Shown here: in pieces, positions 1-64,000 of the stretch
Numbering within the stretch: the stretch's first letter is position 1
Layout of the letters: the number at the start of each line of letters is the position of its first letter
Assembly (NCBI GenBank): GCA_019694655.1
Contig: JAIBBN010000008.1
Location: 1-64,000 of the forward strand
Length of the DNA stretch: 64,000 bases
Reading direction: 5' to 3'
Source: Leptospirales bacterium
GTDB lineage: Bacteria; Spirochaetota; Leptospiria; Leptospirales; Leptonemataceae
Notes under the pieces: model-generated
Told to the model about the DNA's origin: nothing
What the model saw: the letters and a program-made list of their open reading frames with translations, nothing else
Databases searched by the model: none
Translations under genes and position numbers: made by a program

Positions 1-453
1 CAGGTAAGAGACCAACCAGCCGGCGAAGGCCGCTGGTTCCCGGTCGCGCGGAAGCCAGCCGGTCTGTGCATTTTCGATATAAAGATCACCCGTAACAAAG
101 CCAAAGAGGATGCTGTGATGTTTTCCCAGAGCCACCTCGGCCTGCGCATCCCCGCCGCTGTTCCACGCCTTCGGGCGCTGATAGAAAACGCTGCGCAGAG
201 CTGCCAACTCTACCTTCTGTCGATTTCCAGAACGCAAGGCCAGGAAGTCATAGAAATAGCTGCGGTAGGGGGCCAGAAACGTAATGGCCTCCCCATCGAC
301 GGTTGATCGGCCCCAGCTTGCCTCCAGCGACCAGCGGCGAGAATGGAAGCCCGAAGAATTGCTGCGCCGGCTTGAAGGACTCTCGGCCCGCAAAGACCCA
401 ATGGCCATCGGGAGCAAAATCACAACCGTCAACGCCGGAATCCATGCCCGCAT
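1..453 (-). CDS. Secreted protein of unknown function, N-terminal part only
   Basis: The frame opens at an ATG at 453 and stays open to the window edge, giving 151 residues with no stop, so the C-terminus lies outside the window. Residues 1-23 form a clear signal peptide: a short basic start (MRAW), a hydrophobic core (LTVVILLPMAIG) and an SLRA cleavage site. The mature part begins with a Ser/Arg-rich stretch and then a region with many aromatic residues (FLAPYRSYFYDFLALR) that could be beta-structured. I do not recognise the family. An exported or outer-membrane protein fits the signal peptide and the many envelope proteins nearby. An overlapping frame starting at 445 looks like a shadow. 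Confidence 0.6.
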   Translation of the reverse strand, partial: MRAWIPALTVVILLPMAIGSLRAESPSSRRSNSSGFHSRRWSLEASWGRSTVDGEAITFLAPYRSYFYDFLALRSGNRQKVELAALRSVFYQRPKAWNSGGDAQAEVALGKHHSILFGFVTGDLYIENAQTGWLPRDREPAAFAGWLVSYL

Positions 454-464
454 TCCACGAAATT

Positions 465-487
465 TAAATATCCTGCAGTTCTGACAA
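465..487 (-). promoter_or_regulatory. Possible promoter of the truncated secreted gene
   Basis: The roughly 100-base gap upstream of the gene starting at 453 is distinctly AT-rich compared with its surroundings. On the minus strand it holds TTGTCA (487-482) and TATTTA (470-465). The spacing of 11 bases is too short for a textbook pair, so only the general assignment as a promoter region is suggested. Confidence 0.2.
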
Positions 488-549
488 TCAATTCTTAGTT
501 TAAGTTTCTACTGGTTTTGGCCTCATTCTACGATTTCCGGCAAGCCGTC

Positions 550-930
550 TTATCCGGTCGGGTTAGGTTTTTCCGCTGACCAATGTACAGCAGCCGCCGA
601 TATCCGTCCGTCGAGATCTAGTTTCATGGTCTCAGCAACGACGCGCCGCCCTACGCTGCGATAGTAGACCGTGATGCTGTCGATTCCGACCAGCACATCC
701 AGCAACACAAAATGTAGCGACGGCTGAAGGCCAAGACCCGGCATCCAGTATTCGCGCAAGGCCTGGCGCCCGCGAAGCCGGCCGCTGGCCAGCTTCAAAC
801 GTTCCACAATCAGCGGCGAAGAAAACTCGCAATCTTCCGCATAGCACTGCGAAATACGGTCGATGTCGCCGGAGTTCCAGCATTCAATCCATCGTCGAGC
901 AAAAGCCAGAGCCTGTTCGGGTTGCAGCAT
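550..930 (-). CDS. NTF2-like / SnoaL-fold protein
   Basis: A small soluble protein of 126 residues from the ATG at 930. An in-frame ATG at 984 with AGGA upstream would add 18 residues. Features typical of the nuclear transport factor 2-like family are the opening helix (ALAFARRWIECWNSGD), the acidic turn after it (CYAEDCEF), a GRLRGRQALREYW segment and a terminal beta region ending in AAAVHWS. The NTF2-like fold makes a cone-shaped pocket used by isomerases, cyclases and dehydratases. No substrate can be inferred. It stands alone on the minus strand between a secreted-protein gene and a divergent OmpA-type lipoprotein gene. Confidence 0.75.
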   Translation of the reverse strand: MLQPEQALAFARRWIECWNSGDIDRISQCYAEDCEFSSPLIVERLKLASGRLRGRQALREYWMPGLGLQPSLHFVLLDVLVGIDSITVYYRSVGRRVVAETMKLDLDGRISAAAVHWSAEKPNPTG

Positions 931-1081
931 AGTCCCCAAACAACCGGCGGACTGTGTGATGATTTGCAAAGCACGATTCCGCATAGAGCGGTCCTATGCT
1001 TGCTAACGCTCCGCTAATCAAGTTCCGCACTTTTTTGCTCGCCTGGCGCCCTGGGCGGCCATCCTTTGCCCGTCACTCAGC

Positions 1082-1837
1082 ATGAATCTTCCAGGGATGA
1101 AAAAGCCATTGTTCCATTGCGTTGCAGGCCTCGTATTGGGCGCGGCAAGCGTCGCGGCAGGTTGCGCGACGGTAGAAAACGCCGGACAGACCGCTTTGCA
1201 GTACATGCAGGGCTGCCCGCACTACGAAGAAGAGGTGGCCTTCCCCTCCGTCTGCACACAGTGTGAACCGCAAAAGACCGAAGAACTGGCTACACTCAGC
1301 CAGACGGCAAACAATCCGCCCAAACCAGAGGAGCAGAAGCCAATCACCGATGAGCAGTCGGAGTATCTGGAAAAGACTCTGGAAGAGACCCGCGACTCGC
1401 TGGAAGACGCGGGCGTCGATATGCATCGCATTCCGACCGGATACCGCGGCGAAGGCGTGACGATTGAACGCGGCGGCCAACCGCCCCGAGAGTTGATTCT
1501 GTCGATCGATGGCGACGTTTCCTTTGCGCATGGATCCTCCGCGCTAACGCCGCACGCTCGACTGGTTATTGCCAAGATGGCGGAGGCGCTGGCCAATTTT
1601 CCCAATTCGAAGTTGCGCTTTGGCGGCCATACCGATTCGACCGGCGGCCGGCCGCTTAATTTTCGATTGAGCCAGCAGCGGGCGCAGGCGGTGCGTGATG
1701 AAATGGTGCGCGAGCATGGGATCTCCGCCTCGCGAATTCTCGAGGTACGCGGTTACGCTGACACACAGCGCATCGTACAGACCAATCGCGCCGAGCCTCG
1801 CAATCGTCGTGTTGAGATCCGAGTGGTAATGGAATAG
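1082..1837 (+). CDS. OmpA-family peptidoglycan-associated lipoprotein
   Basis: A 251-residue envelope protein with a lipoprotein signal: basic start, hydrophobic core and a lipobox ending at Cys28 (SVAAGC). An in-frame ATG at 1097 giving MKKP... is an equally good start. Residues 30-130 are a Cys- and Glu-rich linker with coiled-coil-like sequence (YLEKTLEETRDSLEDAG). Residues 145-251 are an OmpA C-terminal domain, with the GHTDSTG loop at 182-188, a conserved Arg-rich helix (LSQQRAQAV) and the NRRVEI strand at 241-246. In this family the HTD and NRR residues hold meso-diaminopimelate of peptidoglycan. The protein probably tethers the outer membrane to the cell wall. The next gene begins four bases downstream, so the two are very likely co-translated. 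Confidence 0.88.
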   Translation: MNLPGMKKPLFHCVAGLVLGAASVAAGCATVENAGQTALQYMQGCPHYEEEVAFPSVCTQCEPQKTEELATLSQTANNPPKPEEQKPITDEQSEYLEKTLEETRDSLEDAGVDMHRIPTGYRGEGVTIERGGQPPRELILSIDGDVSFAHGSSALTPHARLVIAKMAEALANFPNSKLRFGGHTDSTGGRPLNFRLSQQRAQAVRDEMVREHGISASRILEVRGYADTQRIVQTNRAEPRNRRVEIRVVME

Positions 1838-1840
1838 ATT

Positions 1841-3025
1841 GTGAGCAAGATTGCGCGGCTTCTATTTTTCGTTCTACTTAGCATCACCGTCCTGGGCGAG
1901 CTGGCAGCGCAGACCGGACCGGAACCGGGCGCAACTCCCCCAGGATCACAACAGGCAGGAGAAAAGCCTGCGGAACAAAAGCCGGCGGAAGCTGGAGGCG
2001 GCGTTCCAACGCCGGGCGGCAACCGTCGGCGCGAGCTGCATCGCATCTGGCTGCAGCTTGGTCTGGGCCGCGCCGCCATACGCGCGGGCATCCTCAATGA
2101 GACTCCTAACGCCTGGCTGCTGAACAGCGCCGTCCAGACCGGCATCGACTCCAACTATCCCTTCAGCATTCCCATTCTGAATGAGAGCACGCCGCTGCAC
2201 ATGCTGACTGCTGCTACCAGTGCGGAATACGCCTATGCCGATCGATTTTTTGTCGGCCTGCAATGGCGCTGGGTCGACTACACCACGCCGCGCGAATCAG
2301 CCAGCCGGGTCAACTTTCTGGTTCCAGGCAATACCGCACTGCAGCCATCCATCTATGAGGGCCTTCGCCTGGTGCGCTATGAAGAACGACGCAGCGCCAT
2401 TGACTTCGCGTATCTCTATCCGCTGCTGACGCCCGGATTGAAACTGGGCGGTTTCATCGCCTACGAAAGATTTACCGAAAACAATGATTTGACCCTGGGC
2501 TCCTATACCGGAACGCGCAGTAGCGCCACGCCGCCTTCTACGATCACTGCATCAAACGCCGCTGTTACTCCGGCGCGCTACGATATGCGCGGGTGGCTGA
2601 TTGGATTGGCCGCACGTTACCAGATTTTTGACTGGCTTGGAGTCAGCTACCGACTTGCCCCGCTCTACCGCCGCTCCGGCGCCTTCAGTATGTCCGGCTT
2701 TCAGACGCTCAGCCAGTACTCGAACTCCTCCGGACTGACGCTGCTGCCGATCTTTCCCTTTGCCGTGGCCGATTTCAAAGATTCTGGCGTCCGCCATACC
2801 CTGGAGGGTACCATTCGTTTCTCCTGCATCTACACCTTTACGTTGGGAGTGTTGAAGGAAGACATGACCCGCACCTATTCCAGCTACTTTGGCGCCTCGC
2901 TTTCCACCGGCGGTCAGTTTGCATCCAAGACGCCAACCTTTATTGGCATTGGCGAAACTTCAGCCTCCTTTAAGATTACGACGCTTGAGTACTACATGCG
3001 ATTTGGCGTGCTCGGCTTTCTTTGA
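1841..3025 (+). CDS. Putative outer-membrane beta-barrel protein
   Basis: A 394-residue protein from a GTG just after the OmpA-lipoprotein stop. A signal peptide (LLFFVLLSITVLGELAAQ) is followed by a Pro/Gly/Glu-rich stretch to about residue 60 and then by alternating aromatic and polar segments, such as YADRFFVGLQWRWVDY and DWLGVSYRLAPLYRR, that look like amphipathic barrel strands. The extreme C-terminus (YYMRFGVLGFL) resembles a final strand. I cannot assign a named family. The tight coupling to a peptidoglycan-binding lipoprotein suggests an envelope structure or channel. Its stop lies 21 bases from the stop of the convergent gene. Confidence 0.6.
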   Translation: MSKIARLLFFVLLSITVLGELAAQTGPEPGATPPGSQQAGEKPAEQKPAEAGGGVPTPGGNRRRELHRIWLQLGLGRAAIRAGILNETPNAWLLNSAVQTGIDSNYPFSIPILNESTPLHMLTAATSAEYAYADRFFVGLQWRWVDYTTPRESASRVNFLVPGNTALQPSIYEGLRLVRYEERRSAIDFAYLYPLLTPGLKLGGFIAYERFTENNDLTLGSYTGTRSSATPPSTITASNAAVTPARYDMRGWLIGLAARYQIFDWLGVSYRLAPLYRRSGAFSMSGFQTLSQYSNSSGLTLLPIFPFAVADFKDSGVRHTLEGTIRFSCIYTFTLGVLKEDMTRTYSSYFGASLSTGGQFASKTPTFIGIGETSASFKITTLEYYMRFGVLGFL

Positions 3026-3045
3026 AAAGTTTGATCAAAGCGCTG

Positions 3046-5406
3046 TTATTGCGCCAGCGATCGCACAAAATCTTCCTGCAGGCGATTCTCAACGGCGCGA
3101 CGCGATCGTGAATTTCGAACGCATTCAATCGCCGCTTCCGCCTGCAAACCGCCCTTCACCAAAAGGTAGCTTGCCGCTACCAGACCGCTGCGGCCAACGC
3201 CTCCAACGCAATGCACCAGCGCCGATCGACCGGCGCGCAGCTTCCGATCAAGCTCATCCAGTTCGATCAGCAGCGCATCGCGCCGCGGCGCGCCTTGATC
3301 CGGAATGGGAAAGTAGCGGACCGCAATTCCGGCCCGGGCATAGGCCTCCTTGAGTTCCAGGACTCCATATCGCTCAAATTCATCCTCCGTCAACAGGCAG
3401 AGAACGTCGCTGTATCCGGCCTGAAGGACGGCGGCCAGATCCAGCTGCAAATTGCGCATGCGATCCTTGCGCCCCGGCAGCAAGGTCAGACCCAGCCGTC
3501 CCGGCGGCGCGCCGGCCGGCGCCGGCAACGGAATCTCGTCGATGCGCAATGCCCGTGCAAAGCGCAGCGAATCGCGAAGACGAGCTGCGGCGATGCAGCC
3601 AGCGTAGAGCGCCAGTTTCTTCTGCCACTCATTGCATTCGTCAAAGGAGAGCGTGTGCATGGCATAGCGAACTACGCCGACAAAAAGCTGATAGGGATCG
3701 CGGTCCGCTTCAATCAGCGCCGGGTAGTAGGATCGCAGCCGGGCTGCCATGCGGTAGGCCCGGCGCAGTTGCGGAAGCTTAAAACGCTGGTCGAGAGCGG
3801 GGTCAGGCGGCGCGCCAAGATCCTCTGTGTCCAGCAGGGCATGAACCACATCCACGCCAGCGCGCAATGCATCCGGTCCGTCCAGGGGCGTAAAAATATA
3901 GAGCAGATCGTTCTCCAGTTTGATCAAATCCTTCAGGATGTGGCCGCGATGGGTGTGAAAGAAGTCAATCAGCCAGACATTTTGAGAGGCATCGACCAGG
4001 ATGTTAGCGCCGTTCAAATCGCCATGCAAGTACGATGTAAAATGCGGAGCGGCATAAGATTCCTTGAGTTCCGGCAAGTCGCGCTCATAGAACAGGCAGA
4101 CATTCGGCGCCTGCAGGCCAGGCAGAATCTCCAGTTCCTCGCTGCTGGCCGGCTCGCCAAGTAGCGCTTCGACGCGACGTCGCACGCCAGGGGCATAGCG
4201 CTCCGAAAAATCGTAATATTGAAGCAAGTTTAAGCTTTCACGGCTGCGCGCATCGTAGAATCGCCCCAACTGTCGCAAGAAGACGGTATCGAAAACTTCA
4301 AAGACCGGCAGATCTTCATTCGTGTCGCTATACAGCTTTTGCAGGGTGCGCACATCGCCATCCAGCATGCCAGCGTAACGGTACTTGATTGCGCCGCGAT
4401 CTTCCAGCTCCGCAAAGTCGACGATCGACGGGGCGCTGTTGCCCAGCACTTCCTGCACTCGTTCGAAGGCCGTCCGCTCCCCGGCGATGGGATCGCGCGC
4501 GCCGATCTTGATAACGTAGGGCGCCTGCTTGTGACCAAAGCGATCGGTGGCTCGCGCTTTCAGCACAACATTTCCAGAAAATCCGCCGTCCAGTCGACGC
4601 AACTGCGCCCCCGCGCTTTCTCGGAACAGGTAGAGCAGAATTTGCTGGTCTGCCGACGCGACGCCATCGCCGTTTTCAAACTCGAGTCGGGAAACGTCAA
4701 GCCGAGCGCTGGAACTCCGGCGCTGCAACGCTGGCGCCGTCCCGGCCAGCCATTCTGTAAACGCGGCCACTGAGGGAAAGAGCTGCAGGCCAAGAATGCT
4801 GCGCAATTGTTCCAGCGCCACAAAATGCATGGAACGCGAGGAGGAGGCGCAAAGCGCACTGCAAAGACCAATCTCATAATCTGGATAACGAGTGGCCAGA
4901 TCGTAAGCCAAAAAGGTAATTTTGGCTTCGGTCCAGACGCCCATCAGCCCGACCCGTCGACGTCCGTTATAGTTTTTCAAGACCTCATCGAGGTCGGTAT
5001 CAATGAAGTCGTTCAATCCGCTGGCATCAATGATGTGGTGCGCACGATCGTTGCGCATCGCGGAGCGAAATACAAAGTCTGCGCCTTCAGTGTTCCGCAA
5101 ACAATGCTGGCCAAACTGCTGCAGATGCTCCCGTTGTGCCGGCGCGTCAGGGTCATGCCAATCGCGAATGTGAATCAGGGCCAACTGATCGGCCGGGGTC
5201 TGGTAGGCCCAGTCGATTACGCTCTGTACCGCTCCCTCCTCGACGCGCTCGCCGAGCAGGCGCATCGCTTCATCGTAGCCAACATGAAGCTGATTGGGCA
5301 GCGCATCGAAGCGCCCGATGGGTTTGACGAAATCATTCTGGAGGCATTGCGTAATCAATAGCGAGGGCATGCCATAAGACCTGGGCGCCGAGGCCAGCGC
5401 GGGCAA
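3046..5406 (-). CDS. Three-module protein: degenerate isochorismatase fold, kinase-like domain, dual-specificity phosphatase
   Basis: 786 residues; the ATG at 5370 (Met13) may be the true start because the first fold begins there. Residues 13-222 have the cysteine-hydrolase/isochorismatase pattern (LQNDF at 22-26, GVWTE at 156-160), but the positions of the catalytic Asp, Lys and Cys appear to be Cys21, Ala128 and Lys162, so this module is probably inactive. Residues 270-600 look like a phosphotransferase of the aminoglycoside-kinase type: a Gly-rich loop (GGFSGN, 274-279), a likely ATP lysine K300, HGDLNGAN at 461-468 with D463, and the metal-binding D481 in LIDF. Residues 636-786 are a dual-specificity phosphatase with the P-loop HCVGGVGRSG (C733, R739) and general acid D703. 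The combination suggests a sensor that both adds and removes phosphate; the substrate is unknown. Confidence 0.8.
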   Translation of the reverse strand: MPALASAPRSYGMPSLLITQCLQNDFVKPIGRFDALPNQLHVGYDEAMRLLGERVEEGAVQSVIDWAYQTPADQLALIHIRDWHDPDAPAQREHLQQFGQHCLRNTEGADFVFRSAMRNDRAHHIIDASGLNDFIDTDLDEVLKNYNGRRRVGLMGVWTEAKITFLAYDLATRYPDYEIGLCSALCASSSRSMHFVALEQLRSILGLQLFPSVAAFTEWLAGTAPALQRRSSSARLDVSRLEFENGDGVASADQQILLYLFRESAGAQLRRLDGGFSGNVVLKARATDRFGHKQAPYVIKIGARDPIAGERTAFERVQEVLGNSAPSIVDFAELEDRGAIKYRYAGMLDGDVRTLQKLYSDTNEDLPVFEVFDTVFLRQLGRFYDARSRESLNLLQYYDFSERYAPGVRRRVEALLGEPASSEELEILPGLQAPNVCLFYERDLPELKESYAAPHFTSYLHGDLNGANILVDASQNVWLIDFFHTHRGHILKDLIKLENDLLYIFTPLDGPDALRAGVDVVHALLDTEDLGAPPDPALDQRFKLPQLRRAYRMAARLRSYYPALIEADRDPYQLFVGVVRYAMHTLSFDECNEWQKKLALYAGCIAAARLRDSLRFARALRIDEIPLPAPAGAPPGRLGLTLLPGRKDRMRNLQLDLAAVLQAGYSDVLCLLTEDEFERYGVLELKEAYARAGIAVRYFPIPDQGAPRRDALLIELDELDRKLRAGRSALVHCVGGVGRSGLVAASYLLVKGGLQAEAAIECVRNSRSRRAVENRLQEDFVRSLAQ

Positions 5407-5427
5407 GCGAAAACGCCGATGTGCAAG

Positions 5428-6432
5428 CTAGTGCGGCAGGCTAACATAGCGCCAGATGCCGCGGTAGAGCGGCGCGCCGCGTTCGTCTCGCGGCGTATCA
5501 CTGTCGCGAACTGTTGCACCATGGAATACGTAGGCGCGCTCATTGCCCGGATCGCGATCGCTGAACAGCTGTCGCCGTCCCGAAAACGGAAAGGCGCTGT
5601 GATCGACATCAACAGCAGGTCCGTCGTCGGAAAGGCCAAGCTTGCGCCAGTTGCGCAGCACGGACCAGTAGTAGAGCACCTCATCACGCTTGTGGGTGAA
5701 TCCGGCATAGAGCTCCGGCGGCGTAGCGGAGGGCATCGAGAGCCAGCTCGCCGGCCGGCCGCTGACAGTTACGTCGGCCGGACCCGAATACATCCCGACG
5801 CGCATAACGCGAAAGTGCTTGGCCAGGTAGGCGGCGTGACCGGCGCCTTGCGAGTAGCCGGATACGGCAACGCGGCGCCAGTCCACTGCGCCCTCGTCGT
5901 CAAGAAACTCAGACCAGCCAGCCTCCGGATCCTGGGCCGCAAGGTAGTGCAGGAGCGCTTGTGTTCGCTGCAGGATAGAATCCGGCTGCCGGACCTCGAT
6001 CAGCGGCGAAACGTCGCGGCCAAAGAGGATTTCTTCTCGCGCCCGACCGTGACAGTCGGGATCCGAGCCAGCATTACAGCCGGCGCTCAAGCGCAATTCG
6101 TTTGGATAGCTCAAGGATATGACATGATAGCCGCGTGCGGCGGCTTCGGACAGGAGGTTTCGATAATCGTCGGGAGCGGCCAGCGTGCCAGGAAAAAAGA
6201 GCAAGAGCGCGCCAATCTGCGGGCGGTCCTCGGCTCGCAATACCAGATGCGGAAGGTCCCAATTGCTAACGCCCTGGTCGGCTGCCGTCGGATGCACCAG
6301 ACGCTCGCTAATCTTCAGGTCACTCATGCCATCGTCGGCCAGCACCACCGCGGAACCATTGCAACCCAGCCATAGCAGAGAGCCAAGGAGGATAGCGGCG
6401 CCGCGGCAGATACGATCTTTCCAGCACTTCAA
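5428..6432 (-). CDS. Alpha/beta-hydrolase lipoprotein, BPSS1187-like
   Basis: 334 residues from a TTG at 6432, chosen because GGAGG lies six bases before it and the product begins with a good lipoprotein signal (lipobox LWLGC, Cys24). The longer frame from 6600 has no such signal. The body has the alpha/beta-hydrolase layout: an early strand (GALLLFFPGT), then the nucleophile elbow GYSQGAGHAAY whose serine sits in G-x-S-x-G, and a late HSAF/HGAT region for the catalytic histidine. The segment YHVISLSYPNELRLS resembles BPSS1187-family hydrolases. It is probably an ester or amide hydrolase anchored in the envelope. It lies 21 bases upstream of the three-module gene on the same strand and is likely co-transcribed with it. 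Confidence 0.72.
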   Translation of the reverse strand: MKCWKDRICRGAAILLGSLLWLGCNGSAVVLADDGMSDLKISERLVHPTAADQGVSNWDLPHLVLRAEDRPQIGALLLFFPGTLAAPDDYRNLLSEAAARGYHVISLSYPNELRLSAGCNAGSDPDCHGRAREEILFGRDVSPLIEVRQPDSILQRTQALLHYLAAQDPEAGWSEFLDDEGAVDWRRVAVSGYSQGAGHAAYLAKHFRVMRVGMYSGPADVTVSGRPASWLSMPSATPPELYAGFTHKRDEVLYYWSVLRNWRKLGLSDDGPAVDVDHSAFPFSGRRQLFSDRDPGNERAYVFHGATVRDSDTPRDERGAPLYRGIWRYVSLPH

Positions 6433-6614
6433 TCTGGGCCTCCGCACAGTACGACGATGCAAGAGCGGCGAAACATACAAAATTCTTTCATCTCCCTTTG
6501 CCGAAAACTTTGCAAAAAAAATGAACCACGTGGCGCCGCGCGGGCCTGGCAAGCGCCAGGAAAAGCTGGCCGCCCCGGCGCCGCCGCCGAACCCTTGCAT
6601 GCCGGGGCTAAATT

Positions 6615-7142
6615 TTGGAATCGCTCAGCAGTCTCGTCAACAACAGCACGCTCAGCGCCGTCGTCTGGGCCAGCGCCGGCATCGCCCTGGTCATCGCTGA
6701 ATTTTTCGTACCCGGGGCGATCTGTGTATTTCTGGGACTGGGCGCGCTATTGACCGGAGGCTTCACCTATCTGGGCGCCCTGAACAGCCTTACGTCGCAG
6801 TTTGTATTCTGGGTATTCTCTTCGCTGGTCTTGATCTTGATTCTCCGCGCCAGAGTTACACGCTGGTTTCCAGCGCTGGAACGCGACGATAGCCGGGCTG
6901 AGAATGACGAAATTGCCGGCCGCCTGGTGGAAGTCCTGGAAGATATTGCGCCAGGCGAAAGCGAAGGACGCGTGCGCTTTCAGGGCGCCAGCTGGAATGC
7001 CCGCAGCGAGAAAGATCTGCTGCGACGCGGCGAGCAGGCGCGAATTCTGAGACGCGACAATCTATGGCTGGTTGTCGAAGCAAGCGACGAAACGCCGCCA
7101 CAAACGAGTTCTGAGCAACGCAGCCCATCCCAAAACGCCTGA
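6615..7142 (+). CDS. NfeD-family membrane protein
   Basis: 175 residues from a TTG preceded by CGGGG. Three membrane segments occupy roughly residues 12-85 (AVVWASAGIALVIAEFFVPG, then LGLGALLTGGFTYLGA, then FVFWVFSSLVLILIL). After a charged linker comes a small OB-fold at about 105-158 (GRLVEVLEDIAPGESEGRVR and WLVVEA). This is the short NfeD architecture without the serine-protease domain. NfeD proteins are regularly encoded next to stomatin/SPFH proteins and form membrane microdomain complexes with them. Two SPFH genes follow directly here, which strongly supports the call. Confidence 0.9.
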   Translation: MESLSSLVNNSTLSAVVWASAGIALVIAEFFVPGAICVFLGLGALLTGGFTYLGALNSLTSQFVFWVFSSLVLILILRARVTRWFPALERDDSRAENDEIAGRLVEVLEDIAPGESEGRVRFQGASWNARSEKDLLRRGEQARILRRDNLWLVVEASDETPPQTSSEQRSPSQNA

Positions 7143-7257
7143 ACGCCGAAAGATCGGAGCGCATCTTTTTTAGTTGCTGCCAGCAGCCTCGGGCCTGCAT
7201 CCTGCCGGCCTGCTCCGCGCCCCTCGGGACGGAGACTTCCCGAGTTCGGAGGGATTC

Positions 7258-8175
7258 ATGCCTTTTTTGAGCGCATTGATCTTGATCCTGTTGATCATCT
7301 TTATCCGTCGCACCTTCCGCGTGGTGCCCAATCAGGCGGCCTTCATCAAGGAGCGGCTTGGCAAGTTCAGCGGCGTTCTTGGGCCTGGTTTTCACTTTCT
7401 GGTGCCAGTCATTGACCGCGTCGCCTATCGTCACACGCTCAAAGAGCAGGTTGCTGATGTGGCAGCGCAGATCTGTATCACTCGCGACAACGTCCAGGTG
7501 GAAGTGGATGGCATTCTTTACTTACGCGTCCTGGATCCGGAACGCGCCTCCTACGGAATTCAGGACTACGGCTTCGCCGCCATGCAGCTGGCTCAGACCA
7601 GCATGCGTTCCGAGATCGGCAAGCTGGACCTCGACATGACATTCAAAGAACGGGAAAAGATCAATGATGCAGTGGTCAAAGCAGTAGACCACGCCAGCGA
7701 ACACTGGGGAATCAAAGTTACGCGTTATGAAATCAAAAACATCGTTCCGCCGCCATCGATTCTGAACTCCATGGAGCAGCAGATGAAGGCCGAACGTGAA
7801 AAGCGCGCCGACATTCTGCAATCCGAAGGCGAACGCGCCGCACTGATCAATCAATCGCAAGGCGAAAAACAGGAAGAAATCAACGTCTCCGAAGGCGAAA
7901 AGCAGAAACGGATCAATGAAGCCGAAGGCCGCGCCAAGGAGATCGAGCTGGTAGCCGATGCGACGGCCGAGGCGCTGCGCACTGTTGCCCAATCGATCAA
8001 CGCGGCAGGCGGTCGCGAAGCGGTACAGCTGCGTATTGCACAGGAGTTTATCCGCAAATTTGGCGAAGTTGTGGAGCAGTCGCGCACGACCGTCGTACCG
8101 CTTTCCGTGGCCAATATTCAGGGCGTCTTCGAGGGCGTCTCCAAGACCATGGCTGGAATCAAGAAGCAGGACTGA
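7258..8175 (+). CDS. SPFH/band 7 (stomatin-like) protein 1
   Basis: 305 residues. The ATG at 7258 has GGAGGG a few bases upstream, whereas the longer frame from 7174 would put 28 unlikely residues before the membrane anchor. Residues 2-18 are a single N-terminal membrane segment (LSALILILLIIFI). The band 7 domain follows (VPNQAAFIKERLGKF, TRDNVQVEVDGILYLRV), and then a long coiled coil from about 180 to 245 with a repeating S-E/Q-G-E-K pattern every 10-12 residues. Stomatin-like proteins oligomerise on the membrane and scaffold proteases and other enzymes. It sits between the NfeD gene and its own paralogue. An inverted repeat, CTCGGG/CCCGAG (7223-7244), lies just upstream of the ribosome-binding site. 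Confidence 0.92.
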   Translation: MPFLSALILILLIIFIRRTFRVVPNQAAFIKERLGKFSGVLGPGFHFLVPVIDRVAYRHTLKEQVADVAAQICITRDNVQVEVDGILYLRVLDPERASYGIQDYGFAAMQLAQTSMRSEIGKLDLDMTFKEREKINDAVVKAVDHASEHWGIKVTRYEIKNIVPPPSILNSMEQQMKAEREKRADILQSEGERAALINQSQGEKQEEINVSEGEKQKRINEAEGRAKEIELVADATAEALRTVAQSINAAGGREAVQLRIAQEFIRKFGEVVEQSRTTVVPLSVANIQGVFEGVSKTMAGIKKQD

Positions 8176-8196
8176 GGGCCAAAGGAGTAAGCAATC

Positions 8197-9129
8197 ATGG
8201 GCGATATCTTAAACGTTGGCGCATACATCTTTTACATCTTACTGACTATCTACGTCGCGTTCAAATTTGTGCGGGCGATCCGCATCGTTCCGGCGCAAGA
8301 GGAATACATAGTGGAGCGTCTTGGCAAATACCACAAGACGCTGGGGGCTGGCTTCCATGCCCTGATTCCCTTTCTCGATCTGGTGCGCTATGTTGTCACC
8401 TTGAAGGAAGAGGCCATCGACGTGCCGGCGCAGGTTTGCATTACGCGCGACAACGTGCAGGTCAAGGTAGATGGCATCATCTACATGAAGGTAATGGAAT
8501 CATACAAAGCGGCCTACAATATCACTGATTATCGCTATGCCGTCATTCAGCTGGCTCAGACAACGATGCGCGCCGCATTTGGCGAGCTGGACCTGGACAA
8601 GACCTTCGAGGAACGCTCGCAATTGAATGCCAAGATTGTTGCCGTCGTAGATCAAGCGGCTGCCGATTGGGGCGTCGACATCAAGCGCTACGAGATCCAG
8701 AACATCACACCTTCCAAAGAAGTCCTGCACTCGATGGAAAAGCAGATGACTGCGGAACGCGAAAAGAGAGCCAAAATTGCCATCTCCGAAGGCCAGATGA
8801 CCTCGGTGATCAACCGCTCGGAAGGTTTGAAGCAAGAGTTGATCAACCGTTCCGAAGGCCAGAAGATGAAAATGATCAATGAAGCCGAGGGCAAGGCTTC
8901 CGAGATCAGGGCCGTAGCCAACGCTACTGCCGCAGGCATCCGCAAAATTGCCGAATCGCTGAATGCGGCGGGCGGCGTGGAGGCCATGCAGTTGAGCCTT
9001 TCCGAAGAGTATTTGCGGAAGCTGGGCGGCCTGGCGCGCAAGGAAAATCAGGTCATCCTTCCGATGGACCTCTCCAATATGGATGATGTCCTTGATGGCA
9101 TTCAGCGAATTGGCCCAAAAAAAAACTGA
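8197..9129 (+). CDS. SPFH/band 7 (stomatin-like) protein 2
   Basis: 310 residues with a good ribosome-binding site (AAAGGAG) 9 bases before the ATG. It has the same organisation as the preceding gene and is clearly its paralogue: one membrane segment (AYIFYILLTIYVAF), a band 7 domain (EEYIVERLGKYHKTLGAGFH, TRDNVQVKVDGIIYMKV) and a helical C-terminal half with repeated SEGxK units (residues 205-235). Two non-identical paralogues side by side suggest a hetero-oligomer. The last codons run through nine consecutive A residues and end AAA AAA AAC TGA. The following reading frame is open across this site, so a longer product is possible (see the A-run entry). Confidence 0.92.
   Translation: MGDILNVGAYIFYILLTIYVAFKFVRAIRIVPAQEEYIVERLGKYHKTLGAGFHALIPFLDLVRYVVTLKEEAIDVPAQVCITRDNVQVKVDGIIYMKVMESYKAAYNITDYRYAVIQLAQTTMRAAFGELDLDKTFEERSQLNAKIVAVVDQAAADWGVDIKRYEIQNITPSKEVLHSMEKQMTAEREKRAKIAISEGQMTSVINRSEGLKQELINRSEGQKMKMINEAEGKASEIRAVANATAAGIRKIAESLNAAGGVEAMQLSLSEEYLRKLGGLARKENQVILPMDLSNMDDVLDGIQRIGPKKN
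9117..9125 (+). other. Run of nine A residues at the end of the second SPFH gene, possible frameshift site
   Basis: Nine A residues directly precede the stop codon of the second SPFH gene (CCA AAA AAA AAC TGA). The -1 frame contains no stop from before this run through the TPR-like region to 9452. Either a -1 ribosomal slip or RNA polymerase slippage adding one A would fuse the SPFH protein to the TPR-like segment. A runs of this length are known slippage sites, for example in Thermus dnaX. Whether it is used here is inference. Confidence 0.4.
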
Positions 9130-9212
9130 TCCCGGCCTCGCTCACAACGGAGTCCACAGCGCAGGGGGCAAGGGCCCTTGCCGCGGACTCCGCGCCAGGC
9201 GCAATTGCGGCC

Positions 9213-9452
9213 TTGCGTCAGCTCTTGCAAGAGCGAAACTATGTGCAAGCGCTGCAAAGGGCGCAGGCTTATCTCAAGTTGAAACCTGAGCATGTTGCCT
9301 TGCTCTCCATTGCCGCCAGCGCTGCTTACGGTTTGGGCCGCTTTGAAGACGCGCTGCACTATGTTCTGCGCGCTCGGACCAAGCAGCCTGAATCAAGCCT
9401 TTTGAAAGAGAGCGAGGCGCGCATTCGCCGCCGCTTGCAGGGCGGAAAATAA
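9213..9452 (+). CDS. Short TPR-like protein or C-terminal extension of the SPFH protein
   Basis: 79 residues from the first available start, a TTG at 9213 with no visible ribosome-binding site. The sequence forms about two TPR-like helical hairpins: YVQALQRAQAYLKLKPEH, then ALLSIAASAAYGLGRFEDAL, then HYVLRARTKQPESSLLKESE. The same frame is open upstream through 9126, which reads ...GAIAALRQLLQERNY and continues the helix pattern. No ATG or GTG occurs in that stretch. The natural N-terminus may therefore be supplied by slippage at the A run, or the protein may be translated by coupling from the SPFH stop. TPR modules bind other proteins. Confidence 0.55.
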   Translation: MRQLLQERNYVQALQRAQAYLKLKPEHVALLSIAASAAYGLGRFEDALHYVLRARTKQPESSLLKESEARIRRRLQGGK

Positions 9453-9520
9453 GCGCTCAGACGAGGACTGCAGTTTCCAAATTGCCTTGCAACCGAAACG
9501 TCCGGCCTTGTTCTGCGTCC

Positions 9521-10153
9521 ATGAATCCGTGGCAAGGCTGGCGGCGGCAAACGGCGCTGGCCGCAGTGAGCGCTGCGCTTTTGTGGTCTGCGCTTCATTG
9601 CGGCCCCGACCTTTCACAATTCCAGGCCTTGCGCAGGCCGCGTCTTACTCACAAACCGCCGATGCGCATGCTGGTAGCAGAGCTGCGCGGCGCGCCGGCG
9701 CAAACGGTCGGCCGTGCGTTTGGAGTTCTTTACAAGCTTCGCTACTCTCTGGATGAACCTGATCACAATCTGAAAAAAGAAGAGAGCTCGCCGCGCGCAC
9801 GCTGGCCTGTCAGTCTGGAGACGCCGCCCGAAGAATGGACCGGCCTCTTCGCTGTGCCGGTATCGAATCATATTGAATCGCTGCCGCCTGAGGCTGCCGC
9901 CAGCGAACCGCCGGTGCGCCTGGAAACCTGGCAGTATGGTCTTGTCGCGGAGATTTTACACATCGGTCCCTACGATCGCGAACCTGCCTCCGTCGCCAAG
10001 CTGATGGAGTTTATTCGAAAGAAGGGGTGTAGGGTCTCCGGATTGCATGAAGAGGAATATCTCAAGGGTCCGGGGATGATATTCAAGGGAGATCCTGAAG
10101 AATATCAAACTATTTTGCGCTATCCGATTACTTGCCCGCGTCCGCAGCCTTGA
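9521..10153 (+). CDS. GyrI-like small-molecule-binding protein with signal sequence
   Basis: 210 residues from the ATG at 9521, chosen because a membrane-targeting segment follows at once (QTALAAVSAALLWSALHC). Cys27 could be lipidated, although His at -1 is unusual for a lipobox. The remainder resembles the GyrI-like/effector-binding fold: an early strand (PMRMLVAELRGAP), GRAFGVLYKL, then a long gap and VRLETWQYGLVAEILHIGPYD, a signature of the second repeat, followed by VAKLMEFIRKKGCRVSGLHEEEYL. Such domains bind hydrophobic ligands in the cytoplasm, so an exported version is less common. It may be the periplasmic partner of the membrane sensor that overlaps its end. Confidence 0.7.
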   Translation: MNPWQGWRRQTALAAVSAALLWSALHCGPDLSQFQALRRPRLTHKPPMRMLVAELRGAPAQTVGRAFGVLYKLRYSLDEPDHNLKKEESSPRARWPVSLETPPEEWTGLFAVPVSNHIESLPPEAAASEPPVRLETWQYGLVAEILHIGPYDREPASVAKLMEFIRKKGCRVSGLHEEEYLKGPGMIFKGDPEEYQTILRYPITCPRPQP

Positions 10154-11592
10154 ATCCAGCAGAAGCACAGTCCTCGCCCTTTCGCCCGGTCAACCTCGCG
10201 CGAATCCTGCTGAGCTTGCTGCTGGGCGGCGTCGCCGCCTACGCCGGCTTGCCCTCGGTGATCTACTTTGTCGTTGCACACCTGATCTTTTCCCTGCTCT
10301 GGCACCTGGCTGTGCAACGAGGCTGGATTGTTGAAGAACGCAGTTTCTGGACGGGACTGGCGCCGCTCGCCGTCGATCTCACATTCATTTCCGTATTCGT
10401 GTTCCTGATGGGCCCCCCGGGCCACTTTGCGGTGCTCCTTTACATGGTGATCACCGCTCTGAGTTCGCTTTCTTCCGCCTTTCGTTATGGCATGCTGGCG
10501 GCCTTTCTTTCGCCAGCGGCGTTCTTTGCGGCCAGCGTCAGTTCCAGTTTCTGGCAACCCTGGCGCAGCTTCTATGCTGGGCCGCCGCTGCCGCTCTGGC
10601 TGCTGAGCGCCGTCGCCCTCCTGTTGTTGATTGCCTGCTTTCTGGTCGCCCACACCATTCGCGATTTGATGATGCGCAACCAGCAGCTGCTGGACGAAGA
10701 AAGCCAGGCCCATCGCCAGGAGCGCGAACGTGCGACGCAACGTTACCGGCTGCTGGTGGAGGGCGGCGCCGATATCATCTTCGCCCTCGACGAAGAGTTT
10801 CGTTTCCTATCGTTGAATCGGGCTTTTACCAATACCCTTGGCCATCGCGTTGCAGATTGGATTGGAAAAACTTTGCTCGATCTGGTCAGCCCAGAGCGCG
10901 GCGGCGTAGACCGCATGCTTCTCGAACAAACCTTGCAGTCGATGAAACGACGCCCCAACCCGGCAAATTTTACAATTCGGCTGCATACGCGACTGGGCGA
11001 GGCCGCCGAGATGGTTATGCGCCTGGAGCCAGTTGACTTCGAAGCGAACCACATGATTTACGGACGCGCTTCTCTGCACGTCGACGACATGCTGATTCGC
11101 TATTTCCATTCCGAACGACAACGATACATACTTACAAACTATCTTATTTTGGCCGACCAGATCAGCGACCGCGCCACGCGCAATGCAGCGGCGTATATGG
11201 ACGCCGATGCCCTGACCATGCTTCGTCTGGGATTGCGCGAATTGCTGATCAACGCAATTGAACACGGCAATCTGGAAATCGACTACGCCGCCAAATCGAA
11301 GATGATGCACGATGGCCAGTACATGAAATTTGTTGCCGAGCGCCAGCAAGAGGAAGCCTATCGCGACCGGCGCGTCATCGTGGAACATTCCATCAATTCA
11401 CGTCGCATTTTTTTTCGAATTACCGATCAGGGCGCCGGCTTTGACCATCGCGCCATGCAAAGGCGCACCGAGGCCGACATGGAAAGCGGACATCTGCAAC
11501 ACGGACGCGGTCTGGCAATCGCCCGCGCAGCCTTTGACCGGCTGCGCTACAATGACCGCGGCAATCGCGTGATCGCCACGCGTCGCTTCTGA
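10132..11592 (+). CDS. Membrane PAS sensor with RsbW-type ATPase domain
   Basis: 486 residues from a TTG that overlaps the previous gene by 22 bases; a TTG at 10150 is an alternative. Residues 20-185 contain about six membrane segments. Residues 200-320 are a PAS domain (YRLLVEGGADIIFALDEEFR ... LGHRVADWIGKTLLDLVSPE). The C-terminal third is a GHKL ATPase with an N-box ELLINAIEHGN, a G1 box ITDQGAGFD and a G2 box HGRGLAIARAAFDRL. The N-box ending HGN is the form found in anti-sigma serine kinases (RsbW/SpoIIAB). No histidine-phosphorylation H-box is visible between the PAS and ATPase domains. It may act on an anti-anti-sigma protein or a response regulator encoded elsewhere. Confidence 0.82.
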   Translation: MPASAALNPAEAQSSPFRPVNLARILLSLLLGGVAAYAGLPSVIYFVVAHLIFSLLWHLAVQRGWIVEERSFWTGLAPLAVDLTFISVFVFLMGPPGHFAVLLYMVITALSSLSSAFRYGMLAAFLSPAAFFAASVSSSFWQPWRSFYAGPPLPLWLLSAVALLLLIACFLVAHTIRDLMMRNQQLLDEESQAHRQERERATQRYRLLVEGGADIIFALDEEFRFLSLNRAFTNTLGHRVADWIGKTLLDLVSPERGGVDRMLLEQTLQSMKRRPNPANFTIRLHTRLGEAAEMVMRLEPVDFEANHMIYGRASLHVDDMLIRYFHSERQRYILTNYLILADQISDRATRNAAAYMDADALTMLRLGLRELLINAIEHGNLEIDYAAKSKMMHDGQYMKFVAERQQEEAYRDRRVIVEHSINSRRIFFRITDQGAGFDHRAMQRRTEADMESGHLQHGRGLAIARAAFDRLRYNDRGNRVIATRRF

Positions 11593-11671
11593 CTGCGGCC
11601 CTGCATCGGCGACTCCGCGGCCGGAAAGGAAGCGCTTGCCGCGGCGCCGGGCCGGCCATCCCTCGTCGACT

Positions 11672-12100
11672 ATGCCCCGCGTGCAAATCGAGCTGCCGGT
11701 CGACTGGCATTTTCAGACTGAGCTGGAGGTGCGCGTCGGCGACGTGAACCTTGGCGGCCACCTGGGCCATGATCGTCTGGTCAGCCTGCTCCATGAGGCG
11801 CGGGCGCGCATGTTTCGCGACGCAGGATTTGCCGAACTGGACATTGCCGGCGCCGGCATCATCATGCAGTACTTAAGCGTCCAGTATCTGGCGGAGTCCT
11901 TTTTTGGCGATTTGTTGCGCATTTTCATTGCCGCCCGCGATTTCTGGGAACGCGGCTGCGAATTGGTCTACCGGATGGAACGATCAGCAAGCTCCGAGGA
12001 AATAGCGCGGGCGACGACCGGATTGATTTTTTTCGATTATCGTGCACGCTCCGCCATCGCCGCTCCGGAAATTTTCCGGAAGGCATTCCCGCCGCCCTGA
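11672..12100 (+). CDS. Acyl-CoA thioesterase-like (hotdog-fold) protein
   Basis: 142 residues from the ATG at 11672; an upstream in-frame start at 11636 would add a Pro/Arg-rich stretch that looks non-native. The pattern is the 4-hydroxybenzoyl-CoA/FadM thioesterase type: an opening strand (FQTELEVRVGDVNLGGHLGH) with the Asp-x-N pair where the catalytic Asp is expected, then the hot-dog helix (VSLLHEARARMFRDAGF), and late strands (FFGDLLRIFIAARDF, CELVYRMERS, ATTGLIFFDY). These enzymes hydrolyse acyl-thioesters in the cytoplasm. It lies between the sensor gene and mnmC and could be in one transcript with either. Confidence 0.8.
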   Translation: MPRVQIELPVDWHFQTELEVRVGDVNLGGHLGHDRLVSLLHEARARMFRDAGFAELDIAGAGIIMQYLSVQYLAESFFGDLLRIFIAARDFWERGCELVYRMERSASSEEIARATTGLIFFDYRARSAIAAPEIFRKAFPPP

Positions 12101-12169
12101 GCGGGCCGCGCGCACCCCGTCGCTGCCTAAGTGGCTTGCCGCCGCTTCTCGCCCTCCAACTCTGTCCGC

Positions 12170-14083
12170 GTGTCGCAACAAGCGCCCATCGCGCGCATTC
12201 AAACAGCCAGCCTGGAATGGCGCGGCGATTGTCCAATCTCGGAGGAGTATGGCGACATCTACTTTCAGCCTGAAGACGCGATTGCCGAGAGCGAACATGT
12301 TTTCCTCAATGCTTGCGATCTGAATGGCATATTGGCGCAGGCGCCTCAGGTCTTGCACATTGGCGAGCTTGGTTTTGGCGTGGGGCTGAATTTCTTGCTG
12401 AGTGCAGAGCGCTTCATCCAGAGAAGTGCAGCGCCACAAAGACTGATCTATCAGAGCTGCGAGTTGCGTCCGTTGACGCTTGATGATCTCAGGCGAGCAT
12501 TGCGGCCGCTTACGCGCCGGCCCGCGCTGCTTGCGCTGGCCGAAGAATTGCTGGAACTGTATCCGGAAGCGGAACCTGGCTTGCATGTTTTGCCGCTGCT
12601 GGATGGCCGCATTCGATTGCTCCTGTATCTGGGAGACGCCGCCGACTGGCTGCGCGAAATGGCGCCGCCCGAATGCTGGAATGGCGCCGCAGTCGATCTG
12701 TGGTACCTCGATGGTTTTGCGCCGGCGCGTAATCCGGCGATGTGGAAAGCAGAGCTGTTTGCGCAGATGGCTTCGAGGAGCCGAGCCGAAGCAGCGCTGA
12801 GCACCTTCAGCGCGGCCGCTCAGGTTCGACGCGACCTGAGCGCATCTGGATTTGTGGTAGAGAAGCAGACTGGCTTTGGACGCAAGCGTGAGATGTTGAG
12901 CGGCCGCTATCGGCCAGCGCCGGGAGCAGCTTTGTGGAGTCGGCGGGCGGCGTCGCCCGGCAGGGCTTTGATTCTGGGCGGCGGTCTGGCTGGCTGTGCA
13001 CTGGCAGCAGAACTTGCCGAACGTCGGATCGTCTGCACAATTCTTGATCAACATTTGCTGCCGGCTGGCGGGGCTTCCGGCGCCGCCGCCGGCATTGCCA
13101 TGCCGCATTTGAGCGCGCTGCCGACTGCAGAAAGTTTGCTTTCCCTGGCTGCGTTGCGGTATCTGCGCCGTCGCCAGCGCTACGCCCTGCAAAGCGCGGC
13201 AGCGGACGCCAACGCCGGCGCGGCGTTGCTTTGCTGGAACGAAGTATTGGAGCAGCGCTGGCGAAGAGCGTTGCTTGCGCACGGGTTGACAGAGGCCTCC
13301 GGTCGTATGATCGATGAAAAAGAATTGCGCGAGCTTAGCGGCTTTGGCGCTCCCTGCAACGCAGTCTACCTTCCCCAATCCCTGTTGCTTTCTGCTGCAA
13401 AACTCTGCCAGCTGCAAATACAGCAAGGCGATATTGAATTTCGCGGCGGTCAACCAGTCGACCGACTGCAGGGCGCCGCGGGCGATTGGAATCTGCTGGA
13501 TCGCGAGGGCGCTGTACTGGCGTCGGGGCCCCAGGTCTTTTTTGCCTGCTCGGACGGCGCCTTGCAGTTTGAGTTGCTGGCCCGCCTGCCTCTGCACCGG
13601 CTGCGCGGTCAGGCGTTGCTGGCAGACGCCAGCACTCGTTCGCAAAATCTGCGCCTTCCCATTTGCTATGATGGCTACGTAACTCCGGCTGTGGCTGGCC
13701 AGCACACCATTGGCGCCACCTTTGAACGATGGAACGATTTGCCGACTCCGCAAGCGGAAAGCAGCGACTACCTGTGGCGCAAGGCGCAGCAGCGATTTCC
13801 GGAGTTCGCCGCGACGCTGTCCGTTGCAGATCCTGTTCAACTGCCGGCGCGCGTCGGCTTTCGCTGTGTCAGTCGCGATCATCGGCCGCTGGTCGGCGCC
13901 CTGGGCGCGTCCGGACTCTATGCATCGTTGGCCTTTGGATCGCGCGGTATCGCCGGCGCGCAACTGGCGGCGGCGGCGCTGGCCGCTCTGGTTTGCGGCG
14001 AGGCGCCGCCGCTGGAATGGAGCATCCTTCGGCGCATGGACCCGCTTCGTTTCAACGTCGGAAAGCAATCATCCAATTTCTGA
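12170..14083 (+). CDS. mnmC: tRNA 5-methylaminomethyl-2-thiouridine biosynthesis bifunctional protein
   Basis: 637 residues from the GTG at 12170. The family starts about ten residues before the ASLEW segment, which favours this over the GTG at 12131. Residues 1-235 are the MnmD methyltransferase half: EEYGDIYFQPEDAIAESEHV, the SAM-binding LHIGELGFGVGLNFL and the WYLDGFAPARNPAMW signature. Residues 260-637 are the FAD-dependent oxidoreductase half, with the dinucleotide loop GGGLAGCALAAELA and an Ala/Gly-rich ASGAAAGIAMPH stretch. The enzyme removes the carboxymethyl group of cmnm5s2U and methylates the product at the wobble position of tRNAs. Both halves look complete. Confidence 0.95.
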   Translation: MSQQAPIARIQTASLEWRGDCPISEEYGDIYFQPEDAIAESEHVFLNACDLNGILAQAPQVLHIGELGFGVGLNFLLSAERFIQRSAAPQRLIYQSCELRPLTLDDLRRALRPLTRRPALLALAEELLELYPEAEPGLHVLPLLDGRIRLLLYLGDAADWLREMAPPECWNGAAVDLWYLDGFAPARNPAMWKAELFAQMASRSRAEAALSTFSAAAQVRRDLSASGFVVEKQTGFGRKREMLSGRYRPAPGAALWSRRAASPGRALILGGGLAGCALAAELAERRIVCTILDQHLLPAGGASGAAAGIAMPHLSALPTAESLLSLAALRYLRRRQRYALQSAAADANAGAALLCWNEVLEQRWRRALLAHGLTEASGRMIDEKELRELSGFGAPCNAVYLPQSLLLSAAKLCQLQIQQGDIEFRGGQPVDRLQGAAGDWNLLDREGAVLASGPQVFFACSDGALQFELLARLPLHRLRGQALLADASTRSQNLRLPICYDGYVTPAVAGQHTIGATFERWNDLPTPQAESSDYLWRKAQQRFPEFAATLSVADPVQLPARVGFRCVSRDHRPLVGALGASGLYASLAFGSRGIAGAQLAAAALAALVCGEAPPLEWSILRRMDPLRFNVGKQSSNF

Positions 14084-14120
14084 AGTCGTTACAGCAAAGC
14101 CACAGGGAGGCCAGACAATA

Positions 14121-14495
14121 GTGGAAGTTGAAAGTATCGGCGCAGATCAGCTACTAAGCGATATCCGCAACGGCGGGCGCTTCCTGTGTTTTCGCTACTG
14201 CGTAAGCTTCCTGGTAGCGACGGTTCGGCGTTCGTCGCCTGTCATTTACGTCGCACCGGGCGAACGAGCGTGGCGACCGGCGCTGCGCTTCTCGCTCTAT
14301 ACTCTGCTGGCCGGCTGGTGGGGGCTTCCCTGGGGGCCGCTTTACACAGTACAATGTTTGTGGATCAACCTGCGCGGCGGCATCGATGTGACAGCGGAAA
14401 TGCTGGAACGACTGGATAAAGAGGGCGGCCTCAAGCCAGGACGCGACGCGGCCAGAGCAAACTCAAGAGATAGGCGACGCCGGCCGTCAGAATGA
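14121..14495 (+). CDS. Small conserved membrane protein
   Basis: 124 residues from a GTG with GGGAGG about 11 bases upstream. The recognisable core is FLCFRYCVSFLVATVRRSS, VIYVAPGE, TLLAGWWGLPWGPLYT and WINLRGGIDVTAEM. I have seen similar small proteins in many bacteria, but no function is known to me. One membrane hairpin around residues 58-85 is likely. The charged tail (RRRRPSE) runs antisense into the end of the znuB gene for 65 bases, so the two convergent genes share their 3' ends. It is 38 bases downstream of mnmC and may be in the same transcript. Confidence 0.7.
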   Translation: MEVESIGADQLLSDIRNGGRFLCFRYCVSFLVATVRRSSPVIYVAPGERAWRPALRFSLYTLLAGWWGLPWGPLYTVQCLWINLRGGIDVTAEMLERLDKEGGLKPGRDAARANSRDRRRRPSE

Positions 14496-15240
14496 TTGCC
14501 GCGCCGCTGGTCAGGTTGAAGGCATAGGCCAATACGAGACCGATCAATGTAAAAAGAAAGCCAAGCAGCGAGGCCAGGACCATCATTGCCGAAAGGCGTC
14601 GCACAAATCGACCGGCGATGGCCGCCGGGATACTCAACAAGGCGATGACCAGAATCAGGCCTACCGCCTGCATGACCAGCACCACAGCGATGGCGGCCAG
14701 CGCCAGCAACAGCAGTTCCAGCGCGGTCGCTGGAATATTGCGAATTTCGGCAAACTCTCGATCAAAGGAAAGCGCGGTCAATTCCCGGTAGAATGCGCGC
14801 ACCACCGCCAGCAGCAAAAGATCAAGCCCGGCCATCCACAGCAGCGCACTGCGGCTAACGGTCAGGATGCTGCCAAACAAGTAGCTCATCAAATCGGAGC
14901 GGTAGCCCGGACTGAGATCGATAAAGACAATGCCGATTGCCATGCCGATGGCCCAGAGCGCGCCAATGATTGTGTCGGCGCGCTCGCGTGCCAGACGCTG
15001 CACCACGCCCATCGCCGTTGCCGAGACTCCGCTAAAAAGAAAGGCCCCCAGCGTTACGTTCCAGCCAAAGTAGGCGGCCATGCCCACTCCGCCATAGGCG
15101 GCATGGGCCACGGCGCCGCTGATGAAAACCATACGGTTGACCACCACAAAGGCCCCCATGACTCCTGTAGCAATGCTGACCAATGCCGCCGCCAGCAGCG
15201 CATTCTGCATAAAATCGTAGTGCAAAATGGAATCCATCAA
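14431..15240 (-). CDS. znuB: Zinc/manganese ABC transporter permease
   Basis: 269 residues, with about eight membrane helices across the whole length. It is an ABC-3 family permease, recognisable from GAFVVVNRMVFISGAVAHAA at the second helix and AIGIVFIDLSPGYRSDLMSY, including the D-L-x-S-Y-L-F-G-S motif. The final helices (GLILVIALLSIPAAIAGRFV, SGAAIILTAGVAYLLSLL) are also typical. Its ATG overlaps the end of the ATPase gene by four bases. It forms the membrane channel for metal released by the binding protein encoded two genes upstream. Zinc is favoured over manganese because of the Fur-family neighbour, but the sequence does not prove which metal is used. Confidence 0.93.
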   Translation of the reverse strand: MMDSILHYDFMQNALLAAALVSIATGVMGAFVVVNRMVFISGAVAHAAYGGVGMAAYFGWNVTLGAFLFSGVSATAMGVVQRLARERADTIIGALWAIGMAIGIVFIDLSPGYRSDLMSYLFGSILTVSRSALLWMAGLDLLLLAVVRAFYRELTALSFDREFAEIRNIPATALELLLLALAAIAVVLVMQAVGLILVIALLSIPAAIAGRFVRRLSAMMVLASLLGFLFTLIGLVLAYAFNLTSGAAIILTAGVAYLLSLLWPRRVLA

Positions 15241-15986
15241 TGCAGGCTCCGGCTGTGCAATCCGTGATCGAGCATGTCCGTGGGTCCGGCCCCGGCATAC
15301 GCGGCGTGCAGCATCTCATGAGTCAATTGATGCGATCCATGGTAGTGCAAGGCGCCGTTTACACATCCCACCGTCTTGACGTAGGATGAGACTGCGCCCA
15401 CATCGTGCGTGGTCATCACGACCGTCAGGCGTTCATTGAGTTTTTGCAACAATTCATAGAGGCTGCCGCTAACGTGCGGATCGAGGTGCGCCGCCGGCTC
15501 ATCGAGCAGCAGGATGCGCGGCGCCGATGCCAGCGCGCGGGCCACAAAGACGCGCTGCAATTGACCTCCGGACAGTTGATCCAGGCGCCGCTCTTCCATT
15601 CCCTCCAGATGCACCTCGGCCAGCGCTTCGCGCGCCGCAGCGCGATCTTCGGCGCTGTAGCGGCCAAAGGGATGCACAGAGCTCAATCGTCCGCTGAGCG
15701 TCACATCGAGGGCCGTAATCGGGAAATCCGCGTCAAAGCGAAAGTGCTGCGGCAAGTAGCCAATGCTGGTACGACCGCGCTGCGGCGGCGCTCCGAAGAT
15801 GCGGATGGCGCCCTGGCTCAAGGGCGCCAGGCCGAGGATCGCGCGCAGCAGCGTTGTCTTGCCGCCGCCGTTTGGCCCGATCAAGGCGATGAAGTCGCGC
15901 TCTTCGACGCGCAAGGAGGCGCCTTGCAGAACATCGCGGCCGCCGAGGCGTACAGAAATATTCTCAATTTCAAGGGCAACGGCCAT
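15237..15986 (-). CDS. znuC: Zinc/manganese ABC transporter ATP-binding protein
   Basis: 249 residues from the ATG at 15986, which has a strong GGAGGGG ribosome-binding site and overlaps the znuA stop by one base (TGATG). Walker A is GPNGGGKTT, the Q-loop region is YLPQHFRFD, the signature is LSGGQLQRVFVARAL, Walker B is ILLLDEP, and the H-loop is TTHD. YLPQ followed by VTLSGR is typical of the metal-importing ABC ATPases of the ZnuC/MntB type. It powers uptake through ZnuB. Confidence 0.95.
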   Translation of the reverse strand: MAVALEIENISVRLGGRDVLQGASLRVEERDFIALIGPNGGGKTTLLRAILGLAPLSQGAIRIFGAPPQRGRTSIGYLPQHFRFDADFPITALDVTLSGRLSSVHPFGRYSAEDRAAAREALAEVHLEGMEERRLDQLSGGQLQRVFVARALASAPRILLLDEPAAHLDPHVSGSLYELLQKLNERLTVVMTTHDVGAVSSYVKTVGCVNGALHYHGSHQLTHEMLHAAYAGAGPTDMLDHGLHSRSLH

Positions 15987-16897
15987 CAACGCCCCTCCAA
16001 AGCGTCCAGAAAGGAGCGAATGGCAGCGGGCCAATCATAGGCAAGCGGAGCTACGCGACGCAGCGGCGCATCAATCTCGCGTGCAAACATGGCCGCACTG
16101 CGATCGCTGAGCTCTGGTTCAATCAGCACGACGCGCACGCCGCGACTGCGGGCGTGTTCCACGGCGGCGGCAGTTTGCGCCGGACCGGGCTCCTGCCCGC
16201 CGTGTTCCAGTGCAATCATTTCCAGATGATAGTCCTTTGCAAAGTAATTCCATGATGGGTGATAGCTGACAAAGCTTCGCACGGCCAGGGCCTGCGTGCG
16301 TCTGCGGCATTCGGCATCCAGGGCCGCGATCTGCGGACGAAAGGACTCAGCATGCGCTCGAAAATTCGAGCAACGCTCAGGGAAACGCTGGCAAAGTTCA
16401 TCGCGCAAATAGTCCAGCAGGGCGGCGGCGCGCGCTGGCGACTGCCAGTAGTGCGGATCCGGGCTATCGTGCCGCTGGGCAACAGGATTCGAGGATCCGC
16501 TGCGATGGATGTGGATGTAGCGCAGGTCGGCAAAGCGACTGGCCGGCGAAATAATCTGCAGCGAGGGGTTAGCTGCCAGAAAGCGCGGACGCCAGGCCGC
16601 CTCAAATTCCATCCCGCTCTCCACCAGCAAATGCGCTTCGCTCAGCAAGCGCAGCTGCTCGGGCCGCGGCTCAAAGACATGGGCATCGCTGCCTGCCGGA
16701 ACCAGAGCAATCGTTCGCAAGCTTTGGCCGGCAAGCTGATCTACAAAAAACTGCAGGGGTGCAATGCTGGCCGCAACCAGCGGCCGGCTGTCCTGTTCGG
16801 GCGCCTGGCAGGCGCCGGCCAGGATAAGGCAGAGCAAGATGAATGTTTGGCGCAGAGCGCAATGGCGGCCGCCGCCAGCAAGTCTCTCAGGTATCAT
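15986..16897 (-). CDS. znuA: Zinc ABC transporter substrate-binding lipoprotein
   Basis: 303 residues from the ATG at 16897. A lipoprotein signal ends in LILAGAC (Cys30), as expected for a binding protein held in the periplasm by a lipid anchor. Likely metal ligands are His73 (AGSDAHVFEP), His149 (DPHYW) and His213 (SYHPSWNYF), with an acidic ligand near EPELSDRS. A short His-containing loop (YIHIHRSG and QRHDS) stands where ZnuA proteins often carry a long His-rich loop. The gene overlaps the end of the Fur-family gene by 11 bases and the start of znuC by one, so regulator and transporter genes are translationally linked. Confidence 0.93.
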   Translation of the reverse strand: MIPERLAGGGRHCALRQTFILLCLILAGACQAPEQDSRPLVAASIAPLQFFVDQLAGQSLRTIALVPAGSDAHVFEPRPEQLRLLSEAHLLVESGMEFEAAWRPRFLAANPSLQIISPASRFADLRYIHIHRSGSSNPVAQRHDSPDPHYWQSPARAAALLDYLRDELCQRFPERCSNFRAHAESFRPQIAALDAECRRRTQALAVRSFVSYHPSWNYFAKDYHLEMIALEHGGQEPGPAQTAAAVEHARSRGVRVVLIEPELSDRSAAMFAREIDAPLRRVAPLAYDWPAAIRSFLDALEGR

Positions 16898-17387
16898 CGA
16901 CGCCTTGTTCGCATCGAGAGCAGTAGCCATAGACCTCGAAGGCATGGCTGCGCACACGAAACTTCTTTCGCGCCAGCGTCTGGAAATAACTCTCCGGAAG
17001 CGGACACTCGTCCAGACAGAAGGTGCTGCCGCAGGAGAGGCAGACGGCATGGTGGTGGTGGCGTGCGGCCCCGCCCTGGTATTCGTAGAGCAGGTCGCCG
17101 CTTTGTAGATTGACCTGCGAAACGATACCCAGATTGGCAAAGGTGCTCAGGGTGCGATAGACCGTATCAAGACTGATGCCGGGATGCTTTTGCTGGATCT
17201 GCTTGAAAACCTGCTGCACCGAAACGCGCCCCTTCTTGCCCGCTAGCTGGCGCAAGATATCGGTACGCTGCGGCGTTACACGCAGCCCCTCGCGCTTCAG
17301 CAGCGTCACCGTTTCGTCGGCAGGCTTCACCCGGAAAGACCAGCGCCGCAGGCTTGCACTGTAAATCCGAAAATTCCTGTCTGACAT
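16887..17387 (-). CDS. Fur-family metal-responsive repressor, probably Zur
   Basis: 166 residues from the ATG at 17387. Other in-frame starts are 17396 and 17465, and none has a convincing ribosome-binding site. The winged-helix domain reads LKREGLRVTPQRTDIL and HPGISLDTVYRTLSTFANLG. The dimerisation domain has the His cluster HHHHAVC, the zinc-binding pair CLSCG and a second CSRC pair near the C-terminus. Fur, Zur and PerR share these. Assignment as Zur rests on the immediately following znuACB genes and is an inference. It probably represses its own operon; I did not find a clear operator palindrome upstream. Confidence 0.88.
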   Translation of the reverse strand: MSDRNFRIYSASLRRWSFRVKPADETVTLLKREGLRVTPQRTDILRQLAGKKGRVSVQQVFKQIQQKHPGISLDTVYRTLSTFANLGIVSQVNLQSGDLLYEYQGGAARHHHHAVCLSCGSTFCLDECPLPESYFQTLARKKFRVRSHAFEVYGYCSRCEQGVDDT

Positions 17388-17509
17388 TAGTCGCATCGCC
17401 GCGGCCGGGCCCGAGCGCCGGGAAGACCGGTCGGATGCGGTCCCAATTGCCGCTTCGGATGGCATTTTTTTGGTTGCGAGCGACCGCTTCTGGCCTACTA
17501 GAAAGCGTC

Positions 17510-17704
17510 ATGAGATTCCTGCGCAACCTGGTCGTCGCCGTGCTGGCCGCTCTGCTCAGTTTTGGGGCCTGTAGCCTCTTTCAAAAGGAGGAGGATGACA
17601 ATACCTCGCTCCTGCTGCTGCTGGGGGCGTACCTGCTCAGTCAGGCGCAATGCCAGAACCAGTCCGGGCTGGTCATTTGCATTCCTCCGGGGCTGCGCTT
17701 TTAG
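17510..17704 (+). CDS. Small lipoprotein
   Basis: 64 residues from the ATG at 17510. A textbook lipoprotein signal (MRFLRNLVVAVLAALLSFGA) ends at Cys21, followed by an acidic patch (QKEEDDN), a hydrophobic stretch (TSLLLLLGAYLLSQAQ) and a Cys-containing tail. No family is recognised. It is divergent from the fur-znu operon and lies 20 bases upstream of an exported protein on the same strand, so it is probably the first gene of the run that includes the di-heme enzyme. Confidence 0.65.
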   Translation: MRFLRNLVVAVLAALLSFGACSLFQKEEDDNTSLLLLLGAYLLSQAQCQNQSGLVICIPPGLRF

Positions 17705-17723
17705 GGCTTTCTGGTCGCTACTT

Positions 17724-18935
17724 ATGAAAACAACGCTGCGTTCGCTATTGATAGGCGCCCTGCTGGGCGCCGCCTTCTTTGGATTGTCCACGCACATCAC
17801 GCGCCATCCTCAGGCGGGCGCCGTCTGGATCCATCTTCCTGATCTGCAACCGGCCTTTGATGCGCTGCAGGCCCGCGCCGAAGGCGGGCGCCCTGTGCTC
17901 TTTTCGACAAATCAGCGCGGTCTGGAAGTAGGCCCGCTGCGCGAGGCAGCCGCCGCGGAAAGCAGCTGGCTCTTTGTCCGTCAATCCGCCACCTGGGCCA
18001 ATAGCAACTCCAACCTGGCGGACAAGATCATCGTCGCCCTGAAGAACGCCGGACTGCTGGCAAACAGCGGAACCTTCCAGACTACCACCGTGATCAACGG
18101 CGTAAGTTATAAGCTGCGACTGGATACGGGCTGTTCGGCCGCTGCAATCTGTATGAACAAGTCTTCTACAGCTTATACCGGAACGAAGACCTACGCCAAT
18201 CGATTGAAATTCTGGCGCGCCAGCGACGGGACAGCAGCGCTGGAGATGCTCTTTGACAATGTGAACTCACCGGCGACAGGCAGCGGCGTTCTGCTCCTCT
18301 ATCGATTGGCAGTACTGGACAGCACAATCTCTAACAACGAAAGCTTGATTGTCGAAAGCTATATCAGCGGCGGCGCGCCCAGTCGCCGACAGACCTACTC
18401 CTGGGGAAGCGCCTTCTGGACTTCCGGACCAAACGCCGCGACGACCAGCGACCGCGGTCGCGTGGTGCTGGAGGAAATGACCATTGGCGAAAAGAATGGC
18501 GGGCTGACGGCCGGGCTGTGCGTAAAGATTGCGGCGCGCACCGTGTCCTTTAGCAGCGACTGCGGCACAGGCGCGCATTACTATGCACTTGCTTACGGTC
18601 AGAAGACAACTGGCAATTTTGAAACTACCGCGCTCTCCGGACTGGCGCTTGGCGCGCTTCCAGCCTCGGGCGTATCCACGATCTGCGGGGCCAACATCCT
18701 GCAGCATGGCATCTTTGCCGGCAGCGGCTTTGTAAGCGACAACCTTGCATCAGGCGCTATCCCCACAGGCTACCCCGATGCCAATGCCGTCACCGGTTAT
18801 GGCGGGGTTGATGCGCTATATAGCGAGGTAAATACGGCGGGCGCCGGGGCCGGCGGTTACGATGATCTGCAAACTGCAACCATCAATGGACTGAATGCGA
18901 TTGCCTTTCCAAATGCCGACGCGCCGCCCTTCTGA
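17724..18935 (+). CDS. Exported protein of unknown function
   Basis: 403 residues from the ATG at 17724, where a signal-anchor-like segment begins (SLLIGALLGAAFFGLS). A longer frame from 17562 would fuse nonsense Arg/Cys-rich sequence to it. The mature part is rich in Ser, Thr, Ala and Gly with short beta-like segments and two pairs of cysteines (DTGCSAAAICMN, LCVKIAARTVSFSSDCG). The C-terminal region has a Gly-rich run (AGAGAGGYDDL). I recognise no family. It ends three bases before the start of the di-heme cytochrome gene, so it may be an electron-transfer partner or substrate of that enzyme, but this rests on position only. Confidence 0.6.
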   Translation: MKTTLRSLLIGALLGAAFFGLSTHITRHPQAGAVWIHLPDLQPAFDALQARAEGGRPVLFSTNQRGLEVGPLREAAAAESSWLFVRQSATWANSNSNLADKIIVALKNAGLLANSGTFQTTTVINGVSYKLRLDTGCSAAAICMNKSSTAYTGTKTYANRLKFWRASDGTAALEMLFDNVNSPATGSGVLLLYRLAVLDSTISNNESLIVESYISGGAPSRRQTYSWGSAFWTSGPNAATTSDRGRVVLEEMTIGEKNGGLTAGLCVKIAARTVSFSSDCGTGAHYYALAYGQKTTGNFETTALSGLALGALPASGVSTICGANILQHGIFAGSGFVSDNLASGAIPTGYPDANAVTGYGGVDALYSEVNTAGAGAGGYDDLQTATINGLNAIAFPNADAPPF

Positions 18936-18938
18936 TAA

Positions 18939-20147
18939 GTGCAGCGGGCGGCAATCGTGGGCGGCTTGCGCTGGATCTCCTGCGTCCTCTACCTCCCGAT
19001 TTTTGGTCTGTTGATTGCTTGCAGCCCGGCCGGCTTTACCCGCAGTCGCTGCCCAACTTTCGACTACGGCCTGCCGCCTGGCCAATCGCCCCCGCCCGCG
19101 CCGCCCGACGTCTGCGTCAGCAAAGCGACCGTTGAGCTGGGTCGGGCGCTGTTCTACAGCAAGGAGCTTTCCGCCAATCGCAGCATGTCCTGCGGCGCCT
19201 GCCACCAGCAAAGTCGCGCCTTCAGCGATGGGCGCGTGCGAGCAATTGGTTCTACCGGTCAGCTGCATCCAAGAAATACGCAGAGCCTGGCCAACGTCGG
19301 CTATTTGCAGCAACTTACCTGGGCCTTGCCGGAACTGACGCGCCTCGACAAGCAGGCGGGCATTCCCTTCTTCTCGAAAAGTACGGCGACCGGGATTGAA
19401 GAATTGAATATGGCCGGTAAGGAGCACATCTTTGCCGATCGCATGCGCTCCGAGCCCCGACTGCAGGCGCTTTTTGCCGCCGCCTTTCCAGGCCAGACCA
19501 TTGATGTGATCCACATGGCTCTGGCGCTGGCAGCCTTTGAGAGTACTTTGATATCAAGGCGCTCGCCCTTTGATCGCGAGGAGCTGAGCAAGCAAGCGCT
19601 ACGGGGCAAGGAATTGTTTTTTTCGCAGCGCGTCGGATGTTCCGGCTGTCATTCTGGAACAGATTTCAATCAGGATGCTGCATCAAATACTACAGGTTAC
19701 TACAATATCGGACTCTACAATGTCGGCAACAGCGGCGACTATCCGGATCATCGGCTGCACGGGCCGACAGCAGCGCGCCTGACTCAGGGACTGCAGCAAT
19801 TCAGCGGCAGGGCTGCCGATCGCGGTCGCTTTCGCACGCCCAGCTTGCGCAACGTCGCATTGACCGCACCCTACATGCACGACGGCAGCATCGCTACCCT
19901 GTCGCTGGCCATTGATCATTTTGACGGCGGGGGTCGAATGCTTGCCGACGGGCCCTTTGCTGGCGATGGCCGGCGCAATCCAAACAAGGATTCGCGAATT
20001 CGCAGGCTTGGACTGAATGCCGCTGAGAAAGCGCAATTGGCAGCTTTTCTGATGTCGCTAAGCGATGACTGTTTTATCAATGACCCGCGCTACAGCGATC
20101 CCCTGCAGCCGCCGCCCGCTCTGCCGGCGCATTGTCGTCTTCCTTAG
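18939..20147 (+). CDS. Di-heme cytochrome c peroxidase/MauG-family lipoprotein
   Basis: 402 residues from a GTG just after the previous stop; a GTG at 18957 is an alternative. The signal ends in a lipobox (LLIAC, Cys28). The two c-type heme sites are CGACH and CSGCH, at about residues 84 and 231. The late motif TPSLRNVALTAPYMHDGS is characteristic of the bacterial cytochrome c peroxidase/MauG superfamily. HPRNTQSLANVGY and LTWALPEL resemble the MXAN_0977/MbnH-type subgroup. Members reduce peroxide or oxidise residues in a partner protein. The enzyme would work in the periplasm, lipid-anchored, receiving electrons from a small cytochrome or copper protein. Confidence 0.88.
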   Translation: MQRAAIVGGLRWISCVLYLPIFGLLIACSPAGFTRSRCPTFDYGLPPGQSPPPAPPDVCVSKATVELGRALFYSKELSANRSMSCGACHQQSRAFSDGRVRAIGSTGQLHPRNTQSLANVGYLQQLTWALPELTRLDKQAGIPFFSKSTATGIEELNMAGKEHIFADRMRSEPRLQALFAAAFPGQTIDVIHMALALAAFESTLISRRSPFDREELSKQALRGKELFFSQRVGCSGCHSGTDFNQDAASNTTGYYNIGLYNVGNSGDYPDHRLHGPTAARLTQGLQQFSGRAADRGRFRTPSLRNVALTAPYMHDGSIATLSLAIDHFDGGGRMLADGPFAGDGRRNPNKDSRIRRLGLNAAEKAQLAAFLMSLSDDCFINDPRYSDPLQPPPALPAHCRLP

Positions 20148-20164
20148 TGCGCGCCTTGTGTCAG

Positions 20165-21160
20165 TTAAAAGACAAAGCTTGCGCCAATTCCCAGATACAG
20201 ATCGCGGCCTCTTGCTGAGCCGCGCCCTCCGCCCTCGTAACTTTGATCGCCGCTGTCGGTCGGGGGCGATGCGGGCGCAGGTTCGACCGATGGAGCTGGC
20301 TCTGTCGCAGGAACCGGCGCGGACTCATCCGGCGTCGTTTCTTCGCCTTCAGCGGGAGGCTCAAGGGACTCTGGCTCTTCTGGAGTCGGAGTCGATTGTG
20401 GCACAGGCAATGGACGTTGCAACATATCCTCGATCAACTGATTGCCGCTGAAATAAGCGTCCAGCACGTTGTATAGATACCAGCCGGCAAAAAGGGCCAC
20501 AGCGAAGTTGGCGTCACTGGCCGCTCGTTGTTTGGCGTTGCGCGACTCATTGGCCAGAAAGAAAGCGCTGGCGATTGTTGTCGGGCTGCCGCTGGCCGCC
20601 GATAGCAAAGAGAGATTGGCCGACTGCTCGAATTCATTGCTGGCGCTACGATAGCTTCGATCAGCGCGATAGATGTTGTAGGCCAGAAGACCGGCGACGC
20701 CCATGCCAATGATCCCGCGCGTGCTTTCGCCTCGGTGAAACTGTCCCCAGCCAGGCCAGATCAAGCTGCGCCAGGCTGCGTCGGCGCTCAAGCTGCGATA
20801 GAGGCTCAAGTTCTGGTTGATACGATCCATCCGATCCTGCAACTCCACGTTCTGGGCGCGCAATCCCTCCAGCTCTTCACGCAGCGCCACAGTTTGAGAT
20901 TCCCGTTCCTTCTCCTGCTCCAGCTTCTCAGCCCACAGTTTTTCCTCTTCAGGATCAAAGGAGATGCGCTGAATTTCAGTCTTTGGAACAACGCGCGAGG
21001 ATCCGCCCGTTTCAATTCGAACGGATTGTGGGGTCTGGGCGACGATTCGACCCCGCAGCGTTTCGCCATTTTTTAAGAAAATCAGGTCGGCAAAGAGCGC
21101 CTGCAGGGGCAGACACAAGACGACCGGCACAAGGAATAGCACCAGGCGAGTACGCAACAT
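20165..21160 (-). CDS. Exported DUF5683-like membrane protein
   Basis: 331 residues. The signal peptide is LVLFLVPVVLCLPLQALFA. Residues 25-65 form a small beta module (IFLKNGETLRGRIVAQTP ... VVPKTEIQRISF) followed by a coiled coil (about 72-120). Residues 128-235 contain SLIWPGWGQFHRGESTRGII and several hydrophobic segments, the pattern of the DUF5683 type found in spirochaetes and Bacteroidetes, usually near the envelope. After residue 245 the protein is Pro/Glu/Ser-rich, with a final short strand (DLYLGIGASFVF). Function is unknown. Its stop is close to that of the convergent peroxidase gene. Confidence 0.65.
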   Translation of the reverse strand: MLRTRLVLFLVPVVLCLPLQALFADLIFLKNGETLRGRIVAQTPQSVRIETGGSSRVVPKTEIQRISFDPEEEKLWAEKLEQEKERESQTVALREELEGLRAQNVELQDRMDRINQNLSLYRSLSADAAWRSLIWPGWGQFHRGESTRGIIGMGVAGLLAYNIYRADRSYRSASNEFEQSANLSLLSAASGSPTTIASAFFLANESRNAKQRAASDANFAVALFAGWYLYNVLDAYFSGNQLIEDMLQRPLPVPQSTPTPEEPESLEPPAEGEETTPDESAPVPATEPAPSVEPAPASPPTDSGDQSYEGGGRGSARGRDLYLGIGASFVF

Positions 21161-21204
21161 CTCGTACTGATACCAGGTATTTCCTGCGATGGGTCAATCG
21201 TAAT

Positions 21205-22299
21205 TCAGCGCTCCCGGAAAAGCTCATTCTGGCAAAATTCCAGCAGCAGGCCGCCCTTTTCCAGAATTGCCTTACGCCAGCGCCAATCTGGCGGAGAAAA
21301 CGCACGCCGCAGAGCCTCGCGAGCCGGATGATGCGGCAACGCACGTTCGCCATGCAAACGATGCAGACGGTTTTCCTCGCGCAGGGCGCAGAGTGTGCGC
21401 ATTGCGCTGACCGTACCAAATTCCTGAGTCAGAAATGTCGATCGGGCGCGCGAAAGCGCCGCCGGCACAGCGCTTTCGATTCCGCCTTGCACGCGATAGA
21501 TCTGGGCGTTGGCCGCGCCCGGAATATCGAGCCGTTGCTCGTAGCGCTGCTTCAGCCGCTCTTGCAGCTCTGGTTCATCGGCGTGTTCCAGAATGACAGT
21601 GTGGTCGCCGCGACGGCCGAGGCCAGTGTGCACATCGATCCACAAACACCGGCGTAGCCCGGAGGCCTTGCTGCGCAGCCAGCGCAAGAGATGAGCAGGC
21701 CCCTCTTCCATTTTTTCGCCGCCATAGAACAAGCCCTGAGGATACTCGTATTGTCCTTGGACCACGGCCAGTTGCGCTGCCTGCACGCCCAATCGCAGAT
21801 AGGTAAGAATCAAGCGACTGCGAAAGAACTCCGGGCCTCCCTGCGCCGCGGCCGGATTGAGCAGCGCATCCAGCTGTCGATAGGCAGGCGGAGCGCCGCT
21901 GTAGCTTTGCGCTGGACCCGGGAAATTTCGATTGAGGTCAACGTTGCTCTCGTTTACCCGACGCAGCCAGGCCATGCCAAAAGGATTCAGGGCATGGATG
22001 AAAATCAGCGCGCCGTTGGGCGGGGCCGCGTGCGCTTGCTGAATGGCCTGTAGCTGAATTGCACTGCCGGCAAAGCCCTCAACGCCATGCAGACCGCTGG
22101 AGTGGATGACCGCCCGTCTGGCGCGCAGCGATCCAAGCCAGGCAATATCGATGGCCAGCGATTCGCCAGCCGGTCCGCGCAGGCCCCAATCGAGCGACCA
22201 GAGGTGCGCCTTGCGACGCTCCGCAGCCAGCAGAAAGCGACGCCGCGCAGATTGATAGTCAGGCGAGAAAAAGTATTCCGGATCGTGGCCGACTGCCAT
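21205..22299 (-). CDS. DUF2817/M14-like metallopeptidase
   Basis: 364 residues from the ATG at 22299; the frame extends upstream but without homology-like sequence. Conserved carboxypeptidase-type residues are visible: the zinc-binding pair His71/Glu74 (SSGLHGVEGFAG), Arg124 in VDLNRNFPG, the third ligand His224 (IDVHTGLG) and the likely catalytic Glu293 (LTQEFGT). This is the DUF2817 branch of the M14 zinc carboxypeptidases, so it probably removes a C-terminal residue or a related amide group from a peptide. No signal peptide is visible, suggesting a cytoplasmic enzyme. It is divergent from uvrC with a 111-base spacer. Confidence 0.85.
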   Translation of the reverse strand: MAVGHDPEYFFSPDYQSARRRFLLAAERRKAHLWSLDWGLRGPAGESLAIDIAWLGSLRARRAVIHSSGLHGVEGFAGSAIQLQAIQQAHAAPPNGALIFIHALNPFGMAWLRRVNESNVDLNRNFPGPAQSYSGAPPAYRQLDALLNPAAAQGGPEFFRSRLILTYLRLGVQAAQLAVVQGQYEYPQGLFYGGEKMEEGPAHLLRWLRSKASGLRRCLWIDVHTGLGRRGDHTVILEHADEPELQERLKQRYEQRLDIPGAANAQIYRVQGGIESAVPAALSRARSTFLTQEFGTVSAMRTLCALREENRLHRLHGERALPHHPAREALRRAFSPPDWRWRKAILEKGGLLLEFCQNELFRER

Positions 22300-22322
22300 A
22301 AGCTGGCGCCTCCGATCAGCGC

Positions 22323-22358
22323 AGAAGCGCTTGCCGTTTGCTGCTCCGCTGCGCTTCT
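22323..22358. repeat. Perfect 8-bp inverted repeat between the DUF2817 gene and uvrC
   Basis: AGAAGCGC (22323-22330) and GCGCTTCT (22351-22358) are exact reverse complements separated by 20 bases. They sit in the shared upstream region of two divergent genes, where a regulator could bind. It does not match the Leptospira-type or E. coli LexA sites I know. Confidence 0.3.
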
Positions 22359-22410
22359 CTTGAGCACAGTATCGCCGGCAGCATGGGCCAGAGCGAAGGG
22401 TCAGGGCATC

Positions 22411-24294
22411 GTGTCCACGGATATTTTCCAATTGCTACGGCAGAAAGTCGCCAGGGCTCCGACCAGCGCCGGCTGTTACATCTGGAAGGACGCGGCGGGC
22501 GAGAGCCTCTACGTGGGCAAGGCCATCAATCTACGCGCCCGCTTACGCAACTATCTCTCCGCTTCGCAAGACAATCCGCGCACCCTGGCGCTCATGGAAA
22601 ATGCGGTTGATCTGGAATGGATCAGCGTCGGCGCCGAAGCTGAGGCCCTGATCCTGGAAGCGACGCTGGTAAAGGAGCGCCAACCGCGCTTCAATGTTCG
22701 GCTGAAAGACGACAAACGCTATCCCTACATTTCTGTTTCCACCAGCGAGGCCTTTCCGCAGATCTTTCTAACGCGCACAGTTCGAGACAATGGCGACGCC
22801 TACTTCGGACCGTTTACTGATGTGCGGGCGGCGCGCAATACCATTGCTCTCATCCACAAGATTTTTCCCATCCGCAAGGTTCGTCAGCGACTGCCGCTGA
22901 AGAAGGCGGCGCGCCCCTGTATGAACTTCCACATCAAGCGCTGTCTGGCGCCCTGCAGCGGCGCTGTCGGCGCCGAGGAATATGCTCGCGTGGTGCAAGA
23001 CGTGCTGCTCTTTCTGGAAGGCAAAGGGGAGATGCTGGAAACGATGGTCCAGCGACGGATGGATGAGTACAGCGCTACTATGGCTTACGAGAAAGCGGCC
23101 ATTTACCGCGATGTCCTGATCAATGTACGCCGCACACAGGAGCGCCAGAGCGTCGTTCAGACGGGCCAGACAAACGAAGACATCATTGGACTTGCGCTAC
23201 GCGAAGACGCCGCTCAAATTGCGCTGCTGGAGATTCGCGGCGGAAAGTGGCTCGACCGTCGCACCTTCCCGCTGCAGGGCGCGGCTTCAGCCGCCGCGCC
23301 GGAAATTCTGGCTTCCTTTCTTCGCGATTACTATTTGAGCGCCGATCGTCTGCCAGCGCGCATTGTCTTGCCGGCTCATCCTGAAAATGCGCGGCTGCTG
23401 GAACAGCTGCTCAGCGAACGCGCCGGCCGCAAAGTTCTAATTCGCAGCGGCGGAAATTCGCAACGCCGCTCGCTGCTGAAGATTGCCGCACGCAACGCGG
23501 AACTGCTGCTTTCGGAGCGTCTGCTGGCCGTTCGCGCCCGCGATCGCGACGCGGCGCTGGCTGAATTGCAACAGATGCTGACGCTGCCGGAAACGCCCAG
23601 CGTTATCGAATGCTACGATATTTCACACTTTCAGGGAAGCCATACGGTCGCCTCCGGCGTAGTTTTTGTCGACGGGGCCCCTCAAAAATCAGCCTACAGA
23701 CAGTACCGCATTCGCAGCGTGGAGGGCATCCACGATCCAGCCTCCATAAGAGAAGCGCTCAGTCGAAGGCTACAGCGCTTGCTCAACGAAGACAAGAGCC
23801 TGCCCGACCTGGTGGTCATTGACGGCGGATTGACGCAGCTCTCAGCGGCCTGCGAGGCGGCGCAGAGTCTGTCGCTGGGCGACTTGCCGATCATTTCGCT
23901 GGCCAAGCAGCGAGAAGAAATCTATCTGCCTGGCGAATCTGCTCCGCGACAATTTGATCCAAACTCGGCCGGCATGCGCCTGTTGCGCCGGCTGCGGGAC
24001 GAAGCGCATCGCTTCGCGATCAGTCAGCACCGACGCAGTCGCAACCGCGCGCTGCTTTCCCATCTGGTGGATGAGATTCCCGATATTGGACCGGCGCGCA
24101 AGGCCAGTTTGCTGCGACACCTGGATGATCGCAAGCTGGAGGAAGCAAGTGTGGAAGCGCTGATGAAGGCGCCCGGAATCGGGCTGGAGACGGCGCGAAA
24201 AATCGCGGCCTACTTTGCATCGCGCAAAAAACCGGCGTCCGGCGCCGAAGCGCTCAGGACTGCATCAGGCAGCGAAAGTTCAGAATCAAATTGA
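22411..24294 (+). CDS. uvrC: Excinuclease ABC subunit C
   Basis: 627 residues from the GTG at 22411, which gives the usual family length; the frame stays open upstream, but the family N-terminus begins here. Residues 13-95 are the GIY-YIG endonuclease (SAGCYIWK, then SLYVGKAINLRARLRNYL). A UVR coiled coil with MAYEKAAIYRD lies near residue 220 and pairs with UvrB. The RNase H-like C-terminal nuclease holds IECYDISHFQGSHTVAS and VVIDGGLTQL. Two helix-hairpin-helix motifs close the protein (IPDIGPARKASLL, APGIGLETARKIAAYF). It makes both incisions in nucleotide excision repair. The final 85 bases overlap a convergent PilZ gene. Confidence 0.96.
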   Translation: MSTDIFQLLRQKVARAPTSAGCYIWKDAAGESLYVGKAINLRARLRNYLSASQDNPRTLALMENAVDLEWISVGAEAEALILEATLVKERQPRFNVRLKDDKRYPYISVSTSEAFPQIFLTRTVRDNGDAYFGPFTDVRAARNTIALIHKIFPIRKVRQRLPLKKAARPCMNFHIKRCLAPCSGAVGAEEYARVVQDVLLFLEGKGEMLETMVQRRMDEYSATMAYEKAAIYRDVLINVRRTQERQSVVQTGQTNEDIIGLALREDAAQIALLEIRGGKWLDRRTFPLQGAASAAAPEILASFLRDYYLSADRLPARIVLPAHPENARLLEQLLSERAGRKVLIRSGGNSQRRSLLKIAARNAELLLSERLLAVRARDRDAALAELQQMLTLPETPSVIECYDISHFQGSHTVASGVVFVDGAPQKSAYRQYRIRSVEGIHDPASIREALSRRLQRLLNEDKSLPDLVVIDGGLTQLSAACEAAQSLSLGDLPIISLAKQREEIYLPGESAPRQFDPNSAGMRLLRRLRDEAHRFAISQHRRSRNRALLSHLVDEIPDIGPARKASLLRHLDDRKLEEASVEALMKAPGIGLETARKIAAYFASRKKPASGAEALRTASGSESSESN

Positions 24295-24572
24295 AGACCG
24301 AGCAATAGCGCGGGTCGGCCGTGGCGCTCCTCTCGACGGGTCCAGACTACATTGCCCTGAAAGTGCACGGGAGTATTCCCGACGCTCATCTGACCGCGCA
24401 GCATCGCTCCGCTGGGGATATGCAAGGCATTCGAACCAGGCAGGCAAAGGCTGGCCCCGCTATCCGAAATATTGCGCGGAAATCCCGCAAAACGCCGATT
24501 TTCCCATTCCACATCAACACGAAAAAGCTCCAGCGACCGTCCGCTGCGTCGCGGCTGGATGCGCTGTTCCAT
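24210..24572 (-). CDS. PilZ-domain protein, likely cyclic-di-GMP binding
   Basis: 120 residues from the ATG at 24572, chosen for the GGAGG seven bases upstream. The first residues hold the c-di-GMP-binding arginines (RIQPRRSGR, an RxxxR arrangement), and the second motif of the domain is visible as NISDSGASL (the D/NxSxxG element). The core continues with a beta-barrel (VHFQGNVVWTRRE ... LLGLQF). The protein is a single PilZ domain, so it probably acts as an adaptor that binds a partner when c-di-GMP is present. Its 3' end lies antisense to the last 85 bases of uvrC. Confidence 0.85.
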   Translation of the reverse strand: MEQRIQPRRSGRSLELFRVDVEWENRRFAGFPRNISDSGASLCLPGSNALHIPSGAMLRGQMSVGNTPVHFQGNVVWTRREERHGRPALLLGLQFDSELSLPDAVLSASAPDAGFLRDAK

Positions 24573-24676
24573 GATGTGGCCTCCGCTTTGCATGATACTC
24601 GAGTACAAATATTGAGAGGACGATAGACCTGACCAGTGAAATTGATAGTGTTTCCCTGGCAGCGATGCCTGGTTTT

Positions 24677-24697
24677 GCCTGGCAAATTGCGCCAGGC
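24677..24697 (+). other. Hairpin in the leader of a secreted-protein gene
   Basis: GCCTGGC (24677-24683) and GCCAGGC (24691-24697) form a perfect 7-bp stem with a 7-base loop. No T-run follows, so it is not a simple terminator. It lies about 107 bases before the next start codon in a 231-base gap that also contains the sequence TGATACTCGA twice (near 24593 and 24781). The purpose is unknown. Confidence 0.3.
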
Positions 24698-24803
24698 CGT
24701 GCTACGGAGCGCCTAAGGATCGCAGGCAGCGGCGCCGAAGCAGAGTACAACGGCAGCAAGCAGCTGGCGCCAGGCTTTTGTGATACTCGAAGGGAAAACC
24801 GGA

Positions 24804-25598
24804 ATGATGACCGCAGCCCTCAGCCTGGCTGCGGTCTTGTGTCTGAGCGCCGCGCTGCACGCCGAGAACGAACAATCCGAGGCTTCAAATGCAGCTGGGT
24901 CGGAAGCGACGCCGGCTGCGCCTGCGTCCGATGTGGCGCCGGCCGCGCCAGAAGTTCCAGGTCCGGCAGGATCCGAAGCGTCGCTCCCCTGCCCCGATCG
25001 TCGCGTCGCCTACCTTGCGCCGCCTGGCGCCCCGCCCCCCTGGACAGCGCTGCTCTGCGCATCGCAAGAGGAACTGCAGGAGAGCGTCGGCTATCGACAA
25101 AGGCATGCCGGGCCGGAAGACGATTGCTTGAACTTCTACGAACGCCGTTCCAGCCAGCAATGGCAGCTCCAGGTTTGTCGAAAGTTTTCCCTGGCGAAAC
25201 TGGACAGCTATGAGATTGTAAATCAGCGTCCGGAACTGCGGCAGCGCCTGATCTACTACAATCTGGGACCGGGCGCCAATCCCGGCGAATCTTACTGGCG
25301 CAGCGAAGAGGGCCTCAGCTGGAGAAAAATTGGCGAACAATGCGAACTTCAACTACCATTGGCGGCGGGTGCAATGAGCTGGTCGCGGGCCGAGAATTCA
25401 CGCTGTCCGATTCCCGAACAGCAGGCGGCGATTGTCGCGACTTTGCTGCGCGCCGTGGCCGAAGTCGTCGCCGCCTTGCCCGCGGCCCCGTCGCCGGCGC
25501 CGCCAAGCTCGACGGCGCCGACGCATTCGCTGTTCATTGCCCTGCTGCAGCGCTTTGAGAGCGAGGGGCTGACATTTCCGGAAGGCGCCAATCGCTGA
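24804..25598 (+). CDS. Secreted protein of unknown function
   Basis: 264 residues from the ATG at 24804, preceded by CGAAGGG; a GTG at 24780 is an alternative. The signal peptide is AALSLAAVLCLSAALHA, cut before ENEQ. Residues up to about 60 are an Ala/Pro/Glu-rich linker. The folded part has four or more cysteines (LPCPDRR, LLCASQ, DDCLNF, QVCRKF) that could pair as disulfides, and the stretch SSQQWQLQVCRKFSL. The C-terminus again becomes Ala/Pro-rich. No family recognised. The gene stands alone between two convergent or divergent neighbours. Confidence 0.6.
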   Translation: MMTAALSLAAVLCLSAALHAENEQSEASNAAGSEATPAAPASDVAPAAPEVPGPAGSEASLPCPDRRVAYLAPPGAPPPWTALLCASQEELQESVGYRQRHAGPEDDCLNFYERRSSQQWQLQVCRKFSLAKLDSYEIVNQRPELRQRLIYYNLGPGANPGESYWRSEEGLSWRKIGEQCELQLPLAAGAMSWSRAENSRCPIPEQQAAIVATLLRAVAEVVAALPAAPSPAPPSSTAPTHSLFIALLQRFESEGLTFPEGANR

Positions 25599-25625
25599 GG
25601 ACTGACGGGCCACGTTTGCATCGAT

Positions 25626-26342
25626 CTAGCGGGGCGCCGAGGCCGGACGTTGCAACACCTGCAATGTTTCGCTGCCATAGTTTTCGACAAAGGCATTCTG
25701 CGCCGCAATCAGACTGCGACCGCTCATTCGATAACAGGACGGTCCCTCGCCCGTCGCAACCTGGAAGTCGGAATGCTCCACCTGAAAACAAATCATCCGA
25801 TCCTGCAGCTTCCAGCGTCCGTTGAGCGCCCCACAGGAACAGCCGCTGATATCGCAGCCGCCAAACAGGCGCGCTGTAAATCGGCCGTCGGCATCGATGG
25901 CGATGTTGCTTTGCACGCCTTCGCAGAGGTTGCGACCGTTCCAGACGCCCAGGTAGCGCTCGCGCAGCTGATCGGGCGGCGATTCGGAGACCGCGGCGAC
26001 CAGGTAGCCGCCAAAAACCCAACCCTCCTGTCCCTGATAGCGTACCTGCATCCATGGCGCCGTGATGCCATCGACGGTGATCGACTCCTGGCTCTTGCTC
26101 AAGACCGTCAGCTCGGCATTGAAGGGAATCACCGCCAGGGTTTCCGAATCAGAACGCGGCGCCAAACGCAGGCGCAGTCCGGAGCGAGCCGAACTGTACA
26201 TTGTGGCGGACGCTGCGCTGGAATCAGCGGGCGGCCGGCGGCAGTCCAGCGCCAGAGCAAGAATTGCCAGCAGTGAGAACAGGCAAATCCACGCCGCTGC
26301 CTGACGGCAGTTCGCAACCCTAGAGCCGACTGGAAATAGCAA
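25626..26342 (-). CDS. SH3b-domain envelope protein
   Basis: 238 residues from a TTG at 26342, which overlaps the end of the glycosyltransferase gene; the frame extends further upstream only as an out-of-frame shadow of that gene. An N-terminal hydrophobic segment (AAWICLFSLLAILALALDC) may be a signal or lipoprotein anchor ending at a cysteine. Residues 48-112 are a bacterial SH3 domain (LRLRLAPRSDSETLAVIPFN ... WMQVRYQGQEGWVFGGYL). The C-terminal part with several cysteines (GGCDISGCSC) reads NGRWKLQDRMICFQV and resembles a small lipocalin-like barrel. SH3b domains typically bind cell-wall peptides. Start uncertain. Confidence 0.65.
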   Translation of the reverse strand: MLFPVGSRVANCRQAAAWICLFSLLAILALALDCRRPPADSSAASATMYSSARSGLRLRLAPRSDSETLAVIPFNAELTVLSKSQESITVDGITAPWMQVRYQGQEGWVFGGYLVAAVSESPPDQLRERYLGVWNGRNLCEGVQSNIAIDADGRFTARLFGGCDISGCSCGALNGRWKLQDRMICFQVEHSDFQVATGEGPSCYRMSGRSLIAAQNAFVENYGSETLQVLQRPASAPR

Positions 26343-27465
26343 AGCAGGTGCGCTCGAAGTCAAATTCGCTGCGGGCAATATCTCGCGCATTCTTTCCAAG
26401 CTGATAGCGCAGTCGCTCGCTGGCAACCAGCTGTTCCATACGCTCGGCAATCTCCGCAACATTTCCAGCTTCGACGACAAATCCAGAGACGCCGTGCCGA
26501 ACAATTTCCTCAACGCCGCCCAGACGGCCGGCCAGGGAAGGCAGCCCAAGCCATGCCGCCTCCATAAACACTGCGCCCAGCGTCTCAACATCATCCTCCC
26601 GAACGCTTCCCGGCTGCAGGATCACATCGGCTCTCTGCAAAACGGCATAGAGTGTTGCGTCCGGCAGGAAGCCGGTCATGCTGGCCATCGATTCCAATCC
26701 CTGCAGTCGAATGATCTCTTGCAAGTAGATGTACTCCGGGCCGGAACCCACAATCAGAAAATGCATGCGGTTGGCCAGGCCGCGCAGTCGCTGGAGAGCT
26801 TGCAACGCGTAGTCGAAGCCTTTGCGCGGCAGCAGCGGCCCGAGTCCGACAAAGAGCGTACGATCGCCGATGCGCGCCGCCAGATCCTCAGGCAGCTTGC
26901 TGCGTTTGCGCACGGGCCAACGCGGCTCGAAGCCCGGTGGAGCAACGATCAAACGATCCTCGCGCACGCCAAAGCTGCGCGCATCGCGGGCGATGAATCT
27001 TGCTACCGTAAATACGTTGCGTGCATTCTGGACCAGACGACGCTCAGGAAAATTCAGAAAACCCAGCCGAGTGCGCAAGTCTCCGCCATTCAAAAAAACC
27101 GAATAGGGAATACTGAGCCCCGTGGCGGCGCGCGCAAAGAGCACGGAACTGCCGCTGAGATCTGCCAGCAAGACATGTTCGGAGCGCAATTGCTCCAGTA
27201 AAGCGCGGGCCTCTGCCAGATCCTCGCGCGCCCTTCGCAGTTGCGACCAGCGCGATTTGCTTCTGCTGCGCCGAATGATGCGGTAGCCCTCGCCAGCATC
27301 AAACCTTTCAATTTCCTCCGCCGCAACCAGCGCGCCGCCAGCCTCACGCGTAACAATTACCGCGACATCATCCGCCGCCCAACGTCTGGCAATGCCCGTA
27401 AACAAGCCTTCGAGACCGCCCGGTTCCGGACGAAAATAGTCGGTAACTAGCGCAATGCGCTTCAT
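26320..27465 (-). CDS. Glycosyltransferase family 4 enzyme
   Basis: 381 residues of GT-B fold. The N-terminal domain opens with IALVTDYFRPEPGGLEGLF, the usual donor/acceptor loop. The C-terminal domain carries LFVGLGPLLPRKGFDYALQA, FLIVGSGPEY, DVILQPGSVREDDVETLGAVFMEA (the EX7E element with the two conserved glutamates) and GVSGFVVEAGN. It would transfer a sugar from a nucleotide donor to a glycan or lipid on the cytoplasmic face of the membrane. There are no further polysaccharide genes nearby, so the acceptor is unknown. The gene is divergent from the large surface operon, with a hairpin between them. Confidence 0.9.
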   Translation of the reverse strand: MKRIALVTDYFRPEPGGLEGLFTGIARRWAADDVAVIVTREAGGALVAAEEIERFDAGEGYRIIRRSRSKSRWSQLRRAREDLAEARALLEQLRSEHVLLADLSGSSVLFARAATGLSIPYSVFLNGGDLRTRLGFLNFPERRLVQNARNVFTVARFIARDARSFGVREDRLIVAPPGFEPRWPVRKRSKLPEDLAARIGDRTLFVGLGPLLPRKGFDYALQALQRLRGLANRMHFLIVGSGPEYIYLQEIIRLQGLESMASMTGFLPDATLYAVLQRADVILQPGSVREDDVETLGAVFMEAAWLGLPSLAGRLGGVEEIVRHGVSGFVVEAGNVAEIAERMEQLVASERLRYQLGKNARDIARSEFDFERTCFAISSRL

Positions 27466-27469
27466 AAAG

Positions 27470-27497
27470 GAAGCCGCGCACGGCGAACCGTGGCTTC
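27470..27497. other. Hairpin immediately upstream of the glycosyltransferase start codon
   Basis: CACGG/CCGTG around a CGAA loop plus an outer GAAGC/GCTTC pair form about ten base pairs with a small bulge. On the minus strand the hairpin ends about four bases before the ATG at 27465, where a ribosome-binding site should sit, and no Shine-Dalgarno sequence is visible. It could hide or position the start. It also lies in the leader of the divergent operon. Confidence 0.35.
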
Positions 27498-27636
27498 AAA
27501 TCCGGGCAGGGGCGCAATCCGCACCATGTCGTCAATTCATCGACGCCATCCAAAGCGGCAAGTCCAAATCCGCGCACAGCGCTGCCGGCGCTGGGAAAAG
27601 AGCGGAACAACGCCTGCAGAATCGACAGCCGACGGC

Positions 27637-29892
27637 ATGCAGACCTCAATCGTTGGCCTTCGCCGTTTGCAGCCATCGCATCGAAGCTTTCCAGATCGTG
27701 CGACCTGCCTTGCGCTGCTACTGCTGGCGACAGCAATCCAAATGAATGCATGCGCGGCATCGGATCGGCTGCCGGCATTGCTGCCCTCTGGCGGCGGCGC
27801 CCAGGCGTTCAGCATCGACTATGCCGGCCCTCTGCCTGAGCTGGATTCAATTTCAATCAATCCCGCTTGCCAGACGGAAAGCATTGTGGCCTTCGGCGAT
27901 GCACCCGGTCAGCCTTCTTTGCAATTTCACGACGGCGAGCTCTGCGTCGAGAGCCAGAGGCGCGGCTGGTTTGATCTGGAACGTGGATTGCGCTGGCGGC
28001 TGCGACTTTCAGATCTCAGCGACGCTAACGCGTTGCAACTGCAGCTCCTGTTCGCTTCAGAGCCATCCGCCTTTTCGCCGCGCATACTTGGCCAGGGCTG
28101 GGAGGCCGGAGAATACAGCAGTTCTGAACTGCGATCCCAGCTTGGGGACCTGATTGCCGTCGCCGATGGTCGGCGCGCCTTGCTCAACGACTTCCAGCCG
28201 GCGCAACTTTATCTGAGCTACGCGGCCGCCGATCCCGAATCGCTACACTTTTTAGCCCGGCGTTTTGCACGGGCTGAATTTTTGATTCTGGCAGGAACTA
28301 CGGACCTGGCGCTTGTATATCCCCGCGCCGAACAAAGGCAGCGCCTTGTCGGGTGGATTTTACATAATCCTGCAGTTGCGCAAGCCGCCGCCGCAGCATT
28401 GCAGGGGGCGCCAGCGCGCAACAGCGCGTTGCTGGCCGCCGCGGCAAGCAATCTGGCGCACGTCAGCGAACTGCGCTTTGCGTCGCAAAGCGACGGACCG
28501 CTTCTTGAAATTTCCAGCGAGGATCGCGACACGCGCTTCGATCAACTGCTGATCCTGGATGATGGCGCCTATCAGCTACGAATATCGCGTTTTCTCTTTT
28601 CACATAGCGCCGAATTGGTCGACGATGTCTATTCGGACTTTCGCCTCAGTCGCAATGCCGCCTTGCCATCGCTTGGCTTTCAATTCGACAGCGCCGCTGC
28701 ACGGGTCGTCGGTTGCTCGGCGCAGCGCAGCTGCTTGCGACTGACTGCGTCCGAATCTTTTCAACCGGCCTTGCGCGCCGTCGGCGACCGATTCCCAGGC
28801 AATCCAGGCATCAACGCAGCGCTACTGGATACCGAAACTGCCGCGGCGTCGCCCTTCGATTGCGGCCTTGATGACGTTCTGCTGAGCGAATGGAATCCAC
28901 TGGCCCTGCGCCGCAGCGGAATGAGCGGCGATGCCGGCGGAAAGTTTATAGAACTTAAGTATCTGAGGGTCTGCAATCCGCGCCGCTTGCTGCTACGGGC
29001 CGGCTTACGCCTCTTTTCCTTGCAAGGAGCGCGCCTCGGCGATCGCGAATTGCTGGCCGCCGCGCAGGCGCCCTTCCTGCAAGAGGCTACGATTGATTCG
29101 CGCCTGCGCAGCCTGAACTGGCAAGAGCCCCTGGCGCTGGTCGATCTGGCCGGGCAACGAGAGAAGGCGCTTTTTGTTCCGGACGCTTCCCAGTGGTTGG
29201 GCGGCGCCGATGCGCAAACTCTGGGGCTGCGTTCTTTGCATTCGCTGTGTCCATGCGTCTGCGGTCTGTGCGCCCACGGCCTGCAGAGCCTGGGACTGCG
29301 CCCTGACTATGCAAACGAGCAGGCCATGAGCCCGGGATTTGCCAGCGATTCGGAACAGGCCGCGCCAGAATCATGCCGCCTGCCGCTTGCAATTCGGGAA
29401 ATCCTGCCGCAGGGCTCGCGCCTGGACGACGGCAGCCTGCGCGCCGCTGACGAATTTGTTGAAATCGCCTTTGCCGCCGCAATCGAGGAGCGCGCGGCGC
29501 GGCCGTTGTTGCAACTGCTTATCCTTAGCGGCGAGCAGCTAGTGAACGGCTACCTTCTGCCGGCGCCGGGCGCAATTGAACTTTTTGCAGTGGGTCGAGG
29601 CGTTCCCGCCTGCTTCGCTCCGGATCAATGGCTTTCGGCGCCCAACCTGCGCTTGCCGGACGGCGCCGCAGATTACGAACTGCGCATGGGAGAATCAGTT
29701 GAGCGAGTTCAACTGAATAGCGCCGACTACTTGACGCTGGTCGGCGACGGATTGCGTCGCAGCTGGGCAAGGTTCGACGCCATCCCTGGCGAGCGCTGGG
29801 CGGCGCACGGGGCTTCTCCTCATTCCGCCTGTGGGCGCTATACGCAAGCCAGCGCTGGCTTTGCGAACCAGGCTGCAGGAACGCTGCCATGA
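27637..29892 (+). CDS. Large exported protein with two lamin-tail-like modules
   Basis: 751 residues from the ATG at 27637; an upstream ATG at 27526 is possible. A hydrophobic export segment (CLALLLLATAIQMNAC) starts near residue 24. The long middle part has no recognisable domain. Two modules in the C-terminal half look like lamin-tail domains: the first opens VLLSEWNPLAL with GKFIELKYL and ends in SPGFAS; the second opens LAIREILPQGS with DEFVEIAF and ends in SAGFANQ. A cysteine-rich knot (CPCVCGLC) separates them. Lamin-tail domains are common in exported bacterial proteins and are often found with nucleases. The stop overlaps the next start (ATGA). Confidence 0.6.
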   Translation: MQTSIVGLRRLQPSHRSFPDRATCLALLLLATAIQMNACAASDRLPALLPSGGGAQAFSIDYAGPLPELDSISINPACQTESIVAFGDAPGQPSLQFHDGELCVESQRRGWFDLERGLRWRLRLSDLSDANALQLQLLFASEPSAFSPRILGQGWEAGEYSSSELRSQLGDLIAVADGRRALLNDFQPAQLYLSYAAADPESLHFLARRFARAEFLILAGTTDLALVYPRAEQRQRLVGWILHNPAVAQAAAAALQGAPARNSALLAAAASNLAHVSELRFASQSDGPLLEISSEDRDTRFDQLLILDDGAYQLRISRFLFSHSAELVDDVYSDFRLSRNAALPSLGFQFDSAAARVVGCSAQRSCLRLTASESFQPALRAVGDRFPGNPGINAALLDTETAAASPFDCGLDDVLLSEWNPLALRRSGMSGDAGGKFIELKYLRVCNPRRLLLRAGLRLFSLQGARLGDRELLAAAQAPFLQEATIDSRLRSLNWQEPLALVDLAGQREKALFVPDASQWLGGADAQTLGLRSLHSLCPCVCGLCAHGLQSLGLRPDYANEQAMSPGFASDSEQAAPESCRLPLAIREILPQGSRLDDGSLRAADEFVEIAFAAAIEERAARPLLQLLILSGEQLVNGYLLPAPGAIELFAVGRGVPACFAPDQWLSAPNLRLPDGAADYELRMGESVERVQLNSADYLTLVGDGLRRSWARFDAIPGERWAAHGASPHSACGRYTQASAGFANQAAGTLP

Positions 29893-31430
29893 GCCGGCGT
29901 TCTTGGCCGTCGATCATTGCATTTGCCGCTGCAATGCTGGCGACAATGTTTCCAGCTACGTTGAGCGCGCAGGAGGAAGATCGGCGCCTGCAGCTGGAAC
30001 TTTTTGCACTGGCTCAGATCAGCGCCCAACGCTACCTGCCGCCGCTGGCTGATGCCGCTGCATTGCAACCGCCTCGCCGCCGTTCGCGCCTGGATCACGG
30101 CCAGTCCGCCGGACTGCAAATGTATGCCGCGCGGCGCGCAGGGGAAGAGCCCGGTCCCATATTGCATGCCGATCTGGCCGTTTTTGTCGTTCTGGGCAGA
30201 GCGCTCTACATCGATCCAGCTCACGGCGACGCCCACGGAGGCGATCGGCCGCTGGAAATAGTTCCTGGAAATCAATTGTATGGAGGATTCGACTTTGCTC
30301 CAGGCGTTGACACCGAGGCCTCGCTGCTGCTGGGCCGGTTGACCTCCCGCGACGCGCTGGATAACAGCCTGCTTGGCGCCCACGGCTCGCTCACCGGGAT
30401 TCATGCCAACTTTTGCGTCGGCGATCTTCTCTATTTGCGGGTGGCGCCGCTTCATCGGCCGGAGCTTGCCGGCGCATACCTGCTGAGCTCGGGCGGCGGA
30501 CAACAGCAACTCTATGCCCCGCTTCGTTTTCGGCGCAGTTTCCAAAATGCTGCAGCCGATGCGCGCTCCTATGGCTACCGCGCTGAGTTGGTTCTGGGCA
30601 ATGAATATCGCCTTGCCCTGGGCTACGGCGTCAACCGGCAAAATCGAGAGCCGGCCTCGGCGGAGGAGGCCGCTGCGCAGAGGCCGGCGGCCGCCAACAA
30701 TGCCGCCTTGCCCATCGATCGTATCGAATACGCCAGCATTGGACTTGGCCTGGATCACCGCTCGTCACTGAATCTGCAGCTGGGACTTAGCTACGAAAAT
30801 ACACGCGGCGACTACGCCTCAGCCTTGTGGAATGAGCAGAATCGCCCGGTGGAGCGCATCGAGGGCGCCGCCATGAGATGGTTGAGCTACATCAAATATT
30901 CGGAATTCTATGGATCATTCAGCGCTTTGCTGCCGACTCCTGCCGATCAGCGCTCAGGTTCGCAGCCGCAGAGTTCTGAACGCAGCGGCTATGTTGGCTT
31001 CGGCGGCGAAAGCGGCGGAGGCGGGCTGCTTGGCGCCTCGCTGGATATGCGGCCCTGGGCCGAGCTTTGCAGCTCTGCCGATTCCTGCGCCGGTCTTCGT
31101 CGCAGCGGCGAAGAAACTAGCTACCGACTGCCGTCCTTCGAACTACAGCTTGAGCTGGGTTATGAGGCCGCTAGCGGCGGCGCCGCTCTCGCGGCTCACG
31201 GACTGATTCCGCTGGCCGCAGCCCGTCCGGGGGCCAACCGCTTTCGGCTGCTGCGGGCTGACCCTGAAGCGCCGCGATTTGGCGAACTGGAACTGCGCCT
31301 GTGGCGTTCGCTGCAGAGCGACTACAAGATGAGCCTGCACTACGTGCGCAGCTACCGCCGCTACGGACGGCGCGGAAAGCGCGAGCTGATGGGCGAAAGT
31401 CTATCCTTTTCGCTGGAGGCCCGATTGTGA
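29889..31430 (+). CDS. Outer-membrane beta-barrel-like protein
   Basis: 513 residues; the ATG overlaps the previous stop by four bases. Signal peptide AAAMLATMFPATLSAQ. The mature protein alternates short amphipathic strands with Gly/Ser-rich turns throughout, for example RAELVLGNEYRLALGYGVN, SLNLQLGLSYENTRGDY and YKMSLHYVRSYRRYG, and ends ESLSFSLEARL, a plausible last strand with a C-terminal leucine. This is the look of an outer-membrane barrel of about 16 or more strands. No specific porin or transporter family can be named. It is the middle gene of a three-gene coupled unit. Confidence 0.6.
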   Translation: MSRRSWPSIIAFAAAMLATMFPATLSAQEEDRRLQLELFALAQISAQRYLPPLADAAALQPPRRRSRLDHGQSAGLQMYAARRAGEEPGPILHADLAVFVVLGRALYIDPAHGDAHGGDRPLEIVPGNQLYGGFDFAPGVDTEASLLLGRLTSRDALDNSLLGAHGSLTGIHANFCVGDLLYLRVAPLHRPELAGAYLLSSGGGQQQLYAPLRFRRSFQNAAADARSYGYRAELVLGNEYRLALGYGVNRQNREPASAEEAAAQRPAAANNAALPIDRIEYASIGLGLDHRSSLNLQLGLSYENTRGDYASALWNEQNRPVERIEGAAMRWLSYIKYSEFYGSFSALLPTPADQRSGSQPQSSERSGYVGFGGESGGGGLLGASLDMRPWAELCSSADSCAGLRRSGEETSYRLPSFELQLELGYEAASGGAALAAHGLIPLAAARPGANRFRLLRADPEAPRFGELELRLWRSLQSDYKMSLHYVRSYRRYGRRGKRELMGESLSFSLEARL

Positions 31431-33112
31431 TCGCCTGTCAGAAGCGAATCCTATTTTCTGCCGCGGCTTTTTTCGCGGCGCTTTCCTGCGATGCCAGCAG
31501 CGGCGAGTCATTGCTGCCATTTTTAGTGCCGCCGCCAACTCGCTATCTCTTTACGCGTCCGGAAGAAGAGGCCAGCGACGTGCAACGCAATGCCGCGCGC
31601 GACCAATTGCTCCATTGGATCGACGGAGCGGAGCGCGAGATCGAGTTACGCAGCTTTGGCCTGGATGAAACTGAAATTCTGGCCGCCCTGCAGCGCGCGG
31701 CGGACCGCGGCGTCGAGCTGCACATCGTGGGCGATCGCCAGATCGATCATAGCGCTCTGATTGCACGTCGTTTGCCGCTGGAGCTTCGCGATCGCTCTGG
31801 ACTGCAGCACATCAAACTGGCGCTGATCGATCGCCGCTTGCTCTTTGTCGGCACTGGCAATTTCACGCGCAGCGATTTCTTCTATAGCTACAACGGCTTT
31901 ATCGCCACGGCAATCGATCCCCAATCGGCGGCGCAGATACTCGATGCTCTGCGCGAAACCAATGGATCGCCACTGCAGGTTCCCATTCCAGGCGGGCGAA
32001 TGCTATTTGCGCCGCGGGGCGGCGCGTTGATTCAATTCTTGCTGGCAGAAGCTATCGCTTCTGCCGGCCAGGACATTCGATTGCTGCAATTTGCGCACAG
32101 CGATCGCGCCTTGAGTGCAGCGCTGCAGGAGGCCGCAGCCCGCGGCGTTCGCCTGGATCTGATTTACGACGACGAGGGCAACGACGGACAGCTGCCCGAC
32201 GATGCGCAGGGCGCCTTGATCAACGCCGGACTTGGCCTGAGCGCATCCGTCGTACGCCTGGAAGGAGCGCGGCGCCTGCTTGCCATCGATGGCGTGCAGC
32301 ATGGCGGGCACCTGCATCACAAGACGCTGCTGATCGATGATCAGCGTGTGCTGAGCGGCAGCTACAATTGGTCCGTGGCGGCGCGAGATCAAAACGCCGA
32401 AGTCCTGCTGGATCTGGTCGACCCGCTGGCCGTGCAGGCCTTTGCCGCCGAATTCCGGCGCATTGCCGATCGCTCGCGCACTCTGCCTCGCCCGCCCTTC
32501 GCACCGCCTGCCCCTGAGGAAGATGCGCTGGAGTGCGCCGCCGATGAAGTCTGCGCTCCACCCGGCGCGCTGCAGATGGCCAGCGGCGGCGGCAGCGGCC
32601 CCTGGCGCGCGATCTGCGTGCTACCGCTGGAGAATGGACGGGCTTCGCGGCGCTGCCTCGCTGCTTCGTTGGGCGCCCTGCCAGAACTGGTCGGGCTGCA
32701 GGCGGCAGAGTGGATCGCCGCTCTGCCTGGCGGCGTTGTGCGGAGGCATCGCGGGGCGCTGTCGCTGCCCTGCATTCGCGCTGCAGATTGCAAGGCGGCG
32801 CCGCTGCTTGCCAGCGGCGCATCATCGGGTTGGATCTGGCTCTCGCCAGAGGCGCCGCGCTATGTTGCGCTGCAATTTCTTGGCGCCCATACAATCAGCG
32901 AGTGGGAGGCCCCGCTCAGCCAGAATGATGGACTGCTGCGCTTCAGCGCAAAGAGCGGCGACCTGATTGTCTTCTTGCGTCGCGCCGACGGCGCCATTGA
33001 CGTGGGCGCATTGCGTTCGGGCGTGGCTGTAGATCCGGATTTACTATTGTGGTCGCAACTGCTGCCGCTCAGCGGCGGTCCAAGCTTGCAATGGCTTCCT
33101 GATCAGGGATGA
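31427..33112 (+). CDS. Phospholipase D-family lipoprotein, possible nuclease
   Basis: 561 residues from the GTG at 31427, which overlaps the previous stop (GTGA). The longer in-frame start at 31301 would lack a signal. The lipoprotein signal ends in FAALSC (Cys21). Two complete HKD motifs are present: HIKLALID at His128, followed by GTGNFTRSD, and HHKTLLID at His297, followed by SGSYNWS. These form one active site in phospholipase D-superfamily enzymes, which include phospholipases, cardiolipin synthases and nucleases. The spacing and the GxxNxT/S tails fit the nuclease-like group. About 190 C-terminal residues contain several cysteines and no known domain. Confidence 0.85.
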   Translation: MIACQKRILFSAAAFFAALSCDASSGESLLPFLVPPPTRYLFTRPEEEASDVQRNAARDQLLHWIDGAEREIELRSFGLDETEILAALQRAADRGVELHIVGDRQIDHSALIARRLPLELRDRSGLQHIKLALIDRRLLFVGTGNFTRSDFFYSYNGFIATAIDPQSAAQILDALRETNGSPLQVPIPGGRMLFAPRGGALIQFLLAEAIASAGQDIRLLQFAHSDRALSAALQEAAARGVRLDLIYDDEGNDGQLPDDAQGALINAGLGLSASVVRLEGARRLLAIDGVQHGGHLHHKTLLIDDQRVLSGSYNWSVAARDQNAEVLLDLVDPLAVQAFAAEFRRIADRSRTLPRPPFAPPAPEEDALECAADEVCAPPGALQMASGGGSGPWRAICVLPLENGRASRRCLAASLGALPELVGLQAAEWIAALPGGVVRRHRGALSLPCIRAADCKAAPLLASGASSGWIWLSPEAPRYVALQFLGAHTISEWEAPLSQNDGLLRFSAKSGDLIVFLRRADGAIDVGALRSGVAVDPDLLLWSQLLPLSGGPSLQWLPDQG

Positions 33113-34053
33113 GCGTTGTCCCGTCCGTCCAGCAGACAACGTTCGCCGCTTCGTTCAACCTCAATGGTGGTATGGCTGATGGAATGTTCCTCGAGCGTCT
33201 CACGAATGTGAGCCTTTACCTTGCATACGCGATCCATACTGGCATTGGCGGCAACGACAACGTGCGTGGTCAGTACATTGTAAGCGCCATCCAACGACCA
33301 CAGATGCGTGCCATGGATCGACTCAACGCCCGGGGCGGAGCGGATTTGCGCTTCGATGGCCTCAATCTGCAACTGGCCGGGCGTACCCTGTAAGAAAATG
33401 CGCGCCACGCCCCACAGCAAACGGGCGACGCCAATCAGAATGAAAGCATTGAAAGCGATCGCCAGCAGCGGATCGAGCAGCGGAAAATCGACAAAGTGCA
33501 TTACCAGTGCGGCCAGCAATACGGCTGCCCATCCCAGCAGGTCCTCCATCATATGCCAGCCAGCCATGCGTTCATTCATGCTACGACCGCGCCGCAGTCG
33601 CAGCGCCGCCGCGCCGTTGAAAAGTACGCCCAGAACAGCAAGTACGATCATTCCTTCCGCGTGAACGGGAGCAGGATGCAACAAACGTGGTATCGCCTGG
33701 CTCAAAATAAAAATTGATCCGCCAAGCAAGATGACGCCATTGATCAACGCCGCCAGCAGGGAAAAGCGTCGATAGCCGTAGCTGAATGTGCGATCCTTCT
33801 GCCGCCGTGACAGACGCTGCATGCCCAGAGCCAGGGCGAGGGCCAGCACATCGCCAAAGTCATGCAAAGCATCGGAAAGAATTGCAACGCTGTTGGTCCA
33901 CAGGCCGCCGACGATCTCGATGATCGAGAAGCAAAGGTTGATCGCCAGCGCCAGCAGAAGGTTGCGCTCCGTCGAGGCATGATGTTCCAGACCGGAATGG
34001 CCATGGCCGGCATGATGCATATGATGTGGAAGATGGCTGCTGCTATCTGGCAT
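33103..34053 (-). CDS. Cation diffusion facilitator (zinc exporter)
   Basis: 316 residues with a His-rich N-terminus (HHMHHAGHGH) that may sense or buffer metal. Six membrane helices lie between residues 30 and 205. Transport-site residues are visible as SDALHDFGDVLAL in the second helix and HMMEDLLGWAAV in the fifth, the HxxxD pattern of CDF proteins such as CzcD and ZitB. The cytosolic C-terminal domain (VESIHGTHLWSLDGAYNVLT ... HTTIEVE) is the usual metal-sensing dimer module. It would export Zn2+ (perhaps also Cd2+ or Co2+) in exchange for protons. Its last bases overlap the convergent phospholipase D-like gene by 10. Confidence 0.93.
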   Translation of the reverse strand: MPDSSSHLPHHMHHAGHGHSGLEHHASTERNLLLALAINLCFSIIEIVGGLWTNSVAILSDALHDFGDVLALALALGMQRLSRRQKDRTFSYGYRRFSLLAALINGVILLGGSIFILSQAIPRLLHPAPVHAEGMIVLAVLGVLFNGAAALRLRRGRSMNERMAGWHMMEDLLGWAAVLLAALVMHFVDFPLLDPLLAIAFNAFILIGVARLLWGVARIFLQGTPGQLQIEAIEAQIRSAPGVESIHGTHLWSLDGAYNVLTTHVVVAANASMDRVCKVKAHIRETLEEHSISHTTIEVERSGERCLLDGRDNAHP

Positions 34054-34178
34054 GATTCGCTAGGCCCGGCCAAATCCTCTGGCGCATAGCCCGCCGCAAA
34101 GCAATGGAGCGCCAGCCAGGACAAGAAGCGCACTTGGGCTGCGCTTCGTCACGTCCGATATTGAGTCTGTGAACTGCC

Positions 34179-35327
34179 ATGCGTGAACGAAGGCCAATCC
34201 TCTGGCTGAGCGCGCTCTGTTGCGCGCTGGCGCTCAGCGCACTCTTTGCAGAGCGACCGCCGCACGGGCAGGATGGAGGCCCGCCCGGCGACGGCAGAGT
34301 TACGTTGAGCATTGTCGCCCTGGGGGCCTGGTCCGGCGATTTTGGGATCGACCGCGAGGGCCGCGGCGGCCTGGCGGCCCTCGCCTCCTACTTGAAGCGT
34401 CTGCGTGAACAGCGGGCTGCCAGCGGCGGCGGCGTGCTGCTGGTGCAATCGGGAGATTTCAGCGGTGCACGCGATACGGCGACTCTGCTGCAACGCATGG
34501 TTTACCCTGAGTTTGAACTCAGCGAACGACTTGGCTTTCAAGCGATGGCAATGTCGGGATCGGAAACGATCTTGCTCGAAACCATGGAGCAGCGCGCCCT
34601 GCGAAACCTGCCAGTCGTGGCCTTCAATCGTAGGCCGATGAATCAGAAAATTCCTGCCTATCGTATCGCCGAAGCGGCGCAGGCCCAGGTCTGGATTACG
34701 GCGGCGCAAAGCGGCCCGCAAAGCTCCTTCGGCGCGCTCAGCGGCGTCGCGCTGGCCGATGCGATTCGCCGACAGAGCGGCGCGGACTTCTTCGTACTAC
34801 TTTTGGACAACAGCGCCGGCGACGGCGCCTGGCAGCGAAGTTCCGAGGCCCTGGCCCAGGAATCCTTCTGGCAGCAGCTATTTCCTCAGGACCTGGCTGA
34901 CTTCGACCCCTATCGCGCACGGCCACATCCGCTTGCCGAACGCATGCTGATCGTAGAGGCGCCGGCGGAACGCAGCAACTTTCGCCGTCTGCCGGAGGGG
35001 CCGTTTCTCTGCCGTATCCATGGTCGAGAGCTTTGCCAGCTTGATGTCGAGTTGCGCGGCGACGTGGTTCAGGGCTTTCGTCAGCAGTTTCTTTCGCTGA
35101 ACGGCGCCTCATCGCCGATGGCCTGGATTGCTCCCGATCCAATTGTCCTGCGCGCACTCTCCCGTCGTCTGCCGGCGCCGGCTGGTCCCGACAGCCAGCG
35201 AGCCGCCGATCCGGCGCGCGGACCGGAACAAAGAACCGAACAGCAAGACGCGCCGGACGCCCGCTCGAATTCCGGCGCCGCCAGCCCCGCTAGGCCGGTC
35301 GCTCCTGCTGCGCAAATCGGTCTGTAA
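34179..35327 (+). CDS. Degenerate 5'-nucleotidase-like (UshA-type) secreted protein
   Basis: 382 residues with an N-terminal export signal (WLSALCCALALSALFA). The order of segments follows the metallophosphatase domain of UshA-type nucleotidases: SIVALGAWSGDFG where the D-x-H site should be, GRGGLAALASYLKRLREQ, LLVQSGDFSGARD (the GD pair is retained), LGFQAMAMSGSETI where GNHE is expected, and the following VVAFN. Most metal ligands appear lost, so the protein is probably not catalytic. The C-terminus from about residue 335 is low-complexity Pro/Ala/Asp. Its end overlaps the convergent iminopeptidase gene by 38 bases. Confidence 0.65.
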   Translation: MRERRPILWLSALCCALALSALFAERPPHGQDGGPPGDGRVTLSIVALGAWSGDFGIDREGRGGLAALASYLKRLREQRAASGGGVLLVQSGDFSGARDTATLLQRMVYPEFELSERLGFQAMAMSGSETILLETMEQRALRNLPVVAFNRRPMNQKIPAYRIAEAAQAQVWITAAQSGPQSSFGALSGVALADAIRRQSGADFFVLLLDNSAGDGAWQRSSEALAQESFWQQLFPQDLADFDPYRARPHPLAERMLIVEAPAERSNFRRLPEGPFLCRIHGRELCQLDVELRGDVVQGFRQQFLSLNGASSPMAWIAPDPIVLRALSRRLPAPAGPDSQRAADPARGPEQRTEQQDAPDARSNSGAASPARPVAPAAQIGL

Positions 35328-36249
35328 GTTCGACCAGTTTGGACAGGTTGCCTGGCTCCAGCGCCGAATGACCGGCATCGGGCGTTATGTGCAGCTCCGA
35401 GCCAGGCCAGGCCTGATGCAATTGCCAGGCGCTGTCCAGCGGACAGACCACGTCGTATCGACCGTGAACAATGGCGCCCGGAATGCCGGCCAGCGCCCTC
35501 GCTCCCTGCAACAACTGATCATCGCGCTGCAGAAATCCGCGGTGGATAAAGTAATGACATTCGATGCGCGCAAAAGCCTCGGCAAAGCGATCGGCGCCAA
35601 AGCGAGCAATAAAATCAGCATCAGCCTGTAGCTTGCTGAGCCTTCCTTCCCACATGCTCCAGGCGCGAGCAGCCTCCATCCGTACAGCGGAATCCTCGGA
35701 GCACAGCCTCCGATAGTAAGCGCCAACCAGGTCGTGGCGCTCTTCTGGCGCAATGGGTCGCAGATAGTCCTGCCAGGCGTCAGGAAATAGCAAGGAGGCG
35801 CCATGCTGGTAAAACCAATCGATTTCCAGTTTCCGCAGCAGAAAGATTCCGCGTAAAATCAGAGCGCTTACGCGCTGAGGGTGCCGCTGGGCATAGGCCA
35901 GCGAAAGCGTGCTTCCCCAGCTGCCGCCAAATAGCGTCCAGCGTTCAATAGCCAATCGCTGGCGTATAGTCTCCATATCTTCCACCAGATGCCAGGTATC
36001 GTTTTCACGCAGTTCAGCAAAGGGGCGGCTACGGCCCGCCCCCCGCTGATCAAAGAGTACCAGCCGCCAGCGCTGCGGATCGAAGAAACGTCGGTAGGCC
36101 GGGTCCAGGCCTCCGCCAGGCCCGCCATGGACAAAGAGCGCCGGCTTGCCGGCTGGATTGCCGCATTGCTCCACATAGATCGTGTGCAGATCGCTTACTG
36201 GCAGCTCAAAGGAATCAAAGGGTTCAATGGGCGGATAGAGACTGCGCAT
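35290..36249 (-). CDS. pip: Proline iminopeptidase
   Basis: 319 residues from the ATG at 36249, which gives the normal family length and N-terminus (RSLYPPIEPFDSF). The alpha/beta-hydrolase landmarks are the oxyanion loop HGGPGGG, DQRGAGRS, the nucleophile elbow GGSWGSTLSLAYA, the acid in HGRYDVVCP and the histidine in DAGHSA. The helical cap holds the KLEIDWFYQHGAS stretch typical of S33 prolyl aminopeptidases. It releases N-terminal proline from peptides in the cytoplasm. It is divergent from coaE across a 124-base spacer. Confidence 0.94.
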   Translation of the reverse strand: MRSLYPPIEPFDSFELPVSDLHTIYVEQCGNPAGKPALFVHGGPGGGLDPAYRRFFDPQRWRLVLFDQRGAGRSRPFAELRENDTWHLVEDMETIRQRLAIERWTLFGGSWGSTLSLAYAQRHPQRVSALILRGIFLLRKLEIDWFYQHGASLLFPDAWQDYLRPIAPEERHDLVGAYYRRLCSEDSAVRMEAARAWSMWEGRLSKLQADADFIARFGADRFAEAFARIECHYFIHRGFLQRDDQLLQGARALAGIPGAIVHGRYDVVCPLDSAWQLHQAWPGSELHITPDAGHSALEPGNLSKLVELTDRFAQQERPA

Positions 36250-36373
36250 CTTGAAGAAAGACTGCGCCGAACTCGACGCAGCGCCGGCAAGCCCTTCCTG
36301 CCGCCGCCGCTGACCGGCGCCTGCCGGAAAAATTCTTGTACTTCTGGGCCCAGCTGAACAGGATGCACCGGTC

Positions 36374-37021
36374 ATGCGTTATCCGCAGTTGCCGGTCATT
36401 CGCTGGCGGCGGCCGTACTTCCTGGTTGGGCTGAGCGGCGGAATCGGCGCGGGAAAGTCCGCCGCGCGCGAGGCTTTTGCGCGCGAGGGTTTCCAGACAC
36501 TGGATGCTGATCTCCTGGCGCGGGAAGCGTTGCACTCCGAGGAGTTGCGGGGCGCATTGCTTGCCGCTTTTGGCCAGCGCATTGTCGACGCCGAGGGCCG
36601 CATCAATCGTGCAACGCTGGCAGAAATCGTTTTCCTGGATACTGGACGACGGGAGCAGCTCAACGCCCTGGTTCATCCAGCGGTAGAAAAGGCCTTTGAG
36701 CAGGCGCGGCAGCTACTGCGGCCTGGCGAGGCGCTGGTCTACGAGGTTCCGCTGCTCTTTGAGAAGGGCCGCCAGGCGGACTTTGATCTGACTGTGACAA
36801 TTACGGCGCCGGCTGAGCTGCGCTTTGCGCGTGCAGCCAGTCGCAACGGTTGGTCGCGCGAGGAGTTTGAACAGCGCGAAGCAGCACAGCTGCCGCTGGC
36901 CGAAAAGGAGGCGCGCGCTGATCTGTGCATTGAAAACAGCGGATCGCCAGAGCAGTTGCAGCAGGCGATCACAGCGCTGGCGGCGGCGATTCGCAAGGCT
37001 GCGCCGCAAGCGCGAACATGA
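36374..37021 (+). CDS. coaE: Dephospho-CoA kinase
   Basis: 215 residues, slightly longer than usual because of a short N-terminal extension (RYPQLPVIRWRRPYF). The P-loop is GLSGGIGAGKSAA, followed by the DADLLAREAL substrate-binding segment, LVHPAVEK and YEVPLLFEKG, all diagnostic of CoaE. The enzyme phosphorylates the 3'-hydroxyl of dephospho-CoA, the last step of coenzyme A synthesis, in the cytoplasm. The SPOR-protein gene follows after 44 bases on the same strand. Confidence 0.95.
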   Translation: MRYPQLPVIRWRRPYFLVGLSGGIGAGKSAAREAFAREGFQTLDADLLAREALHSEELRGALLAAFGQRIVDAEGRINRATLAEIVFLDTGRREQLNALVHPAVEKAFEQARQLLRPGEALVYEVPLLFEKGRQADFDLTVTITAPAELRFARAASRNGWSREEFEQREAAQLPLAEKEARADLCIENSGSPEQLQQAITALAAAIRKAAPQART

Positions 37022-37065
37022 ATTGATACTTGAGGGAACTTCAGGAACGAAACGAGGGACAAAGC

Positions 37066-38253
37066 ATGATGCGCAAACGAGTATTTTATGTAGTCAACCT
37101 GGATCGCAGTCGAATGCTGCTGCTGGGCGTCAGTCTGGCGGCGGCCATGCTTACGGCCTTTGCACTTGGATTGAACCTGGGGCGAGAACAAAGTCCGGGC
37201 CTCGTCTTACGGCCGCCCATGCCAGGGCCGGCCGCCGGCGCTGAGGACTTGCCGACGCTTCAAGATGATAGCAACCTGGCGCGGTCGCTTACCGAACAAG
37301 AGACGGGAATGCGAGCCGACGATCTACCGGCGGCAATCGATCATGCCCCGCTGCCGACGGTCGGCGCCGCTGACAGTTCCCGGAGCCAGTCCGGGCAAAA
37401 CTTTGCCAATCGCGGCCTTGCGCAGGCCGCCAGTGACAGCAACAGGCCGGCGCCCGGTTATGCTGAGGACCGCCTGCTGACGGAGCAACGCGGCGAAACT
37501 TCCAGCGTTCGCGATCAGCGCGACAGCGGGCAGAGACGCGAGCTTGCCAGCAATCCGACGCCGCGCCGCCGCAATCGTGGCGCCGAATCGCGGCGACGCG
37601 AGGCAGAGCAGCGAACGGAACGCGGCCACAGATCGCGCCGCGAAGAATCCAGAAGGACTACGCAGCGTAGCGAATCGTCGGATCGCAACAGGCGACAGAG
37701 CGCCGCTCAGAACCATCGCACCGAAAGCGCGCCATCGGCGACGGAGAATGCGACAGGCCAGAGGAGACCCTCAAACAGCGCCCCTGCGTCGCCCACGCCG
37801 CCAGGCGCCGCCGTCGAAAATCGCCAGTCTCCGGATGCCGCGGCGGCAGCTGGCAGCCGGACGCCGCCAGGTGCGCAACCGAGCGCAGCAACATCCAGAC
37901 CTTCGTCTTCACCGGCGCAATCGGAAGGTGTTTCGCTGCGCAACGTCGCCGCCGATCGCAGCGCGCCTCAGGCGCCTGCAGCCGGAAACTCGACTCCAAA
38001 TTCCACAGAGCAGACGCGCGCCGCTGATAACGGCTCTCGACGCTACAGTCTGCAGCTTGGCGCCTTCCAGAGTCGATCGGCGGCGACGCGCATGGCCAGC
38101 CAGTTGCGCGAGCAAGGCTTTCAGCCGCAAATCAATCGCAGCGGAAATCGCCATATCGTTCGCGTCGGCGGCGGTCAAACGCGCGAACAAATTCGAGGCC
38201 TTGAATCCAGATTGCGCAGCCGACACTACGCGCCGCTTCGCGTCGAAGACTGA
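37066..38253 (+). CDS. SPOR-domain membrane protein with long disordered linker
   Basis: 395 residues from the ATG at 37066, preceded by CGAGGGA. One N-terminal membrane helix (MLLLGVSLAAAMLTAFALG) at about residues 17-37 puts the rest in the periplasm. Residues 60-320 are low-complexity, first acidic and then strongly Arg/Ser/Gln/Glu-rich (for example SRREESRRTTQRSESSDRNR), and are probably disordered. Residues 325-395 form a SPOR domain (YSLQLGAFQSRSAATRMASQ ... RHIVRVGG). SPOR domains bind peptidoglycan stripped of stem peptides, usually at the division septum. It may work in cell division or wall remodelling like FtsN or DedD. Confidence 0.82.
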   Translation: MMRKRVFYVVNLDRSRMLLLGVSLAAAMLTAFALGLNLGREQSPGLVLRPPMPGPAAGAEDLPTLQDDSNLARSLTEQETGMRADDLPAAIDHAPLPTVGAADSSRSQSGQNFANRGLAQAASDSNRPAPGYAEDRLLTEQRGETSSVRDQRDSGQRRELASNPTPRRRNRGAESRRREAEQRTERGHRSRREESRRTTQRSESSDRNRRQSAAQNHRTESAPSATENATGQRRPSNSAPASPTPPGAAVENRQSPDAAAAAGSRTPPGAQPSAATSRPSSSPAQSEGVSLRNVAADRSAPQAPAAGNSTPNSTEQTRAADNGSRRYSLQLGAFQSRSAATRMASQLREQGFQPQINRSGNRHIVRVGGGQTREQIRGLESRLRSRHYAPLRVED

Positions 38254-38411
38254 TGCTGCGGCAACGAGTGCGCTGTACACGGCGGTCGGACCTTGCCGCC
38301 GCCTGGTTTAGCGCTTTCGTTAGAATATAGTCATGGAATCCCCGAATCGCGGCCCGGCAGGTCGCGGGATTTCGACTTGTCAGCGAAGCCGGAAGCCAGA
38401 GAGCATGCGGC

Positions 38412-39059
38412 GTGACGCCCGAGGAGACACAGGCGAAGAATCTGGTCGTCGCTACGATGATCGATCGGCTGGAGTCGACCTATTCCGACTTCATCACCGG
38501 GATCAAGGGCTACGATAAGATACCACAATTTTTCCGCGATCACCTCTACTCCCCGCCTAACAAGGAAGCGCGCGATGCCGCCCTGGACCAGCTCTACAGC
38601 AAGCTGCGATCAGTAACGGGCGAGGAAATGACCGCCAACATCCACAAGCTGATATTGCTGAACCGCCTGACCGACGAGCTTGATCTGGATACCGCGCGCA
38701 TCGCCCTGCGCGGTCCGCTGCGCAAACGAAGTCTGGAAGGGGCCACGCTGAGCGTCCATGAGCTCAACGATTGCGTCGCCCGCGCCGGCCGCTTCGAAGA
38801 CCGTATCACGCAGGTACAGATGGTCGCCGATAGCCTGGGCTTCTTTTTTACGCTCTCCAAGCTGCCTTTGATCAGGCTGGTAATGGCGCCAATCAAGGTC
38901 GCCGCCTCCATGGTCGGCGCCATGGAGCTGGTCTCGACGATGGAGGCCGGTTACGACGTTTCACGCGGAATCAAGGATATGCGGCCGTTTATGGACGCCT
39001 GGGTAGAGCGGGAGACAGCGCGCATCGAGGATCTGGCCGGAAAAAAGCCGGCCCGTTGA
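38412..39059 (+). CDS. Conserved protein of unknown function
   Basis: 215 residues from a GTG at 38412. The protein is helical, with charged surface helices (VVATMIDRLESTYSDFITGI, EEMTANIHKLILLNRLTDEL) and a hydrophobic patch (SLGFFFTLSKLPLIRLVMAP and AASMVGAMELVSTME) near residues 140-180 that could dip into a membrane. No signal peptide or metal site is apparent and I do not recognise the family. A weak -10-like TATAGT lies at 38326-38331, but it is some distance upstream and has no good -35. It sits alone between the SPOR gene and ppk. Confidence 0.6.
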   Translation: MTPEETQAKNLVVATMIDRLESTYSDFITGIKGYDKIPQFFRDHLYSPPNKEARDAALDQLYSKLRSVTGEEMTANIHKLILLNRLTDELDLDTARIALRGPLRKRSLEGATLSVHELNDCVARAGRFEDRITQVQMVADSLGFFFTLSKLPLIRLVMAPIKVAASMVGAMELVSTMEAGYDVSRGIKDMRPFMDAWVERETARIEDLAGKKPAR

Positions 39060-39125
39060 GGGCGACGGCCGGTCCCCCCTCGCCCAATTTGTAATTGTCC
39101 GTCTTGCCTGCCCCGGCCGTTACTA

Positions 39126-41492
39126 GTGGGGAGCGGCAACTGCCGCTGGAGGCGACCGCTGGCCCAATCGACGAATCCGAAACATGCCGCCGAGAAGGCC
39201 GCGCGCCGCCAGTCGAGACGCGCTGAGCCCGGCGCTCCGCTTCTCAGCCGCAGCAACCATGAACTCTTTATTAACCGCGAAATTTCCTGGCTGCAGTTCA
39301 ACAACCGCGTGCTGGAAGAGGCCGGTCGCAAAGACAACCCGCTGCTGGAACGCTTGAAGTTTCTGGCAATCTTTGAAGCAAATCTCTTTGAATTTTTCAT
39401 GATTCGAGCTGCTGGCCTCAAGCAGGTGCTGGCCTCAGCCATTCCCGAAATTCAGGACGACGGCCGCACCCCTCTGGCAACGCTGCAGGAGATTTCACGA
39501 ATCTCGCACCAGGCAGAGCAAACCATGTCGCGTCAGCTGCGCGAGGTGCTGGCCGGACTGCGCGAACATGGCCTGGATCTGATCGATTCCTACCGCGACC
39601 TTGTACCCCACGAACGCAGCTATGCCGCCGACTATTTTCACCGCGAGGTCTTTCGCATTCTGACGCCTCTGGCCATTGACCCGGCGCATCCGTTTCCGCA
39701 CATTGTAAACGGCCGCTTGAATCTGGCGGTTACTCTGCGGCGAAAGAACGCCCCGGTTAAGAATCAAGACTCCTACGCTATCGTGGAAGTTCCAAATGTT
39801 TTGCCGCGCTTCCTGGAACTGCCGGCGCGCAGCAAAGCCCACGGCCCGCGGCGCTACATTGCACTGGAAGAAGTGATCAAGATGCACGCCGCCGAACTGT
39901 TCAGCGGCACTGCGGTGCGCAGTTTTCATGGCTTTACCATCATTCGCAACAACGATCTCTCCATCGATGAAGTGGCGTCGGACAACCTGCTCTCGACAAT
40001 AGAGGAAGAACTCAAGAATCGTCGCTGGGGCGAAGCGGTTCGACTCACCTGTCGCGAAGGAATGCCGGAAAACATTCGCGAGTTTTTGCGCGAACGGCTG
40101 GATTTGGAGCCCTATGAGATCTATGAACGACCTGGCCCGTTGAATTTGCAAGATCTCTGGCAGCTCTACAATACGCCGGCCGAAAACCCGGAATTGCGCG
40201 ATCGTCCCTTCATAGCTCATAATCCCATCGCCGATTATAAGCCCGAGAAGCTTTTTGCCCAAATCCGCAAGAAAGACCTGCTGCTGCATCACCCCTTCCA
40301 ATCATTTCAGCCGGTGGTCGACCTGGTAAACTATGCGGCGCGCGATGCCAAGACCCTGGCCATCAAGCAAACTCTGTATCGTACCGGGACCGACAGCCCG
40401 ATTGTTCGCGCCCTGATTCAAGCTGCTGAAAACGGCAAGCAGGTCACGGCGCTGGTAGAGCTGAAAGCGCGCTTTGATGAGGAACGCAATATCAACTGGG
40501 CGCGCGAAATGGAAAAGCACGGCGTGCACGTGGTCTATGGTCTGGTGGGACTGAAAATCCACGGCAAGATGCTACAGATTGTGCGACGCGAGGCGGACGG
40601 CGTAAAGGCCTACTGCCATCTTTCTACCGGCAATTACAACCCGATAACAGCGCGGATGTACACCGATATCTCGCTATTTACCTGCGACAGCGCCATCAAT
40701 GACGACGTTACCGATTTATTCCACAGTCTGACCGGTTACTCTACGCCGGCGCGCTTTCGAAAGCTTGCGGCAGCGCCCATCAACCTGCGCGAGACCTTGC
40801 TACGACTGGTGCAGCGCGAGATCGCTAACGCCGAAGCGGGCAAGCCGGCGCGAATACGTCTGAAAATGAATTCGCTGGTAGATTCGGACATGATCCTTGC
40901 GCTGTACCGCGCCTCGCGAGCCGGCGTGCCAATTGAATTGGTGGTCCGCGGCATCTGCTGCCTGCGTCCCGGAATCAAGGGCGTCAGCGACAATATCGAG
41001 GTCTATTCTGTAGTTGGCCGCTTTTTGGAGCACAGCCGCATCTTCTATTTTGAGAACGGCGGACAGCCGCGCGTCTTTTTGTCCAGCGCCGACTGGATGC
41101 CCCGCAATTTAAATCGCCGGGTAGAGATCCTGTTCCCGGTGGAAGATGCGGATCATGTAGCAAGCCTGCGCGGCGTACTGGATGCAATTGCCCGCGACAA
41201 CCACAATCGTCGTCGCATACTTACGGATGGCAGCTATGAGCGCTTGCGGCCCGGGGCCAACGAGGCGCGATTTTCCTCGCAGCGTCACTTCCGCGAAACC
41301 GCAATTAAGGAATTTGCCGAGCTGGAGAGGGCCATCGCCAATCGACGCCGCACAGTATTCCAGCCGCTGACCAATCCAGACCGCGGCGCGCTGGCGCCGG
41401 CCGCCGATCACGAGGAGACCGAAAAGGAAAGCCGCCCACAGTCGCCGCTGGAGAGTCTAGCTGAGCACACCAGCGGAGTATCCGATGGCTGA
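39126..41492 (+). CDS. ppk: Polyphosphate kinase 1
   Basis: 788 residues from a GTG, with about 40 extra N-terminal residues before the family start at NHELFINREISWLQFNNR; a shorter start cannot be excluded. The four-domain PPK1 is complete: the N-terminal helical domain, the head domain (FHREVFRILTPLAIDPAHPF), and the two PLD-like catalytic domains. The autophosphorylated histidine is His498 in CHLSTGNYNP. LKARFDEERNINWAREME and FLSSADWMPRNLNRR are further family blocks. It makes polyphosphate reversibly from ATP, for energy and stress storage. Its end overlaps the start of the next gene by eight bases. Confidence 0.95.
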   Translation: MGSGNCRWRRPLAQSTNPKHAAEKAARRQSRRAEPGAPLLSRSNHELFINREISWLQFNNRVLEEAGRKDNPLLERLKFLAIFEANLFEFFMIRAAGLKQVLASAIPEIQDDGRTPLATLQEISRISHQAEQTMSRQLREVLAGLREHGLDLIDSYRDLVPHERSYAADYFHREVFRILTPLAIDPAHPFPHIVNGRLNLAVTLRRKNAPVKNQDSYAIVEVPNVLPRFLELPARSKAHGPRRYIALEEVIKMHAAELFSGTAVRSFHGFTIIRNNDLSIDEVASDNLLSTIEEELKNRRWGEAVRLTCREGMPENIREFLRERLDLEPYEIYERPGPLNLQDLWQLYNTPAENPELRDRPFIAHNPIADYKPEKLFAQIRKKDLLLHHPFQSFQPVVDLVNYAARDAKTLAIKQTLYRTGTDSPIVRALIQAAENGKQVTALVELKARFDEERNINWAREMEKHGVHVVYGLVGLKIHGKMLQIVRREADGVKAYCHLSTGNYNPITARMYTDISLFTCDSAINDDVTDLFHSLTGYSTPARFRKLAAAPINLRETLLRLVQREIANAEAGKPARIRLKMNSLVDSDMILALYRASRAGVPIELVVRGICCLRPGIKGVSDNIEVYSVVGRFLEHSRIFYFENGGQPRVFLSSADWMPRNLNRRVEILFPVEDADHVASLRGVLDAIARDNHNRRRILTDGSYERLRPGANEARFSSQRHFRETAIKEFAELERAIANRRRTVFQPLTNPDRGALAPAADHEETEKESRPQSPLESLAEHTSGVSDG

Positions 41493-42567
41493 GGTCATTT
41501 GCTGCAGCAAAGCTGTTTGTCCGCCGCGATCTCTGCGCCTCATAGGCGTAGCAGTGGTTGCGCTATTGCTGGCAAGCTGCTATACGCTGGATCCGGAACG
41601 CGAACAATCGCCCTGGTTTCGCGATGGCCGCTACCACAATCTCAGCGATGATCGCGCACTGGAAGAGAAGGGCTTTCTATCCGTGTTACGCTGGAAGATT
41701 TTTGGCGATGCCGATCCGCCGGCAGCGGACGGCGATCTGGAGGCCATTCCCGCGGTGACCCCGCGGCGAAGGGAAGACTTACTGGCCAACGAGGGCCAGC
41801 TGCGTGTGGTATGGATAGGGCACGCTACGGTCTGGATTGCCAGTCAGCACAACGGTAAACGGTTTCATCTAATTACGGATCCCATTTTTGGATCGCCGAT
41901 GTTCTGGATGCGGCGTTACACGGCGCTGCCGTTGCAGCCCGAAGAATTCCCCGAGATTCACGCCATTCTGATCAGTCACGCGCATCGCGATCATCTGGAC
42001 TACGACGCGCTGCGAAGGCTGCAGGCGCACAGCCCCGGCGTGCAGATCTACATGCCCTCCGGCCTGGGCGCCCAGGCTCGCCAGCAGGGTCTGGCAAATG
42101 TACACATTGTTGATTGGTGGCAAAGCGAAGAGCTGCGTGGTCAACGCATCACTTTTGTTCCGGCCTTTCACTGGAGCCGCATGGGCTTGAACGATATGAT
42201 GCAGTACCACTGGGGCGGATACGTAGTGGAAATTGACAATCGGAAGGTCTATTTTGCTGGCGACACGGCCTTTGCGGATCACTTTGTACAGATCAGCGAT
42301 CGATTTCCACAGGGCTTCGATCTGACACTGATGCCAATCGGGGCCTTCAAGCCGCGCTGGTTCATGCGCTACGCGCATATTGACCCCGAGGAGGCGCTGA
42401 CCGCTAACAGGATCCTGGGCGGGCGCTATATTCTGCCCGTCCACTGGGGCGCCTTTGCCCTTGGCGACGATTTACCCTCCGAACCCGGACTCTACTTTCA
42501 GCGCCTGCTGGAGCAAAGCGGCGCGCCAGGGCGCGTCTGGACGCCCGGCGAAATCTTCGATCGTTGA
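41485..42567 (+). CDS. Metallo-beta-lactamase-fold lipoprotein, NAPE-PLD-like
   Basis: 360 residues. A lipoprotein signal ends in ALLLASC (Cys32). The hydrolase core opens RVVWIGHATVWI, holds the metal-binding SHAHRDHLD and follows with FVPAFHWSRMG, then VYFAGDTAFADHF and the final LPVHWGAF; the order and the WIGHAT start match the N-acylphosphatidylethanolamine phospholipase-D-like/UlaG-like group. A role in phospholipid or nucleotide hydrolysis at the membrane is possible but cannot be settled. It overlaps the end of ppk and may be co-translated with it. Confidence 0.87.
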   Translation: MAEVICCSKAVCPPRSLRLIGVAVVALLLASCYTLDPEREQSPWFRDGRYHNLSDDRALEEKGFLSVLRWKIFGDADPPAADGDLEAIPAVTPRRREDLLANEGQLRVVWIGHATVWIASQHNGKRFHLITDPIFGSPMFWMRRYTALPLQPEEFPEIHAILISHAHRDHLDYDALRRLQAHSPGVQIYMPSGLGAQARQQGLANVHIVDWWQSEELRGQRITFVPAFHWSRMGLNDMMQYHWGGYVVEIDNRKVYFAGDTAFADHFVQISDRFPQGFDLTLMPIGAFKPRWFMRYAHIDPEEALTANRILGGRYILPVHWGAFALGDDLPSEPGLYFQRLLEQSGAPGRVWTPGEIFDR

Positions 42568-42609
42568 TGGAATCCGGATTTTCGCCGGGCATTGCCATAG
42601 AGATCTGAC

Positions 42610-43830
42610 ATGGTGCAGCATCGCAAAGCAGACATGACAATTATTGGCGGCGGCCTGGTTGGACTGGCAACCGCCTATGCCTTGCAACAGTCAAGCAAGG
42701 GACGCAAACAGCCGCACATCGTAGTCTTAGAAAAGGAGAGCGGAGTCGCTGCCCACCAGAGCGGACACAACAGCGGCGTGATCCACAGCGGTCTGTACTA
42801 CAAACCTGGCAGCGCCAAAGCGCGACTCTGCGTGGACGGTCGTCGTCGCTTGCTACAATTCTGTCGTAAAGAAGGCGTGCGCTTTGAACTTTGTGGCAAA
42901 CAGGTCGTCGCCAGCAGCGAGGGCGAACTGCCGCGCCTCGAGGAGCTGCGCCGGCGCGGAATCCAGAATGGACTGCGCGGGCTGCGTTTGCTGAAGGCGG
43001 CGGAGATCAAACGGCGCGAGCCAGGCCTTCGCGCAGCAGGCGCATTGTTTGTTCCCGAAACGGGCATCGTCGATTTTCCCGGCATGGCGCAGGCCCTGCG
43101 TCGGCGAATCGAAGGCCGCGGCGGCGAATTCCTGGCAAACTGCAAGTTGCACGAGGCCCGACTGCAAGGGCCACATTGGAAATTGTGCGGCGATGGCTTT
43201 GAAGTAGAAAGCGGCGCCTTGATCAACTGTGCCGGATTGTATTCGGATCGCGTCGCAGCGCTGTGTGGAGAAAAGGTGGAGACGGCGATACTTCCTTTTC
43301 GCGGCGAATACTATCAGCTGGCGCCTGCAGCGCGCTCCCTGGTTCGGGATTTGATCTATCCGCTTCCCGATCCAGCCTTTCCCTTTCTGGGCGTACACTA
43401 CACGCGTCGCATAGACGGCAGCATAGAAGCCGGACCCAACGCAGTTTTTGCCCTTGGCCGCGAGGCCTACAACTGGAAGAGTTTTGATACGACGGAGACT
43501 CTGGCAGCGCTGCTCTTTCCGGGACTGCGTCGACTGGCCGCCCGCCACTGGCGAATGGGCCTTGGCGAGATCCATCGTTCGCTGTCGAAGGCGGCCTTTA
43601 CGCGGGCCTTGCAGGTTCTTACTCCTGACTTGAAAGAAAGCGATCTCTTGCCTGGCGGCAGCGGCGTGCGCGCCCAGGCCTGCGACCGCAACGGCAAATT
43701 GCTTGATGACTTTGTCGTCCTGCGCGGACGACGCGCAGTGCACGTAATCAATGCTCCTTCGCCGGCCGCCACCGCCTCCCTGGCCATCGGCGAGCAAATC
43801 GCCGCCATGGCGATGAGCGAACCTCTGTAG
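42610..43830 (+). CDS. lhgO: L-2-hydroxyglutarate oxidase
   Basis: 406 residues from the ATG at 42610; an ATG at 42634 would remove eight residues from before the FAD loop. The dinucleotide-binding start is MTIIGGGLVGLATAYALQ, followed by AAHQSGHNSGVIHSGLYYKPGSAK, a block diagnostic of LhgO. FPGMAQALRR, NCAGLYSDRVA and the C-terminal VINAPSPAATASLAIGE are further conserved elements. The enzyme oxidises L-2-hydroxyglutarate to 2-oxoglutarate with FAD and passes electrons to the respiratory chain. It is monocistronic in appearance, with a 42-base gap after the previous gene. Confidence 0.94.
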   Translation: MVQHRKADMTIIGGGLVGLATAYALQQSSKGRKQPHIVVLEKESGVAAHQSGHNSGVIHSGLYYKPGSAKARLCVDGRRRLLQFCRKEGVRFELCGKQVVASSEGELPRLEELRRRGIQNGLRGLRLLKAAEIKRREPGLRAAGALFVPETGIVDFPGMAQALRRRIEGRGGEFLANCKLHEARLQGPHWKLCGDGFEVESGALINCAGLYSDRVAALCGEKVETAILPFRGEYYQLAPAARSLVRDLIYPLPDPAFPFLGVHYTRRIDGSIEAGPNAVFALGREAYNWKSFDTTETLAALLFPGLRRLAARHWRMGLGEIHRSLSKAAFTRALQVLTPDLKESDLLPGGSGVRAQACDRNGKLLDDFVVLRGRRAVHVINAPSPAATASLAIGEQIAAMAMSEPL

Positions 43831-43890
43831 CATTCGCCCCGACCGCCGCCCGCCTGGCCCGGGACTCTTCAGTCAGGTCGATTTTATAGT

Positions 43891-43905
43891 TGACCGTTCG
43901 GTAAA
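43891..43905. promoter_or_regulatory. Likely TetR-type operator upstream of the TetR gene
   Basis: TGACCG TT CGGTAAA contains the perfect arms ACCG/CGGT around TT. This resembles the operators of many TetR-family repressors, which repress their own gene. The site is 20 bases before the ATG at 43925, and a -10-like TATAGT (43885-43890) lies directly beside it. No operator was tested; this is pattern recognition. Confidence 0.45.
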
Positions 43906-43924
43906 GAATGTCTTCTTTTCGAAC

Positions 43925-44494
43925 ATGCCGCGTCGCAGCCAGGCCCGCGAGAAGCTGCTGACAGCGGCGCGCGCCGCCTTCTGGACTCATTGCTTCGGTC
44001 CGGTAGGCGTGGAGGAGCTCTGCCAGCAGGCCGGAATCCGTCGGGGCTCGTTTTACTATTTCTTTTCTTCGAAGGAAGAACTCGGATTGGCGGTGCTGGA
44101 ATCATTCTGGGACGATGAGGCTGCGGCGATCCAACGCTTCCTGCGGCTGAAGGGCCCTGCAGGGGCCGGATTGCTGCCCTACCTGCGCGACTGCCTTCGC
44201 CGACAGCTTCGGCACGTGAAACGTCACGGTCACATCCCGGGCTGTCCCTTTGTGAGTACCGGCGTGGAATCGGCGGCGGTCAGCGAGGCGCTACGTCAGC
44301 GAGTTTCTGAAATACTGCAACGCTACCAGCGGCGACTTTCGGCCCTGGTCAACGAAGATCAGGAGCTGGCGACGCGAACAGTCTTACTGCTGCAGGGCGG
44401 CTATGCTCTGGCGCGCGTTCAAAATAGCCCGGCGCCCTTGCGGCATGCTTTGCAGGCAATTGCCTGGACGCTTGAAATGGAAGGAGCCAGGTAA
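43925..44494 (+). CDS. TetR-family transcriptional regulator
   Basis: 189 residues. The N-terminal helix-turn-helix reads GVEELCQQAGIRRGSFYYFF followed by SSKEELGLAVLE, the standard TetR arrangement. The C-terminal effector domain is helical with two cysteines in its middle part (DCLRRQLRHVKRHG and GCPFVSTGVES), similar to the TetR subgroup containing YxaF/LmrA-like regulators. The ligand is unknown. The stop codon overlaps the start of the next gene (TAATG), so regulator and cyclase are translationally coupled, and an operator-like palindrome lies just upstream. Confidence 0.9.
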   Translation: MPRRSQAREKLLTAARAAFWTHCFGPVGVEELCQQAGIRRGSFYYFFSSKEELGLAVLESFWDDEAAAIQRFLRLKGPAGAGLLPYLRDCLRRQLRHVKRHGHIPGCPFVSTGVESAAVSEALRQRVSEILQRYQRRLSALVNEDQELATRTVLLLQGGYALARVQNSPAPLRHALQAIAWTLEMEGAR

Positions 44495-45906
44495 TGACCG
44501 ATCTTGCGTTACTGGATAGAAGAATTGAGGAACTGCTGGCATCCGGCGCGGACCCAAAGACCGGCAGAGCCTTGCGGAACTTTATTGAGGAAGCGCCTGC
44601 TGCCAGAATGTATGCGATATCTCCGTATCGTTTGGCCGAGGACCTTTCGCTTTCACAAGACGAAATGCTCGATGCCTTCTTGCTTGGCGTGCTGATCGGA
44701 CTGTTCGAATTGGAATGGAATTTTCGCTGTCCGGCTTGTGGCGTCGGCGAGACCAGAGCTCAACATCTACAGGAGCTGGAACAGAATGCATTCTGCAATA
44801 TCTGTCGCATTGATCTGCCTGGAGAATTTGACGAAACCATAGAATTGAAATTTAATGTGAGTCATGATATTCGACGCGAGCCGCAGCCGGAGCTTGGCGA
44901 CTCGATTCTTGCCTGGTTTGCTCCTGGTAAGCGCCTCGCTCTGGAACTGCCGGCCGGCGCAGTAAAGACAGTGCAGCTCAAATTGGATCACGGGCCTTAT
45001 GCATTTTTCTACGATAGCGCCCAGGCCCCGCTGGCGCTGTGCGCCGGTCATGGCGAAAGCACTTCAGAGGAACGCGAGATCGAAGTGACAATCAACGCTG
45101 CTGGATGTCAGAGCAGCCTTGCCAGCAGCATTCGCTCTATTCGCCCAGGTCCAGTCCGTCTGACTATCCGCAATCAAGATCGCAACGCCAAAAAGGCCGA
45201 GCTGGTCCATGGCAAACCAAGGCCCTGGGTGCGAGCCATGGATGTTGCCCTGAATCGGCACTTCCACGAGCACTTCTCCACCGAGTTGATCCATCCAAAG
45301 CGCTCCTATGCCATCCGCAATCTGGTCTTTTTGTTTACGGACTTGCGCGGCTCCACCAATCTCTACGAACAACTGGGGGACGCGCGCGCCTATTCTCGTG
45401 TCCAGGAGCATTTTGATATTCTGAGCCGCTGCGTGGCGGAACATCGCGGCGCTGTGGTAAAGACTGTCGGCGATGCGATCATGGCCGTATTCAAACGCAG
45501 CAACGACGCGCTGCGCGCTGTCCAGGAAATGCATGAACAACTTCGCGAGCGTACTGAACTCGTTCTCAAGACCGGCTTGCACCGCGGCCCGGCAATTGCC
45601 GTCAATTCCAACGAGCGTCTGGACTACTTTGGCCGTACTGTAAATCTGGCGGCGCGTCTGCAGGGACTTTCGCGGGGCGGCGATTTGATACTCTCGCGCA
45701 GTCTGGCAGAGGAGCCTGCTTTACAGCCGCTGCTGAAGCAGTCGGGACTGAACGCTGTCAAATATCTGGCGCGGCTCAAGGGGATTGCTGGCGAATATCC
45801 TATCGCCAGAATCTCGTTAGCGGAAAGCGACTCGATGGCAACAATGCCTGTTCCGCCGGGTGACATTCAGAGCGGGCGGCAATCTCTTGTATCGGCAAAA
45901 TCGTAG
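44494..45906 (+). CDS. Adenylate/guanylate cyclase with N-terminal zinc-ribbon-like region
   Basis: 470 residues. Residues 1-270 form an N-terminal region of the DUF5939 kind, with a helical start, two Cys pairs (CPAC at about 78-81 and CNIC at about 102-105) that look like a zinc ribbon, and beta segments. Residues 275-450 are a class III nucleotide cyclase: the metal-binding aspartates Asp283 (LFTDLRGST) and Asp327 (VGDAIMAVF), and the transition-state Asn/Arg of RTVNLAARL. It has no membrane segment. ATP is more likely than GTP, but the specificity residues were not aligned. The TetR gene directly before it may control or sense the same pathway. Confidence 0.88.
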   Translation: MTDLALLDRRIEELLASGADPKTGRALRNFIEEAPAARMYAISPYRLAEDLSLSQDEMLDAFLLGVLIGLFELEWNFRCPACGVGETRAQHLQELEQNAFCNICRIDLPGEFDETIELKFNVSHDIRREPQPELGDSILAWFAPGKRLALELPAGAVKTVQLKLDHGPYAFFYDSAQAPLALCAGHGESTSEEREIEVTINAAGCQSSLASSIRSIRPGPVRLTIRNQDRNAKKAELVHGKPRPWVRAMDVALNRHFHEHFSTELIHPKRSYAIRNLVFLFTDLRGSTNLYEQLGDARAYSRVQEHFDILSRCVAEHRGAVVKTVGDAIMAVFKRSNDALRAVQEMHEQLRERTELVLKTGLHRGPAIAVNSNERLDYFGRTVNLAARLQGLSRGGDLILSRSLAEEPALQPLLKQSGLNAVKYLARLKGIAGEYPIARISLAESDSMATMPVPPGDIQSGRQSLVSAKS

Positions 45907-45938
45907 CTTGCCATGCAAATTACTATTCCGGACGCCGA

Positions 45939-45974
45939 CCGGCGGCGCTTCGCTCACAATTGCAGCGCCGGCGG
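45939..45974. terminator. GC-rich inverted repeat between convergent genes, possible bidirectional terminator
   Basis: CCGGCGGCGCT (45939-45949) pairs with AGCGCCGGCGG (45964-45974) with one mismatch in eleven and a 14-base loop. It sits in the short space between the cyclase gene and the convergent DUF1015 gene, where a shared terminator is expected. No U-tract follows in either direction, so an intrinsic terminator is only plausible. Confidence 0.4.
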
Positions 45975-45984
45975 CCGCTATGAT

Positions 45985-47232
45985 TCAAGCGTCAATCAAG
46001 TGAACCAGGAAGCCTGAGCGTAGCTTGGGTTCAAACCAGGTCGACTTGGGCGGCATAATCTTTCCGGCATCAGAGACGGCGATCAGTTGCGCCGTGCTGA
46101 CCGGCGGCATGGAAAAGGCCAGCTGGAATTTGCCGGAAGCAAGCAGACGCTCCAGTTCCGCCTCGCCGCGGATGCCGCCGATAAAGGAAATACGATCGGA
46201 GGTGCGCGGATCCTCGATGCCCAGGACGGGTCCCAGCAAATTTGCCTGGAGTATGCTTACCATAAGCGATGCAATAGGATCATTATCGTCATAGCTGCCG
46301 GCTCGGGCGCGGAGCGTGCGCCATTGGCCTTCCAGCAGCATACGGCACTCATTGGCTGCGGGGGGCGCGGCAGTTGCCGGCAGGACTTCAAATCTCTCTG
46401 CTGCCAGTTGCAGAAGACGTTCGCCACTGTGGCCATTCAGATCGACGACAGCCCGATTGTAGGGGAGGATGCTCAATTGGTCGTCGGGAAAGCTTACCGT
46501 CAAAAAATAATTGAAGAGCTCCTTCCCGCTGACCTGAGCTGCGCTCTTGCGCCGCGCGCCGCCCACAGAAACCGCTGATGCTGCACGGTGATGACCATCG
46601 GCAATGTAGGCGGCCGGAAGTGAATGGTACAATGCAAGCAATTCGCTTTGCTCGGCGCCAGGGCCTACTGGCCATATGCGATGGCGCACTCCATCATCAA
46701 AACTTACATCATAGAGCGGCTGCGTAGTATCGGCATGAGCGTCCATCAATTGCGCCAGTCGCGGCGCCTGGCTGTTGTTGTAGAGCAAAAAGACCGGACC
46801 AGTATTGGCGCCGGTACGATCGATGTGGACAGTACGGTCGCGCTCCTTTTCGGCGCGCGTCAGCTCGTGTTTCTTGATGCGGTCGCTCCTGTAGTCTTCA
46901 ATGGAGGAGAGCGCCACCAGCCCGGTTTGCTGGCGCGAACCCTGATTCAATCGATAGATATAGACATGGTCGCTTGTTTCGCGCAGTAACTTGCCGGCTT
47001 GCTGGAATTTCTCCAGATTTTCCACGGCCCGGGCGTAGACCTGGTCGCTGTAGGCATCTACGGAATCCGGAAATTCTAGGTCGGAACGCGTGATGCGCAA
47101 AAAGCGCCAGGGCGCGCCCTTGGCCATGGCGCGGGCTTCCTCGCGGTCGACTACGTCGTAGGGAACGCTGACGATTTGATCGGCATATTCAGGTTGCGGA
47201 CGAAGGGCGCGAAAGGCGCGAAGCTCTGGCAT
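45985..47232 (-). CDS. DUF1015 family protein
   Basis: 415 residues. The N-terminus (FRALRPQPEYADQIVSVPYDVVDREEARA) and the central blocks LLYNNSQAPRLAQLMD, YIADGHHRAASAV and LSILPYNRAVVDLNG are the hallmarks of DUF1015, a widespread cytoplasmic family often found beside D-3-phosphoglycerate dehydrogenase and serine-metabolism genes. The ADGHHR stretch is the most conserved and may be a metal or nucleotide site. Function unknown. It lies 61 bases downstream of the ferritin-like gene on the same strand. A TATACT element sits in that gap, so it could have its own promoter. Confidence 0.93.
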   Translation of the reverse strand: MPELRAFRALRPQPEYADQIVSVPYDVVDREEARAMAKGAPWRFLRITRSDLEFPDSVDAYSDQVYARAVENLEKFQQAGKLLRETSDHVYIYRLNQGSRQQTGLVALSSIEDYRSDRIKKHELTRAEKERDRTVHIDRTGANTGPVFLLYNNSQAPRLAQLMDAHADTTQPLYDVSFDDGVRHRIWPVGPGAEQSELLALYHSLPAAYIADGHHRAASAVSVGGARRKSAAQVSGKELFNYFLTVSFPDDQLSILPYNRAVVDLNGHSGERLLQLAAERFEVLPATAAPPAANECRMLLEGQWRTLRARAGSYDDNDPIASLMVSILQANLLGPVLGIEDPRTSDRISFIGGIRGEAELERLLASGKFQLAFSMPPVSTAQLIAVSDAGKIMPPKSTWFEPKLRSGFLVHLIDA

Positions 47233-47293
47233 TCTTTACTCTACGGAATTAGGATCAGATTAGATCAAGTATACAAGCAAACGATCGATCGCC

Positions 47294-47842
47294 CTACAGG
47301 TGCTCCTCTTCCCAGTAGGCGCCCGGCTGACTGTAGGGCGTGCCCTGCGTCATGTACGCAGCATAAGATTCCAGCAACATGCGATTCTCGTCCTGGAAGT
47401 TGGCCAGACGCTGGAAGAGCATGCGAATGCTGGGATCCTCGAACTTATCAGTAATCTTGCGGTAAAAGTCCGCCGCGTCTTCATGCTGCCGCGTAGCCAT
47501 GCTGACCGCTTCCAGCTCGTCGCCGCCAGCATCGCTTTGAGTATTGCGATCGAGCCGCTTCATCAGAATGTTCAACGAGGTGGAGTGAAATTTCTGCACG
47601 CTGGAGAGCATCTTCAAATTGGGCAGCGCTTCGCCGCCCTGCACCTGGCTGTAGATTTCTTTGATCAGGTCAATGTGGTCTTCGACTTCTTCGGCCAACT
47701 GGTAAAACAACTGCTTGATGCGCCCTTCGGGCATTGACTCCGCATTACGCAGATAAAATTCGAAGACGCGCTTTTCATGGTCGATGGCGGCAGCCACCGC
47801 CTCCAGAAATGTGGTCTTTTTTACGGGCTTGAAGCGGGCCAT
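47294..47842 (-). CDS. Ferritin-like/rubrerythrin-type four-helix protein
   Basis: 182 residues from the ATG at 47842; a TTG at 47860 would add six. It is all helical with the two-helix repeat of ferritin-like proteins: FLEAVAAAIDHEKRVFEFY and LFYQLAEEVEDHIDLI in the first half; VSMATRQHEDAADFYRKI and LFQRLANFQDENRMLLESY in the second. The Glu/His pattern of a di-iron site is convincing in the first half (E-x-x-D-H) and weaker in the second, where the expected His is replaced by Met. It may be a di-iron protein of oxidative stress or only a structural relative. It follows ileS after 55 bases. Confidence 0.75.
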   Translation of the reverse strand: MARFKPVKKTTFLEAVAAAIDHEKRVFEFYLRNAESMPEGRIKQLFYQLAEEVEDHIDLIKEIYSQVQGGEALPNLKMLSSVQKFHSTSLNILMKRLDRNTQSDAGGDELEAVSMATRQHEDAADFYRKITDKFEDPSIRMLFQRLANFQDENRMLLESYAAYMTQGTPYSQPGAYWEEEHL

Positions 47843-47897
47843 GACAGAAGGCTTCGTCAAACTGCTCGGCGCGACAATCCCTTTTTCTTCAATGCAC

Positions 47898-50800
47898 TCA
47901 AAGCTTCCACAGTCGGATGCGGGCTTCCTCCCCTTCCAGCTTCATCGTACTCTGTCCTAGCGCCTCGCCTGCCCCGCTCCCTTGCTCCGCCAGGGTTTCC
48001 GAATCGATATAGCTCCGGTGCTGCGCCGCGGCTGCCTGCAAACGCTCGCTGGCCTCGATCTGCAGACGAATTCGATCGGTTACCTCCAGTCCGCTTCCTT
48101 TACGCAATTCTTGAATGTTGCGCACCAACTCGCGCACCATTCCCTCCTGAATCAGCGCCTCATTCAGGCGCGTGTCCAGCGCCACCAGCAGACCGCCGGA
48201 TTCGGCGCCGCTGACGCCCTCTGCTGAAATCGACTCCAGCAAGAAATCCTCGCCGGCCAGTACAATCGGCGGCGCCTCGCCAATCGAAATGTTTTCGCCG
48301 CGCTTGATGCGCGCCGCCAGTTGGCGAGCATCCGCCGCCAGAATAAATTGCTGCACTTCCTTGACGCGCGCCCCCAGACTGCGGCCGATGCGCGGCAGAT
48401 TGGGCTTGATGCGGTATTCCAGGATGCCGGCGGCGCCATCCAGAAATTCCAGGCTCTTCACATTCAGTTCATCGAGCAGCGTATCGGCATTATTCTCCAG
48501 CGCCTGTCGGTCCTCGGCGCGCTCGACATGGACCAGCAGACGCGAAAGCGGCTGACGCACCTTGACGCCCGAATCGGCGCGCGCCGCGCGACCCAGAAAG
48601 GCGGCCAATTTAACCAGCTCCCCTTCACGCAAGGCCGCGGCGTCATAATAGCTTTTGGCATCGCCCTGCGGCCAGCCCGCCAGATGCACGCTATCCGCAA
48701 ATTCTACGCCCTTGCGATTCTTCAGCGGCGCACATACCAGCTGCTGGTACATTTCCTCGGCAAAAAAGGGCGCAAAGGGCGCAAGCAGTTGCGCTACCGC
48801 GGTCAAGCACAGATGCAGCGTATCATAGGCGGCCAATTTGTCGGCGTCCAGCGCGCCTTTCCAGAAGCGGCGTCGGTTGCGCCGAATGTACCAGTTGGAG
48901 AGACTGTCAGCAAATTCCTCGATGGCTTTGCCCGCCGCCAGACAATCGTAATCCTTTAAATTTGAAGTGACTTGCTCGATCAGCCCACTGCGCGCCGAAA
49001 GAATCCAGCGATCGGCTGGCGGACGTTGCGCCGCAGGCAGCGCGCCAGCGATTGGCGCATGCTGCCAGTCGCTATCCAGCTGCACGCCGTCAACATTCGC
49101 ATAGAGCGAAAAAAAGGATACGCTGTTGGCCAGCATATTGAACAGACCGTGGACGACAGCCACCGGGTCGTTCTTATCGCCGGGCTGTCCAACACGCCGC
49201 GCATTGCCGGGCGGCGCCTGCGTCAAAAAGTACCAGCGAATGGCATCGGCGCCATGGATTTCAAAAACCTTCCAGGGATCGACGACATTGCCCCTGCTCT
49301 TGGACATCTTCTCGCCCTTTTCGTCGAGTACATGCCCCAGACAGACGACATTGCGATAGGAAGCGCAATCGGAGGCCATGGTGGAAATGGCCAGCAGCGT
49401 ATAAAACCAGCCGCGGGTCTGGTCCACGGCCTCGCAGATGAAGTCCGCCGGGAAGTAGCGCGCAAAGTCGGACTTGCCGCGCGCTGGCCAGCCCCATTGT
49501 GCATAGGGCATGGCGCCTGAATCAAACCAGCAATCAATGACTTCCGCAACGCGCCGCATGGTGCGGCCGCTCTCTGGATCCACAAAAGTAATCTCATCAA
49601 TGTGCGGTCGATGCAGATCCAGCTGGCCCAGCTTGCGGCCGCATAGCTTTTCCAGTTCTTTGACCGATCCGATGACGCGATATTCGCCCTCGCCGTCCGT
49701 CCAGATGGGCAACGGCGTTCCCCAGTAGCGTTCGCGCGACAGCGCCCAGTCGCGATTGGCCGCCAACCAGTTGCCAAAGCGCCCGTTCTGGACGTGATCG
49801 GGCACCCAGCGGATTTGCTGGTTGTTGGCTATCATCTGTTCGCGAATCTCTGTGGTGCGAATGTACCAGGCGTTCTTTGCAAAGTAGATCAACGGAGCGC
49901 CGGTGCGGTAGCCAAAAGGATAGTTGTGCTTGTAGCGCTCCGATTTGAAAACAAGGCCGGCCTGCTTCAGCTCGCGAACAATGAGCGGATCGGCGTCCTT
50001 GAAAAAAAGGCCGGCATGCGGCGTGCCCGGCAGAAATTTTCCATCCAACCCAACTCCGTGAACGACAGGCAATCCGTGCGCCTGTCCGGCGGCAAGGTCA
50101 TCCGCCCCATAGGCCGGCGCCAGATGGACAATGCCGGTTCCGGTATCCAGCGTAACAAAATCGGCGCAGATCACGCGAAAGGCGTTCCAGGCTGGATCAG
50201 CGGGAATGTGCGGCAGCAGCTGGCGGTAGCGCAGGCCCTCCAGTTCGCGGCCCTGCATCTTCTTAACAGTTTGCAAGTCTTGGTCGGCAAAAAGTGAATT
50301 CTGCAAAGCCTCTGCAAAAATCAAGCGCTCGCGCCGCCCCTCGCCGGCGTCGCGTTCGGCCAACAAATAGACTGCGTCGGGGGCCACGGCCAGCGCAACG
50401 TTAGATGGCAGCGTCCAGGGCGTCGTAGTCCAGACCAGCAGACTGACATTCTCTCCAAACTCATCGCCGGCCAGCGCAAAGCGAACAGTCAGAGATGGGT
50501 CCTCTGTTTCGCGGTAGCCCAGGTCGACCTCGGCATCCGACATCGTTGCGCCCATCACCGGATCGATAGGCGTGACGCGAAAGCTCTGGTAAATCAAGCC
50601 GCGCTCCCAGATTCCTTTGAGCAGCGACCAAACGCTCTCCATGAACGAATTGTCCATTGTGAAGTAGGGCTTCTTCAAATCGACCCAGAAGGCCATGCGC
50701 TCGGTGAAGCGGTCCCAGGCCTCCACATAGCGCAGCACGCTCTGGCGGCAAAGATCGTTGAACTTTGAAATGCCGTACTTCTCTTCGATTTCGCTCTTGG

Positions 50801-51119
50801 CCTGGATGCCCAGTTCCTTTTCCACTTCGCGTTCGACGGGAAGCCCGTGGCAGTCCCAGCCGGCTCGTCGCGGCACATGAAAGCCCTGCTGCATGTGAAA
50901 TCGAATGTAGATGTCCTTGTAGACGCGACTGAGGACGTGGTGGATTCCGGGCCGACCGTTGGCTGTGGGCGGACCTTCGAAGAAAACGAAAGAAGGCCCG
51001 CTGGCATTCTGGCGTGCGCCGCGCTCAAAGACCCTTTTCTTCTTCCAGAACTGCAGCAGGCGCTCTTCGCGATCCTTTGCCTTCTCTTTGCTTGACCATT
51101 CTGGAAATTTCTGGCTCAT
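47898..51119 (-). CDS. ileS: Isoleucyl-tRNA synthetase, IleS2-type
   Basis: 1073 residues from the ATG at 51119; the frame runs further upstream, but the family starts here (FPEWSSKEKAKDREERLLQF). The catalytic core has PPTANGRPGIHHVL at residues 50-63, so the usual HxGH signature reads GIHH (58-61), and the KMSKS motif is intact at 604-608 (EKMSKSRGN). The editing domain carries WTTTPWTLPSN and GTGIVHLAPAYGADD. The C-terminal anticodon-binding region follows WYIRRNRRRFW. Length, a C-terminus without the usual Zn-binding Cys cluster and the eukaryote-like core put it in the IleS2 class. It charges tRNA-Ile and proof-reads valine. Confidence 0.95.
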   Translation of the reverse strand: MSQKFPEWSSKEKAKDREERLLQFWKKKRVFERGARQNASGPSFVFFEGPPTANGRPGIHHVLSRVYKDIYIRFHMQQGFHVPRRAGWDCHGLPVEREVEKELGIQAKSEIEEKYGISKFNDLCRQSVLRYVEAWDRFTERMAFWVDLKKPYFTMDNSFMESVWSLLKGIWERGLIYQSFRVTPIDPVMGATMSDAEVDLGYRETEDPSLTVRFALAGDEFGENVSLLVWTTTPWTLPSNVALAVAPDAVYLLAERDAGEGRRERLIFAEALQNSLFADQDLQTVKKMQGRELEGLRYRQLLPHIPADPAWNAFRVICADFVTLDTGTGIVHLAPAYGADDLAAGQAHGLPVVHGVGLDGKFLPGTPHAGLFFKDADPLIVRELKQAGLVFKSERYKHNYPFGYRTGAPLIYFAKNAWYIRTTEIREQMIANNQQIRWVPDHVQNGRFGNWLAANRDWALSRERYWGTPLPIWTDGEGEYRVIGSVKELEKLCGRKLGQLDLHRPHIDEITFVDPESGRTMRRVAEVIDCWFDSGAMPYAQWGWPARGKSDFARYFPADFICEAVDQTRGWFYTLLAISTMASDCASYRNVVCLGHVLDEKGEKMSKSRGNVVDPWKVFEIHGADAIRWYFLTQAPPGNARRVGQPGDKNDPVAVVHGLFNMLANSVSFFSLYANVDGVQLDSDWQHAPIAGALPAAQRPPADRWILSARSGLIEQVTSNLKDYDCLAAGKAIEEFADSLSNWYIRRNRRRFWKGALDADKLAAYDTLHLCLTAVAQLLAPFAPFFAEEMYQQLVCAPLKNRKGVEFADSVHLAGWPQGDAKSYYDAAALREGELVKLAAFLGRAARADSGVKVRQPLSRLLVHVERAEDRQALENNADTLLDELNVKSLEFLDGAAGILEYRIKPNLPRIGRSLGARVKEVQQFILAADARQLAARIKRGENISIGEAPPIVLAGEDFLLESISAEGVSGAESGGLLVALDTRLNEALIQEGMVRELVRNIQELRKGSGLEVTDRIRLQIEASERLQAAAAQHRSYIDSETLAEQGSGAGEALGQSTMKLEGEEARIRLWKL

Positions 51120-51530
51120 GAGTCTTGCTGATGCTACGGACGATCGAATGGTCAGACTGTCAAAGCGGCAGGTCGCGGCAAGCAAGTCGCAGATGAAGGT
51201 CCCGCCAGCAAACTGCGCGGCAAAATATCTAAACACTTGATCAGTATTTTGAGTCCCGGCTGCAGTCAGCCAAAGCGTTTGACCCCTGGCCCACTTTTGC
51301 CGATCCTGGTATATGTCCGCTCTTTGAGGGCTGGCTACGCCAGTCTCTGTTGAAAATTAGGCTAAGCTGTTAGCGCCAGCGTCGGCCGCGTCAAAATGGC
51401 GCGAGGTCCGGCCGGCTCAAGGCTTGTCCGGCGATTTTCGGATTTTTCAGGGACGGACAACTGCGGCCGCAAGGCATGCATCAACGATATGTGCGGGAGG
51501 CGCAGGCCTCGCGCAACCCGAGGCCAGACC
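51120..51530. other. 411-base divergent intergenic region between ileS and greA
   Basis: This is the only long stretch without a gene, and it must hold both promoters. I see TTGACC at 51279-51284 and an extended -10-like TGGTATATG at 51307-51315, but their spacing does not fit a single promoter. The segment around 51329-51347 can fold as CTGGC TAC GCCAG. AT content is higher between 51220 and 51260 and near 51350 than in the surrounding genes. No tRNA, T-box or riboswitch pattern was recognised. Confidence 0.5.
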
Positions 51531-54290
51531 ATGTCGCAAACAGTCGAAACTGAAGTACGTGATCCGCTCTACCAGAAAGTCGTGGCGCAGATCAATGAAG
51601 AGAAGCTTGTCAAAGATTTGAATCTGGTTCAGTTGAGTAAGTTCAAGAATCTCGACGATATCGCGCAGGAGCTTGGCGCCGCAGCCAACAGGGCAGAAAT
51701 AGTAGGACTCCTGGAGGAGAACCTGAAGGAAAGCGGAACCTCGTTGGTATCGCGCTACGTTCTGGGACTGGCCTCCTTTCGGCAGGAGGGCGTTGACATC
51801 GAAGGCCGCCTGAAGAGCCTGCTGGATCACTACTCGCGCAATGCTAAATGGACCATTGTCGATCACATTGCGGACCGCATCCTGGAAACGGATGAAAACA
51901 ATCGCACGGCATTGCGCGCCAAGGTAGACGCCACCGAGCGGCTCAAAGGAAAAAAAGAGCTGCGCCCCTTTCTGGAACGTCTGGCGCAGATCGATCGCAA
52001 GAATCCCGATGTAGTCAAAAAATTCGCCCTTTCCATTCTGGATGAGGATGCGCCTCGGGCCATCAGTTCGCTGAAGCAGGCGGCTGAATCCTATGCTCGC
52101 CTCAAGGATTATCGCAATCTCGAGGAAATCTGGAACCTGGTTGTCCAGCACGACTACAAAGATCTGGCTTTCTTTGAACGCATTGAGCGGATCTTGGTTG
52201 GCAACCGCGAAAAAACCCGCGCCGCCGCCTACCTGGTCAATCTTGTAGAGCCGCATCGCGCCGAGGAGAACTGGCCGGCGGTCATCAGCGTTCTCAAGAA
52301 AATCCTGGAGTACCAACCGGATTCAACGCGCGCCCGCGGCGATCTGGTGCGCGCTTACCGTTCGCTCTATGAAAACCACTCGCTGCTTGCCGAGTTCCTG
52401 AAAATGTCCGACTTGACCAACCACAAAAAGCCGGTTGGTCCGTGCATCGCCAGCTTTGAACGCAATATTGTCTTCGATAAGGGCAACTACGTCTACCATC
52501 GCACGCGCGGCGTAGGAAAGATTGCAGAAATCGACAAAGATCAGGTGATCGTCGACTTCCGCGACAATCCGGGACAGCGCATGTCGATCCAGATGGCGAT
52601 TTCCAGCCTGCAACCGATTACTTCCAACCACTTCTGGGTGCGCATGTATGAAGCCCCGGCAGACATGGAGGAGCTTTTCAAGACCGACCTGCCGATGTTC
52701 TTCGAGATGCTGCTTTCGTCCTTTGGCAGCCGAATGACCCTCGCTGAAATCAAGTCGGAGCTGACGCCGCGTTTCCTTTCCATTGCGGAGTGGTCTAAAT
52801 GGTGGACGCGAGCGCGCACAGTAATCAAGGATCATCCGCGTTTTGGCTTCAACCTCAAAAAGAAGGACGAGATCGTACTGCGCGAAAACGAGGTCTCTCC
52901 ATCCGAAGAGCTATCGATGCGTTTTCAGGCGGCCTCCGACTGGAATCAGAAGCTCGACCTGGCGCTGGAGTCGCTGAAGAGCGATCAAACCGAGGACGCT
53001 GCTCAGACCTGCGTGCAGTTCTATCGCGAAAGCGAAACCTCGCGGGACGCGCTCAAGCAGCTGCACAGTTTCCTTTTTCTGGAGCTTGCCCAGCAGGCCA
53101 TGGGCGAGGAGATTGCCGATCGCCGTTTGAAGCGCGACCAGGTGCGCGAATTGATTCAGAAAGCAAAGCCAAAGGATCTGATCAAGTGGTGCGCGGAAAC
53201 CACCGCCGTGGACATGAAGCGCGAGATCGTAAACTGGATCGCGCGCAATCGCCCCGACTATGCCGAGATTCTTGAGGAAATCCTTTTCGAAGTGCCCATC
53301 AAAGTCAACCGCCACGTTCTCAACGAACTCAATCGTACCAGCCAGGAGGCCACGCTCAAGTCCTTCCTGCACAAGACCTTGACTCGCTATCGCGAGCATC
53401 CCGAAACTTTCCTCTGGGCGGCCAAGGGCATTTTGACCGGACAGTGGAACTACTCCTGGGTCGAGGCGACGCGCGAGGACACGCTGTTGATGGTGTTTCG
53501 TCTGCTGAAGCCGCTGAACAGCATTGAAAAGAAAGGAACGCGGCTGAAGAACACCGCCATAGAAACCATCCTGGGGACCGGCAATATCACCGTTGAAAAC
53601 CTGAAGAAAAACGATAGTTTGGGCGAATTGGTGCTGGCCGCCGCTGTCGATCGCCTGCGTCGCATGTATGCTCTGTTTCGCGAGGTACCCTACGTCGCTG
53701 ACGCCCACAAGGAAAACTTCCTGCAGTATCTCAGCGAGATGCGGCCCGATTTCAGCGCCGATAGCGCAACGACGGCCGACGCCGAAGAGGATAGCGAGTC
53801 GGTAGAGTCGCTCCTTCCGCCGGAGGGCGTCATTCTGGTTTCGGCGGGGGCGCTGCAGAAGCGCCGCGAGCATCTCGATCACTTGATCAATGTTGTGATG
53901 CCGGCCAATTCGCGCGACATCGGCGAAGCGATGGAAAAGGGCGACTTGCGGGAGAATGCCGAATACAAGGCGGCTATGGAACGTCAGAGTACGTTGCAGG
54001 CCGAAATTCAACAGGTCAGCGAAGAAGTTAAGCGAGCCGAAATCATCGAGCCAAAGAAGGTTCGCCGCGATGTTGCAGCCATTGGTTCGCTGGTCGAACT
54101 CAGTCAGGCCGATGGCAGCCGCATCAGCTACCGCATTCTTGGCCCCTGGGACGCCGATACGGAGCAAAACATCATTTCTTACGCCTCCCCTCTGGCCCAG
54201 GCCTTGCTGGGAAAAAAGGTCGGCGAAAGCGCGAGCCTGGATGGCGGTCCGAGATTTAAGATCGAATCACTTGCATCGGCATTCGGCTGA
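51531..54290 (+). CDS. greA: GreA transcription elongation factor with long N-terminal extension
   Basis: 919 residues from the ATG at 51531. Residues about 765-919 are a complete GreA: the coiled-coil tip with its acidic residues reads [20 protein letters not shown], and the C-terminal globular domain reads [20 protein letters not shown] and [14 protein letters not shown]. Residues 1-760 are a helical-repeat extension ([40 protein letters not shown]) including a region near 320-350 with an SH3-like strand pattern ([20 protein letters not shown]). Large extensions of this kind are known from spirochaetal GreA. GreA rescues backtracked RNA polymerase by inducing transcript cleavage; the extension may bring it to a membrane or ribosome partner. 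The stop overlaps the next start (TGATG). Confidence 0.92.
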
Positions 54291-55033
54291 TGGGCGGCCG
54301 GCGCAAGTCGGCTGCCGTCTCGCGGCCGGCGGAGTGCGTACTGCGTGCGCAGGGCCTCAGTCGAGTCTATCGCAGCGGCGAGGTCGAGACTGTCGCCCTG
54401 CGGTCCGTTGATCTCGAAATCTTTGCGGGAGAATACGTGACGTTGCTTGGGCCTTCGGGCAGCGGCAAATCGACGCTTCTCAACCTGCTGGGCGGTCTCG
54501 ATACGGCCAGCGCGGGTCAGATTGAATTTCGCAACCGGCTGCTGACCGCTGCCAACGACGAAGAGTTAACGCGCTATCGTCGCGAACATGTCGGTTTTGT
54601 TTTTCAATTCTACAATCTGATCCCCAGTTTGACGGCTCGTGAAAATGTGGAACTGGTTACGGAGATTGCAGCTCGACCCTTGGCGGCAAGCGAGGCGCTG
54701 GCGCTGGTCGGCCTGGCCGATCGCGCCGATCATTTCCCCTCGCAACTTTCCGGCGGCGAGCAGCAGCGCGTGGCGATTGCTCGTGCTATTGCCAAACAAC
54801 CCGAGGTTCTATTTTGCGATGAGCCAACTGGCGCGCTCGATCACGCAACTGGACGTCTGGTATTGCAGGCAATCGGGCGGGTAAACGAAAGTCTTGGCGC
54901 CATTTGCGTTGTAATCACTCACAATGCAGCCATGGCCGAACTTGGCGATCGTACGCTGCGTATGGCCGACGGACGCATAGTCGCCGCGACGCACAATACC
55001 CGCCGACGACTACCCGATGAGATCAGCTGGTAG
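54290..55033 (+). CDS. ABC transporter ATP-binding protein, LolD/MacB type
   Basis: 247 residues, with a start codon sharing one base with the greA stop. Walker A is GPSGSGKST, the Q-loop is [20 protein letters not shown], the signature is [15 protein letters not shown], Walker B is [12 protein letters not shown], and the H-loop is VITHN. [16 protein letters not shown] followed by DEPTGALD is the classic pattern of the LolD/MacB family, whose members extract lipoproteins or pump substrates out of the inner membrane rather than import them. The permease gene follows after six bases. Confidence 0.94.
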
Positions 55034-55039
55034 TCAGGC

Positions 55040-57406
55040 ATGCGCTCGATCGATCGAAAGGCATTGCGAGACCTGCGCCTATTGCGCTGGCAGGCTTTCA
55101 GCATTGGCGCCGTCGCCGCCGCCGGCGTTATCGTCCTGACTTCTTCGCTCAGCGCCTACCAGAGCCTGCGCTCGGCGCGCGATCGCTTCTATCGACAGGC
55201 GCGCATCGCAGATATCTTTGCCGATGTTCAGCGGGCGCCCGAGTCGACCCTCGAACGGCTGCGCGCCCTTGCCGATGTTCAGCTGGCCGAGTCGCGCCTT
55301 GTTTACTTTGCCACGCTGGACATGCCGGGAGGAAGATTTCCAGCCGCCGCCAATTTGATTTCTTTGCCCTACGAGGGTGAAATCGGCTTGAATCGACCAA
55401 TCCTGCGCAGCGGTCGCCTGCCGCGGCCGGAGGACGCCGACGAGGCGCTGGTCAGCGAGGCCTTTGCATTGAAAAACGCGCTGCGACCTGGCGCCCGCAT
55501 TGCGGTGTTGCTCAATGGCAAACGACGCAACTTTCGCATTACTGGCGTAGCCTTGAGCGCCGAATATGTGACTGCCATCCGCCCCGGCGCAGGCCTGCCC
55601 GATGATCAGAATTATGCGATCCTCTGGGTTTCGCGTCGCACGCTGGAAGCGGCCTGGGATATGCAGGGGTCCTTCAACAGCCTGGCTATTGCACTGCGGC
55701 CAGGAGCTTCGCCCCGCCTGGCGCTGGCCAGAATCGACGAATTGTTGAAATCCGCAGGCGGCCATGGCGCGCGACTGCGTAAGGAAATACCATCTGACAT
55801 CTTCGTCGCCAATGAACTGGACCAGCTGCGCTCCATGGCGATCGTATTGCCCGCTATCTTTCTGGGCGTTACCGCGTTTCTGCTGAACGTCGTCATGCAT
55901 CGCCTGGTCGCCCGACAACGCGACCAGGTGGCGACACTGAAGGCCCTTGGATACGACAACCGTAGCATCGCTCGCCATTACGTGTTGATCGCCGTGTTGA
56001 TTGCCGGCGCCGGCGGCATTGCTGGCGCCGTGCCGGGCTACTACCTGGGCGCCCTCTGGGTCGATCTCTATCGCGATTTTTTTCGTTTTCCGGATCTGCG
56101 CTTCGAGTTTGGCGTCCATCTGCCCGCGCTTGGCGCCCTGATCAGTATTGTGTCCGCCGTGGGCGGCGCAGCCGGCGCTTTTCGGCAGGCCGCTCGTTTG
56201 CCGCCGGCGCAGGCAATGCGCCCGCCGGAGCCGGCGTCCTTCCAGCGCAGCCTTGCCGAACAACTTGGATTCAGTAAAGTATTCCCGGGAATGCGATCGC
56301 GCATGCTACTGCGCGCACTGACATTGCGACCGCTGCGGACGCTGCTGGCCGTCGTAGGCATTGGCTTTGCATCGGCGGTAGTGGTCGTCGGAATGTTCTG
56401 GCAGGATGCAATTGACTACATCGTCCATGTTCAGTACTATCTGCTGCATCGCGAGGAAGCAACCGTCGTCTTCACCGCGCCGGTATCCGAGAGCGCGCTG
56501 CTAGAACTGCAACACATGCCAGGCGTGATCTATGCGGAAGGCTACCGGGATCTGCCAGTTCGCCTGCGTTTTGGACCGCGCCATGAGGACGCGGCGATAA
56601 CCGGCGCACCTGATGACCAGCGATTGCGGCGCGTTCTGAATCGACGCCTGCGCAGTCCGCGTACTCCTCCCGGCGGCATGTTGTTGAATCGAATGCTGGC
56701 AGAAGATCTGGGCGCGCGCGCCGGAGATCGCATTGAAGTGGAAACGCTGGAAGGCGAGCGACGTGTGAGCCAGATGCGTATTGAAGGGCTGGTCGATGAA
56801 TTTATGGGCCGCAGTGTCCTGCTTTCGCTGGAGGAGGCAAACCGACTGGCAGGCGAAGGACGGCGTATTACCAGCGCCGGGCTGCTCTATGATCCAGCCT
56901 ACAGCGCCGAACTCTTTGCCGGCCTGCGTAAGATGCCGCGGGTCAGCGCCGCAGTGACACGCAGCCAGGGCCTGAGCATTTTTCGCGAACAGAGCGCCGC
57001 GGTAATCGTGACCACCAGTTTGATCCTGCTGGCCTGCGCCGCAGTCATTGCCTTTGGCGTTGTCTACAACACTGCGATGAGCGCTCTATCGGAGCGCGCC
57101 TTTGAACTGGCCAGCCTGCGCATCCTGGGATTTTCACCGACGGAAGTTTTCCGGATTCTGGCTGGCGAACTGGCTGTCCAAACAGCTCTGGCGCTGCCGG
57201 CTGGCGCGCTGCTGGGATTGCTGATGGCCTGGCTGGCAATCGTCGGAATGCCGGTCGAGGGCTTCGTAATTCCACTGAAGATTGACCTTTCGACCTACAT
57301 GCTGGCCGCGCTGAACACCAGCGTTGCCGCAGCGGCCAGTCTGTACTTTCTTTACCGTCGAATTCGCCGCCTGGATCTTGTCGCAGTGCTCAAGGTGCGC
57401 GAGTAA
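55040..57406 (+). CDS. ABC transporter permease with two FtsX-like domains
   Basis: 788 residues. The first membrane segment is at 15-35 (AFSIGAVAAAGVIVLTS). Two FtsX-like permease blocks are seen: the first around residues 265-390 (PAIFLGVTAFLLNVVMHRLV, RDQVATLKALGYDNRSIARH, LGALISIVSAVGGAAGAF), the second at the C-terminus (TTSLILLACAAVIAFGVVYNT, RAFELASLRILGFSPTEVFR, AALNTSVAAAASLYF). Periplasmic loops of about 200 residues lie between the membrane parts, as in MacB-type permeases. It probably works with the preceding ATPase and the following adaptor to move a hydrophobic molecule or lipoprotein across the envelope. Confidence 0.9.
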   Translation: MRSIDRKALRDLRLLRWQAFSIGAVAAAGVIVLTSSLSAYQSLRSARDRFYRQARIADIFADVQRAPESTLERLRALADVQLAESRLVYFATLDMPGGRFPAAANLISLPYEGEIGLNRPILRSGRLPRPEDADEALVSEAFALKNALRPGARIAVLLNGKRRNFRITGVALSAEYVTAIRPGAGLPDDQNYAILWVSRRTLEAAWDMQGSFNSLAIALRPGASPRLALARIDELLKSAGGHGARLRKEIPSDIFVANELDQLRSMAIVLPAIFLGVTAFLLNVVMHRLVARQRDQVATLKALGYDNRSIARHYVLIAVLIAGAGGIAGAVPGYYLGALWVDLYRDFFRFPDLRFEFGVHLPALGALISIVSAVGGAAGAFRQAARLPPAQAMRPPEPASFQRSLAEQLGFSKVFPGMRSRMLLRALTLRPLRTLLAVVGIGFASAVVVVGMFWQDAIDYIVHVQYYLLHREEATVVFTAPVSESALLELQHMPGVIYAEGYRDLPVRLRFGPRHEDAAITGAPDDQRLRRVLNRRLRSPRTPPGGMLLNRMLAEDLGARAGDRIEVETLEGERRVSQMRIEGLVDEFMGRSVLLSLEEANRLAGEGRRITSAGLLYDPAYSAELFAGLRKMPRVSAAVTRSQGLSIFREQSAAVIVTTSLILLACAAVIAFGVVYNTAMSALSERAFELASLRILGFSPTEVFRILAGELAVQTALALPAGALLGLLMAWLAIVGMPVEGFVIPLKIDLSTYMLAALNTSVAAAASLYFLYRRIRRLDLVAVLKVRE

Positions 57407-57429
57407 CCGGAGCGTGGAGGAAGGCCGCG

Positions 57430-58314
57430 ATGAACTGGAAAAGCTGGCTGAAGGGTCGAAGACTGATCTACGCCGCTCTGGGCGGAGCTGCGCTGGTTCT
57501 GATTGTCCTCGCCTTTCAAAAGCAGCCGGTACAAATTGAAAGCGCCATCATCACCCGCGGCCGTTTCGAAGAAACGATTACGGTCGAAGGGCAGACCAGG
57601 GTCCGCGAGAAGTTCACTGTACTGGCGCCGGTGAGCGGCGTGCTCCAGAGACTGCGCCTGCATGCCGGCGACCGCGTCGCACGCGGACAAACGGTGGCGC
57701 AAATCCAGTGGGACTATCCGCGGGCCGTTACTGCGCCAGGGGCCGGCCAGATCTTACGCGTCCACCGCGAAGATGCCGGTCCGATCGAAATGGGCCAGCC
57801 CATACTGGAACTGGGCGACCTCAGGCGCATGGAGGTTGTTGCTGAGGTGCTGACCGCCGATGCCGCGCGACTGCAGCCCGGCATGCCAGCACACATTGAT
57901 CGCTGGGGCGGCGATACAGTGCTTGCTGCACGGGTGAGACTGATCGAGCCATCGGCCTTCAAGAAGATATCGCCGCTTGGCGTCGAAGAGCAACGCGTAC
58001 GCGTGCTGCTTGATCTGCTGGCCGCCCCGGAAGAACGTCCCGCGCTGGGCGATGATTTCACCGTTCGATGCAGTATTGTCCTGCGCCAATTTGATCAAGT
58101 GTTGATTGCACCAATTGGCGCCCTCTTTCGTGATGAGAGCAGCTGGGCGGTCTTTCTGATTGAAAGGGGCCGAGCCCGCAAGCAAAGAGTCGAGCTGTTG
58201 GGTCGCAGCCAGACCCAGGCTGCAATTTCCGGCGTCGCAGAGGGCGCCGAGGCCGCGCTCTATCCTGGCGATGCCGTCAATGACGGCGATCGTGTTCGTC
58301 CCCTGCCCCGGTAG
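57430..58314 (+). CDS. HlyD-type periplasmic adaptor protein of an ABC exporter
   Basis: 294 residues. One N-terminal membrane segment (YAALGGAALVLIVLAF) anchors it to the inner membrane. The barrel-sandwich region has RFEETITVEGQTRVREKFTV, then VLQRLRLHAGDRVARGQTVA and AGQILRVHREDAGPIEMGQP, the lipoyl-like halves of membrane-fusion proteins; no long coiled-coil hairpin is present between them. The beta-barrel domain continues VVAEVLTADAARLQPGMPAH. Adaptors of this kind link an ABC permease of the MacB type to an outer-membrane channel. It starts 23 bases after the permease gene, with GGAGG upstream of its ATG. Confidence 0.9.
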   Translation: MNWKSWLKGRRLIYAALGGAALVLIVLAFQKQPVQIESAIITRGRFEETITVEGQTRVREKFTVLAPVSGVLQRLRLHAGDRVARGQTVAQIQWDYPRAVTAPGAGQILRVHREDAGPIEMGQPILELGDLRRMEVVAEVLTADAARLQPGMPAHIDRWGGDTVLAARVRLIEPSAFKKISPLGVEEQRVRVLLDLLAAPEERPALGDDFTVRCSIVLRQFDQVLIAPIGALFRDESSWAVFLIERGRARKQRVELLGRSQTQAAISGVAEGAEAALYPGDAVNDGDRVRPLPR

Positions 58315-58404
58315 ACTCCGCTCATGTATGCCGCCGCGACGCCGGCAGATAGCCCCTGGGCGATTGCCGGTCGCAAAAGTATCCATTTCTGGCGCAGTCT
58401 TACC

Positions 58405-58433
58405 TTGTCCCCTCCTGTGAAATTTGCTACGAT
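58405..58433 (+). promoter_or_regulatory. Putative promoter of the double NTF2 lipoprotein gene
   Basis: TTGTCC (58405-58410) and TACGAT (58428-58433) are separated by 17 bases, each matching the sigma-70 consensus at four of six positions. The gene's start codon at 58479 follows at a normal distance and has a strong AAGGAGGT ribosome-binding site. The element fits a gene transcribed apart from the ABC operon. Confidence 0.4.
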
Positions 58434-58478
58434 CGAAGCCAAAAGAAAATCTCGGATACGATCTCAAGGAGGTAGTAG

Positions 58479-59279
58479 ATGAAAAAGAGCTCTATTTGGA
58501 TTCTCAGCGGACTGCTCGTTGCCTGCTCCGCAGGCGGCAAATCAAATCGGGAAAAAGCGGTCGAACTGATTTCCAGTCTTCAATCAGGCGACCACGCGCC
58601 AATCGCCTACATCAATCCCGATAAGTATATCCAGCACAATATCAACGTTGGCGACGGGATGGCCGGCTTTGGCGAACTGATGCAGCATAAGCCGCCACAG
58701 GGCTTCAAGGCGCGCGTCGTTCGCTCCTTCCAGGACGGCGACTACGTGGTGTTGCACTCTGAATACGACTTCTTTGGCCCCAAGATTGGCTTCGATATCT
58801 TCCGCTTTGAAGACGGTCGAATCGTGGAGCACTGGGACAATCTTCAGGAAACGACGGCCGTTGGCAGAAGCGGACACTCCATGATTGATGGCCCAACTGA
58901 GGTAAGCGATCAGTCCCGGACTGAGAGCAACAAGGAACTGGTCCGGAAGTTTTATGACGTGGTGTTGATTGGCGGCGATCTTTCCAGAGTAGGCGAATAT
59001 CTGGACGCATCCTACATCCAGCACAACCCGATGATTCCCGACGGAACGCAGCCGTTGATCGACGCCCGAACCCATGGCGTATTCAGCGTAACGCGCACAC
59101 ATCTACTGCTGGGCGAAGGAAATTTTGTACTGGTGCAGTCGGAAGGGATGCTGACCAACAAGCCGGTTATCTTCTATGACCTATTCCGCATTGCCGATGG
59201 TAAGATTGTGGAACACTGGGATACCATCGAATTTGCCGTGCCTCGCGAACAGTGGAGGAACTCCAACGGCAAATTCTGA
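58479..59279 (+). CDS. Lipoprotein with two NTF2-like (SnoaL) domains
   Basis: 266 residues. A lipoprotein signal ends in LLVACS (Cys16). Two tandem copies of the same NTF2-like fold follow, roughly residues 22-130 and 145-256. Both contain a Y-I-Q-H-N motif (PDKYIQHNINVGDG and DASYIQHNPMIPDG) and end in GRIVEHWD or GKIVEHWD, so the protein arose by internal duplication. Each half resembles the SnoaL-like aldol-condensation/cyclase group found in many bacterial secreted proteins. The active-site residue and substrate are unknown. It is convergent with an AraC regulator gene. Confidence 0.82.
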   Translation: MKKSSIWILSGLLVACSAGGKSNREKAVELISSLQSGDHAPIAYINPDKYIQHNINVGDGMAGFGELMQHKPPQGFKARVVRSFQDGDYVVLHSEYDFFGPKIGFDIFRFEDGRIVEHWDNLQETTAVGRSGHSMIDGPTEVSDQSRTESNKELVRKFYDVVLIGGDLSRVGEYLDASYIQHNPMIPDGTQPLIDARTHGVFSVTRTHLLLGEGNFVLVQSEGMLTNKPVIFYDLFRIADGKIVEHWDTIEFAVPREQWRNSNGKF

Positions 59280-59297
59280 GTGTGCGCTCAGAAACCG

Positions 59298-60224
59298 TTA
59301 CCTATTTCTTGATCGATCGGCGCGCGCCGGCAGGGCCTGCGCCGATCGGCGAAATTCCAGCGGCGCCAGCAAGGCGTGCTTTCGAAAGTACTTAGCAAAG
59401 TTGGTGGCTTCATCAAAGCCCAGTCGACGGGCAATCTCGCCTACCGATTCATCGCCATGCGCCAGCAATCGCTTTGCTTCAAGGAACAGGCGATCATCAA
59501 TCATCTGCTTTGGCGTTTTACCTGTCACGCGCAGCGTGGCCTTTGCCAGATCCCTGGCAGGCAGCATCAACCGCTTTGCGTAGTAGCTTACGCGCTTTTC
59601 AGCAATGTACTGCTTCTCGATCAGCTCCCGGAAGGCGAGCGTTCGCTGGATTTCGCGCGAGGAACGCCGCGCCTGAGGCAGCCCCTCGCGTATCTTGCGC
59701 TCCGCCAGCAGCAGCAATAGATGGACCAGCTGCTTCAGGATGGCCGGATTGGCGGCGGCGCCGAACTGCAGTTCCTCCGTAATCCAGTTCAGGATAGTCC
59801 GCAATCGTGCATGAGTCTCGCGATCCGTCTGCAGCAAGGGTCCGCTCAGGATCTGATTGAACAGCACATTGCCCCGCAAGAAATCGGAATCCGCCGCGCT
59901 TTGACAGAAGAAGGATGCAGTAAAGATCAGGGCCTGGCCTGAATACTTGCGCACAGCATCAAACTGATGGATCTGTTCGCGGGCCAGAAATAGCAATGAT
60001 CGCGGCGTGACCGCAACTTCCTGGAAGTCGACGCGATGGACGGGCGCACAGCGACCGAAAAAAAGGATGTGATAGAAATCCGTGCGGTGCGGTCGGGTCG
60101 CCGTGCGATGGTGGTCGCGAAGCATTCTCTCCATATTCAAGACCTCGATCTCCGGCGGCGTCCGCCGTCGAAAGCTGAGCGTCTTGATCTCGCCCGGCCG
60201 CCCCGCCTTCATGCTCTCCATCAT
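59298..60224 (-). CDS. AraC-family transcriptional regulator
   Basis: 308 residues. The N-terminal half is a cupin-like sensor domain (HRTDFYHILFFGRCAPVHRV and LLFLAREQIHQF). The C-terminal double helix-turn-helix holds RVSYYAKRLMLPARDLAKAT and SVGEIARRLGFDEATNFAKY followed by FRKHALLAPLEFRR, which matches the AraC/XylS DNA-binding signature. AraC proteins activate or repress nearby genes on binding a small molecule. A perfect TATAAT stands 22 bases upstream of the start. Its most likely target in this window is the convergent double NTF2 lipoprotein or the divergent membrane protein, but nothing proves either. Confidence 0.92.
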   Translation of the reverse strand: MMESMKAGRPGEIKTLSFRRRTPPEIEVLNMERMLRDHHRTATRPHRTDFYHILFFGRCAPVHRVDFQEVAVTPRSLLFLAREQIHQFDAVRKYSGQALIFTASFFCQSAADSDFLRGNVLFNQILSGPLLQTDRETHARLRTILNWITEELQFGAAANPAILKQLVHLLLLLAERKIREGLPQARRSSREIQRTLAFRELIEKQYIAEKRVSYYAKRLMLPARDLAKATLRVTGKTPKQMIDDRLFLEAKRLLAHGDESVGEIARRLGFDEATNFAKYFRKHALLAPLEFRRSAQALPARADRSRNR

Positions 60225-60245
60225 GCCATTGCGCCTGCCGAGAGA

Positions 60246-60251
60246 ATTATA
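60246..60251 (-). promoter_or_regulatory. -10 element of the AraC gene
   Basis: A perfect TATAAT on the minus strand (60251-60246), 22 bases from the AraC start codon. No good -35 is seen at 16-18 bases, so the promoter may depend on an activator. Confidence 0.35.
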
Positions 60252-60372
60252 GCCGATTGCCGCAGCGACAGCTGGCCGGCTCTTTCAGCAGGCAGGCTGA
60301 TGCAATTTCCGGGTTGCTCGATCTGCCGGCGCCATTTCTCATTGCCGCGCAACTCAATAGAGGAATCAAAAA

Positions 60373-60873
60373 ATGGACACTCCCTCAAATGGAATGCCCT
60401 CCTGGGTGGGCGGGGCGCTGATAGTCGGGATTCTGGTTGTTTCACTGCTCATTTCCGCTGCATTGCTTCTGCCCTATTACTTCATGTACAGACGGATCCC
60501 CGCACAGTACTTGCGAATGCCAGCATGGTCCGCGCTACTCCTGATGATTCCTTGCGCTGGAATCATATTCTACTGGATTCTAATTCCCTTTCAGACTCCG
60601 GACGCACTTCGCGCCTGGATTGCGGAGACCAACCCGGAATCTCTGCCGCCGGCCGACGATCTGGGACGCGGCATAGGTATTGGCGCAGCCGTAACCATGA
60701 GCATGGGGTGGGTCCCCTATCTCAATATTTGCACCTCCATCGCCTTTATCGTACTGCATATCATCTACCTGGTGAAGCTGAACGACTACTTGAAGCTTGG
60801 GCGCGAGCCAGCAGCAACCCACGATCTGGGCCTGCCGCCCCTCGATCCCAACAATCCTTACGGAAGAATCTAA
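60373..60873 (+). CDS. Membrane protein of unknown function
   Basis: 166 residues from an ATG preceded by GAGGAATC. Membrane segments lie at about 15-37 (ALIVGILVVSLLISAALLLP), 52-70 (WSALLLMIPCAGIIFYWILI) and 110-140 (GAAVTMSMGWVPYLNI followed by TSIAFIVLHIIYLV). The third resembles the short helices of small conserved membrane proteins found near envelope-stress genes. No motif identifies a function. The charged tail (NDYLKLGREPAATHDLG) would be cytoplasmic or periplasmic. Confidence 0.65.
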   Translation: MDTPSNGMPSWVGGALIVGILVVSLLISAALLLPYYFMYRRIPAQYLRMPAWSALLLMIPCAGIIFYWILIPFQTPDALRAWIAETNPESLPPADDLGRGIGIGAAVTMSMGWVPYLNICTSIAFIVLHIIYLVKLNDYLKLGREPAATHDLGLPPLDPNNPYGRI

Positions 60874-60934
60874 GATTTTGCTGCGCTTACCGTGCGGCCT
60901 CGATTCAAGGCCACGTCAGCGTAAGCGCAGCGCC

Positions 60935-61132
60935 TCAACTGCTCCATTGTCCCTTCTTGACGATTAAGACGTAGAGGATCGCCGCTGGAATGGCCAGCGG
61001 TATGCTGGCTACGACCCAGATAATCCTGTGAAGCGTCGGCAGCGAGCGATCACGGAACAGGACATTGTATACAACAAAGACCAGGGCGGCGAGGTGCAGT
61101 GCGCCGTAGAGTCCAAAGCTGAGATCATTCAT
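60935..61132 (-). CDS. Small two-helix membrane protein
   Basis: 65 residues from the ATG at 61132; the frame extends upstream into the end of msrB, but the shorter form begins at a plausible start. Two membrane helices are seen (YGALHLAALVFVVYNVLF and IIWVVASIPLAIPAAILYVL) with a short basic loop between them (RDRSLPTLHR) and a Lys-containing end. The layout resembles the N-terminal membrane hairpin common to phospholipase D-associated small proteins. Function unknown. It lies directly downstream of msrB on the same strand. Confidence 0.55.
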   Translation of the reverse strand: MNDLSFGLYGALHLAALVFVVYNVLFRDRSLPTLHRIIWVVASIPLAIPAAILYVLIVKKGQWSS

Positions 61133-61172
61133 TTTGCCGGCCCTGACGAAAGGTTTGCTGCCGCGACGGCGC

Positions 61173-61574
61173 TCACTTCTTTTCCTCAAATTTCAGCGAG
61201 GCGGAGTTGATGCAGTAGCGCAAGCCGGTGGGACGCGGACCATCGGGAAAGACATGACCAAGGTGCGCGTCGCATACATCGCAAAGCACCTCGGTGCGCG
61301 TCATGCCATGGCTGCGATCCTCCTCCGTCCGAACGTTAGCCGGATCGGAAGGCTGCCAGAAGCTCGGCCAGCCGCTGCCCGATTCATATTTCTCTTTCGA
61401 TTGGAAGAGTTCCGCTCCACAGCAAACGCAGTGGTAGACGCCCTCGGCTTTATTCTGGTAGTATTCGCCGGTGAAAGCACGTTCCGTGCCTTTCTCGCGC
61501 GCCACATGGAACTGCATCGGGCTTAGCTGCGCTGCCCATTCTTCCGGGCTGCGCTGGATCTTTTTTTCGGCCAT
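61173..61574 (-). CDS. msrB: Peptide methionine-R-sulfoxide reductase B
   Basis: 133 residues, full length for the single-domain enzyme. The two zinc-binding Cys pairs are CVCCGAELF and [12 protein letters not shown]. The catalytic cysteine lies in [11 protein letters not shown], the usual RxCxNSxSL pattern, and [10 protein letters not shown] is the substrate-binding block. It repairs R-methionine sulfoxide in oxidised proteins in the cytoplasm, recycled by thioredoxin. The sequence shows no export signal. The anti-sigma-like and sigma genes lie upstream on the same strand, so it may be part of an oxidative or envelope stress regulon. Confidence 0.96.
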
Positions 61575-61614
61575 CTACTTGAAATAGGCGCCAGCCTGAC
61601 CGGCGGCAAGCAAA

Positions 61615-62364
61615 TCACGGGCCTGCGCCGCTTTCAAAAGCCTGGCGCAGCGATTCGATTTCTCGGTGTGCGGCCTCAGCTTCGGCAGTGCGCCCGGCAT
61701 TGCGATAGGCCTGCTCCAGTTTTTCCAGCAGCGGCAAGCGTTCCGACGCTGCTTGTACGTTGCGCAGCCTTTCCCGGAGAAGTTCAATTTGAAAATTGAC
61801 GGCATCAAAGCTGCGTCGATTGGCCTCGGCCTCCTCGCCCGGCGCCATGGGAGCGGAAGGGTCAGGCGGCGCTGCCACCGTCTGGGCGTCAGCGGCGGCG
61901 GCAGGATGCTCGGCGACGGCGGCTTTCGGCGCAAACTCAGCGCCGTTTGCTTCGGAGGTCGGCGTCTGAAAACTGCGCCAGGCAAATGGACCGAGCGCAC
62001 CCAGAAACAGCAGGCCGGCAGCGGCGTAAGCCAGATAACGTCGATCGCCATGCAGAACATTGTCCATCAGCGCGCCAATCCGCTGACGGCGCTCCAGACG
62101 CAGGACGTAGGCGCCGGCATCAGAGGCCCCCTTGCCGGCCATTGCCGAGCGCAGCTTGCGATCGAAATCCGCGCTTAGATCGCCGGGATTGGACTTCTGG
62201 CCAAGCTCGGAAAAGGCGGAGCGCAGCTTTTCGTCGAGCAGGCGCTGCTCCCCCGCCTGACGGGTGCGGGCCGGCCCAAGCTGGCGACGGCCATCCTCAT
62301 CCAGCGGCAGCTCCGGATTCTGAAGCAACTCATCGGCGTCGGGCTTGTTCGGGCGCTGGCTCAT
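61615..62364 (-). CDS. Single-pass membrane protein, likely anti-sigma factor
   Basis: 249 residues. Residues 1-105 are cytoplasmic and charged, with helices that could grip a sigma factor (EQRLLDEKLRSAFSELGQ, SADFDRKLRSAMA). One membrane helix lies at about residues 109-128 (YLAYAAAGLLFLGALGPFAW). The periplasmic part is low-complexity Ala/Pro (130-180), and the C-terminal 70 residues form a coiled coil (FQIELLRERLRNVQAASERL). No zinc-binding ZAS motif (HxxxCxxC) is visible. Position decides the call: its start is nine bases after the stop of an ECF sigma factor. It is a candidate membrane anti-sigma regulator. Confidence 0.65.
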   Translation of the reverse strand: MSQRPNKPDADELLQNPELPLDEDGRRQLGPARTRQAGEQRLLDEKLRSAFSELGQKSNPGDLSADFDRKLRSAMAGKGASDAGAYVLRLERRQRIGALMDNVLHGDRRYLAYAAAGLLFLGALGPFAWRSFQTPTSEANGAEFAPKAAVAEHPAAAADAQTVAAPPDPSAPMAPGEEAEANRRSFDAVNFQIELLRERLRNVQAASERLPLLEKLEQAYRNAGRTAEAEAAHREIESLRQAFESGAGP

Positions 62365-62373
62365 TAGATTTCT

Positions 62374-62961
62374 TTAAAGGGCGCTAAAATACTCTTCGCC
62401 CCGACCATTCCTTACAATCGATCGTTTCAACAGCTCGCGAGCCTTGAAGAGCCGACTTTTTACCGTGCCAATGTTAACCTGCATGAGCTCGGCGATCTCT
62501 TCGTAGGACAGATTCTCGTAATAGCGGTAGAGAAGTATCTGCCTGTACTTGCGCTCCAGACCGTTGATCTTGTTGATTAGATAAGCGGCATCGTCAGACA
62601 GTTCGACATTTTTTTCTATGGCTACGCGATCATCGGAAAGCAGGGGCTGCAGCGGCTCCAGGGACTCCTGTACGCGGCTGCGCCGGGACCGTAAATGGTC
62701 CCGGCACTTGTTCACAACAATCCGGTAAAGCCAGGTGTATATGCCGCTTTCACCGCGAAAGCGGGGCAGCGCCCGGTAAGCCGTGAGCAGGGCCTCCTGC
62801 AGGCAATCCTCGGCGTCCTCCGCATCATGGACGATGGAGCAGGCCTTGCGGAAGAGGCGCAGCCGATACGCGCCCACCAGGCTCAGATAGGCGTCGCCGT
62901 CGCCGGCCTGCACCCGCGCAATCAGCTCGCGTTCGCGCTGACGCTGCTCCGTAACCTCCAT
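62374..62961 (-). CDS. ECF-type RNA polymerase sigma factor
   Basis: 195 residues. Region 2 reads RLFRKACSIVHDAEDAEDCL, QEALLTAYRALPRFRGES and WLYRIVVNKCRDHLRSR, with the -10-binding helix. Region 4 reads LERKYRQILLYRYYENLSYE followed by IAELMQVNIGTVKSRLFKAR, the -35-recognising helix-turn-helix. This is the RpoE-like ECF subgroup, which in other bacteria responds to envelope stress and is held by a membrane anti-sigma factor. The gene begins six bases after the end of lspA and is followed closely by the putative anti-sigma gene, so all three are likely co-transcribed. Confidence 0.95.
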   Translation of the reverse strand: MEVTEQRQRERELIARVQAGDGDAYLSLVGAYRLRLFRKACSIVHDAEDAEDCLQEALLTAYRALPRFRGESGIYTWLYRIVVNKCRDHLRSRRSRVQESLEPLQPLLSDDRVAIEKNVELSDDAAYLINKINGLERKYRQILLYRYYENLSYEEIAELMQVNIGTVKSRLFKARELLKRSIVRNGRGEEYFSAL

Positions 62962-62967
62962 GCTCCC

Positions 62968-63678
62968 TCAGGCCTTCCCCTGGGCGACAGTGGGCTTCTT
63001 GCCGTCGCCGATGGTAAAGATGAGAAGAATTACGCCTACGACAATGCAGCTATCAGCGACGTTGAAGGTCGGCCAGGTGCGCATGGAAAGAAAATTCAGC
63101 AAAGGAATGTTCTGAACGCTGTCCCAGCCAAACCAGATGCATTCGACAAAGTCGACCACCCCTTGCACGTAGCCGTCTTCCGGAACCAGACCAAATTTCC
63201 AGCTGCGATCGACCAGCGACTTGAGGAAGGCCTTGTCGATCAGATTACCTATGGCGCCGGAAAAGACCAGAAGCCAGGCGAAGGAGTTGCCCATATCCGG
63301 AACGCGAAAGCGATAGAAGACCAGAAAGATCGTCGCCGCCAGGGTCAGAAGAAATCCAAATACCGGAAGAGTCGGCCCAATTCCAAAGATGAAGCGATCG
63401 TTAAAAACCAGACGCAGCTTGATCAGCCGACCCTCATCGCCAAGCACATTCACCTGGGGCCGGCCTGCGTCGCGTGTACGCAGATGCTCCAATGAAGTGA
63501 CATGTGCAATCTGTCCCCCATGGAGATTGAAGTCCAGGCTGTCCGTAACCAGCTTCTTGGAAATCAAGTCTGCAGACAACAATGCGCACAGACCAAGCAG
63601 CCACAGCGGCTGAAAGACCTGAAAGAAGGACTTTGGAAATGAGAATGCACGTTTGAGAAGTTCGGCGGCCTGGGACAT
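62968..63678 (-). CDS. lspA: Lipoprotein signal peptidase, unusually long
   Basis: 236 residues from the ATG at 63678; longer in-frame starts exist but no family residues precede it. The four membrane helices and the family motifs are present: LLGLCALLSADLISKKLV, GAIGNLIDKAF (Asn145), VVDFVECIW with the catalytic Asp176, and FNVADSCIVVG with the catalytic Asp209. E. coli LspA has 164 residues; this one has about 40 extra in the first periplasmic loop (residues 52-85) and a second insertion before the last helix. It cleaves the signal peptide of diacylglyceryl-modified prolipoproteins. Confidence 0.9.
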   Translation of the reverse strand: MSQAAELLKRAFSFPKSFFQVFQPLWLLGLCALLSADLISKKLVTDSLDFNLHGGQIAHVTSLEHLRTRDAGRPQVNVLGDEGRLIKLRLVFNDRFIFGIGPTLPVFGFLLTLAATIFLVFYRFRVPDMGNSFAWLLVFSGAIGNLIDKAFLKSLVDRSWKFGLVPEDGYVQGVVDFVECIWFGWDSVQNIPLLNFLSMRTWPTFNVADSCIVVGVILLIFTIGDGKKPTVAQGKA

Positions 63679-63801
63679 GGAATGGCCGCCAGCCTTCCTT
63701 TCCGCCAACATGGTGTCAAGCAACGGCAGCCAGCAGCGGCGCGCCGGACGCCTGAAAAGCCGCAAAAATAGCTAGATTCTGCAGCCTGTCGCACGATGCT
63801 G

Positions 63802-63831
63802 GGCGGGCCGACGCCCGCTCGTTGGCCCGCC
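63802..63831 (+). other. GC-rich hairpin four bases upstream of a start codon
   Basis: GGCGGGCC (63802-63809) and GGCCCGCC (63824-63831) are perfect complements around a 14-base loop. The hairpin ends four bases before the ATG at 63836, so it covers the place of a ribosome-binding site. No other Shine-Dalgarno sequence is visible. It could limit translation of the next gene unless opened. Confidence 0.4.
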
Positions 63832-63835
63832 AACC

Positions 63836-64000
63836 ATGAGCAGCCCATTGCGCGTACAGCCAACAACGCTTCAAGAACTGGAACTTGCCGAGCGCAGCTA
63901 CCGCACCATCCCCTTTGAAGCAATCCTCAAGCAGGACCTGCTGCGACTGGGCTTGAATTTTGACGCCGCTGCATTGCAGCAGGGCGAATTCAAAGCGAAA
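63836..64000 (+). CDS. Start of an unidentified gene, truncated by the window
   Basis: An ATG opens 55 codons that reach the window edge without a stop. The N-terminus is soluble and helical (TTLQELELAERSYRTIPFEA followed by ILKQDLLRLGLNF), with no signal peptide. The family cannot be judged from this fragment. The gene is divergent from lspA. Codon use is like that of the neighbours, which supports it being real. Confidence 0.5.
   Translation, partial: MSSPLRVQPTTLQELELAERSYRTIPFEAILKQDLLRLGLNFDAAALQQGEFKAK

Follow-up and report, generated by a model that had tools for sequence, protein, structure and literature searches.

What might a bacterium do with a single protein that joins a nicotinamidase-like fold, a kinase and a phosphatase? 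This question is raised by a gene in a 64,000-nucleotide stretch of DNA from a Leptospirales bacterium (assembly GCA_019694655.1, contig JAIBBN010000008.1, positions 1 to 64,000), which is referred to here as the window. Opposing activities on one chain are found in the bifunctional kinase/phosphatases AceK, HPrK/P, and PFK-2/FBPase-2, and are presumed for the window protein. However, the folds are unrelated, and the window protein adds a ligand-binding-like domain. One-chain kinase/phosphatase pairs are few in bacteria, and we know of none that is wired to a converted hydrolase. In the reading that we prefer, and to which we give about an even chance, the gene product is a putative ligand-gated kinase/phosphatase switch, a conserved bifunctional signaling protein.

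Each of the three domain families is known, while their combination, the rewired pocket of the first domain and a stand-alone form in Asgard archaea appear undescribed in the literature searched. The three domain names were not found together in that literature, and a mention elsewhere is possible. The kinase family, TCAD9, is very rarely named in the literature searched and its name is absent from the eLife text. It has been described as associated with vWA-MoxR-VMAP (PMC10910872) and has been linked to work on ternary conflict systems (PMC7159879; PMC10910872).

The Gene and Its Reading Frame

The open reading frame lies on the reverse strand at window positions 3046-5406, ends with TAA (3046-3048) and contains no internal stop codons. 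The frame and location given by an earlier sequence-only reading are real, but the start that it used, TTG 5406, is probably not. That start yields 786 residues, of which the 12 extra ones are unconserved. Conservation in the family begins at about residue 13-15 of the window protein and residues 1-11 have a pLDDT below 50 in the AlphaFold2 model; hence ATG 5370 is the more likely start. The whole gene including its stop codon would then span 3046..5370 on the reverse strand and would probably encode a protein of about 774 aa. Residue numbers given throughout follow the 786-residue reading, and the codons of all named residues were verified in the window DNA.

The Pfam families Isochorismatase, TCAD9 and CDKN3 match the protein in this order, each above its cut-off, and so bear out the proposal that three modules share one chain. 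AlphaFold2 predicts the full chain with a mean pLDDT of 89. The protein thus consists of three domains whose order is fixed and whose folding is predicted with confidence, and its kinase and phosphatase carry full catalytic motifs. A full-length search found a single copy of the gene in the window's own genome.

Distribution of the Family

Matches to the window protein are present in 26 of 61 related genomes, with the window's own genome counted. Most of them span residues 13-785 in a single open frame at 50-59% identity. A pattern scan with one genome per species identified 56 public loci in more than 10 phyla that encode relatives; the phyla were taken from record titles, and many records are metagenome-assembled, so single assignments may be wrong. 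Relatives occur in Spirochaetota, Pseudomonadota, Bacteroidota, Chloroflexota, Planctomycetota, Acidobacteriota, and Nitrospinota, and further in Myxococcota, Verrucomicrobiota, Elusimicrobiota, and others. Most of them contain all three domains, at 42-59% identity, and the search for the architecture elsewhere that had been proposed thus returned the same domain order in many phyla. Seven of the 56 loci encode two-domain forms that lack the phosphatase, and some loci are fragments or frameshifted. The family is rare outside the window's class: with the seed genome counted in each case, it occurs in 3 of the 195 genomes sampled for Myxococcota, 1 of the 251 for Chloroflexota and 1 of the 349 for Pseudomonadota. 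The divergence of the three domains is correlated across the family (0.77-0.83), a pattern that shared descent alone would also yield.

The suspicion that the fusion arose by misassembly or that the gene is decaying found nothing in its favor and has a negligible probability, because the frame has no stop codons and the catalytic residues are invariant. Misassembly or chance is ruled out, as tens of independent assemblies share the architecture. A phage or viral origin was rejected as no relative was found in phage or on viral contigs. A plasmid origin was rejected as well, since plasmid matches cover the phosphatase part only. Assignment to a defense system was likewise dropped, as there was no PADLOC match.

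A Nicotinamidase Fold With a Rewired Active Site

The first domain (residues 13-222; 4741..5370, reverse strand) has a nicotinamidase/isochorismatase fold. Pfam Isochorismatase (PF00857) matches residues 72-203 with 40 bits against a cut-off of 27, and the predicted structure of residues 13-219 aligns to the nicotinamidases 6a8l and 3o90 with Z of about 22 and to 1ilw with Z 20 (VIA-align). The nicotinamidase/pyrazinamidase PncA, a member of PF00857, shares this fold (Z about 22) and the metal and lid motif RDWH...H...HC..GT.GA.F. The window protein differs from PncA in its catalytic triad and in its fusion to a kinase and a phosphatase. Reference positions for the PncA triad and for the metal ligands of M. 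tuberculosis PncA were taken from PMC3025910.

Alignment to ordinary archaeal isochorismatases places Cys21 (codon TGC, 5344..5346, reverse strand) at the position of the catalytic Asp, Ala128 (5023..5025, reverse strand) at that of the catalytic Lys, and Lys162 (codon AAA, 4921..4923, reverse strand) at that of the nucleophilic Cys. The last pairing is seen in 3hb7, where GVWTNVC stands against GVWTEAK, and Ala128 sits where the strand bearing the catalytic Lys ends. The alignments to 3hb7 and to 1ilw/1im5 agree on the triad positions where they cover them. Conservation was counted in an alignment of 62 relatives, with denominators that vary by position. Cys21 is found in 58/60 relatives and Lys162 in 61/62, while residue 128 is Ala (35), Ser (23) or Thr (2) and never Lys. 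The loss of the hydrolase triad, first noticed in the window protein, therefore holds for the whole family. The metal motif (5101..5163, reverse strand) is kept, with Asp82 in 58/61, His84 in 58/61, His94 in 60/61 and His101 in 60/60 relatives, and is followed by an invariant Cys102 (60/60). Two flavobacterial members, which are without the metal-motif Asp and first His, make up most of the exceptions at positions 82 and 84.

The domain had also been called degenerate, a dead enzyme, and this does not suit it. Its mean column entropy is the lowest of the three domains (1.43 bits; 1.64 and 1.87 in the other two). By this measure it is the most conserved domain, with a pocket constrained more strongly than both enzymes, as would be expected for specific recognition and not for a decaying scaffold. 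The metal-ligand positions and the near-invariant Cys21, Cys102 and Lys162 are kept across the family, and an Asgard subfamily keeps most of them. With the triad gone and the pocket more tightly constrained than the kinase and the phosphatase, "rewired" fits better than "degenerate."

The rewired domain exists outside the fusion too. A profile search found stand-alone relatives of 250-300 aa in 6 of 148 genomes from the phylum of a Lokiarchaeota record (E <1e-45). These Asgard proteins keep Asp82, Trp83, His84, His101, Cys102, and Lys162 and lack the triad; position 21 is Ser in five of the six. The family is a clear case of an enzyme fold converted without decay, across many phyla and alone in Asgard archaea. 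All six genes are preceded on the same strand by a gene for a protein of about 800 aa; WD40 repeats were found in the one that was scanned, and the other five are its homologs. The pairs of WD40-type and rewired-domain genes are located at L056:5426-8687, L117:4328-7642, L118:4506-7818, L119:6529-9865, L120:3992-7251, and L121:3224-6550.

The Kinase and Phosphatase Domains

The second domain is a TCAD9/APH-type kinase (residues 263-618; 3553..4620, reverse strand). Pfam TCAD9 (PF19974) matches it in two stretches with 207 bits against a cut-off of 40. PF01636 gives the window protein 20.1 bits, below its cut-off of 23.2, and one relative 45.2 bits. Predicted alone, the domain has a pLDDT of 90.7 and a pTM of 0.86. 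Its fold matches maltokinase, methylthioribose kinase, PsiK, LxmK, and aminoglycoside kinases (APHs) with Z 14-17, and the catalytic residues are shared with these enzymes; the identity to them is 9-17%, and no resistance role is implied. The kinase residues that had been reported as intact are invariant among relatives, with Lys300 in 62/62 and Asp463, Asn468, and Asp481 each in 59/59. The GGxSG loop, Glu315 and the HGDLN..N motif (HGDLNGxN, residues 461-468) are invariant as well. It had been suggested that the protein phosphorylates itself, which the domain does not imply, as the nearest matches to its fold are small-molecule kinases of the APH and sugar/choline types. The modeled fold favors a small-molecule substrate without deciding it.

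The third domain is a dual-specificity phosphatase of the KAP/CDKN3 type (residues 619-786; 3049..3552, reverse strand). Pfam CDKN3 (PF05706) matches residues 638-750 with 63.7 bits against a cut-off of 20.7. Residues 618-786 align to human KAP (1fpz) with Z 25.3 and 31% identity, and the domain shares the fold, the acid Asp and the CX5R loop with human KAP/CDKN3 and with archaeal and bacterial KAP-like dual-specificity phosphatases. Unlike KAP/CDKN3, it is part of a three-domain protein of bacteria, which have no CDK substrate. Its acid Asp703 and the Cys733 of the P-loop HCVGGVGR are present in 51/51 relatives and Arg739 in 50/50, in agreement with the complete active site first described. 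KAP-like phosphatase matches on the plasmids NZ_CP109792.1, NC_011960.1, and NZ_CP020471.1 lie in genes annotated as ADP-ribosylglycohydrolase family.

The phosphatase is absent from seven family members in four phyla, and one more two-domain form, a myxobacterial one, was seen. Most of the phosphatase-less members nest within three-domain members in the tree, so the domain has probably been lost repeatedly; the exception is a long Anaeromyxobacter branch, for which this is unsure. As the other two domains stay intact where the phosphatase is lost, the sensor and the kinase seem to form the core of the protein.

Gene Neighborhoods

The neighbors of the window gene encode an OmpA protein, a BPSS1187-family hydrolase and a protein that matches no family. 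None of the three was found beside any relative examined, and the adjacent hydrolase lipoprotein, once suggested as a partner, loses its support. Elsewhere in the family, 13 loci have a 538-aa-type MoxR gene near the family gene; in 11 of these it lies no more than about 1 kb away on the same strand, and 12 also have a vWA gene. As seven of the 13 are close betaproteobacterial relatives, about five independent lineages remain, plus Leptospirales. The order family gene, MoxR, a gene for about 335 aa, and vWA is found in proteobacteria, Acidobacteriota, and Nitrospinota, and is divergent in one Bacteroidales. A Bat-type MoxR adjoins the family gene in four Leptospirales genomes. The window protein thus resembles the TCAD9 proteins of MoxR-vWA conflict systems in having a clear PF19974 kinase and relatives that adjoin MoxR/vWA genes. 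It differs from them in its fusion to a nicotinamidase-fold domain and a phosphatase, and the MoxR/vWA pair was not found beside the window gene. In the window's genome, the search for a MoxR of the linked type gave a weak match only (E 3e-4).

A gene pair encoding an SPFH protein and a divergent NAD-kinase-like protein adjoins the family gene in one Leptospirales, one betaproteobacterial and one Lysobacterales genome (L129:8011-10251, L025:5053-7099, and L054:366-2372). The nearest solved structure to the NAD-kinase-like protein is NADK2, and it has GQDG where GGDG is expected. The pair overlaps the family gene by 4 bp in one of the three lineages, and the betaproteobacterium has a NUDIX/NrtR-type regulator immediately upstream. 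The pair was not found beside the window gene. At 6615-9129 the window carries, as read by eye, two tandem stomatin/SPFH-like paralogs after an NfeD-like gene. In three genomes (L034, L036, and L051), the family member has an aldehyde dehydrogenase gene downstream of it.

A Putative Ligand-Gated Switch and Its Alternatives

In the proposed switch, the first domain would bind a small ligand; the retained metal site may serve for this, much as nicotinamidases bind the pyridine ring. The domain would also set the balance between kinase and phosphatase; the kinase would phosphorylate a target and the phosphatase would take that phosphate off. Candidate targets are the MoxR/vWA proteins co-encoded in some lineages or a small metabolite. 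The architecture in many phyla, the invariant catalytic residues, the metal motif kept despite the loss of the triad, the conserved pocket and the recurrent MoxR/vWA and SPFH/NAD-kinase-like neighbors make such a switch plausible. Against it, the kinase with its APH-like fold may have a metabolite substrate that has nothing to do with the one the phosphatase acts on, and the conserved pocket could instead be a new active site. The two flavobacterial members with an incomplete metal motif also count against it. Neighborhoods also differ among lineages, and the window has neither recurrent partner. A more specific proposal, which we hold tentatively and at clearly less than even confidence, is that the nicotinamidase fold has turned into a metabolite or redox sensor. 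Its metal site and Cys21-Lys162 pair would capture either a redox state or a ligand (e.g., nicotinamide or an aldehyde) and would directly set the kinase and the opposing phosphatase, in a one-protein switch of an undescribed type.

Three other explanations have to be weighed. The first domain could still be an enzyme with new chemistry, in which Cys21 and Lys162 act as a new catalytic pair next to the metal site and the whole protein is a multi-step metabolic enzyme and not a sensor switch. The two residues are nearly invariant, their positions meet in the canonical triad, and the metal motif and Cys102 are retained. Isochorismatases proper (EntB/PhzD) likewise act without a Cys. On the other hand, the general base of the old type is gone, and the Asgard proteins, mostly Ser21 with Lys162 kept, weaken the case for a Cys nucleophile. 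We consider this explanation unlikely. Still lower in our estimate is a cycle like that of PFK-2/FBPase-2, in which kinase and phosphatase share one small molecule and this molecule or a precursor is bound by the first domain, with the NAD-kinase-like neighbor hinting at a nicotinamide or ADP-ribose metabolite. The likeness to small-molecule kinases, the SPFH/NADK2-like pair in three lineages with its 4-bp overlap in one and its NrtR-type regulator in another, and the ADP-ribosylglycohydrolase annotation of the plasmid-borne KAP-like domains would agree with it. However, KAP, the nearest relative of the phosphatase, acts on phosphoproteins, and LxmK, one of the kinase matches, works in a peptide-modifying complex. 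The NAD-kinase-like neighbor is absent in most members and, with its GQDG, may not be a NAD kinase.

The Pfam name of the kinase suggests instead that the protein serves as third component in a ternary conflict system of the MoxR-vWA type whose chaperone pair was lost or unlinked in the window's lineage. The recurrent gene order in several lineages, the Bat-type MoxR of some Leptospirales and the published association of TCAD9 with vWA-MoxR-VMAP (PMC10910872) speak for such a role. Yet the pair is absent near most members within the sequence examined, the window's genome has only the weak MoxR match, and the linked genes that were scanned have no Pfam VMAP or iSTAND match. With neither a PADLOC match nor relatives in phages or viruses, we regard this role as improbable, the least probable of the three.

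With this family, the poorly understood TCAD9 domain gains a concrete architecture. Other spirochaete TCAD9 proteins bear TPR repeats or AAA_22 domains (L139:420-3158, L140:3237-7829, and L141:1-3888).
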